From contig MEMM01000040.1 of the NCBI GenBank assembly GCA_001767925.1, positions 1-34,695 of the forward strand: a DNA stretch of 34,695 nucleotides. The letters are read 5' to 3'. This DNA is from Alphaproteobacteria bacterium RIFCSPHIGHO2_12_FULL_63_12. GTDB taxonomy: Bacteria; Pseudomonadota; Alphaproteobacteria; Caulobacterales; Parvularculaceae. The notes under the pieces were generated by a model. The model had not been told where the DNA came from, made no database searches, and saw only the letters and a list, made by a program, of their open reading frames with translations. How positions within the stretch are numbered: the first letter of the stretch is position 1; every line of letters begins with the position of its first letter. Shown in pieces: positions 1 through 34,695 of this stretch. Position numbers and translations under genes: made by a program.

Positions 1-1767
1 GAATCCCTGGTTGAAATTCGCCGCCGCCTTGATCTTGGCGACGAGGTCCTGCGGCATCGGCTCGCCCGTCTTGTAGTGAACGAGGAAGCGCGAGATCACT
101 TCGTCCGTCGGCAGCCAGCGCTCCAGCAACTGCGACTGGAACTCGGTGTAGTCGCGCACGCCGCCGTTCAGCGTCGGATAGGCGACGTTCGACGACAGCG
201 AATGCAGCGCGTGGCCGAATTCATGGAAATAGGTCGTCGCGTCGTCCCATGAAATCAGCACCGGCTCGCCGGGCGCCGGCTTCACGAAATTCGAATTGTT
301 CGACGCCAGCACCTTGCGCTCGCCATTGAAGGTCTCGTGGCTCCGATAGCTCGTCGCCCATGCGCCGGAACGCTTGCCCGGCCGCGCGAAGGGATCGAGA
401 TACCACAGGCCAATATGCGCGCCGGTCGTCTTGTCGGTCACCTCCCAGACTTTGACGTCTTCCTGAAAGACGGGAACCGTTCCTTCGGCGACCGGCGTGA
501 AGTTGAAATTGAACAACTCGCCCGCGACGAAGAACATCGCTTCGCGCAGTTTTCCAAGTTCGAGATATTGTTTCACCTCGTCGGAATTGAGATCGTATTT
601 CGCCTTGCGGACTTTTTCCGAATAGAAGCGATAATCCCACGGCTCGATCTTGAGCGTCGCGCCTTCGGCGTCCGCGAGTTTTTGCATGTCGGCGACTTCT
701 TCCTTGACGCGCGCGATCGCCGCCGGCCAGACGCCCATCATCAGCTCCATGGCGCGTTCGGGCGTCTTCGCCATGCGGTCTTCGAGCCGCCAGGACGCGT
801 AATTCTCATAGCCGAGAATCCCGACGCGTTCGTCGCGCAATTGCAGGATTTCAGCGATCAGCGCGTTGTTGTCATAGGCGTCGCCATTGTCGCCGCGATC
901 GTAATAGGTGCGCCAGACTTTCTCGCGCATCTTCCGGTCGGTCGAATAGGTGAGGAAGGGGTCCATCGACGAGCGCGTATTGGTGATCGCGTATTTTCCC
1001 TTTTGTCCGCGCGCTTCGGCGGCGGACGCCGCCGCCTTGACCAGCGAGTCGGGAAGACCGCCGAGCTGCGCTTTCGTCAGATAGGTGACGTAGGATTCTT
1101 CGTCATGCAGCACGTTGTTGCTGAACTGCGTGTAAAGTTCGGCAAGGCGCTTATCGATCGCCGCATAGCGCTCCTTCGCCGCGCCCTGAAGCGTCGCGCC
1201 GTCATGAGCAAAGCCGTTATAGACAAGCCAGACGAGGCGCTGCTGATCGGGGCGCATTTTCTTCGTGCGCGGATTTTCGTAAACGGATTTGACGCGCGCG
1301 AAGAGTTTTGCGTTCTGCGTGATCGTCGTCTGGAAATCGGCGAGCCTTGGCGCCATTTCCTGCTGGATCGCGCGGAATTCCGGCGACGACAGATTGCCGG
1401 AAAGAATGCCGTAATAGCTGAAGAGATCGCCGAGCGCGCGCCCTGAATCTTCCAGCGCGAGGATCGTGTTCTCGAACGTCGCGGGCTCGGGATTATTGGC
1501 GATCGCCTCAACCTCGGCGAGGTTCATCGCCATGCCGGCTTCAAGTCCCGGTTTCAATTGCGCAAGGTCCATCTTGTCGAAGGCCGGAACGCCTCCATAG
1601 GGCCCGGCATAGGGCGCGAGAAAGACGTTGGCCGCCGGATCGACATTGACGGACGCCGCCGCGGCCGCAAGGTCCGCTTTGGGCCACAAGGGACCCTCGG
1701 GCGCGGTGGCGCAGGCGGATATGGCGATGGCGGCGACGCTCGCCGTCAGAGTCAGGATCGGACGCAT
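1..1767 (-). CDS. M3 family zinc metallopeptidase (peptidyl-dipeptidase Dcp-like), lipoprotein, 3' end beyond window
   Basis: Only the first 589 codons lie in the window; the reading frame runs open off the left edge. The ATG at 1767 opens a lipoprotein signal peptide ending in AISAC (Cys19), so the enzyme is probably anchored in the inner or outer membrane facing the periplasm. The zinc motif HEFGH (HExxH, preceded by TTYF) is at residues 515-519, bases 211-225. With the Dcp-like context (YRSHETFNGERKV, SNFVKPAPGEP) this identifies peptidase family M3. Such enzymes cleave oligopeptides, often releasing dipeptides from the C-terminus. Family members are about 680-720 residues, so roughly 110-130 residues are missing. 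An AAGGGG ribosome-binding site precedes the start. The choice between Dcp and an oligopeptidase A-like activity is not settled by sequence. Confidence 0.93.
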   Translation of the reverse strand, partial: MRPILTLTASVAAIAISACATAPEGPLWPKADLAAAAASVNVDPAANVFLAPYAGPYGGVPAFDKMDLAQLKPGLEAGMAMNLAEVEAIANNPEPATFENTILALEDSGRALGDLFSYYGILSGNLSSPEFRAIQQEMAPRLADFQTTITQNAKLFARVKSVYENPRTKKMRPDQQRLVWLVYNGFAHDGATLQGAAKERYAAIDKRLAELYTQFSNNVLHDEESYVTYLTKAQLGGLPDSLVKAAASAAEARGQKGKYAITNTRSSMDPFLTYSTDRKMREKVWRTYYDRGDNGDAYDNNALIAEILQLRDERVGILGYENYASWRLEDRMAKTPERAMELMMGVWPAAIARVKEEVADMQKLADAEGATLKIEPWDYRFYSEKVRKAKYDLNSDEVKQYLELGKLREAMFFVAGELFNFNFTPVAEGTVPVFQEDVKVWEVTDKTTGAHIGLWYLDPFARPGKRSGAWATSYRSHETFNGERKVLASNNSNFVKPAPGEPVLISWDDATTYFHEFGHALHSLSSNVAYPTLNGGVRDYTEFQSQLLERWLPTDEVISRFLVHYKTGEPMPQDLVAKIKAAANFNQGF

Positions 1768-1871
1768 GAAAATCCCCTTGCTGGTTTGGGCGAGAGTAAA
1801 GCAGCCGCCGTCGCCCGACACCACGAAATTTGCGGCGAGGCGACGACATCCTGCGACGGGCGGGGGGCGCC

Positions 1872-1978
1872 CCTCATCCTGAGGAGCGATGCGGCGCATC
1901 GCGTCTCGAAGGATAAACTCGGGACGCCCACGTCCATCCTTCGAGACGCAAGCCTTCGGCTTGCTCCTCAGGATGAGG
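1872..1978. repeat. Palindromic intergenic repeat, type A copy 1
   Basis: The left arm starts CCTCATCCTGAGGAGC and ends GCGTCTCGAAGGAT, and the right arm is its reverse complement. Inside each arm sits a short hairpin that differs in sequence but keeps pairing: GATGCG-CGCATC on the left and CAAGCC-GGCTTG on the right. Related copies occur at 9356-9472 and 14786-14898. The element fills the gap between the peptidase gene and the end of smc. Repeats of this kind are common between genes in alphaproteobacteria. Confidence 0.85.
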
Positions 1979-1993
1979 GATTTTCTTTCAGGC

Positions 1994-4900
1994 TTACTCC
2001 GCCGCCGCCAGTTGTTCGGCCTTGTTCAGATCGACCGAGACGAGCTGCGAGACGCCGCGCTCGACCATGGTGACGCCGAAGAGGCGGTTCATCCGCGACA
2101 TGGTCAGCGCCTGGTGGGTGATGATGAGGAAGCGCGTCTTGGTCTCTTTCGCCATCTCGTCGAGTAGGCGGCAGAAGCGCTCGGTGTTGGCGTCGTCGAG
2201 CGGCGCGTCGACCTCGTCGAGGACGCAGACCGGGGCCGGGTTCGCCATGAACACCGCGAAGATCAGCGCGGTCGCCGTCAGCGCCTGCTCGCCGCCCGAC
2301 ATCAGCGACATCGAGGAGAGTTTCTTGCCCGGCGGCGAGGCGTAGATTTCAAGCCCGGCTTCGAGAACGTCTTCTGAATCGATCAGGCGAAGCTCCGCCT
2401 GTCCGCCATTGAAGAGGCGCGTGAACAGAGTCGAGAAATTGCGGTTGACGGTTTCGAAGGCGGCGACGAGGCGCTCGCGCGCTTCGCGATTGAGGCTGCC
2501 GATCGCGGCGCGCAGCTTGCGGATCGCGCCATCGCAGTCTTCGCGCTCGGCCGTCAGCTCGTCGAACCGCGTTCCGACTTCCTGCAATTCCTCATCGGCG
2601 CGCAGATTGACGCCGCCGAGATTTTCACGCTCGCGCTTGTAGCGGTCGAGCTTGGCGTCGATGTCGGCGCGCGAGGGAAGTTCGGCGCCGCTCTTGAATT
2701 CGGCGATCGCCGGCAATTCTTCCGGCGCGGCGCTGCAGCTTTCCTGCGCCAGCAAGGTTGCTTCCTCGACGCGGGCGATTGCGCCTTCGGATTGCGCCTC
2801 AAGGCGGGCGCGATGCTCGCGCGCTTCCGACGCGGCGGCGTCGCAGGCTTTCGCCGCACGGTCGGTTTCCTGAGCGCGGGCGACAGCGAGGGCGAGGGCG
2901 TCGCCGGCGTCGGCGCGCGATTTTTCCGCCTCGGCGATGGCGTCGAGAAGGCCGGTGCGCTTTTCCTCGATGATCGCCGGCTGCGCGCGCGCCGTCTCAT
3001 TGGCGGCGGCGGCGGCGGCGTGGCGCGCCTCGATCTCGCTCATGCGCGCGAGCGCGGTCTGGCTGCGCGTTGCCCAGACGCTGCGTTCGCGGGCGATCTC
3101 GTCGATGCGCCGGCCGCGCATTTCGGCCTCGCGCGAAAGATCGTTATGCGCGGCGCGCGCTTCGGTCGCTTCGGCCCGTGCGCGCGCGGCGGATTCGCGC
3201 GCGGCGCCGACGCCTTCGGCGATCAGCGAGGCGTCCGGCAGCTGCAATCTTTCTTCACGCGCCGCGTCGAGTTCCGAGCTGGTCTCGTTGCGGTCTAGCT
3301 CGGCGAGCGCCGTCGCTTCGGCGATCGAGGCGAGGCGGGTCGTCGCGCGCTCATGTTCGCGTTCAAGGTCGGCCTGACGCGCGCGGGCGCCGTCGAGCGA
3401 ACGGCGGGCCTCGGTGAACAGCGCGCGCGCGTCGCGTTCGAGCGATTGGCGGCGCGCGAATTCTTCCTGCGCCGACTGGTGCGTTTCGGCGGCGGCGGCG
3501 GCGCGCTCGGCGGCGACGCCGAGATCTTTTTCAAGTTGGTGGAGGCGATTGCGCTGTTCAAGGCGGATCGCCGCCGCAGTCTTGGCTTCAGCGCGCGACA
3601 CGAACCCGTCCCAGCGCCAGAGGTCGCCCTTGCGCGAGACGAGGCGCTGGCCGGGCGCGAGCTGCGCGGCGAGATTTGCGCCGGCGTCTTCATCGACGAC
3701 GCCGACCATCGAAAGCCGCAGAGCGAGCGCCGGCGGCGCCGCCACATAAGTCGCCAGGGTCGTCGCGCCGCCGGGAAGGCCGGTCGCGGCCGTATCGCTG
3801 TCGCGGCCGCCCCAATAGGAGGGCGCGTCGCTGTCGAGCGCGGCGAAGAGATCGTCGCCGAGCGCGGCGGCGAGCGCGTTTTCAAATCCCGGTTCGACAT
3901 CGACCGCCTGAATGAGCGTCGGCCAGTCGCCGTCGGCGTGACTGGCGAGCACGCGGCGCAGCGCGTCGCATTCGGCGCGGATTTCAGCGTGACTCTGTTC
4001 GGCCTTCTGGCGCGGCTGGCGCACGGAAAGCTCGCGCGCCTCGGCGGCGGCGCGTTCTTCCTCGGCGCGGTGATAGGCGGCTTCGGCGGCCCGCGACGCT
4101 TCTTCGGAGGCGATGAGGCGCGCGGTGGCCGCGTCGAGCGCTTGCGCCTGTTCCGGCGTCGGCTCGATGCGGCTCTTTTCTTCCGTCAACGACGCAATCT
4201 GCGCCTGCGCCTTTTGCAGGCGCCGTTCGAATGTCTCGATCGTCGCGGCGATCGACCGACGGCGCGCGTCGATCCGCGCGGCCTCGCCGCTCTTTTCCTC
4301 GAAGATCAGCTCGGCGGATTTGACCGCGTCATTGGCGGCGTCGAGCCGCGCCTTGGCCTGTTCGATGCGGTCTTTTTCCGCCGCCTCGCGCTGGCGCAGG
4401 CCCTCTTCTTCGAGATTGAGGGTGTGAACCGCGTCGTCGGCGTCGGATTTCAGCGATTTTTCCCGCGCGAGGTCGGCGCCGAGGCGCTCGATTTCGGCGG
4501 CGAGGCGGCGGATTTCAGCCTCGGCGCGCTGCGCTTCCTCATCGAGATTTTCGCGCGCGACGGTAAGGCGATGGAGCGCCGCGGCGGCTTTCGCCTCTTC
4601 AAGGCGCAACGGATCGAGCGCTTCGTGCGCCGCGCCCTGCGCGGTCGAGGCGATGGCGGCGGCGCGCGCCGTTTCCTCGATCAGTTCGGCGATTTCCTTG
4701 AGGCTCTCGCCGGCGGCGTCGCGCGCGTCGACGGCTTCCTTCCAGCGCAGATAAGCCGCGCCCGCTTCGGCGCGCCGGATGTCGCCGGAGAGATTGCGAT
4801 AGCGCACCGCCTGCCGCGCCTGACGGGCGAGGGCGACTTTCTGATTTTCAAGTTCACCGATGACGTCATCGAGGCGCGACAGATTTTGCTCCGCCGCGCG

Positions 4901-5461
4901 CAAGCGCAGCTCGGCCTCGTGGCGGCGCGAGTGAAGTCCGGTGATCCCGGCGGCTTCTTCGAGCAGGCGGCGGCGGTTTTGCGGCTTGGCGCTGATCAGC
5001 TCCGCGATCTGGCCTTGCCGCACGAGCGACGGGGAATTGGCGCCGGTCGAGGCGTCGGCGAACAGGAGCTGCACGTCTTTCGCGCGCACTTCCTTCGAAT
5101 TGATGCGATAGATCGACTGCGTGCCTTCATCCTTGTTGATGATGCGGCGCGAGACTTCGATCACATCGGAATCGTTGAATTCAGCCGGCGCCGAGCGATC
5201 CGAATTGTCGAGCGTCAGGATGACTTCGGCCCAGTTGCGCGACGGACGCATCGTCGTGCCGGCGAAGATGACGTCGCCCATGCCGTCGCCGCGCAGCGCC
5301 TTGGCGGAGGTCGCGCCCATCACCCAGCGCAGCGCTTCCAGAAGGTTCGACTTGCCGCAGCCATTGGGTCCGACAACGCCGGTCAGGCCGTCGCGAATCT
5401 CAAGATCCGTCGGTTCGACAAACGACTTGAAGCCGACAAGGCGGAGGTTCGTAAATCTCAC
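1994..5461 (-). CDS. smc: Chromosome segregation ATPase SMC
   Basis: This is the SMC subunit of the Smc-ScpAB condensin, which organises and segregates the chromosome. The N-terminal head has Walker A GPNGCGKSN at about residue 31 and follows the typical opening RFTNLRLVGFKSFVEP. Two long Ala/Glu/Arg-rich coiled coils flank a hinge in the middle (around GDWPTLIQAVDVEPG). The C-terminal head carries the signature LMSGGEQALTATAL and Walker B VCVLDEVDAPLDD. The GTG at 5461 is preferred because family members begin directly at VRFTNLRL; an in-frame ATG lies 36 bases upstream at 5497. The product is 1155 residues from the GTG, normal for the family. The gene lies downstream of the DsbA-like gene on the same strand with a 179-base gap. 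Confidence 0.96.
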   Translation of the reverse strand: MRFTNLRLVGFKSFVEPTDLEIRDGLTGVVGPNGCGKSNLLEALRWVMGATSAKALRGDGMGDVIFAGTTMRPSRNWAEVILTLDNSDRSAPAEFNDSDVIEVSRRIINKDEGTQSIYRINSKEVRAKDVQLLFADASTGANSPSLVRQGQIAELISAKPQNRRRLLEEAAGITGLHSRRHEAELRLRAAEQNLSRLDDVIGELENQKVALARQARQAVRYRNLSGDIRRAEAGAAYLRWKEAVDARDAAGESLKEIAELIEETARAAAIASTAQGAAHEALDPLRLEEAKAAAALHRLTVARENLDEEAQRAEAEIRRLAAEIERLGADLAREKSLKSDADDAVHTLNLEEEGLRQREAAEKDRIEQAKARLDAANDAVKSAELIFEEKSGEAARIDARRRSIAATIETFERRLQKAQAQIASLTEEKSRIEPTPEQAQALDAATARLIASEEASRAAEAAYHRAEEERAAAEARELSVRQPRQKAEQSHAEIRAECDALRRVLASHADGDWPTLIQAVDVEPGFENALAAALGDDLFAALDSDAPSYWGGRDSDTAATGLPGGATTLATYVAAPPALALRLSMVGVVDEDAGANLAAQLAPGQRLVSRKGDLWRWDGFVSRAEAKTAAAIRLEQRNRLHQLEKDLGVAAERAAAAAETHQSAQEEFARRQSLERDARALFTEARRSLDGARARQADLEREHERATTRLASIAEATALAELDRNETSSELDAAREERLQLPDASLIAEGVGAARESAARARAEATEARAAHNDLSREAEMRGRRIDEIARERSVWATRSQTALARMSEIEARHAAAAAANETARAQPAIIEEKRTGLLDAIAEAEKSRADAGDALALAVARAQETDRAAKACDAAASEAREHRARLEAQSEGAIARVEEATLLAQESCSAAPEELPAIAEFKSGAELPSRADIDAKLDRYKRERENLGGVNLRADEELQEVGTRFDELTAEREDCDGAIRKLRAAIGSLNREARERLVAAFETVNRNFSTLFTRLFNGGQAELRLIDSEDVLEAGLEIYASPPGKKLSSMSLMSGGEQALTATALIFAVFMANPAPVCVLDEVDAPLDDANTERFCRLLDEMAKETKTRFLIITHQALTMSRMNRLFGVTMVERGVSQLVSVDLNKAEQLAAAE

Positions 5462-5640
5462 AGCAAGCGTCCCGAAGACCAATGCGGCAGCGCGCAACCG
5501 CGCGGCTTCGCAGCCCCAACCGGATCACCGAGCGCCGATTCTCGCAGGGAGGCAATTTTGGCGGCCAGCCTGTGGAGAAATGACCGGCCCGGCGCCGCGA
5601 ACGGATTACGCAACAAACTCAAACCCTTCTTGAAAACTCT

Positions 5641-6303
5641 TTAGCCGCCGGCTTTTTCCACCGCGTCGGCGATCTGTTGCACGAATTCTTCCTTGGTTTT
5701 GTAGACCATCTTTTCGCCGTTGAGGATGAAGGACGGCGTGCCGGTGATGTCGAATTTCTCCATGCCGTTCTTGGCGTTCTCGTTGATGATTTCGACCAGC
5801 TCCTTGCGCTGCAGGCATTGGTCGAGCGCCGGTTCGTCCATGCCCGCCTGACCGACGATTTTCACCAGTTCGGATTTCGGATTTTCCTTGATCCACTCAT
5901 GCTGCGTGCGGAACAGCGCGTCGGTGACGAGGAAATAGGCGTCGGGTCCGGCCTTTTCAGCGGCGCAGCGCGCCAGCACCGAGCCGATCAACGCATAGTT
6001 CGCCGGGGCTGTCGGAAACTCGCGAAAGACGAGTTTCACCTTTCCGGTCGAGATGAATTTTTCCTTCACCTCCGGAATCACCTGCTCGTTGAACGCGGCG
6101 CAGTGCGGGCAAGTGACGGAGGCGTATTCGATCAGCGTCACCGGCGCTTTCGCGTCGCCGAGCACCATGTCCGTCGAAAGGATCTCCATCTTTGAGCCGG
6201 AGGCGGCCGGCGCTGCGGGGGCGTCCTTGCCGTTGTCGGAGGCGGCGTTGCCGCAGGCGGCGATCAGGAACGGAGCGGCGAGTACGGCGGCGCGAAACTT
6301 CAT
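5641..6303 (-). CDS. DsbA-family thiol:disulfide interchange lipoprotein
   Basis: The product has 220 residues. The signal peptide ends in a lipobox, LIAAC with Cys17. An Ala/Pro-rich linker leads into a thioredoxin fold of the DsbA/Thioredoxin_4 type, with active site CPHC at residues 65-68 and the cis-proline loop TGTPSF (Pro190). Two further cysteines, Cys113 and Cys163, sit in the helical insert and may form a structural disulfide, as in some alphaproteobacterial DsbA proteins. It would oxidise cysteines of exported proteins in the periplasm. The start at 6303 has an AAAGG ribosome-binding site and gives a complete signal peptide; the open frame extends further upstream without a credible start. 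It lies between the DUF721 gene and smc, an arrangement seen in many alphaproteobacteria. Confidence 0.92.
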   Translation of the reverse strand: MKFRAAVLAAPFLIAACGNAASDNGKDAPAAPAASGSKMEILSTDMVLGDAKAPVTLIEYASVTCPHCAAFNEQVIPEVKEKFISTGKVKLVFREFPTAPANYALIGSVLARCAAEKAGPDAYFLVTDALFRTQHEWIKENPKSELVKIVGQAGMDEPALDQCLQRKELVEIINENAKNGMEKFDITGTPSFILNGEKMVYKTKEEFVQQIADAVEKAGG

Positions 6304-6472
6304 GGACGAGACCTTTCGAGGGCGAGAGTTCGAGGGCATGGGAGCCGCGCCGGACCTGCCGGGCGGCGACAAGGCCCCTAAATCGCAGACCGTCCTTCCG
6401 GTTACAAGATCAATGAAATTGCTCGACCGGGGATGAAGGGAAAATCGCCAATTCTCGGCATTTCCGGCGGAT

Positions 6473-6925
6473 TTAGCGGGGGCCGCCGGTGCGAAAGCGG
6501 GAAAGGCCGCCGCCGGGCGCGGCGGGCGGCGTCCCGGCGCCTTTGGGGGCGGGGCCCTGGACGATTGCGATCCGGACGATGGCGTTCGGCCCGAAATAGT
6601 CGTTGAGCCGCTTTTTGAGGGTTTCCGAGGCGAATTCGACCGAGGCCGCCGCTGCGCCATGGGGAACGATAACTTCGAGCGTGCGCCCCTCCCGCCCGCC
6701 GGTCAGCCGGCCCGGCCGGCACATCCGCGAAATTTCAGGCCCGGCGATCGCGGTCCAGCGGGCGATCAGCTCCGGGTCGACGAATCGGGTCTGCCGGGCG
6801 AGGCCCTCCAGCACCTTCGCCGAAATCCGCGACAGGCCGGGCGCCGCCGGGCGCACCCCGCGCGTCAGCGGCGGCGGGCCGTTATCGCGGAGGGGGGGGC
6901 GGTTAAGGAGGCGAGGGGGAGCCAT
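6473..6925 (-). CDS. DUF721 family protein (DciA-type)
   Basis: The product is 150 residues: a Pro/Arg-rich tail, then the DUF721 core (ISAKVLEGLARQTRFVDPELIARWTAIAG and, later, LEVIVPHGAAAASVEFASETLKKRLNDYFG), then a Pro/Gly-rich tail. The DUF721 family includes DciA, the replicative helicase (DnaB) loader used by bacteria without DnaC. Assigning helicase loading to this protein is inference from the family. The ATG at 6925 is chosen because the longer frame, back to 7033, only translates an intergenic palindromic repeat. The ribosome-binding site before 6925 is weak. It is divergent from mutY and upstream of the DsbA-like gene. Confidence 0.8.
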   Translation of the reverse strand: MAPPRLLNRPPLRDNGPPPLTRGVRPAAPGLSRISAKVLEGLARQTRFVDPELIARWTAIAGPEISRMCRPGRLTGGREGRTLEVIVPHGAAAASVEFASETLKKRLNDYFGPNAIVRIAIVQGPAPKGAGTPPAAPGGGLSRFRTGGPR

Positions 6926-6976
6926 ATGACGAAACCATACCACATTTGGCCGGAAAATTTTTGCCCATTTTTGAAC

Positions 6977-7077
6977 CGTCACTCCGGGGCAGCGCGAAGC
7001 GCCGAACCCGGAGTCTATCATCACATGCCTCAAGGTGGATTCCGGGTTCGATGCTTCGCATCGCCCCGGAATGACGG
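6977..7077. repeat. Palindromic intergenic repeat, type B
   Basis: An imperfect inverted repeat of about 100 bases: the left arm contains CGTCACTCCGGGGC and AACCCGGAGT, and the right arm ATTCCGGGTT and GCCCCGGAATGACGG, with short inner hairpins (GCGCGAAGCGC and GATGCTTCGCATC). It fills the gap between the divergent DUF721 and mutY genes. On both strands it extends the neighbouring reading frames with spurious peptides of the GF-AS--PG-T type. Elements like this are widespread between genes in alphaproteobacteria. Confidence 0.8.
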
Positions 7078-7121
7078 GATTTGTTTTCGGCGGGTCCGAC
7101 TTCGTCTATTCGCGTAGGCTC

Positions 7122-8210
7122 ATGTCCGCCATCTCCCGCGCGCTGCTGAATTGGTACGACGCCAACGCCCGCCAGCTTCCCTGGCGGATCGGGCCGGCGG
7201 CGCGCGCGGACGGCGAGGCGCCCGATCCCTATCGCGTCTGGCTTTCCGAGATCATGCTGCAGCAAACGACCGTCGCGACGGTTCGTCCGCGCTATCAAAG
7301 ATTTCTGGCGCGCTGGCCGAGCGTTGAAGCGATGGCGGCTGCTCCCCTCGACGACATTCTCGGCGAATGGGCGGGGCTCGGCTATTACGCCCGCGCGCGC
7401 AATCTCCACAAATGCGCGGTCGCGGTCGCGGCGCGCGGCGGTTTTCCGGACAATGAAGCGGATCTCAGCGCGCTGCCCGGCATTGGTCCTTATACGGCGG
7501 CGGCGATTGCGGCGATCGCGTTTGACGCGCGCGCGATCGTCGTCGACGGCAATGTCGAGCGCGTCGCGGCGCGCCTCTTTGCGATCGATACGCCCTTGCC
7601 GAAAGCCAAAGCCGAACTGAAAGAGGCGATCGCCGCGGTCTGGCCGAAGAAGCGCTCCGGCGATTTCGCACAGGCGCTGATGGATCTCGGCGCCGGCGTC
7701 TGCACGCCGCGCAATCCGAAATGCGGCGCCTGTCCTCTGTCCGCGCCTTGCTGCGCGCGCGCGGCGGGGATCGCCGAAGAGCTGCCGCGAAAGCTGCGCA
7801 AAAGCGACAAGCCGACGCGGCGCGGCGTCGCTTATGCGCTGTTCAATGCGAAGGGCGAAATCCTGTTCGAGCGCCGCCCGGACAAGGGCCTTCTCGGCGG
7901 CATGCTTGGACTTCCGTGTACGGAGTGGTCGGTGGAGGTGCGCGCGCCTTCGAGAAAGGGCGGCGGCGTAATCGCTCGCCGGGACTGGCGCCATGCCGGA
8001 ACTGTCCGCCACAGCTTCACGCATTTTCATCTCGAGCTTGACGTGATGACCGCGACGGCGGCGAAATCCTTTCGCCCCGCCGGCGATCAGCGCTGGATCG
8101 CGCCTGACGCCGCGCGCTTGCCGACGGTGATGAAAAAGGCGACGATCGCCGCCATCGCGAACGGGGGCGAGACGCCCAGTGAATTGTTGGACAGGAAGGA
8201 ACGACGATGA
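7122..8210 (+). CDS. mutY: A/G-specific adenine DNA glycosylase MutY
   Basis: MutY removes adenine mispaired with 8-oxoguanine in base-excision repair. The 362-residue product has the catalytic Glu43 in SEIMLQQT and a helix-hairpin-helix at 118-128 (LPGIGPYTAAA). The catalytic Asp142 is in VVDGNVERV. The [4Fe-4S] cysteines are 194, 201, 204 and 210, spaced C-X6-C-X2-C-X5-C. A C-terminal NUDIX-like domain that recognises 8-oxoG carries RHSFTHFHLEL. The ATG at 7122 begins at the conserved N-terminus (MSAISRALLNWYDANARQLPW); the upstream frame extension is repeat sequence. Its stop overlaps the next gene's start in ATGA, so the two are probably translationally coupled. Confidence 0.97.
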   Translation: MSAISRALLNWYDANARQLPWRIGPAARADGEAPDPYRVWLSEIMLQQTTVATVRPRYQRFLARWPSVEAMAAAPLDDILGEWAGLGYYARARNLHKCAVAVAARGGFPDNEADLSALPGIGPYTAAAIAAIAFDARAIVVDGNVERVAARLFAIDTPLPKAKAELKEAIAAVWPKKRSGDFAQALMDLGAGVCTPRNPKCGACPLSAPCCARAAGIAEELPRKLRKSDKPTRRGVAYALFNAKGEILFERRPDKGLLGGMLGLPCTEWSVEVRAPSRKGGGVIARRDWRHAGTVRHSFTHFHLELDVMTATAAKSFRPAGDQRWIAPDAARLPTVMKKATIAAIANGGETPSELLDRKERR

Positions 8211-9346
8211 GCCAAATCAATTTGAACCGTCGAACGCTGATCGCCGTCGGCGGCGCGGCCGCGGCGGTCGCCGCGACGCCGGCGCTTGCCAAATCGAAAA
8301 AACGTCCCTTCGTCATCAATGCGCTCGGCGGGTTTTACAATCCGAACAGCAATGGCGCGCATGACGAGGAAGACATCGCGGCGCATCGCCTCGATCCGCG
8401 CCCCATCGCCGATACGCGCGCGGCCGGCGTCGCGGCGACAAACGCGACGATCGGCTATGTCTTCGGCGACGGCGATCCGTTCCCCGATACGATCGACGAG
8501 ATCGCCTGGTGGAGCGAAGCGATTCGCCTGCGCCCCGACGCGCTTTCGCTGATCCGCACGGCGGACGACATCCGCGCCGCGCATGAGGCGGGCAAAGCTG
8601 GCATCATCATCGGCTTTCAGAACACCGAGATGTTCGGGAAGGACGTATCGCGCGTGCGCCTCTTTTCCGATCTCGGCGTCCGGATCGTGCAGATGACCTA
8701 TAATCTGCGGAATGCGGCGGGCGACGGCGCGCTGGTTGCGGAGAACAAGGGCCTCACCGATTTCGGGCGCGAGCTTGTGGCGGCGCTGAACAAGCAGCGG
8801 CTGCTCGTCGATCTTTCCCATAGCGGCGAGAAAACCGCGATGGACGCGCTCGCCGCGTCAACCGTGCCGATCGCGATCACGCATACGGGCTGCGCGGCGC
8901 TGGCGCCGCATCCGCGCAACAAGACCGACGCCGAACTGAAGGCGCTCGCCGACAAGGGCGGCGTCGCCGGGATTTACTTCATGCCGTATCTGACGCCCGG
9001 CCGCCAACAGATGGCCGCCGACATTGTCGCCCACATCGAACACGCGGTGAATGTCATGGGCGAGGATCATGTCGGCATCGGCACGGATGGCGGCGCGACC
9101 GCGATCGACGACATGCCGGTCTTTATGGAAGCGTTCCGCAAAAGCAATGAGGACCGGCGCAAGGCCGGCATCGCCGCGCCGAACGAGGACGACAACATCA
9201 TCACGACGCCGCCCGACCTCATGGGCCCCGAACAGTTCGAAAAACTCGCGGGGCTATTGTCCGCGCGCGGCTACAAGCAGGCGCGGATCGAGAAAATCAT
9301 GAGCGGGAATTTCCTGCGGCTGTTCGGGGAAGTCTGGGGCGGGTGA
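8207..9346 (+). CDS. M19 (membrane dipeptidase)-family protein with atypical metal site, TAT-exported
   Basis: The 379-residue product opens with a twin-arginine signal (NRRTLIAVGG, cleavage near TPALA), so it should be exported folded. The body matches the renal/membrane dipeptidase family M19: DLSHSGEKTAMD (His205), ITHTGCAAL (His226) and HVGIGTDGG (Asp294) match the usual metal-binding segments. Two segments depart from the classical zinc site. The N-terminal HxD is replaced by INALG (residues 37-41), and the bridging Glu position reads GFQNTE (Gln138). This resembles a divergent branch of M19, so dipeptidase activity is uncertain. The start overlaps the mutY stop by four bases. Type A and type C repeats follow it. 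Confidence 0.88.
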   Translation: MSQINLNRRTLIAVGGAAAAVAATPALAKSKKRPFVINALGGFYNPNSNGAHDEEDIAAHRLDPRPIADTRAAGVAATNATIGYVFGDGDPFPDTIDEIAWWSEAIRLRPDALSLIRTADDIRAAHEAGKAGIIIGFQNTEMFGKDVSRVRLFSDLGVRIVQMTYNLRNAAGDGALVAENKGLTDFGRELVAALNKQRLLVDLSHSGEKTAMDALAASTVPIAITHTGCAALAPHPRNKTDAELKALADKGGVAGIYFMPYLTPGRQQMAADIVAHIEHAVNVMGEDHVGIGTDGGATAIDDMPVFMEAFRKSNEDRRKAGIAAPNEDDNIITTPPDLMGPEQFEKLAGLLSARGYKQARIEKIMSGNFLRLFGEVWGG

Positions 9347-9355
9347 TCCCGCCGC

Positions 9356-9472
9356 CCTCATCCTGAGGAGGATTGCTTATCGGCAGATGAGCGATCCGTC
9401 GCGAAGGACGATTTCAAGACTCCGCCGCATCCTTCGAGACGCCTCGCTTCGCGAGGCTCCTCAGGATGAGGG
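9356..9472. repeat. Palindromic intergenic repeat, type A copy 2 (left arm decayed)
   Basis: The right half (9429-9472) is intact: ATCCTTCGAGACGC, then an inner hairpin CCTCGC-GCGAGG, then CTCCTCAGGATGAGG. The left half keeps CCTCATCCTGAGGAG but its inner part has diverged. It follows the stop of the M19 gene directly and may act as a transcript-end hairpin. Confidence 0.75.
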
Positions 9473-9487
9473 GCTCGCTTAAATTCA

Positions 9488-9620
9488 CGTCATCCCGGAT
9501 GCGGCGCGGCATGCAATGACGCGCCGCTGGTCCGGGATCTCTCTCCGTGGGGCTGCACCGGTACAGCCGATCCCGGATCTGCTTTGCATCATTTCATGCT
9601 GCAATGCGTCCGGGATGACG
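9488..9620. repeat. Palindromic intergenic repeat, type C
   Basis: The outer arms are CGTCATCCCGGATG and the complementary CGTCCGGGATGACG, with inner segments GGTCCGGGATC and GATCCCGGATC that can also pair. It belongs to the same broad class of intergenic palindromes as the other repeats here but has a different sequence. Together with the type A copy it fills most of 9347-9709, where no gene is apparent. Confidence 0.75.
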
Positions 9621-9709
9621 CCTCATCGGAAAGCGGGTCAATCCCACGCGGCGATCATAACCCCACGCGTGATGCAGAAAGCATCTCCGCCGCTTCGTCA
9701 AAATACGTT

Positions 9710-10501
9710 CTAATTCGAAGCCTCATCAGGCTGAATCAGGCCGATCATCCGTAGCGTGAGCGGGGTCGCATCTTTCACGTAATTTTCGACCGCCGCTTTA
9801 ATAGTCATCTTTTGCGCATCAGTCAGGGAGTCAAAATCAGCCGCCCATGCGGATTCGTCGATTCGCCAATAAGAGAACCCATCGTTCTTGTATCGCTTTG
9901 TCATATCGGCTGACTGGAATGTTGATCGGAACCCCTGCCTTCGGAGTACGGCGAATGTTGACGCGTCAACCAGCGCCATCTGCGCGCTGACAAATACGTA
10001 AGATCTGCGATCACCGAGAAGGGAGGATGAGTACATGCCAATATCAAGGAAAGTCGGATAGCCGCGAAAAGCTGTCGCGGTATGTTCGGGGAAAATAACC
10101 AGATAGGCGTCCGGCGCTTTGCCGCCCGACGGCTTCAGCTTGTCACTGAGCATTTCTGAAATTTGCGCCTTTGTGTCATCGATCCATGCGCCGGTGATTT
10201 TTTCCCTTGCTTCCGAGTTGATTTCTGCGCGCGGGTAGTCGACGGCGACGAGGTCATAGCGGCCCTGTAATTGCGCGCTGACGCTATCGATGACGAGATC
10301 ATTGATCTTCCAATCGGAAATGTCGCCGCTCCCGCTGGAATTGTTGAAAACCGTGGTTCCGATGGACATCATGTCGAATTGATCGCCAAGCGCCGACACG
10401 ACGCCGATCGACTTCACTCCCGTGACCGGTTCTTTCGGCGCGGTTGTGCATGCGGCCAGCGCAATGATACCGGCGACCGCAAGAATTCGTCTGAATATCA
10501 T
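9710..10501 (-). CDS. Hypothetical lipoprotein
   Basis: I do not recognise this 263-residue protein. It starts with a signal peptide ending in a lipobox, IALAAC with Cys18, so it is a predicted lipoprotein. The mature part is mixed alpha/beta without transmembrane segments or a known catalytic motif; segments such as DAYLVIFPEHTATAFRGYPTF look globular. The ATG at 10501 is preferred over a TTG at 10513; a GGGG stretch lies about seven bases upstream. Base composition is visibly richer in A+T than the neighbours, and it is a single-gene unit between a repeat-filled gap and the carboxyltransferase gene. Both facts are compatible with acquisition by transfer. Function unknown. Confidence 0.75.
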   Translation of the reverse strand: MIFRRILAVAGIIALAACTTAPKEPVTGVKSIGVVSALGDQFDMMSIGTTVFNNSSGSGDISDWKINDLVIDSVSAQLQGRYDLVAVDYPRAEINSEAREKITGAWIDDTKAQISEMLSDKLKPSGGKAPDAYLVIFPEHTATAFRGYPTFLDIGMYSSSLLGDRRSYVFVSAQMALVDASTFAVLRRQGFRSTFQSADMTKRYKNDGFSYWRIDESAWAADFDSLTDAQKMTIKAAVENYVKDATPLTLRMIGLIQPDEASN

Positions 10502-10563
10502 AAAAAACCCCAATAAGTCGGAGCGAAGATATTACAGACCCGACTTGGGGTAAATACGTATCA

Positions 10564-12075
10564 TTACTTGCTCGCCATCTCCGCGAACTCGCACAGCAAC
10601 ATCCGCGTATCTCTCGGGTCGATTATGTCTTCGATGAGAAACTGCTCGGCCGTGCGGAAGGGCGAGGTGACGGCGGAGAGGCGCTCCTTGATCTTCGCGA
10701 TTTCCGCCGCGGGGTCGGCGGCGTCGGAAAGCTCCGCCTTGTAGGCGACTTCAATGCCGCCCTCCATCGGGAGAGAGCCCCAGTCGCCGCTCGGCCAGGC
10801 GAAGCGGTATTGATAGCGTGTGTGGTCCGACATCGCCGCGCCGGAGACGCCATAGGCCTTGCGGATGATGACGGAGCACCACGGGATGGTCGCCCTGTAA
10901 ATCGCGTTCATCGCCTCGACGCCCCTGCGGATCGTCGCCGACTTCTCCGCCTCAAGCCCGATCATGAAGCCCGGATTGTCGACGAGGTGGACGACGGGGA
11001 GGCGGAAAAGCTCCGCAAGCTGAACGAAACGTCGCGCCTTGTCGGAGGCGTCCGCCGTCCACGATCCGCCGAGAAATGTCGGGTCGCTCGCCAGCACCGC
11101 GACCGGAAATCCGTCGAGGCGCGCAAACGCCGTGATCACCGAACGGCCCCAGCGCGCGCCCATTTCAAAGACGCTGTCGCGGTCGAAAACCGATTTGACG
11201 ATCCGCCGCATCGAATAGGCCTGTCGCTTGTCGCGCGGCACGATCGACAACAGCTCCTCGTCGCGCCGCGTCGCGGGATCATGATTGATCGTCCTCGTCG
11301 CGCGGCTGGCGACCGACGAGGGGAGATAAGAGAGAAACGCGCGCGCCCGCGCGAAGGCTTCCGCTTCGGTCTCCGCCTCGTCGTCGATGACGCCGTTGCG
11401 CGCATGAATGTCGGCGCCGCCGAGCGCTTCATTGCTCATCGCCGCCTCGCCGATGCCTTCGGCGACTTTCGGTCCCGCGGTGAACACTTGTGCAATGCCG
11501 CGCACCATCACCGAATAATGGCTGGCGACGAGGCGCGCCGCGCCAAGCCCCGCGCAACTTCCAAGCGCCAGCGCCACGACCGGCACGGCGCCGAGATTTT
11601 TGACGACATGCTCCCAGCCCGGCACGAAGGGCACATAGGTGAAGCCCATCTGTTCGAGCATTTTCACCGAGCCGCCGCCGCCGGTGCCGTCGATCATCCG
11701 GATCAGCGGCAGGCCTATCTCATGCGCCATCTGCTCGGCCATGGCGAATTTGCGGTGGATCGCGGCATCGGCGGCGCCGCCCCTGACGGTGAAATCATCG
11801 GCGCTGGCGACGACCGTTCGCCCATGAATGCGCCCGCGCCCGAAAATGAAATTCGACGGCGCGAAATCTTCGAGCGTTCCGTCCGCGGCGTATTTTCCCC
11901 GGCCGGCGATCTTGCCGATCTCGCGAAAGGAATTGTCGTCAAGCAGCGCGTCGAGGCGCTGGCGCGCGTTCAGCTTGCCGCGCTCGCTCTGGCGCGCGAG
12001 CTTGTCGGCGCCGCCCATCTTCTCGGCGAGCGCCTCGCGGAGGCGCAGCTCTTTGAGTTCTTTTTCCCAGGACAT
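10564..12075 (-). CDS. Acyl-CoA carboxylase, carboxyltransferase (beta) subunit
   Basis: The 503-residue product matches the biotin-dependent carboxyltransferases (PccB/MccB/AccD-like). The N-terminal crotonase-like half has GRGRIHGRTVVASADDFTVRGG and the oxyanion-type segment IDGTGGGGSVKMLEQ. The C-terminal half has FARLDGFPVAVLASDPTFLGGSWTADASDKARRFVQL and LVDNPGFMIGLEAE. It transfers a carboxyl group from carboxybiotin to an acyl-CoA such as propionyl- or methylcrotonyl-CoA; the acyl specificity cannot be read from sequence. No biotin carboxylase or biotin carrier gene is adjacent, so the partner must be encoded elsewhere. It lies 93 bases after nadC on the same strand, separated by a perfect inverted repeat. 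Confidence 0.93.
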   Translation of the reverse strand: MSWEKELKELRLREALAEKMGGADKLARQSERGKLNARQRLDALLDDNSFREIGKIAGRGKYAADGTLEDFAPSNFIFGRGRIHGRTVVASADDFTVRGGAADAAIHRKFAMAEQMAHEIGLPLIRMIDGTGGGGSVKMLEQMGFTYVPFVPGWEHVVKNLGAVPVVALALGSCAGLGAARLVASHYSVMVRGIAQVFTAGPKVAEGIGEAAMSNEALGGADIHARNGVIDDEAETEAEAFARARAFLSYLPSSVASRATRTINHDPATRRDEELLSIVPRDKRQAYSMRRIVKSVFDRDSVFEMGARWGRSVITAFARLDGFPVAVLASDPTFLGGSWTADASDKARRFVQLAELFRLPVVHLVDNPGFMIGLEAEKSATIRRGVEAMNAIYRATIPWCSVIIRKAYGVSGAAMSDHTRYQYRFAWPSGDWGSLPMEGGIEVAYKAELSDAADPAAEIAKIKERLSAVTSPFRTAEQFLIEDIIDPRDTRMLLCEFAEMASK

Positions 12076-12106
12076 GATCGGTTCAATCGAGATGTTGCGT
12101 AAGGCG

Positions 12107-12172
12107 GTAGGGCGGATGAAATCCGCCGTCTTCGACCGGAACAGGCGCGCCGGCGGATTTCATCCGCCCTAC
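12107..12172. repeat. Perfect 22-bp inverted repeat at the nadC stop (type E)
   Basis: The arms at 12107-12128 and 12151-12172 are exact reverse complements of 22 bases, beginning GTAGGGCGGATGAAATCC, with a 22-base spacer. The right arm contains the nadC stop codon (12169-12171). As RNA from the minus strand it would form a very stable hairpin between nadC and the carboxyltransferase gene. No T-run follows, so it is more likely a REP-like element or mRNA-stabilising hairpin than an intrinsic terminator. A partial match (GTAGGGCGGATTTCCG) lies near 19554-19569. Confidence 0.85.
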
Positions 12173-13011
12173 AAGAAATCCAGCCCCAAATCCAAACACG
12201 GCGCCGAATGGGTGATTGCGCCGGAGGAGATGACATTGACGCCGGTTTTCGCGATCGCGCCGACGCTGTCGAGGGTGACGCCGCCGGAGGCTTCGAGCAC
12301 CGCGCGGCCGCGGTTCAACGAGACCGCGAGGCGCAGATCGTCGAGCGTCATGTTGTCGAGGAGGATGATTCGCGCGCCATGTTCGAGCGCTTCTTCCAGC
12401 TCTTCCAGCGTTTCGACCTCGATCTCAATCGCCGCCATGTGGCCGGCGGCGGCTTTGGCCGCCTGCATCGCCTCGGCGATTCCGCCTGCGGCGACGATGT
12501 GATTGTCCTTGATCATCACCGCGTCAAAGAGGCCGAAGCGGTGATTGACGCCGCCGCCGCAGCGGACCGCGTATTTCTCGAAGGCGCGAAGGCCCGGCGT
12601 CGTCTTGCGCGTGCAGGCGATTTTCGCCTGCGTGCCGCGCACCGCGTCGACATAAAGCGCCGTTTGCGTCGCAACGCCTGAAAGGCGCCCCAAGAAATTC
12701 AGCGCGACGCGCTCGGCGGCGAGGATGCCGCGCGCCGGTCCCTCGACGCGCATCACGACATCGCCGTCATCGACCCGCGCGCCGTCGCCGTTCTCGACCT
12801 TTGTTTCGATATCCTTGTCGATAAGGCGGAACGCCGCGAGCGCGAGATCGACGCCGGCGATCACGCCGGCCCGGCGCGCGGTGAGGCGCGCGCGGCTCAT
12901 GGTTTCGGCCGGAATGCACGCGGCGCTGGTGACGTCGCCGGCAAGCCCCAGATCCTCGGCGAGCGCGCGCCGCACGGCGTCTTCGATGAGAAAATCGGGA
13001 AGGCGCGTCAT
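12169..13011 (-). CDS. nadC: Nicotinate-nucleotide diphosphorylase (carboxylating), quinolinate phosphoribosyltransferase
   Basis: NadC converts quinolinate and PRPP to nicotinate mononucleotide, the third step of de novo NAD synthesis. The 280-residue product is of normal length. It shows CTRKTTPGLR at 133-142, KYAVRCGGGVNHR at 146-158, MIKDNH at 166-171, then IEIEVETLEEL, ILLDNMTLDDL and EASGGV, all active-site segments of the family. The ATG at 13011 follows a strong GGAGG-type ribosome-binding site and overlaps the nadB stop in ATGA, so translation is probably coupled to nadB. Its last codon lies within a perfect inverted repeat. Confidence 0.97.
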   Translation of the reverse strand: MTRLPDFLIEDAVRRALAEDLGLAGDVTSAACIPAETMSRARLTARRAGVIAGVDLALAAFRLIDKDIETKVENGDGARVDDGDVVMRVEGPARGILAAERVALNFLGRLSGVATQTALYVDAVRGTQAKIACTRKTTPGLRAFEKYAVRCGGGVNHRFGLFDAVMIKDNHIVAAGGIAEAMQAAKAAAGHMAAIEIEVETLEELEEALEHGARIILLDNMTLDDLRLAVSLNRGRAVLEASGGVTLDSVGAIAKTGVNVISSGAITHSAPCLDLGLDFL

Positions 13012-14552
13012 GACAATTCCTCCTCCCATTCGAGTTCCGCCGTTTCCGCAAGGCAGATCTCGGTGTGCATCGGTTCTTCGGCGGTTTCCGGAAAGTCGGC
13101 GCGATAATGTCCGCCCCGGCTCTCCTCCCGCATCAGCGCGCCCTGAACGATCAGCTCCGCCGAGGCGAGAGCGCTTTTTAACCCGCTTGTCTTCAGCGGA
13201 TGTTGATTAAGGTCATTAATCGCGTCGAGCGCCGCGTTGAGGCTTTCTTCGGTGCGCACCACCGCCGCCCCGTCCGACATCGCTTTTCGAAGGCGCGCCA
13301 TCAGCGCGGGGTCGGCGGGTTTGGGCGCGAGGTCGAAGCGGTCTTCCGGCGCGCCGGCGTCATTGCGGATGACGAGCGGCGCCGATTTCAGCCGCTCGGC
13401 GATCGCGGCGCCGAAGACGACCGCCTCCAGCAGCGAATTTGAAGCGAGGCGATTGGCGCCGTGCACGCCGGTCGAGGCGACCTCGCCGACGGCGGAAAGC
13501 CCGTCGAGCGAGGAGCGCCCTTGCATGTCGGTCAAAACGCCGCCCATGTGATAATGCGCCGCCGGCGCAACCGGCAGCAGCCCCTCGCGCGGATCGACTT
13601 GATGGCGCGCGCAGGCGGCGAAGACGGTCGGGAACATCTCCGGAAAGTCGGGGCCGATCCCGCGCGCATCGAGAAAGGCGCCGCGACCGGCTTTGCGTTC
13701 CTCTTCGACCGCGCGCGCCACCACGTCGCGCGGGGCGAGATCGCGGTCGCGGTGATAGCGCTGCATAAAGGGCTTGCCGTCGGCGTTGACGAGCGTTGCG
13801 CCTTCTCCGCGCAACGCCTCGGTCGCGAGCGGGGCGGGGTCTTCGCCGAAATCAAGCGCGGTCGGATGGAACTGCACGAATTCCGGATCGCGGATGATGG
13901 CGCCGGCGCGCGCCGCGAAGGCGAGGCCGTGGCCCTGCGCGGGCTTGGGATTGGTCGTCACCGCGTATAGCCCGCCGAGCCCGCCGGTCGCGAGAATGGT
14001 TTCGCTCGCCTCCATGCTGACGCGCCGGCCCTCCTCGACGATAAAGGCGAGAACGCCGGCGACCGCGCCATTGTCATCGGTCAGCAAATCCTCGACGACA
14101 ACGCGCTCAAGGATTTCGATATGGGCGGATTGTCGCGCCGCGACGATCAGCGCCCGCATGATTTCAGCGCCGGCGCGATCGCCGGTCGCATGGACGATGC
14201 GGTCTCTGCAATGCGCGGCCTCGCGTCCGACTTTTAACTTTCCCGCCGCGTCGCGATCGAATTTGACGCCATACCGTTCAAGGTCGGCGACGGTCTCCGG
14301 CCCGGCGTCGACCAGCATCCGCGCCGCGTCCGGATCGACGAGGCCGGCGCCCGCCTCCATCGTATCGGCGAAGTGGAGATGGGGCGAATCGTTCTCGCCG
14401 ACCGCCGCCGCCATGCCGCCCTGCGCCCACGGGCTCGACCCGTCCTCGCCAAGCGGGCGCGCGGTGACGACAGTGACGGGGCGGGGCGCGAGTTTCAGCG
14501 CGGTGTAGAGCCCCGCAACGCCCGCGCCGACGATGAGAATGGGAGAGGTCAT
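13008..14552 (-). CDS. nadB: L-aspartate oxidase
   Basis: NadB oxidises L-aspartate to iminoaspartate with FAD, feeding NadA in the cytoplasm. The 514-residue product begins with the dinucleotide-binding motif VGAGVAGLYTALKL. It continues with SSPWAQGGMAAAV, the FAD/substrate segments HCRDRIVHATGD, ATGGLGGLY and QFHPTALDF, and the active-site stretch YHMGGVLTDMQGRSSLDGLSAVGEVASTGVHGANRLASNSL characteristic of the succinate dehydrogenase/aspartate oxidase flavoproteins. Its stop overlaps the nadC start. The expected partner nadA lies upstream on the same strand but is separated by 365 bases of repeats. Confidence 0.97.
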   Translation of the reverse strand: MTSPILIVGAGVAGLYTALKLAPRPVTVVTARPLGEDGSSPWAQGGMAAAVGENDSPHLHFADTMEAGAGLVDPDAARMLVDAGPETVADLERYGVKFDRDAAGKLKVGREAAHCRDRIVHATGDRAGAEIMRALIVAARQSAHIEILERVVVEDLLTDDNGAVAGVLAFIVEEGRRVSMEASETILATGGLGGLYAVTTNPKPAQGHGLAFAARAGAIIRDPEFVQFHPTALDFGEDPAPLATEALRGEGATLVNADGKPFMQRYHRDRDLAPRDVVARAVEEERKAGRGAFLDARGIGPDFPEMFPTVFAACARHQVDPREGLLPVAPAAHYHMGGVLTDMQGRSSLDGLSAVGEVASTGVHGANRLASNSLLEAVVFGAAIAERLKSAPLVIRNDAGAPEDRFDLAPKPADPALMARLRKAMSDGAAVVRTEESLNAALDAINDLNQHPLKTSGLKSALASAELIVQGALMREESRGGHYRADFPETAEEPMHTEICLAETAELEWEEELS

Positions 14553-14578
14553 GGGGTTACGTGCGCGCCTTCCCTTTC

Positions 14579-14710
14579 TTCCCCCGCGAAGCGGGGGAAG
14601 TGTCGCCGGAGGCGACGAAGGGGGCGGTCTTCGCGTGTCCAGTCCTCGCGAAAAGAGCGCGCCCCCTCAGTCACGCTGCGCGTGACAGCTCCCCCGCAAG
14701 CGGGGGAGCA
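14579..14710. repeat. Palindromic intergenic repeat, type D, between nadA and nadB
   Basis: The element has outer arms CTTCCCCCGCGAAGCGGGGG at the left and CTCCCCCGCAAGCGGGGGAG at the right. Each is itself a hairpin, and internal hairpins also occur, including TCGCC-GGCGA and TCACGC-GCGTGA. With the type A copy at 14786-14898 it fills the 365-base gap (14553-14917) inside the nad gene cluster. No gene is supported there. Confidence 0.8.
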
Positions 14711-14785
14711 AAGGAGAGGCCGAATGATTTGTTCGACATCGTTCTTGGTCAACATGAGATTCAAATCAGCCATCTCTCGCGATCC

Positions 14786-14898
14786 ATCCATCGAGACGCC
14801 GCGCTGGCGCACGGCTCCTCAGGATGAGGGTGATGAAAGGCGCAAAAAGACCCTCCTCATCCTGAGGAGCGCGCCGAAGGCGCGCGTCTCGAAGGATG
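14786..14898. repeat. Palindromic intergenic repeat, type A copy 3 (inverted order)
   Basis: The two halves are in the reverse order to copy 1. First comes ATCCATCGAGACGC...GCTCCTCAGGATGAGG, then a 22-base spacer, then CTCATCCTGAGGAGC, an inner hairpin GCGCGCC-GGCGCGC and GTCTCGAAGGATG. It lies just past the nadA stop. Confidence 0.82.
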
Positions 14899-14917
14899 CG
14901 TCCCCCTTGCTCCATTC

Positions 14918-16021
14918 TCACGCCCGCGCCTCAACCGCCAGAACCTGCGGCGCCTTCGCATGCGTGTACATCGACTGGCGCGTCAGCGGCAGCGCGATCA
15001 TGCGTTCGATTGCCGCGCGCGCGCGGATTGAAATCTCCGGGTCGATCAGGATTTCGTGCTGCATGGTCTGCAGGGATTTGAGGATTTTCGGCAGCGTGAT
15101 CTTCTTCATATAGGGGCACAGATTGCACGGCCTGACGAAATTCACTTTCGGATTCTCAATCGAAACATTGTCCGACATCGAACATTCGGTGATGAGGACG
15201 ACCTTGTCCGGCTGATGCTTCTTGACGAAATTCGACATGCCGCTGGTCGAGCCGGCAAAATCGGCTTCGGCGAGAACGTCCGGCGGGCATTCGGGATGCG
15301 CGAGCACGATGACGCCGGGATTACCCTCGCGAAGTTCGCGGATGTCTTCGGCCGTGAAGCGCTCATGCACTTCGCAAGCGCCGGCCCAGGTGACGATTTT
15401 GACGTCGGTCATCGCCGCGACGTTTTTCGCGAGATACTGGTCGGGGATCAGGATAACAGTGTCGGACTTCCACTCTTGCGCCGCCCATTCGACGATCTCG
15501 ACCGCGTTCGACGAGGTGCAGCAGATGTCGGTTTCGGCTTTGACGTCGGCCGAAGTGTTGACATAGGTGACGACCGGCGCGCCCGGATATTTCTGTTTCA
15601 AGAGCCGCACATCGGCGCCGGTCAGCGACGCGGCGAGGGAGCAGCCCGCCTCCATATCGGGGATCAGGACGGTTTTGTCCGGGCACAGAATTTTCGACGT
15701 CTCGGCCATGAAGTGCACGCCCGCCTGCACGATCACCTGCGCGTCCGTCGCCGCGGCCATCTTGGCGAGCTGCAGGCTGTCGCCCGAAAAATCGCCGACG
15801 CCGAAATAAATCTCCGGCGTCATGTAATTATGCGCGAGGATGACGGCGTTCTTCTGTTTCTTCAGATCGTTGATCGCGGCGATATAGGGCGCGTGGACGC
15901 GCCATTCCGCCGGCGAGATCAGTTTTTCGACTCTTGCGTAGAGATGATCCGTTTTCGCCGCGACCTCGCCGGTGAAGGGCGGCGGCGCGGCTTTCGTGCG
16001 GGGAAATTCCAGAACCGTCAT
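14918..16021 (-). CDS. nadA: Quinolinate synthase
   Basis: NadA condenses iminoaspartate with dihydroxyacetone phosphate to quinolinate, using a [4Fe-4S] cluster. The 367-residue product has [83 protein letters not shown] and [13 protein letters not shown]. The cluster ligands are most likely Cys127, Cys216 and a cysteine of the CNLC motif (Cys299 or Cys302). The ATG at 16021 has a GGAGAG ribosome-binding site. Upstream are a sigma70-like promoter and a palindromic operator. nadB and nadC follow on the same strand after a repeat-filled gap. Confidence 0.97.
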
Positions 16022-16043
16022 CTTGCTCTCCGATCCGTCTCAA

Positions 16044-16064
16044 ATATGCTCGATTAGAGCATAT
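16044..16064. promoter_or_regulatory. Palindromic operator upstream of nadA (candidate NadQ site)
   Basis: A perfect dyad ATATGCTC-N5-GAGCATAT lies 23-43 bases before the nadA start. It overlaps the -10 hexamer of the predicted nadA promoter, so a bound protein would block transcription. De novo NAD genes of alphaproteobacteria are known to be controlled by NadQ, and a NadQ-like gene lies at 18486-19520. That this is its binding site is inference. Confidence 0.75.
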
Positions 16065-16089
16065 ATAGGGCGGAAAAAATCGCCCTCAA
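16062..16089 (-). promoter_or_regulatory. Predicted nadA promoter
   Basis: On the minus strand a -35 TTGAGG (16084-16089) and a -10 TATATA (16062-16067) are separated by 16 bases. Each matches the sigma70 consensus at four of six positions. The -10 overlaps the palindromic operator. Confidence 0.55.
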
Positions 16090-16250
16090 GGGCGAAAGAC
16101 CGAGCATCGCGCCGGGCGGGGCTGAGGTCAACAGGCCGGGGGCGCTCCCGGCGGGGAGGGTCGTGGAAGCGGTCTTGGCTTCCCCGGCGCCGCCCTTTAG
16201 CTATGCGCCTCACCCTCGGAAGGAGACTGGCGGCCCGTCGCCCTGACCTT

Positions 16251-17558
16251 ATGGAAATAGCCATTCTATTGGCGCTGTTTTTGACCAACGGCCTGTTCGC
16301 CATGTCGGAGATGGCGCTGGTTTCCTCCAAACCGGCAAGGCTGAAGGCCCGCGTCGAGGCGGGTGACAAGGGCGCCGGCGTCGCCTTGTCGCTGCTCGAA
16401 GACCCCTCGCGGCTGCTGTCGAGCGTGCAAATCGGGATCACCCTCGTCGGGGTGTTCGCCGGCGCTTATGGCGCGACCGCCTTCGCGGACGATCTGTCGC
16501 CGGTGCTGGCCAAAGCCTTTCCCCGTTACGCCGACCGCGCCGATGAAGCGGCGTTCGCGCTGGTCGTCGTCGCGATCACCTATCTGTCGCTGGTGATCGG
16601 CGAACTGGTGCCCAAGCGGATCGCGCTCGCGGCGCCGGAACTTATCGCCTCGGTCGCGGCGCGCCCGATGCAGCTCATCGCCTATCTTGCGCATCCGGCG
16701 GTGTCGCTCCTGCGGTTGTCGACGGAAGGTGTCGTCGCCGCGCTCGGCCTTTCGCGCGTGAAGCCCGAACAGGTGTCGGAAGAAGAAATCCTGCACATGG
16801 TCGCCGAGGGCGAGACCTCCGGCGCGATCGGCGCGGAAGAGCGCGAGATGATCGAGGGCGTGCTCCATCTTCCTGACCGCAATGTCCGCTCGATCATGAC
16901 GCCGCGCACCGAAGTCGTGTGGATCGATACGACGTCGACACAGGCCGAAACCCTCGCCGAGATCGCGGCGAGCGGCCATTCGCGCTTTCCCGTCGCGCGC
17001 GGCGACGCCGACGAGATCGTCGGCATCGTTCAGACCAAGGATTTGCTGGGCGCGGTGGCGGCGACCGGCGCGATCGATCTTGAAAAGACCATGCGCAAGC
17101 CGGTCTTCGTGCCGGAGACGTTGTCGGTCGCGACGCTGCTCGACGCGCTCTCGCATTCAGAAGTCAGGATGGCGATCGTCGTTGATGAGCACGGCGTCTT
17201 CGCCGGCATCGTCACCGCCGCCGACATGCTCGGCGCGATCGCCGGCGCGCGGGCGTTCTCGCCGGCCGACCGGATCACGCCGGCGGTGCGGCGCGCCGAC
17301 GGCTCATGGCTGATCGACGGGATGACCCCGGTTGAAGATTTCGAGCGCCTGCTAGGAACCCGAGGCTTCGCCGATCCTGAAAATTATTCGACGCTCGCCG
17401 GTCTTATCGTGCAGACATTGCAGCGCATCGCCGACGTCGGCGATGTCATCGAAATCCGCGGCTTCAAATTCGAAGTCGCTGACATTGACGGGCGCCGGAT
17501 CGACAAGGTGATCGTCTCGCAAAGCGCGACGCAGGAGGAGCGGTCCGCCGTCATCTGA
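16251..17558 (+). CDS. CNNM/CBS-domain membrane protein (CorC/HlyC hemolysin family)
   Basis: The 435-residue product has an N-terminal DUF21/CNNM membrane domain (residues 1 to about 165, starting IAILLALFLTNGLFAMSEMALV, with further hydrophobic segments around 60-75, 102-118 and 131-155). A CBS pair follows at about 215-335 (MTPRTEVVWID, SRFPVARGDADEIVGIV, MAIVVDEHGVFAGIVTAADML). The C-terminal CorC/HlyC transporter-associated domain is at about 345-423. Relatives are linked to magnesium or cobalt efflux; the substrate is not readable here. The start at 16251 matches the family N-terminus; an ATG at 16203 is an alternative and the ribosome-binding site is weak. The gene is divergent from nadA. 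Confidence 0.9.
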   Translation: MEIAILLALFLTNGLFAMSEMALVSSKPARLKARVEAGDKGAGVALSLLEDPSRLLSSVQIGITLVGVFAGAYGATAFADDLSPVLAKAFPRYADRADEAAFALVVVAITYLSLVIGELVPKRIALAAPELIASVAARPMQLIAYLAHPAVSLLRLSTEGVVAALGLSRVKPEQVSEEEILHMVAEGETSGAIGAEEREMIEGVLHLPDRNVRSIMTPRTEVVWIDTTSTQAETLAEIAASGHSRFPVARGDADEIVGIVQTKDLLGAVAATGAIDLEKTMRKPVFVPETLSVATLLDALSHSEVRMAIVVDEHGVFAGIVTAADMLGAIAGARAFSPADRITPAVRRADGSWLIDGMTPVEDFERLLGTRGFADPENYSTLAGLIVQTLQRIADVGDVIEIRGFKFEVADIDGRRIDKVIVSQSATQEERSAVI

Positions 17559-17615
17559 GGCGGGTGGACCGGCCGAGCGCCCCCTAATTCAAAGAAAAGA
17601 TGGTTAACGGCATTG

Positions 17616-17667
17616 GTAAGTATTGACTTACGGAGTTTTTGGCCTTAAACGTAAGCCATGACTTACG
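17616..17667. promoter_or_regulatory. Paired palindromic operators and promoter of the arsR-type gene
   Basis: Two related dyads occur 35 bases apart. One is GTAAGT-ATTG-ACTTAC at 17616-17631, and the other is CGTAAG-CCATGA-CTTACG at 17650-17667, which contains the start codon. Both fit GTAAGnnnTGACTTACG. A -35 TTGACT (17623-17628) lies in the first and a -10-like TTAAAC (17645-17650) just precedes the second. The layout suggests autoregulation by the encoded ArsR-type repressor. Confidence 0.7.
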
Positions 17668-17975
17668 AAGAAAACATCGAAGCCAGGTTCCAGGCCCTCG
17701 GGCCGACGACGCGCCGCGCGATTTTCGAGCGGCTGGCGGCAGGCCCTTCCTCGGTCGGCGATCTGGCGGCCGGAATGCCGGTTTCTCGCCCGGCGGTGTC
17801 GCAGCATCTAAAGGCGCTGAAGGCGGCGGGGCTGGTGACGGACGAACGACGCGGCACGACGCGTCTCTACAGCGTCGATCCGCGCGCCGTCGCCGAGCTG
17901 CGCGATTATTTTGACCGCTTCTGGGATATCGCGCTCAGCGCCTATCAGCGCTCGCTCGAAGGGGGCGACGCATGA
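17658..17975 (+). CDS. ArsR-family winged-helix transcriptional regulator
   Basis: The 105-residue product is a compact winged helix-turn-helix protein: FQALGPTTRRAIFERLAAGPSSVGDLAAGMPVSRPAVSQHLKALKAAGLVTDERRGTTRLYSVD, with the recognition helix around residues 43-56. No metal-binding cysteine motif is present, so it belongs with the metal-free ArsR repressors often paired with SRPBCC/AHSA1 proteins. Its stop overlaps the next start in ATGA. Two GTAAG-type palindromes lie over its promoter and start. No Shine-Dalgarno sequence precedes the ATG, and the -10 lies only seven bases away, so a leaderless transcript is likely. Confidence 0.92.
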   Translation: MTYEENIEARFQALGPTTRRAIFERLAAGPSSVGDLAAGMPVSRPAVSQHLKALKAAGLVTDERRGTTRLYSVDPRAVAELRDYFDRFWDIALSAYQRSLEGGDA

Positions 17976-18418
17976 AGGAATACGCCGCCTCTCCGGTCGT
18001 GAAGACCTTGTCGCTGAAGGCGCCGCCCTCGCGCGCCTTCGCGCATTTCACCGACAACATCGCGACATGGTGGCCGCTCGCGACGCATTCGCTGTCGCAA
18101 GAAAAGGCGCGGGGCGTCGTCTTCGAAGCAAAGCGCGGCGGCAGGATTTACGAAATCGACGCCGCGGGGCGCGAGCGCGACTGGGGCCGCGTCCGGGACT
18201 GCGAGCCGCCGCATCGCCTCGTCTTTTCATGGGTGCTCGAAAATCTGGCGGAAGCGACCGAGATCGAGGTCGCGTTCGACGACGACGGCAAGGGCGGCAC
18301 CGATTTCACACTGACCCATCGCGGCTGGCTGGAAACCAAGTCCGGCGCCGATAAACGCTCGATGTATGACGGCGGCTGGAACGGCATTTTGTCCGCCTAC
18401 GAACGGACGGTCCGATGA
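17972..18418 (+). CDS. SRPBCC / AHSA1-like domain protein
   Basis: The 148-residue product has the START/Bet v1-like (AHSA1) pattern: VVKTLSLKAPPSRAFAHFTDNIATWWPLATHSL near the N-terminus, RGGRIYEIDAAGRERDWGRVRDCEPPHRLVFSW in the middle, and the closing helix GADKRSMYDGGWNGILSAYERTV. This fold makes a hydrophobic ligand pocket; the ligand is unknown. It is translationally coupled to the ArsR-family gene, a common pairing in which the regulator controls both genes. The coding end is 67 bases before the convergent stop of the NadQ-like gene. Confidence 0.88.
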   Translation: MKEYAASPVVKTLSLKAPPSRAFAHFTDNIATWWPLATHSLSQEKARGVVFEAKRGGRIYEIDAAGRERDWGRVRDCEPPHRLVFSWVLENLAEATEIEVAFDDDGKGGTDFTLTHRGWLETKSGADKRSMYDGGWNGILSAYERTVR

Positions 18419-18485
18419 ACGGCGACCAGAACCGCGCGCTTGGCGGAAGGGCGCCCCGAAGGATCAAGGGAAAGCGGAAGGCGCG

Positions 18486-19520
18486 TCAAGGCGATTGCTC
18501 GTCGGGCGCTCCGGACTTCGCAAGCCCTGTTTTCATGCGCGGGATCGCCAGTCCGGTCGCGGCGCCGTCGGCGCGCAGGGCCGGCGCGGCGCGAAAGAGC
18601 GCCGCCGGGCGGCCGCTCGATTGTTGCACGCTGGCGCCGGTTTTGACCACGAGCCCGCCTTGTTCGACCGAGCGGCGGAAATTCTGCTTGTGAAGATCAT
18701 AGCCGACGATCGCCTCCACCGTCTTTTGCAAGCCGAGCAGCGTGAAGTCGGCCGGCATCAATTCGAAGATGACCGGCCGGTATTTCAGCTTGCCGCGCAG
18801 GCGCGAAATCGCCGTCGCCAGAATTCGTCTGTGGTCGGAGGTCATGGCGAGACCCGTGGCGCCGGCGGCGGCGCGCCCGGCGCGCGGTTCGGGAAGATGC
18901 GCGGCGGCGCGGTCGCGCCAGGCTTCCTCGACCAGGCCCGCCTCATACATCAGCTCGTAGCGTTCGAGCGCGCGCTCCTCGCCCCAGCCGGTGTCGGAAA
19001 GGCCGAAGGCGAGCTTGATGCGCGCCCGCCGGTCGCTCGCTTGCGCATCGGTGTCGCCGCGCGCCGCCCACGCGGCGAGCGCCGGCAAGATCGCGGATTT
19101 AAGGACTGCCGGCTCGCCGCGACGCCAGTCCTCCCACGGAAAGAAATCGTACCAGCCGCGCCATTGCGCATCCTTCGCGGCGACTTTCGCGGGCTCGGAC
19201 GACAATGCGAGATAGCCGACCGAGACGACGCGCGCGCGCGCGTCGCCGCCGGAAATGACCGCGGCGGGCGCCTCGCGGCCCTGATCGCCGAAGGTGTAAA
19301 GCTGCTCGACATAGCCGAGCGAGACCTTCGTCTGTTCGGCGACCCAGGTCCGGAGGCCGAGTTCGAAGGTGCGGTGGTTGGCCGGATCGAACGGCCCATA
19401 GGGAAGCCCCAATCCGTCGCTGCGCCGGACGCACAAGGATTTGGGGTCGTCGTTCTCCACGACCGCGAGCACGGCGTTGAGAAGGATCGCGATCGGCGGG
19501 TGGGAACTCTCTTTCGTCAC
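18486..19520 (-). CDS. nadQ: NAD-biosynthesis transcriptional regulator, NadQ/NrtR-like (COG4111 type)
   Basis: The 344-residue product has a degenerate NUDIX domain (about 9-150: AILLNAVLAVVENDDPKSLCVRR, then RTFELGLRTWVAEQTKVSLG where a Nudix box would be, without the REXXEE catalytic glutamates). A C-terminal winged helix follows at 250-300 (FELMPADFTLLGLQKTVEAIVGYDLHKQNFRRSVEQGGLV), as in NrtR. This layout fits the alphaproteobacterial NAD regulator NadQ, which controls de novo NAD genes. The degenerate catalytic site suggests ligand sensing rather than hydrolysis. The start is GTG at 19520 with no clear ribosome-binding site. A palindrome suitable as its operator lies before nadA, 3.5 kb away. 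A tyrosine phosphatase and an HD hydrolase precede it on the same strand. Confidence 0.82.
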   Translation of the reverse strand: MTKESSHPPIAILLNAVLAVVENDDPKSLCVRRSDGLGLPYGPFDPANHRTFELGLRTWVAEQTKVSLGYVEQLYTFGDQGREAPAAVISGGDARARVVSVGYLALSSEPAKVAAKDAQWRGWYDFFPWEDWRRGEPAVLKSAILPALAAWAARGDTDAQASDRRARIKLAFGLSDTGWGEERALERYELMYEAGLVEEAWRDRAAAHLPEPRAGRAAAGATGLAMTSDHRRILATAISRLRGKLKYRPVIFELMPADFTLLGLQKTVEAIVGYDLHKQNFRRSVEQGGLVVKTGASVQQSSGRPAALFRAAPALRADGAATGLAIPRMKTGLAKSGAPDEQSP

Positions 19521-19598
19521 GACGCTGACGCTACGGGAATTCGCAAGCGATGGGTAGGGCGGATTTCCGTAGCCGCGTTAAACTCCGTGCAAGGATGG

Positions 19599-20108
19599 TC
19601 AGGCGGCGATCTTCACCAGCGCCAGGGGCGCCGCCATGTCCGCGCCGCAGGGCGGCGGCAGGTCGTCGACCGCATCGCTCATGCGTCCGTCGCGGCCGAG
19701 AATTTCGTCGGCGTAGGAGACGAGCATCGGGCAGGGGTCGGCATGGGGCGCGGCGGCCCGAAGACGCGCCATCAACTCGCGCTCGGAAGTCGCCGGCTCC
19801 TTCATGCACATGACGATGAACGCCGCCGCCGTCGAGCGCGAAACGCCGCGATTGCAATGAATGAGGATGTCGCCGTCGCCGTCCCAGGCGCCGGCGAAGT
19901 CGATGATCTCTTTCGCGCGCGCGCTGGCGGCCCTGGCGATCGTCGCCGCGCAGCTTTCGCGATCAACATAAAGAAGCAGCCGCTTGTCCGCATCGAGGCC
20001 GGGAAATGTCGGCGCCGCCTCCTCCTCGGACAGCAGCGAGATGACGCGATCCGGCCGACGCCGCGCGTAAACCTCCGCCGCCCCGGCGAGAGAAGAGACG
20101 ATCAACAT
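19599..20108 (-). CDS. Tyrosine-phosphatase family protein (cysteine-based, COG5350-like)
   Basis: The 169-residue product carries the cysteine phosphatase P-loop ILIHCNRGVSRSTAAAF, with nucleophile Cys85 and Arg91 (HCX5R). Preceding segments (RPDRVISLLSEEE, LLLYVDRE) fit the small tyrosine/dual-specificity phosphatases of alphaproteobacteria. Its substrate is unknown. The ATG at 20108 gives the natural start (MLIVSSLAG); an upstream TTG at 20126 lies inside a palindrome. It sits between the HD-hydrolase and NadQ-like genes on one strand with short gaps, suggesting a common unit. Confidence 0.85.
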   Translation of the reverse strand: MLIVSSLAGAAEVYARRRPDRVISLLSEEEAAPTFPGLDADKRLLLYVDRESCAATIARAASARAKEIIDFAGAWDGDGDILIHCNRGVSRSTAAAFIVMCMKEPATSERELMARLRAAAPHADPCPMLVSYADEILGRDGRMSDAVDDLPPPCGADMAAPLALVKIAA

Positions 20109-20119
20109 GATCCCGATAT

Positions 20120-20133
20120 AGGACAATTGTCCT
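20120..20133. promoter_or_regulatory. Palindrome AGGACAATTGTCCT before the phosphatase gene
   Basis: A perfect 14-base palindrome centred 19 bases upstream of the phosphatase ATG, immediately next to a TATATC hexamer (20115-20120) that could be a -10. Its position suggests an operator, but I cannot name the regulator. Confidence 0.5.
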
Positions 20134-20182
20134 TAAAGGCGATAGAACGCCGAAGTCACACTGGCTTGAGGTCGCGGAGAGT

Positions 20183-20824
20183 TTACCTCCCGCCCGCCCG
20201 GTCGTGCGCCGTCATCAATCCGGCGAAACGCTCAAGATACGCCTTCTGCACGTCCAAAGCCGGCTCGGTCAGGATCCTGGTCGCCGGGACGCCGGTCGGC
20301 GGGCCGAAAAGCTGCGCGGCTTCCTCCGGCGCGAAGCCGGCGATCTGGGTCGCCTCGAAAAAGGCGCTTGCCCGGTCGGCGCGCTTGATCGCCTTCTCGA
20401 CCGCTTCGGGAAGATCGGCCGGCAGGCCGAATCGCAGATGGATGGCGCGCTGCAAGCCTTTCTCGATCGTCTTGTACCCGTGGCCGAGCGCCGATTTGAA
20501 CGGGCTGATCATGTCGCCGATGACGAATTCCGGCCCGTCATGCAGCAACGCGGCGAGCCGCCATTTGACCGGCCAGTCGGGCCGCAGCGCCACGCAGAAC
20601 TCCTCAACCAGCAGCGAATGCTGCGCGACCGAAAACGGCAAGGGCCCTGTCGTCTGTCCGTTCCAGCGCGCGACCCGCGCAAGGCCATGCGCGATGTCTT
20701 CGATCTCGATGTCGACCGGCGAGGGGTCGAGCAAATCGAGCCGGCGCCCCGACAGCATGCGCTGCCAGGCGCGCGGGGGCGCAGGGGTCGATTTCGGCGG
20801 GGAAGGGCGGATCGGCTTTTTCAC
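20183..20824 (-). CDS. HD-domain hydrolase, YfbR-like (5'-nucleotidase family)
   Basis: The 213-residue product has the HD-domain metal ligands in FSVAQHSLLVEEF and in ALLHDGPEFVIGDMISPFK, with a later KRADRASAFFEA; this is the YfbR-like pattern (COG1896). E. coli YfbR is a 5'-deoxynucleotidase. Here the nucleotide substrate is unknown. The start is a GTG at 20824; the conserved part begins at AWQRMLSGRRLDLLDPSP (about residue 19), so an extra N-terminal tail is possible. It heads a minus-strand run with the tyrosine phosphatase and the NadQ-like regulator. A role in nucleotide or NAD turnover is only inferred from this. Confidence 0.85.
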   Translation of the reverse strand: MKKPIRPSPPKSTPAPPRAWQRMLSGRRLDLLDPSPVDIEIEDIAHGLARVARWNGQTTGPLPFSVAQHSLLVEEFCVALRPDWPVKWRLAALLHDGPEFVIGDMISPFKSALGHGYKTIEKGLQRAIHLRFGLPADLPEAVEKAIKRADRASAFFEATQIAGFAPEEAAQLFGPPTGVPATRILTEPALDVQKAYLERFAGLMTAHDRAGGR

Positions 20825-20892
20825 AGGGGCGTTCTGGCGGGGATTTGGTCATGCGGCCTAACGCAGCGCCAAAGCCCCGGCAAGGCGCCCCG

Positions 20893-21360
20893 TCAGTTCG
20901 CTGCCTCCGGCGGCAGCGCGAGCGACGCCTGACCGAAAGCGTAACGCCAGCCGTCTTTGGTGCGCACATAAGTGTCGCTGAACCACAGCCGCTTGTCGAA
21001 CGCCGTGTCGCCGCGAACGCCTTTCAGCCACAGCCGGGCGGTGACGATCGCCGTGTCGCGGCCATAAAGGCGGACGGTCTGCGTGCCGGAATCTTCGACC
21101 TGTTTTTCATAGATGAATTCCTTGTCGCGCGCCGAACGCAGAAGATCTTCGCGCGTGAACACGGTTCCAGCGCCGACGACCAGCGTGAAATCCTCGTGCA
21201 GGATTTTCGCCATGGTGTCGGCGTCGTTGATCTCGACCGCGGCCTGATAGGCGGTGTCGATCGCGGCGACGCGGCGCATGTCATCCTCGGGACCAGCGGC
21301 GGCGGGCGACAGATCAAGCGCCAGCGCGGCGGCGAGCGACAGGGTAGAAGCAAGACGCAT
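20893..21360 (-). CDS. Secreted SnoaL-like (NTF2-fold, DUF4440-type) protein
   Basis: The 155-residue product has a cleavable signal peptide (MRLASTLSLAAALALDLSPAAA). An NTF2/SnoaL-like fold follows: RVAAIDTAYQAAVEINDADTMAKILHEDFTLVVGAGTVFTREDLL, then TVRLYGRDTAIVTARLWLKG and WFSDTYVRTKDGWRYAFGQASL. Such small cone-shaped proteins act as enzymes, binding domains or detoxification factors; nothing here indicates which. It lies downstream of the araC-type gene on the same strand with a 75-base gap. Confidence 0.82.
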   Translation of the reverse strand: MRLASTLSLAAALALDLSPAAAGPEDDMRRVAAIDTAYQAAVEINDADTMAKILHEDFTLVVGAGTVFTREDLLRSARDKEFIYEKQVEDSGTQTVRLYGRDTAIVTARLWLKGVRGDTAFDKRLWFSDTYVRTKDGWRYAFGQASLALPPEAAN

Positions 21361-21435
21361 GAAATTTTCCTCGGTGACAGGCGAGAAAGACCTAGCCGGA
21401 GGGGCATTCGCCCGCTTGCGGTTTTTTGCGAAAAT

Positions 21436-22233
21436 TCAGCCGCGGACGCGGGAGGGCGGCGCGCCATAGGCCCTCGCGAAACTGCGCGAGAAATGGCTGA
21501 GATTTTGGAAGCCGCAAGCGTAGCAGGTCTCGGTGACGCCGCGCCCCTCTCGCAACATCTCTTTAGCGGCGGCAAGGCGCGCTTTGAGGCGATATTGGTG
21601 CGGCGGCATGCCGACCAGCGCGCCGAAAAGCCGGGTGAAATGGAACATGCTCATGCCGACCGAGCGCGCAAGCGCCGACGCCGTCAGCTCCTTGTCGAGA
21701 TCGGCGCCGAGAAGCTGGCGCGCGTGATCGATGCGCTCGGCGTACCACGAAAATTTGCGCGCGCTGACGTTGATCGTGCGCGCGGGGTCCGGCGCCTCGC
21801 GAAATATTTCGCTGGCGCAATATTCAGCAAACATCGGCGTACCGGCGTCGACGGCGCGCCGCAGGCCCCATTGCAGATAGCGCAAGCGGTTGTTCGCGGC
21901 GAGGACAGGACGGCGGGCGCCGATCCATTTGTCGCAAGCGCCGAACGCGTCATCGGCGGGGGCGAGATATGTCAGCGACAAACAGGTGTCATTGAAACCG
22001 GCGCCGTCAAAACTGGCGCGAAAGCGCATGCCGGGGCGGCTCAGCATCACGTCGCCCGCGCCGACACGCCAGCCGTCATCACCGACGCAAAGATTGAACG
22101 CGCCGTCTTCGACAAAGCTCGCCATGAACGCCGAGGCGACTTCCTCATAGGGCTGGTCTTCATGCTCCGCCGGATGCGTGAAACGGTGCACGCTGATCTC
22201 GGCCGTGCGCAAAAGCGGAGTGATGCTTGCCAT
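21436..22233 (-). CDS. AraC-family transcriptional regulator
   Basis: The 265-residue product has an N-terminal cupin-like sensing domain and a C-terminal AraC double helix-turn-helix: TASALARSVGMSMFHFTRLFGALVGMPPHQYRLKARLAAAKEMLREGRGVTETCYACGFQNLSHFSRSFARAYGAPPSRVRG. The effector is unknown. A sigma70-like promoter precedes it, with -35 TCGACA (22264-22269), an 18-base spacer and -10 TATATT (22240-22245) only six bases from the ATG, so the mRNA may be leaderless. It is divergent from the secreted lipase-like gene, which could be its target, and lies upstream of the SnoaL-like gene. Confidence 0.93.
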   Translation of the reverse strand: MASITPLLRTAEISVHRFTHPAEHEDQPYEEVASAFMASFVEDGAFNLCVGDDGWRVGAGDVMLSRPGMRFRASFDGAGFNDTCLSLTYLAPADDAFGACDKWIGARRPVLAANNRLRYLQWGLRRAVDAGTPMFAEYCASEIFREAPDPARTINVSARKFSWYAERIDHARQLLGADLDKELTASALARSVGMSMFHFTRLFGALVGMPPHQYRLKARLAAAKEMLREGRGVTETCYACGFQNLSHFSRSFARAYGAPPSRVRG

Positions 22234-22569
22234 GACGGCAATATATCATTTCCGGCCGGCGGCTGTCGAACGGGGCGCCGGTTTCGCGCGATCTTGCGAC
22301 GAACGATGACGGTCGCGCTGCAAAACCTGACCCGCAGGCGAAAGAGGTCATGCTGCAAAGCGGCGAAAAATGTGATCGCGCTTTCATTGACCTCATCGGC
22401 GAAACCCTCGCACTCTTCCCGCGCCAGTGCAGACGGGGCTGTAAACTTCAGAGAAACCTCCAGGTTCTTGTTCGTATACGGGCGTAACTTCTCATTCCCC
22501 AGCATTGTTTGCGTTTGGGGCGGCGCGTTGACTGGCGACAGGGATAAAACGCAACAAGAAGGAGGCGTC
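22234..22569. other. Divergent intergenic region between araC-type and lipase-like genes
   Basis: This 336-base stretch holds the araC-type promoter at its left end (22240-22269). It also holds an imperfect hairpin with outer arms GAGGTCA (22344-22350) and TGACCTC (22388-22394) and inner arms AAAGC and GCTTT. A TTGACT at 22528 has no well-spaced -10. A GGAGG ribosome-binding site for the next gene ends the region. No open reading frame with coding character was found. Confidence 0.5.
22240..22269 (-). promoter_or_regulatory. Predicted promoter of the araC-type gene
   Basis: -35 TCGACA (22264-22269, five of six matches), an 18-base spacer and -10 TATATT (22240-22245). The likely transcription start is at or next to the A of the ATG at 22233. 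Confidence 0.5.
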
Positions 22570-23433
22570 ATGAAGCTCAGATTGAATGCGCTCATCGCCG
22601 CCGTCGCGTGTATTTTCGCGACGCCGGCGGCTGCGGCGAATACAGGCGTCGCGCTGGTCCACGGGACGAGCGCGCAGACCAATGCCTATAATGATTACTG
22701 GCGACCGGAATTTGTCGAGTCGGTGCGTCAGGGATTGCCCAATTCCGGCAATCTCCTCGTCGTCAATTGCGACTTCACCAAATATATGTGGGACAACGCG
22801 GCGGCCGGCTGTCTCGCGGGCCAGCTCTATAATTTCGTGACCTCGCGCGGCATCGACGATCTTGTCGTCATCACCCATTCGAACGGAAGCAATGTGATGC
22901 GATGGATCATGTCCAATCCGACATGGGACAGCCGCTATCCGACGATCATCAGCCGGATTCGCTGGGTCAACGGCGTCGCCGCGTCCAGCGCGGGAACGCC
23001 GCTCGCCGACGCCGTCATGCAGGGCAACATTTTCGAAGCTGCTGTCGGCTGGCTGCTCGGCTATCAAAATGACGGCGTGCGTCAGCAGCAGGTGTCGTGG
23101 ATGTCCTATTACAACGCCAACTGGCTGCTCGGCACCAGCGGCCGGCCGAGCCTGCCCAAAGGCTTCTGGAACGTCGTCGGGTCGGATGTCGACTCGGCGA
23201 TCTGGGATTCGGACAGCTATTGCGGCGGCTATTCGGAAAATGTCGGACTGGAAATCACGCAAAACTGGCTCGACAGCTGTTCAGACGGATTTCTCAACTG
23301 CACCTCGCAGAACGCGGCCGGGCGCTTGTGGTTCTATGACACGTCGCGCACGCGCGGCGGCGAGCCGCTGAGCCACAATCAGAGCCGGCGTCAATGCTTC
23401 AATCTCGATGTCATCTTGCGCGACGATCTGTGA
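22570..23433 (+). CDS. Secreted alpha/beta-hydrolase (lipase-like)
   Basis: The 287-residue product has a signal peptide (MKLRLNALIAAVACIFATPAAAA). An alpha/beta-hydrolase core follows, with the oxyanion-type segment VALVHGTSAQ and the nucleophile elbow ITHSNGSNV (probable Ser104; the first Gly of GxSxG is replaced by Thr). A candidate catalytic His is His269 in GGEPLSHNQ. Six cysteines (67, 81, 218, 237, 244, 276) could form disulfides, as in exported enzymes. The substrate is unknown. A strong GGAGG site precedes the ATG. The next gene starts 11 bases after the stop, so the pair is an operon. Confidence 0.8.
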   Translation: MKLRLNALIAAVACIFATPAAAANTGVALVHGTSAQTNAYNDYWRPEFVESVRQGLPNSGNLLVVNCDFTKYMWDNAAAGCLAGQLYNFVTSRGIDDLVVITHSNGSNVMRWIMSNPTWDSRYPTIISRIRWVNGVAASSAGTPLADAVMQGNIFEAAVGWLLGYQNDGVRQQQVSWMSYYNANWLLGTSGRPSLPKGFWNVVGSDVDSAIWDSDSYCGGYSENVGLEITQNWLDSCSDGFLNCTSQNAAGRLWFYDTSRTRGGEPLSHNQSRRQCFNLDVILRDDL

Positions 23434-23444
23434 GGAGAAGAGAA

Positions 23445-24629
23445 ATGAAAAAAACCATCAGAAAAACCCTCCTCGGCGCGCTTGCTTTCGCCGCGGTCTC
23501 GCCCGCCGCCGCCCAGCAGGCGCCGCTCGCCAATACCGAACAGGGCGCCGTCGGATTCACGCAGGTTCTGGCGCCCGGTTCGACGTTCGATCTCGGCGTC
23601 GCCCCGGCAAGCGTCGCCAGCCGAAGCTATCATGAGCGCGTCTCGGCCGCCGATCTTGAACGCGGGGTCGATATCGTCACGCAGGCGAACGGCGCCGTCG
23701 TCCGGCTGACGCCGGTCAAAGGCTCCGCCGCGGCGAACGCCGCGCCCGGAAAACTTCTCGTCGCCGATCTCGAAATCAGCCGCGGCGGCGCCAATCCGGT
23801 CGCGGTCGAGCGCTCCGGCGCGCTGGTCGCCGATCAGGACGAGCTCAAGCGAAGCAATCCGGAACTCTTTGAAGACACGCTTGCGTTCCGCCTCGCCGAC
23901 ACGTTGGGGCAGGGGCGCTTCCGGCTTAAAGCCGCGCGCAAGATCGCCGGCGGCGAAGACTACATGATCCAGGTCTTCGACAAGGGAAGCGATATCGATC
24001 TCGTTCTCGATGCGCCGCGCCAGCATTATTTCGCCAATGGCTTGCTGGCGGTCAAAGCCTCGCTCCCGCAACGTGGCTTGCAGCGCGGCGCGGAGATTTC
24101 CGCGGCGCTGCTGGGGCCTGGCGGTCAACGGATCGATCTTCGCGCAGCGGTCAACGGGTCGGCGATCGACATCAATGGCGGCTTGCCGGCCAGCCTTCGC
24201 GCAGCGCCCGGCGAGCTCTGGCGCGTCGCCGTCAGTTACCGCGACAAGGCCGGCGCGGCGCCGCTCTACCGTGACGCCGAACTTGCGCTGGCGGTCGGCG
24301 AGCGAACCGCGAGCATCAAGGGGTCGACCGCGGCCAAAGGCGGCGTCAATGTCGCCGTCGATGTCGCCGCCGCCGGACGATACGAAGCCCGCGCCTATGT
24401 CTACGCGAAGAACGCGGCTTCGGCATGGGAGCCGGCGGCGCTCCTCTACGCGGCGGACTGGCTGGAGCCGGGCGCGCGCACGCTCGCGCTTTCGGCGGAT
24501 GTCGCAGCGCTCGAACAGGCGGGGTATCAGCCGCCCTTCAAGCTGCGCCAGCTTCAGCTCCTCGACCAGAGCCGGCTGATGGTCCTCGACACCAGGACGT
24601 CGGACGCGCTGCCGCAATTCGAGCGGTAA
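23445..24629 (+). CDS. Secreted protein of unknown function, partner of the lipase-like hydrolase
   Basis: The 394-residue product begins with a signal peptide (MKKTIRKTLLGALAFAAVSPAAAQQ). The mature region shows no catalytic motif. It is rich in beta-type segments, and the later part (about 190-370: LLAVKASLPQRGLQRGAEISAALLGPGG, VNVAVDVAAAGRYEARAYVYAKN) resembles Ig-like or DUF4785-type folds. That family call is tentative. It lies 11 bases after the hydrolase gene behind a GAGGAGA ribosome-binding site, so the two are expressed together. A role as chaperone, stabiliser or binding partner of the hydrolase is inference. Confidence 0.75.
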   Translation: MKKTIRKTLLGALAFAAVSPAAAQQAPLANTEQGAVGFTQVLAPGSTFDLGVAPASVASRSYHERVSAADLERGVDIVTQANGAVVRLTPVKGSAAANAAPGKLLVADLEISRGGANPVAVERSGALVADQDELKRSNPELFEDTLAFRLADTLGQGRFRLKAARKIAGGEDYMIQVFDKGSDIDLVLDAPRQHYFANGLLAVKASLPQRGLQRGAEISAALLGPGGQRIDLRAAVNGSAIDINGGLPASLRAAPGELWRVAVSYRDKAGAAPLYRDAELALAVGERTASIKGSTAAKGGVNVAVDVAAAGRYEARAYVYAKNAASAWEPAALLYAADWLEPGARTLALSADVAALEQAGYQPPFKLRQLQLLDQSRLMVLDTRTSDALPQFER

Positions 24630-24637
24630 ACATGAGG

Positions 24638-24674
24638 ACGGGCGCAGCTTTTTCGCGACAGGCTGCGCCCGTTT
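24638..24674 (+). terminator. Hairpin downstream of the secreted pair
   Basis: An 11-bp stem (ACGGGCGCAGC with GCTGCGCCCGT) and a 13-base loop end in a short T-run (TTTCG). It lies nine bases after the stop at 24629. The T-run is weak, so termination may be partial. Confidence 0.5.
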
Positions 24675-24783
24675 CGCGACAGGCCGACTTGCAAGCCGCC
24701 CCGGCTAGCGCGACCTTAAGAGGGACAGTGGAGCGCGTTAAAGACTCCGAAAAACAGCCAACGAAAGATAAAGGGGCGACCTT

Positions 24784-25176
24784 ATGGCCAATCACGAACT
24801 CGACTATCAAGGCGGCAGCGGCCGCAGCGGCGGCATGGCGTGGCTTTTCATGCCGATCGTGCTCATTCTTTTTCTCGGCGCCGCGTTGTCGGTGGCCGCG
24901 TATAATTTTTCCGAGACCGATCTGTCGGTCGCCGAATCGATCGCGGCCGGGTTCGGCGGACTGGCCGGCATCATCCTTGGCCTCATCGGCGCCGCGATCG
25001 GCATCGTGGTCGGCCTGATCGGCGCGCTGATCGGCCTTGTCGCCGCCGGCGGCGCGGTGGCGATGACCTTGTTCATCGTCGGCTCGCCGATCATCGCGCT
25101 GATTTTGTTGGGTCTGCTGTGGCGGCGGTCGAAACAGGTTCCATGTCCCGACCCCGGCGCGCATCCGGCGGCGTAG
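24784..25176 (+). CDS. Small glycine-rich membrane protein, function unknown
   Basis: The 130-residue product has a hydrophilic N-terminus and a transmembrane segment at about 18-40. Next comes a very long hydrophobic stretch, about 55-112, with repeated GLIGA/GIIxG patterns reminiscent of glycine-zipper helices, and a basic end (WRRSK). No known family was recognised. An AAGGGG ribosome-binding site precedes the ATG. It is followed by a strong hairpin terminator. Confidence 0.72.
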   Translation: MANHELDYQGGSGRSGGMAWLFMPIVLILFLGAALSVAAYNFSETDLSVAESIAAGFGGLAGIILGLIGAAIGIVVGLIGALIGLVAAGGAVAMTLFIVGSPIIALILLGLLWRRSKQVPCPDPGAHPAA

Positions 25177-25200
25177 AATTCGTCCCTACACGGATTATTG

Positions 25201-25228
25201 AAGCGCCGGCGGCGACGCCGGCGCTTTT
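25201..25228. terminator. Intrinsic terminator between convergent genes
   Basis: A 10-bp perfect stem (AAGCGCCGGC / GCCGGCGCTT) with a six-base loop is followed on the plus strand by TTTT. It lies between the small membrane protein gene and the end of the DUF5916-type gene, and mainly serves the plus-strand gene. Confidence 0.75.
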
Positions 25229-25229
25229 C

Positions 25230-27410
25230 CTACATCCGGAACGTATGTCCGAGGCGCAGCGCCAGACTTGTTCCCTGCGCCCGGAAGCTCTCGGGGAAGC
25301 GCTCCTCCTCGATCAGCGCCGTATGGCCGAGCGAGATGAAGATCTCCCGCTCCGGCGTCGGCTCCCAGCTGAAGCGCGTCAGCAAAGAGAAATTTTCCGA
25401 GATGTTGTCGTATTGCATATCGGTGCGGATGAACATGCGCGAGGTGACGGCGACCGTCGCGCCGATGACGCCGACATGAATGTCGAGATCTCCAGTCGGC
25501 AAATTGAAGCGTACGAGGTCGTAATCCGCTTCGATGTTAAAATGAGCGCTCGGGCGCCAGGTCAGGCCGCCGCCGAAATTGCGGAAGTCGCCGCCGTAAA
25601 TGCCGCCCCAACGGATCTTGCCGCGCAACGCCAGATCGCGCGCGCCGGACGACTCAGCCGACAGATTATATCGCGAGAACCGGTATTCGCCGACCGGCAC
25701 CGGCAGGCGCCCCGCGATATCGAATTGGTCGCGGATGTCGAGAAATCCTCGGAAGAATTCCAGCTCCGCCGCCCCGCCAAGGCGCGTCTCGACGCGGGTG
25801 AAGACGCCAAGTTCGCGGTCGAGGAGCTCGTCGTCGAGATCGGTGACGGCGAGACCGAAGGCGCCGACCATAAAGACTCGCACCGGGCCGTCTTCCGGCC
25901 GGAACAGCCGGAAGAGATTGGCGTGGTACTGACGAATGCCGGTGCGGTTCGAGAAGCCGAGCCGCGGACGATAGTTCTCGCCGATATTGTAGAACTCGGC
26001 GTTCCATTCCCATTTGAGGCCGCGATACGAGCCGGCTGCGGCGGCGTAATGATCGCCGACAGAATTGACGCCGTCATCGTCAATCGTCCGCACATAAGTG
26101 AAGTCGCCATACAGCGTTCCGGGAAATCCGGTCGAATTCTTGTACTGAAAGTCGACGCCGGCGAGCGTGTTGTCGAATTGCCCGGTCGGATCGCCATGGG
26201 TGAAGATGACGCCGGCTTTCGATTCGCTTAGCACTTCGAATGAGGCGCGCGCCGCGCCGAGATACTGGCCGTCGTAAACGGAATCGTCGCCGGTTCTGAC
26301 CGCGAGGACGCCGAGATTGGCGGGGCCGAGCTTGCCGCTCACCTTGGCGCCGGCGATGAGATCGACGGGCCGACCCTCGACGATGCCGATATTGCGTGAA
26401 AAGAACGGCAGGCCGTTGATGTTTTGCTGATAGACGCGGCCGCCGAATTCGAAGGACTGCACGTCCTGCAGGAAGAAGTCGCGCGTCTCAGGGAAGAAGA
26501 GATCGAACCGCCCGGTATTCACCTGGCGATCGTCGAGCGGCGCATCGGCGAAACTCGTATTGAGCGTCAGCGACCCGGTGAGGCTCGGGGTGATCTTGTA
26601 AAATATATTGGCGCTCGGATCGAAGGTGAAATCCGTGTCGCCGGTCTCCCAGTCGTAAGATGTCGCGCCGGTTGCGAAAAGCTGCGCCTCAAGCCCGATG
26701 CCGGACGTAACGCCTTCGATTCCCGACAGCCGTCCGGGGTTGGTGATATCGATGCGGTCGCGCGTGCGGTCGATGTTCGACCAGCGAATTTCCTCATTGG
26801 TGCGCCGAATGGTGCGCAGCAACTGCATCCCCCATTCGGTCAGCGAAGAATCGATCGAGATCGACTGAAACGGGATGGCGAATTCGGCGATCCATCCGTC
26901 CTCGACGATGCGCGCATCGACATCCCATAGGGCGTTCCACTCGTTCTTGATCGAGGAATTGTTTTCAATCAGCGCGTCGACCTTCGCGCCATTGGCGTTG
27001 GTCGCGAAAAAATAGCCGTCGCGCTTGGTGTCGAACGGATCGAGCATGACGCGGATCGCGTCTTCGTCGCGCAAGAGACCGTCGCGTTCGAGGATAGCGT
27101 GACGGATTTTATCGGGCTCGGTGTCGTAAAGATAAAACCCGACATAGAGCTTGCGCTCGTCATACATGATATAGGCGCGCGTCTTTTGCGTCGGCGCCCC
27201 GCCCTCGACCGGCTCGACCTGATAGAATTCTTCAACGACCGCCGCCTTCGCCCAGGCGGGATCGGAAAGATCGCCGTCGATTTTCGGCGCTTCATCTTTC
27301 GAGATTTTGACGGCGCCGATTTTCGGCGCATAGGTCGCAAAATCGGCGACGTCGGCTGCGTTCGCTGGCGCGGCCGCGATAGTCATCAACGCGATAACTG
27401 TACGTATCAT
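25230..27410 (-). CDS. DUF5916 / CBM9-like outer-membrane protein
   Basis: The 726-residue product has a signal peptide (MIRTVIALMTIAAAPANAA). A carbohydrate-binding-family-9-like domain follows (APKIDGDLSDPAWAKAA, YIMYDERKLYVGFYLYD, VMLDPFDTKRDGYFFATN, WNALWDVDARIVEDGWIAEFAIPF). The rest is a long beta-rich region with many alternating hydrophobic strands, typical of a barrel, ending LRLGHTFRM. DUF5916 proteins are usually annotated as hydrolases or outer-membrane proteins; the substrate is not known. The start at 27410 is chosen to give a clean signal peptide; the frame opens further upstream to 27458. The gene is divergent from the hybrid kinase. Confidence 0.87.
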   Translation of the reverse strand: MIRTVIALMTIAAAPANAADVADFATYAPKIGAVKISKDEAPKIDGDLSDPAWAKAAVVEEFYQVEPVEGGAPTQKTRAYIMYDERKLYVGFYLYDTEPDKIRHAILERDGLLRDEDAIRVMLDPFDTKRDGYFFATNANGAKVDALIENNSSIKNEWNALWDVDARIVEDGWIAEFAIPFQSISIDSSLTEWGMQLLRTIRRTNEEIRWSNIDRTRDRIDITNPGRLSGIEGVTSGIGLEAQLFATGATSYDWETGDTDFTFDPSANIFYKITPSLTGSLTLNTSFADAPLDDRQVNTGRFDLFFPETRDFFLQDVQSFEFGGRVYQQNINGLPFFSRNIGIVEGRPVDLIAGAKVSGKLGPANLGVLAVRTGDDSVYDGQYLGAARASFEVLSESKAGVIFTHGDPTGQFDNTLAGVDFQYKNSTGFPGTLYGDFTYVRTIDDDGVNSVGDHYAAAAGSYRGLKWEWNAEFYNIGENYRPRLGFSNRTGIRQYHANLFRLFRPEDGPVRVFMVGAFGLAVTDLDDELLDRELGVFTRVETRLGGAAELEFFRGFLDIRDQFDIAGRLPVPVGEYRFSRYNLSAESSGARDLALRGKIRWGGIYGGDFRNFGGGLTWRPSAHFNIEADYDLVRFNLPTGDLDIHVGVIGATVAVTSRMFIRTDMQYDNISENFSLLTRFSWEPTPEREIFISLGHTALIEEERFPESFRAQGTSLALRLGHTFRM

Positions 27411-27665
27411 GATCGAATGCTGTACGCCCAAATTGTTACAAAACAGGGTGCGCGGCAACGCCGGGCGCCGCCCGCGAAACTCCCTGGCCGTTTATCGATT
27501 GAGCCCCTCCAGAACCGGAACCCTAGCACAATTCCGGCCAATTAGATACCGGTTGGTCGCCCATTGCGCCCGTTTCGGCGCACCGCCCGCCGATTTCGTC
27601 AATGCGTGGTTAACGAAGTCGCCCTAGTTTTTCGGCGGGAGAATAGCGGGAAACGGGCGCTGGCG

Positions 27666-29910
<2,245 letters not shown>

Positions 29911-29915
<5 letters not shown>

Positions 29916-29956
29916 ATCATCGGGCCCGATTTCTGAATCTCAACCGATGATCTAGC
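29911..29956. terminator. Inverted repeat after the hybrid kinase (likely terminator)
   Basis: Perfect 13-base arms GCTAGATCATCGG (29911-29923) and CCGATGATCTAGC (29944-29956) with a 20-base loop. The left arm includes the kinase stop codon. Downstream, 29960-30013 contains a second motif (CGCCTTTTTGTG, then AAACCGATTTCCACTTTTG) typical of intergenic repeats in rhizobia and relatives. It lies between convergent genes. Confidence 0.6.
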
Positions 29957-30013
29957 TGTTCTTCCAGCGCGCCTTTTTGTGTAAAACCGATTTCCACTTT
30001 TGCGCACGGCGCT

Positions 30014-30760
30014 CTAGCCGGCGAGACGCTGCATTTCGTCCGTGGATAGATCGTAATTGGCGTAGATATTCTGAACATCGTCGCAGTCTTCGAGCGCGTC
30101 GAGCAACTTCATCAAAGTCGACGCCGGATCGCCGGAAACCTCGATGAGATTGTGCGGCTTCCACACCAGCTTCACAGACGCGGCTTCGCCGAATTTCGCC
30201 TCCAGCGCGGCGGCGACGCTCGCAAGCTCGTCGCCCGCCGTAAAGACGAGATGGCTCTCAGCGCCCGATTCAACGTCGCTCGCCCCCGCCTCGATCGCCG
30301 CGTCAAGCATCGCATCTTCAGCGGCGACGGCGACCGGATATTCGACGGCGCCGACGCGGTCGAACATGAACGCGACCGAACCGGTCTCGCCAAGATTGCC
30401 GCCATGTTTGGAGAAGGCGGCGCGAACTTCACCCGCGGCGCGATTGCGATTGTCGGTCAGGACCTCGACGATGACGCCGATCCCGCCGGGGCCGAAGCCT
30501 TCATAGCGAATGTCTTCAAAGCCGGCGCCGTCCCCGCCGGTCGCCTTTTTGATCGCGCGCTCGATATTGTCCTTCGGCACCGACTGGGCCTTGGCCGCCT
30601 GGATTGCGAGGCGCAAACGGGGATTGAAGACGGGATCGGGCGCGCCGAGTTTGGCCGCCACGGTGATCTCCTTGGAGAGCTTGGAGAACATTTTAGCCCG
30701 CTTGGCGTCCTGTTTGCCTTTGCGGTGCATGATGTTCGCAAATTGCGAGTGTCCGGCCAT
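30014..30760 (-). CDS. YebC/PmpR family protein (probable transcriptional or translational regulator)
   Basis: The 248-residue product is a full-length YebC family protein: [109 protein letters not shown] and the C-terminal [11 protein letters not shown]. Family members are reported as DNA-binding transcription regulators (PmpR) or as translation factors acting at ribosome stall sites; sequence does not decide. The ATG at 30760, with a GAGG site, fits the family N-terminus (MAGHSQF). A longer frame to 30814 is not conserved. In many genomes yebC lies near ruvC; it does not here. Confidence 0.95.
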
Positions 30761-30842
30761 TTGCGCCTCAACGCTCCCTTGATCTGGCGAAGGCGGGGCC
30801 ATACCAAGCAACAATGGGTGATTTCAAGTGGCCGGGGGCGTG

Positions 30843-31589
30843 ATGACGGAACTAAAGGACCGGATGGTGCTGGTGACCGGCGCGTCGCGCGGCATCGGCG
30901 CGGCGATCGCAGAGGCCGCGGCGCGGGCAGGCGCCCGGGTGATCGTCCACTCGTCGACGCCCGGAAAAGCGCTCAGCGACGTCGCTGCGTCGATAGGCGC
31001 GGCCGGAATCATTCACGAGGATCTCTCGGCGCCGGGCGCCGGGTTTCGACTGTTTGACAAGGCGCTCGCGATTGCGCCGCGCCTCGACGCGCTGGTCAAC
31101 AATGCCGGTGTTTACATTGACAGCGCGTTGACGGCGCCGCGTGAGGCGTGGTCCGAAAGCTGGGCCCGGACACAGGCGGTCAATGTTCAGGCGCCGGCCG
31201 ACGCCTGCCACGCCGCGATTGCGCATTTTCGAAAGAATGGCGGCGGCATAGTCGTCAACATCGCGAGCAGGGCCGGCCATCGCGGCGATTCAATCGACGG
31301 CGCCGCTTATGCGGCGTCGAAAGGCGCAGTGCTGGCGATGACGAAAACTTTCGCCCGCGCCCTCGCCGGCGAGAATATTCTCTTCTATGCGGTCGCGCCC
31401 GGCTGGGTCGAAACGCGTATGGCGCCGAAAGATATCGAGGCTCGCCGCAAGGCGGTCGCCGACATTCCGCTCGGCCGCGTCGCAACGCCTGAGGAAGTCG
31501 CGGCGATGACGGTCTTTTTGCTGACTGGCGCCTGCGCCTCCGCGACCGGCGCGACCTTTGACATCAATGGCGCAAGTTACGTGCGCTGA
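30843..31589 (+). CDS. SDR-family NAD(P)-dependent oxidoreductase
   Basis: The 248-residue product is a classical short-chain dehydrogenase: LVTGASRGIGAAIAEAA for cofactor binding, NNAG at about residue 85, the Ser in NIASRAGH, and the Y-x-x-x-K pair in AAYAASKGAV. The C-terminus (GATFDINGASYVR) is the usual SDR end. The cofactor-binding segment alone does not separate NADH from NADPH. The substrate is unknown. The ATG at 30843 has a GGGGGCG site. Its last 13 bases overlap the end of the convergent YmdB-like gene. Confidence 0.92.
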   Translation: MTELKDRMVLVTGASRGIGAAIAEAAARAGARVIVHSSTPGKALSDVAASIGAAGIIHEDLSAPGAGFRLFDKALAIAPRLDALVNNAGVYIDSALTAPREAWSESWARTQAVNVQAPADACHAAIAHFRKNGGGIVVNIASRAGHRGDSIDGAAYAASKGAVLAMTKTFARALAGENILFYAVAPGWVETRMAPKDIEARRKAVADIPLGRVATPEEVAAMTVFLLTGACASATGATFDINGASYVR

Positions 31590-32395
31590 TCCGGCGCCGC
31601 CTGTTTAAGAATGCCCCCAAGGCGCAACGGCTCAATCGAAATCGCGCGGCCGGATTTGTCCGTTTCGATGATGACGGCGCACAAGGTCGCCTCGCCGGCG
31701 GCAGGCTGGAACCGCTGCGACGGCATCTTGGTCAGGAAGCGGTTCAGCGGCTCTGACTTCTCCATGCCGATGACGCTGTCATAATCGCCGCACATGCCGA
31801 TATCGCTGATATAGGCGGTTCCTCCCGCAAGTACGCGATCGTCCGCCGTCGGTGTGTGCGTGTGGGTGCCGACGACCGCCGACACGCGCCCGTCGAGAAA
31901 ATGCCCCATCGCCTGTTTCTCGCTGGTCGCTTCGGCGTGAAAATCGACAAGGATCGCATCGGCGTCGCGGCCGAGCATGGCGTTACCGATGGCCGCGTCA
32001 ACGGCCGCGAAGGGATCGTCGCACGGGTGCATTTCAACTTGCCCCTGCGCATGAACGACAAGGACGGCGCGGCCGTCTTTTGTTTCGAACAGTCCGGCGC
32101 CGCGGCCGGGATTTGACGGCGGGAAGTTCAACGGGCGCAGAAGCCTCGGCTCCGTCCGGAAAATCTCGACTTCGTCTCGCTGGTCGAAGGCGTGATTTCC
32201 GGTGGTGACGACATCGACGCCCGCTTCCAGCATTTCCTCGACAATGCGCGCGCTCACGCCGAAGCCCGCCGCCGCATTCTCGCCGTTGACGATGATGAAA
32301 TCGAGCGCAAGGCGGCGCTTCAGCCGCGGCAATTCGTCGATCAGCGCCCGTCGCCCCGATCTGCCGACGACGTCTCCGAATATCGCAATCCTCAT
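31577..32395 (-). CDS. YmdB-like metallophosphoesterase (TIGR00282 type)
   Basis: The 272-residue product has GDVVGRSGRRALIDELP, NGENAAAGFGVS, TTGNHAFDQRDE, VDFHAEATSEKQAMGHFLDG and GTHTHTPTADDRVL, the metal ligands of the TIGR00282/YmdB family. B. subtilis YmdB is a cyclic-nucleotide phosphodiesterase that affects RNA turnover and biofilm; the same role here is inference. Its start overlaps the stop of the cyclo-ligase gene in ATGA, so the two genes are coupled. It overlaps the convergent SDR gene by 13 bases. Confidence 0.92.
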   Translation of the reverse strand: MRIAIFGDVVGRSGRRALIDELPRLKRRLALDFIIVNGENAAAGFGVSARIVEEMLEAGVDVVTTGNHAFDQRDEVEIFRTEPRLLRPLNFPPSNPGRGAGLFETKDGRAVLVVHAQGQVEMHPCDDPFAAVDAAIGNAMLGRDADAILVDFHAEATSEKQAMGHFLDGRVSAVVGTHTHTPTADDRVLAGGTAYISDIGMCGDYDSVIGMEKSEPLNRFLTKMPSQRFQPAAGEATLCAVIIETDKSGRAISIEPLRLGGILKQAAPDQRT

Positions 32396-33012
32396 CGCAG
32401 CGCCGCTTTCCTGTCGCGCGCATCGATCGCCTCGCGTTCGGTGACGATCCAGTCGAGTCGTTGGTCGGTCGCGGTCATCGGGAGCTTTTCGACCTCCTGC
32501 GCCGCGAAGGCGAACCCAATGGCGAGAATGTCACTCTCGGCGCGCAGCGCGGCGAGCGTCCTGTCGTAATAGCCGCCGCCATAGCCAAGACGGCAGCCGT
32601 CGCGGGTGAACGCGAGCAGCGGCGCGACGATCAGCGTCGGGCGCACTTCAAGCGCGGCCTCAAGCGGCGTCATCACGCCGAAGGAATCGGCTTTCAGGGG
32701 ATCGCCCTCGCGAAAGGCGCGAAAGCTCAGCGGCCCGCGTTTCTTGGGCGTGACCGGCAGGGCGATCTCGAACCCGCGTTCGAGGAGCGCTTCGGCCAGC
32801 GGTTTGGTGTCCATCTCATCCGGCATCGGATGATAAAGCGAGACGATCGCGTTCTCAGGAATCGGCGCGTGGTCCATGAATATCCGCGCCGCATGTTTGC
32901 TGGCGTCGGGACGCGCCTTCGCCGCCGCCCGTCGTTCCGCCGCCATCCGCAGGCGGAGGATTTCCTTGGAGGCGAAGCCCGGAGCAAGCGGCGATAGAGG
33001 CGGCAGGACCAA
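32392..33012 (-). CDS. 5-formyltetrahydrofolate cyclo-ligase
   Basis: This enzyme uses ATP to convert 5-formyl-THF to 5,10-methenyl-THF. The product is about 206 residues: an N-terminal KEILRLRMAAERR helix, SLYHPMPDEMDTKPLAEALLERG, and the motif GCRLGYGGGYYDRTLA that defines the family. The frame runs upstream to 33195, but that part overlaps a 6S RNA-like sequence. A TTG at 33012, six bases after an AGAAAGG ribosome-binding site, retains the conserved helix, whereas the ATG at 32946 would cut it. Lying directly behind 6S RNA is the typical ssrS-ygfA arrangement. It is translationally coupled to the YmdB-like gene. Confidence 0.92.
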   Translation of the reverse strand: MVLPPLSPLAPGFASKEILRLRMAAERRAAAKARPDASKHAARIFMDHAPIPENAIVSLYHPMPDEMDTKPLAEALLERGFEIALPVTPKKRGPLSFRAFREGDPLKADSFGVMTPLEAALEVRPTLIVAPLLAFTRDGCRLGYGGGYYDRTLAALRAESDILAIGFAFAAQEVEKLPMTATDQRLDWIVTEREAIDARDRKAALR

Positions 33013-33035
33013 AATCGGCCTTTCTGTTCTGCGAA

Positions 33036-33172
33036 GAAATTGCGCCGCCCTGGCCGTCGGACTCTTGTTCGCCCTGGACCCTAAGGACCAGGTGGGCGCC
33101 GCATGATGGAGACCACGGTCTCCGCCAGAGGCAGCTCCCGTTCTGTGAGATACGGCCCCGGGGAATGTCGTC
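33036..33172 (-). ncRNA. ssrS: 6S RNA (ssrS-like), alphaproteobacterial type
   Basis: On the minus strand the sequence ATTCCCCGGGGCCGT at the 5' side pairs with ACGGCCAGGG near the 3' side, giving the closing stem. Between them lie a large internal loop and the segment GCGGCGCCCACCTGG-TCC...CCAGG, a terminal hairpin typical of alphaproteobacterial 6S RNA. It lies directly upstream of the 5-formyl-THF cyclo-ligase gene, the usual location of ssrS. Ends are approximate. 6S RNA binds sigma70-RNA polymerase and lowers transcription in stationary phase. Confidence 0.75.
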
Positions 33173-33243
33173 CAGACGCGCCGGGCAGCCGCCATGAGAT
33201 AGGCGCGGGCGGGCGCGACGTAAAGGGGAGGGGGCCTACCGCC

Positions 33244-34545
33244 TCAGTCCGCTGGCGCGGCGACCGCCTCATAGGCGGCGGCCTTGACGATATCGCGCGC
33301 CCGTGACGCCGGAGGTTCGGGCCATGGCTGCGTCTGCGCCAGCAGCACCGCGGCGACGCCATCGGCAGGGTTTATGACGAACCATGTATCCCAAAGCCCG
33401 GACCATCCCCATTCGCCGGCGACGGCGCGTCCCTCGGCGCGTTCGGGGTGAAGGACGACGGTTCCGCCATAGCCGAAGGACGAGCTTGCATGTTCCCAGA
33501 GAAGCCCCGATGCGCCCGGCGCCAATTGGTCCGACATCATCTGCCGCACCGCCTCCGCGGAGAGAACGCGCACGCCGCCGAGTTCGCCGCCGCGCAGCAT
33601 CATCTGACAGAAACGAAGATAGTCGGATATGGACGAGACCAATCCTGCGCCGCCCGAGATGACGCCGAATCCGTCTTCATTGAGATTGGCGGCGACTTCG
33701 TTTGCGCCGGCGCGAACAAGACGACCGTCTGTTGTGAATTCATAAACGACGGCGACGCGGTCAAAGTCGCTTTTGTCGAAGAAAAATTCGGTGTCGTTCA
33801 TCGAGAGCGGCTTGAAAAGATTTTTGTTCAGATAGGCCTCAAGCGAAATCCCGCTCGCCGCCTCGACAACCAGCCCCGCGACATCGGTCGCGTAGCTGTA
33901 TCTCCATTCCGTTCCCGGGTCGGCGTAAAGCGGCAGCTTCGCGATCTTGTCGATACGTTCGGCGAGAGATCCTGTCGTCACAAAGAGATTAGCGTCAAGG
34001 TACATCCGGTCGAGGGTCGTGCTCGAATCGAACACATAGCCGAGCCCGGCCGTGTGATTGAGGAGATCGCGAATCTCGATGGCGCGCGCCGGCGCGCGCG
34101 TCGGGATGACGCCGGTTTCATCGGGCTCCCTTGAGGTCGCCACCCGCGTATTCGAGAAAGCGGGGATGTAAAGTGAGACCGGATCCGACAGCGCGAGGAC
34201 GCCTTTATCGGCAAGCTGCATGATGGCGGCGGTGACAATGGGCTTGGTCATCGAGGCGATGCGAAACCGCGTGTCTGTCCGCATTTGGGTTCCGCGTTCG
34301 CGGTCCGCCATGCCGACGGCTGCGGTGAACTGAGCGCCGTCCCTGGTCACGATGCCGGCGACGAATCCGGCGCGCAGCCCGCGATCAACCTCATCCTGCA
34401 AAGCGGGGATGATGGCATCGAGCCGGTCATTGTCGAGCGTGACCGCCGTCGCTTCGGTCTGATGCCGCGCCGGCGACTCGCAGGCAAGAAGCGAAGCGGC
34501 GGCGATGACAATCCAGAACAGGCGACGCTTAGAACTTACAAACAT
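33244..34545 (-). CDS. Serine hydrolase, beta-lactamase/esterase VIII type, lipoprotein
   Basis: The 433-residue product starts with a lipoprotein signal (ASLLAC, Cys22). It has the SxxK motif SMTK (Ser98, Lys101) and a YSY motif (Tyr216, EWRYSYATDVAGLVVE) in the place of the class C YxN, as in family VIII esterases. A later segment GWSGLWDT replaces the KTG triad of true beta-lactamases. It is likely an esterase or peptidase acting on small molecules or cell-wall peptides in the periplasm, rather than an antibiotic-resistance enzyme. The ATG at 34545 is preferred over a TTG at 34560. It lies between fhs and the 6S RNA gene on the same strand. Confidence 0.9.
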   Translation of the reverse strand: MFVSSKRRLFWIVIAAASLLACESPARHQTEATAVTLDNDRLDAIIPALQDEVDRGLRAGFVAGIVTRDGAQFTAAVGMADRERGTQMRTDTRFRIASMTKPIVTAAIMQLADKGVLALSDPVSLYIPAFSNTRVATSREPDETGVIPTRAPARAIEIRDLLNHTAGLGYVFDSSTTLDRMYLDANLFVTTGSLAERIDKIAKLPLYADPGTEWRYSYATDVAGLVVEAASGISLEAYLNKNLFKPLSMNDTEFFFDKSDFDRVAVVYEFTTDGRLVRAGANEVAANLNEDGFGVISGGAGLVSSISDYLRFCQMMLRGGELGGVRVLSAEAVRQMMSDQLAPGASGLLWEHASSSFGYGGTVVLHPERAEGRAVAGEWGWSGLWDTWFVINPADGVAAVLLAQTQPWPEPPASRARDIVKAAAYEAVAAPAD

Positions 34546-34572
34546 GGGGTCGGCTTTCAAATCAACGAAGTC

Positions 34573-34695
34573 TCAGGAAAGTCCGTCGATGTCGCCATCG
34601 GCGGTGACGGTGATCTTTTCAGCGGAGGGAACCTTCGGCAATCCGGGCATCGTCATGATCTCGCCGCAGATCGCCACAACGAAGCCGGCGCCCGC
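34573..34695 (-). CDS. fhs: Formate--tetrahydrofolate ligase, C-terminal fragment (5' part beyond window)
   Basis: Only the last 40 codons and the stop are in the window. They read [30 protein letters not shown] and end GDIDGLS, the conserved C-terminus of formate-THF ligase, which makes 10-formyl-THF from formate, ATP and THF in the cytoplasm. The gene continues past the right edge. It lies 27 bases upstream of the serine hydrolase on the same strand. Confidence 0.9.

What the first reader, a model, noticed from the sequence alone, without database searches (positions are those of the whole stretch)
22570..24629. Uncharacterised secreted hydrolase plus secreted partner, next to an AraC regulator
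A disulfide-rich lipase-like enzyme with a variant nucleophile elbow (THSNG instead of GxSxG) is 11 bases before a secreted beta-rich protein of unknown function. The divergent AraC gene could control them. Co-secretion of an enzyme and a non-catalytic partner suggests a chaperone or substrate-binding role.
Basis: partly seen in the sequence, partly recalled or inferred. Interest (0 to 1): 0.55.

Follow-up and report, generated by a model that had tools for sequence, protein, structure and literature searches.

The report
Lipase-like enzyme with linked exported partner
Two neighbouring genes make an exported lipase-like enzyme and a second exported protein of unknown job, found side by side in nearly every genome examined that has either; the second is a relative of NttD, a Legionella secreted protein of unknown function, so the pairing hints at what NttD may do.

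Summary
Window 22570-23433 (+) encodes a 287-aa alpha/beta hydrolase; 11 bases on, 23445-24629 (+) encodes a 394-aa DUF4785 protein. In two genome samples the two families occur in the same genomes (5 of 369; 8 of 398). In 89 of 90 hydrolase loci the partner follows on the same strand; in the other, L026, the contig ends. The partner's family is that of Legionella NttD (Lpg0956, PDB 4KH9), a type II-secreted protein of unknown activity, and the hydrolase family precedes it in two Legionella-like genomes. A confident model (pLDDT 93.3) is closest to bacterial lipases, some of which need a chaperone from the neighbouring gene. I propose a lipase-like enzyme with a dedicated, co-exported, non-catalytic partner that folds, escorts or activates it, unlike the known foldase Lif. 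This is inferred from genomes; no activity or complex is shown, and an nttD mutant kept normal bulk lipase activity. The AraC gene predates the pair at this site: two congeners have it there without the pair. AraC control is not supported.

The parts
22570..23433 (+). exported lipase-like alpha/beta hydrolase (P0003, 287 aa); proposed triad Ser104, Asp239, His269; proposed oxyanion His31-Gly32
   Evidence: these residues invariant in 89 of 89 aligned sequences; AlphaFold pLDDT 93.3; nearest folds bacterial lipases
23445..24629 (+). DUF4785 partner protein (P0001, 394 aa), family of Legionella NttD / PDB 4KH9
   Evidence: PF16024 1.3e-26 and PF20943 2.6e-21; 4kh9 phmmer 3.4e-19
22240..24628 (+). 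approximate extent of the segment (pair plus its own upstream region) absent between the same neighbours in two congeners
   Evidence: left edge uncertain within about 80 bases, homology resumes at 24628 (L124) or 24655 (L123)
21436..22233 (-). AraC-type regulator, older resident of the site; not shown to control the pair
24784..25176 (+). gene on the far side of the segment (130 aa, no Pfam match); neighbour of araC in two congeners

Best explanation
A two-gene export module. Gene 1 is a cysteine-rich serine hydrolase with the fold of bacterial true lipases, sent through Sec and then most likely the type II secretion system. Gene 2 is its dedicated non-catalytic partner: probably co-transcribed, exported to the same compartment, and binding the enzyme to fold it, escort it through secretion, or activate it at its lipid substrate. 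It plays the role that the helical foldase Lif plays for LipA-type lipases, but is a different, three-domain beta protein that can leave the cell (NttD in Legionella) or perhaps stay as an outer-membrane lipoprotein (L008, L009). Shown here: gene pairing and order, predicted fold, conserved triad candidates, and that the pair as a whole is absent from the same site in congeners. Inferred: enzyme activity, disulfides, physical complex, secretion route in this organism, and the partner's mode of action.
For: Same genomes hold both families: 5 of 369 and 5 of 369, the same five; 8 of 398 and 8 of 398, the same eight, own included. The partner is directly downstream in 89 of 90 loci, the other being a contig end; with starts chosen by a script, 85 of 89 lie -4 to +17 bases from the enzyme's stop, and enzyme comes first in 89 of 89. 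With ORFs overlapping the pair removed, no other gene family within 5 kb reaches more than 26 of 71 loci. Window enzyme and partner group with the same taxa in both trees, and both are missing from two congeners at the same site. Fold: Foldseek best 1ys1, E 4.4e-11; VIA Z 23.9, rmsd 2.5 over 233 residues, to the lipase of a LipA:LipB complex. Lopsided divergence as in lipase/Lif: median identity 70% for enzyme and 30% for partner (88 gene pairs) against 49% and 20.5% for lipase and Lif (7 gene pairs). Own genome has two GspD genes above the cut-off. In Legionella NttD is type II-secreted and the second gene of a four-gene operon (PMC5904407 passages), and Lpg0957 is a supernatant protein called a putative lipase (PMC6617341 passages).
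Against: An nttD mutant of Legionella kept normal bulk lipase, phosphatase and protease activity in supernatants (PMC5904407 passages), so the partner is not needed for the main lipase activity measured there; whether the paired enzyme contributes to that assay is unknown. The same review that calls Lpg0957 a putative lipase also lists it among effectors without similarity to known enzymes, and its type II dependence was not examined (PMC6617341 passages). NttD leaves the cell, whereas Lif stays membrane-anchored. Several of the nearest folds are lipases I recall as foldase-independent (Proteus lipase, LipC12), so the fold does not by itself imply a chaperone. The sequence link to Lif-linked lipases is weak (hhalign probability 18%, E 0.0013). 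Lopsided divergence could arise in any enzyme/adaptor pair, and the Lif comparison looked only downstream of each lipase.
Confidence: 0.5

Rival explanations
1. The partner is a substrate- or surface-binding subunit (colipase-like): both proteins are secreted, form a complex outside the cell, and the partner brings the enzyme to a lipid, a glycolipid or a host surface.
For: NttD is found in supernatants, is mainly beta-strand with three domains, and its C-terminal domain was likened to glycosidases though no glycosidase activity was seen (PMC5904407 passages). The partner diverges fast while the enzyme stays nearly fixed, as expected if it tracks varying surfaces. Two partners have clear lipoprotein-like N-termini (L008, L009).
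Against: No binding data of any kind; tight linkage with the enzyme first fits folding or escort equally well.
Confidence: 0.3
2. The partner protects the producer: a periplasmic inhibitor or immunity protein against a membrane-damaging lipase.
For: Lipase-like gene followed directly by an exported-looking protein; L008 and L009 partners look like lipoproteins, a known style of immunity protein (recalled).
Against: The enzyme has its own signal peptide and is strongly conserved (median 70%), not polymorphic; the Legionella partner is secreted away from the cell and an nttD mutant grew normally in broth.
Confidence: 0.1
3. The two proteins act separately on the same target and are linked only for joint regulation.
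For: The passages seen treat NttD as a stand-alone secreted factor.
Against: No solo copy of either family in the 369 and the 398 genomes searched for both; joint regulation alone rarely gives such strict linkage across phyla (inference).
Confidence: 0.1

Closest known systems
LipA-Lif (LipA-LipH/LipB) lipase-foldase operons, lipase subfamilies I.1/I.2
   Same: Lipase fold (ranks 1-18, Z 22.3-23.9, are lipases or a cholesterol esterase, several of this kind); partner gene close behind the enzyme gene in the 7 pairs measured here (downstream only; in Acinetobacter lipB is upstream, PMC4713064 passages); conserved enzyme and fast partner; type II secretion in the literature (PMC13381987 passages).
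   Different: Partner is DUF4785, a beta protein, not Lif (PF03280); elbow THSNG, not GHSxG. G210 and G779 hold both systems, so one does not simply replace the other.
NttD (Lpg0956, PDB 4KH9) and Lpg0957 of Legionella pneumophila
   Same: NttD is of the same family as the window partner (4kh9 E 3.4e-19); in two Legionella-like genomes the hydrolase gene overlaps the start of the DUF4785 gene by 4 bases.
   Different: In the passages seen NttD is handled alone and Lpg0957 is only listed; the window organism is of another class (kinship labels). That Lpg0957 belongs to the hydrolase family is inferred from position and label; its sequence was not fetched.
CpaA-CpaB of Acinetobacter (type II effector with membrane chaperone)
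   Same: Effector gene followed by a partner gene unrelated to Lif (PMC4713064 passages).
   Different: CpaA is a protease; CpaB is predicted membrane-anchored.
Candida antarctica lipase B and other Lipase B entries
   Same: Weak profile match through the elbow, T-x-S-x-G, and the following A-P...G-T-x-L-A stretch (E 1.1-1.6).
   Different: Not significant by sequence; no partner protein that I know of (recalled).

Membership tests
DUF4785 (PF16024/PF20943) | Scores over the curated Pfam cut-offs | tested here: met
   93.9 bits against 24.2; 76.1 against 24.5
DUF7379 (PF24096) | Score over the curated cut-off | tested here: not met
   window enzyme 22.5 bits against 33; all 89 members of A2 match at E up to 1, best E 1.7e-7
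Bacterial lipase subfamily I.1/I.2 | True-lipase alpha/beta hydrolase fold | tested here: met
   predicted model: Foldseek E 4.4e-11, VIA Z up to 23.9
Bacterial lipase subfamily I.1/I.2 | GHSxG elbow as in the nine Lif-linked lipases aligned here | tested here: not met
   THS in 89 of 89; GHS in 9 of 9
Bacterial lipase subfamily I.1/I.2 | Asp in an N-D-G stretch shortly before a Cys-Ser, then the catalytic His | tested here: inconclusive
   Window family has D239-G240...C244-x-S246 and His269, all invariant; the lipases have N-D-G-L-V..C-S and N-H. Compared by eye; the hhalign alignment stops before this region
Bacterial lipase subfamily I.1/I.2 | Significant sequence homology | tested here: inconclusive
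   hhalign probability 18%, E 0.0013 over 155 columns
Lipase-specific foldase (PF03280) | Partner matches the Lif model | tested here: not met
   P0001 matches only the two DUF4785 models in Pfam up to E 0.1. PF03280 found nothing in the own genome, 84.67% complete, and rang in no control genome there; it rang in 12 of 369 others, 10 over the cut-off
Type II secretion chaperone as defined in PMC4713064 | Encoded next to the effector | tested here: inconclusive
   next to the hydrolase: 11-base gap, 89 of 90 loci; that the hydrolase is a type II effector is not shown here
Type II secretion chaperone as defined in PMC4713064 | N-terminal transmembrane anchor | tested here: inconclusive
   77 of 88 partners look signal-peptide-like, but my rule misread 5 of 7 Lifs; NttD is found in supernatants, which speaks against an anchor
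Type II secretion chaperone as defined in PMC4713064 | Needed for secretion of the effector | not testable with these tools
   bench experiment

The most novel reading that the evidence does not exclude
DUF4785/NttD proteins are a new, Lif-unrelated class of dedicated lipase partner, a beta-rich chaperone or colipase that leaves the cell with its enzyme, and the amoeba phenotype reported for NttD is really the phenotype of the lipase-partner complex.
Probability: 0.35. Interest if true: 0.75.

Novelty: new variant of a known kind. Interest (0 to 1): 0.6.

Why it matters
NttD has a crystal structure and an infection phenotype but no known activity (PMC5904407 and PMC6617341 passages). A strict genomic tie to one enzyme family in the genomes searched gives a direct hypothesis for what it does, and marine or soil homologues in which to test it. 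If the partner is a chaperone or colipase, it would be a second solution to the lipase-foldase problem, with use in making lipases that do not fold alone.

Tried and rejected
AraC control: rejected as a conserved feature. Foreign composition as a sign of transfer: GC3 of the pair (0.771, 0.797) is like that of its neighbours (0.764-0.846), so composition gives no sign of it; the case rests on absence of the hydrolase in 60 of 60 relatives searched, the empty site and the trees.

The first AlphaFold run with 8 sequences was poor (pLDDT 53.5) and was dropped; the second, 89 sequences, was used. Phages and viral contigs: no relative. Plasmids: 1 record, a 919-kb Pseudoalteromonas replicon. PDB by sequence for the enzyme: three chance-level hits with the single protein (E 0.76-0.89) and 15 with the profile, best E 0.078. 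NCBIfam gave nothing for the enzyme.

A rule of thumb for signal peptide, lipoprotein or anchor failed its control: it misread 5 of 7 Lifs and called the window enzyme lipoprotein-like. It flagged 8 of 88 partners as lipoproteins, and a simpler pattern 4 of 91 pieces; by eye only L008 and L009 have the Cys at the end of the hydrophobic stretch, so I quote only those two. Lipases were found by motif at 9 of the 17 PF03280 loci; two of the nine, L130 and L138, are neighbours on one contig. Hydrolase loci beyond the best 80 of 325 were not fetched, so solo copies among more distant relatives are not excluded. The first neighbour count mixed in frames that overlap the pair and was redone.

Papers, all in one open-access library: DUF4785 (2 papers), NttD or lpg0957 (94, of which 20 listed and most unrelated), lpg0957 (1), foldase terms (14, 10 listed), 4KH9 (3), a six-term search (3). 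In what I saw, none links NttD's function to the neighbouring lipase. I saw passages of PMC6617341, PMC5904407, PMC7325957, PMC12394494, PMC13381987 and PMC4713064, not whole texts or supplements, so the absence is limited to that.

Full report
What is there. Two co-directional genes, 22570-23433 and 23445-24629 on the plus strand, 11 bases apart, both with signal-peptide-like starts by eye. The first is a 287-aa hydrolase; the second, 394 aa, is a DUF4785 protein (PF16024 1.3e-26, PF20943 2.6e-21) whose one significant PDB relative is 4KH9 (3.4e-19), the Legionella protein NttD. A divergent AraC-type gene lies at 21436-22233.

The pair is a unit. PF16024 was found in 8 of 398 genomes of the phylum sample, own included, and the hydrolase profile in 8 of 398, the same eight handles. 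With no regard for relatedness, such a match of two sets of five would arise by chance about once in 5e10; relatedness makes that number too strong. A scan of named genomes found 325 relatives, of which the best 80 were fetched. Of 90 hydrolase loci examined (the 80 plus 10 from the samples; the window's own loci, duplicate loci L090-L094 and GspD loci left out beforehand), 89 have the partner on the same strand downstream; the ninetieth, L026, ends under 200 bases after the enzyme. L002 and L077 are one genome, so the distinct figure is 88 of 89; further overlaps between the unnamed and named sets cannot be excluded. With starts chosen by a script, 85 of 89 partners begin -4 to +17 bases from the enzyme's stop; in L032, L037, L061 and L074 the script chose a later start (115-241 bases), and in L052 the partner is broken into three frames, its first piece starting at +9. 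With ORFs that overlap the pair removed, no other gene family within 5 kb reached more than 26 of the 71 loci of 7 kb or more. Record titles are mostly Lysobacterales and other Gammaproteobacteria (Kangiella, Pleionea, Wenzhouxiangella and others), with several Acidobacteria assemblies.

The enzyme. In 89 aligned sequences, window included, His31, Gly32, Thr102, His103, Ser104, Asp239, Asp257 and His269 never vary, nor do Cys67, 218, 237, 244 and 276; Cys81 is missing in two (L074, L078). I take Ser104, Asp239 and His269 as the triad; this is from conservation and motif, as no atomic coordinates could be inspected. The AlphaFold model from these sequences has pLDDT 93.3 and pTM 0.89. Foldseek puts Burkholderia and Pseudomonas lipases first (E 4.4e-11 and 4.6e-11). 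VIA-align, a second look at Foldseek's own list, gives Z 23.9, rmsd 2.5, 233 residues to chain 9g8u_A of the Acinetobacter LipA:LipB complex; ranks 1 to 18, down to Z 22.3, are lipases or a cholesterol esterase. The sequence link is weak: hhalign against nine Lif-linked lipases, found through PF03280, gave probability 18% and E 0.0013. A Thr-x-Ser-x-Gly elbow has a weakly matching precedent in Lipase B (E 1.1).

The partner. In Legionella, NttD is absent from supernatants of a type II mutant, is encoded by the second gene of a four-gene operon, is a three-domain, mainly beta-strand protein in monomer-dimer equilibrium, and showed no glycosidase activity; its loss cut yields from Acanthamoeba about 30-fold, while broth growth and bulk lipase, phosphatase and protease activity stayed normal (PMC5904407, passages). 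A review calls Lpg0957 a secreted putative lipase in one place and lists it among effectors without likeness to known enzymes in another, its type II dependence untested; the passages seen do not link it to NttD (PMC6617341). In both the hydrolase gene comes first and overlaps the DUF4785 gene by 4 bases.

Evolution. Across 88 gene pairs (window plus 87 loci; L026, L052 and L077 left out) median identity is 70% for the enzyme and 30% for the partner, and the two correlate at 0.66 (comparisons are not independent). For seven lipase-Lif pairs the medians are 49% and 20.5% (L128 gave no Lif, and only the downstream side was searched). FastTree places the window's enzyme in a clade of 11 (support 0.93) and its partner in a clade of 8 (support 0.975); all eight of the latter are in the former, though the closest grouping in the enzyme tree has support 0.0. 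The hydrolase was not found in 60 of 60 relatives. In G007 and G002 the AraC gene and the gene equivalent to 24784-25176 are 223 and 214 bases apart; in the window they are 2,550 apart with the pair between. G008 also has the AraC gene, but the far neighbour was not found in the 15 kb read. So the pair is most simply a joint arrival beside an older AraC gene. Base composition gives no extra sign of this.

Mechanism. Lif-type foldases are encoded beside their lipases, fold them in the periplasm and are needed for type II secretion (PMC13381987 passages; PMC4713064 passages). The window pair has the same plan with a different partner. The own genome has two GspD genes over the cut-off. I therefore favour a partner that folds, escorts or activates the enzyme. 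The normal bulk lipase activity of the nttD mutant, the secretion of NttD itself and the foldase-independence of some of the nearest-fold lipases (recalled) keep this at about even odds; a colipase or targeting subunit is the main rival. Genomes G210 and G779 hold both Lif and this pair, so the two systems can coexist.

Verdict. A real and widespread two-gene module, not described as such in what searches showed me. It gives an orphan secreted protein a likely partner.

Noticed in passing
L008 1312-2643, L009 1315-2583: The DUF4785 partner has a clear lipobox (LTAC, VSAC) in these two genomes of family f77, suggesting an outer-membrane lipoprotein form.
   Followed up: partly
window 22888-22890 (residue 107): The window enzyme has Ser at position 107, where 86 of 89 aligned sequences have Gly and the two Legionella-like ones have Ala.
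   Followed up: no
window 25230-27458, minus strand: Protein with CBM9-like and DUF5916 matches, 81% and 83% identical in two congeners at the same site.
   Followed up: no
G000:C12:6198-7970 and G000:C153:7050-8804: Two separate GspD-type secretins over the cut-off in this genome.
   Followed up: no
L049: A contig titled as Rhizobium carries a pair very like those of Arenimonas (3-base gap; similar partner N-terminus); possibly a binning error.
   Followed up: no
NZ_CP099918.1 130128-130904: The hydrolase also sits on a 919-kb Pseudoalteromonas replicon filed as a plasmid.
   Followed up: no
L074, L078: Two sequences from Acidobacteria and Holophagae assemblies lack Cys81, so a Cys67-Cys81 bond, if there is one, is not universal.
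   Followed up: no
PMC12394494: A DUF4785 gene of Stenotrophomonas maltophilia is in a table of genes with lowered expression in eravacycline-resistant strains (one passage).
   Followed up: no
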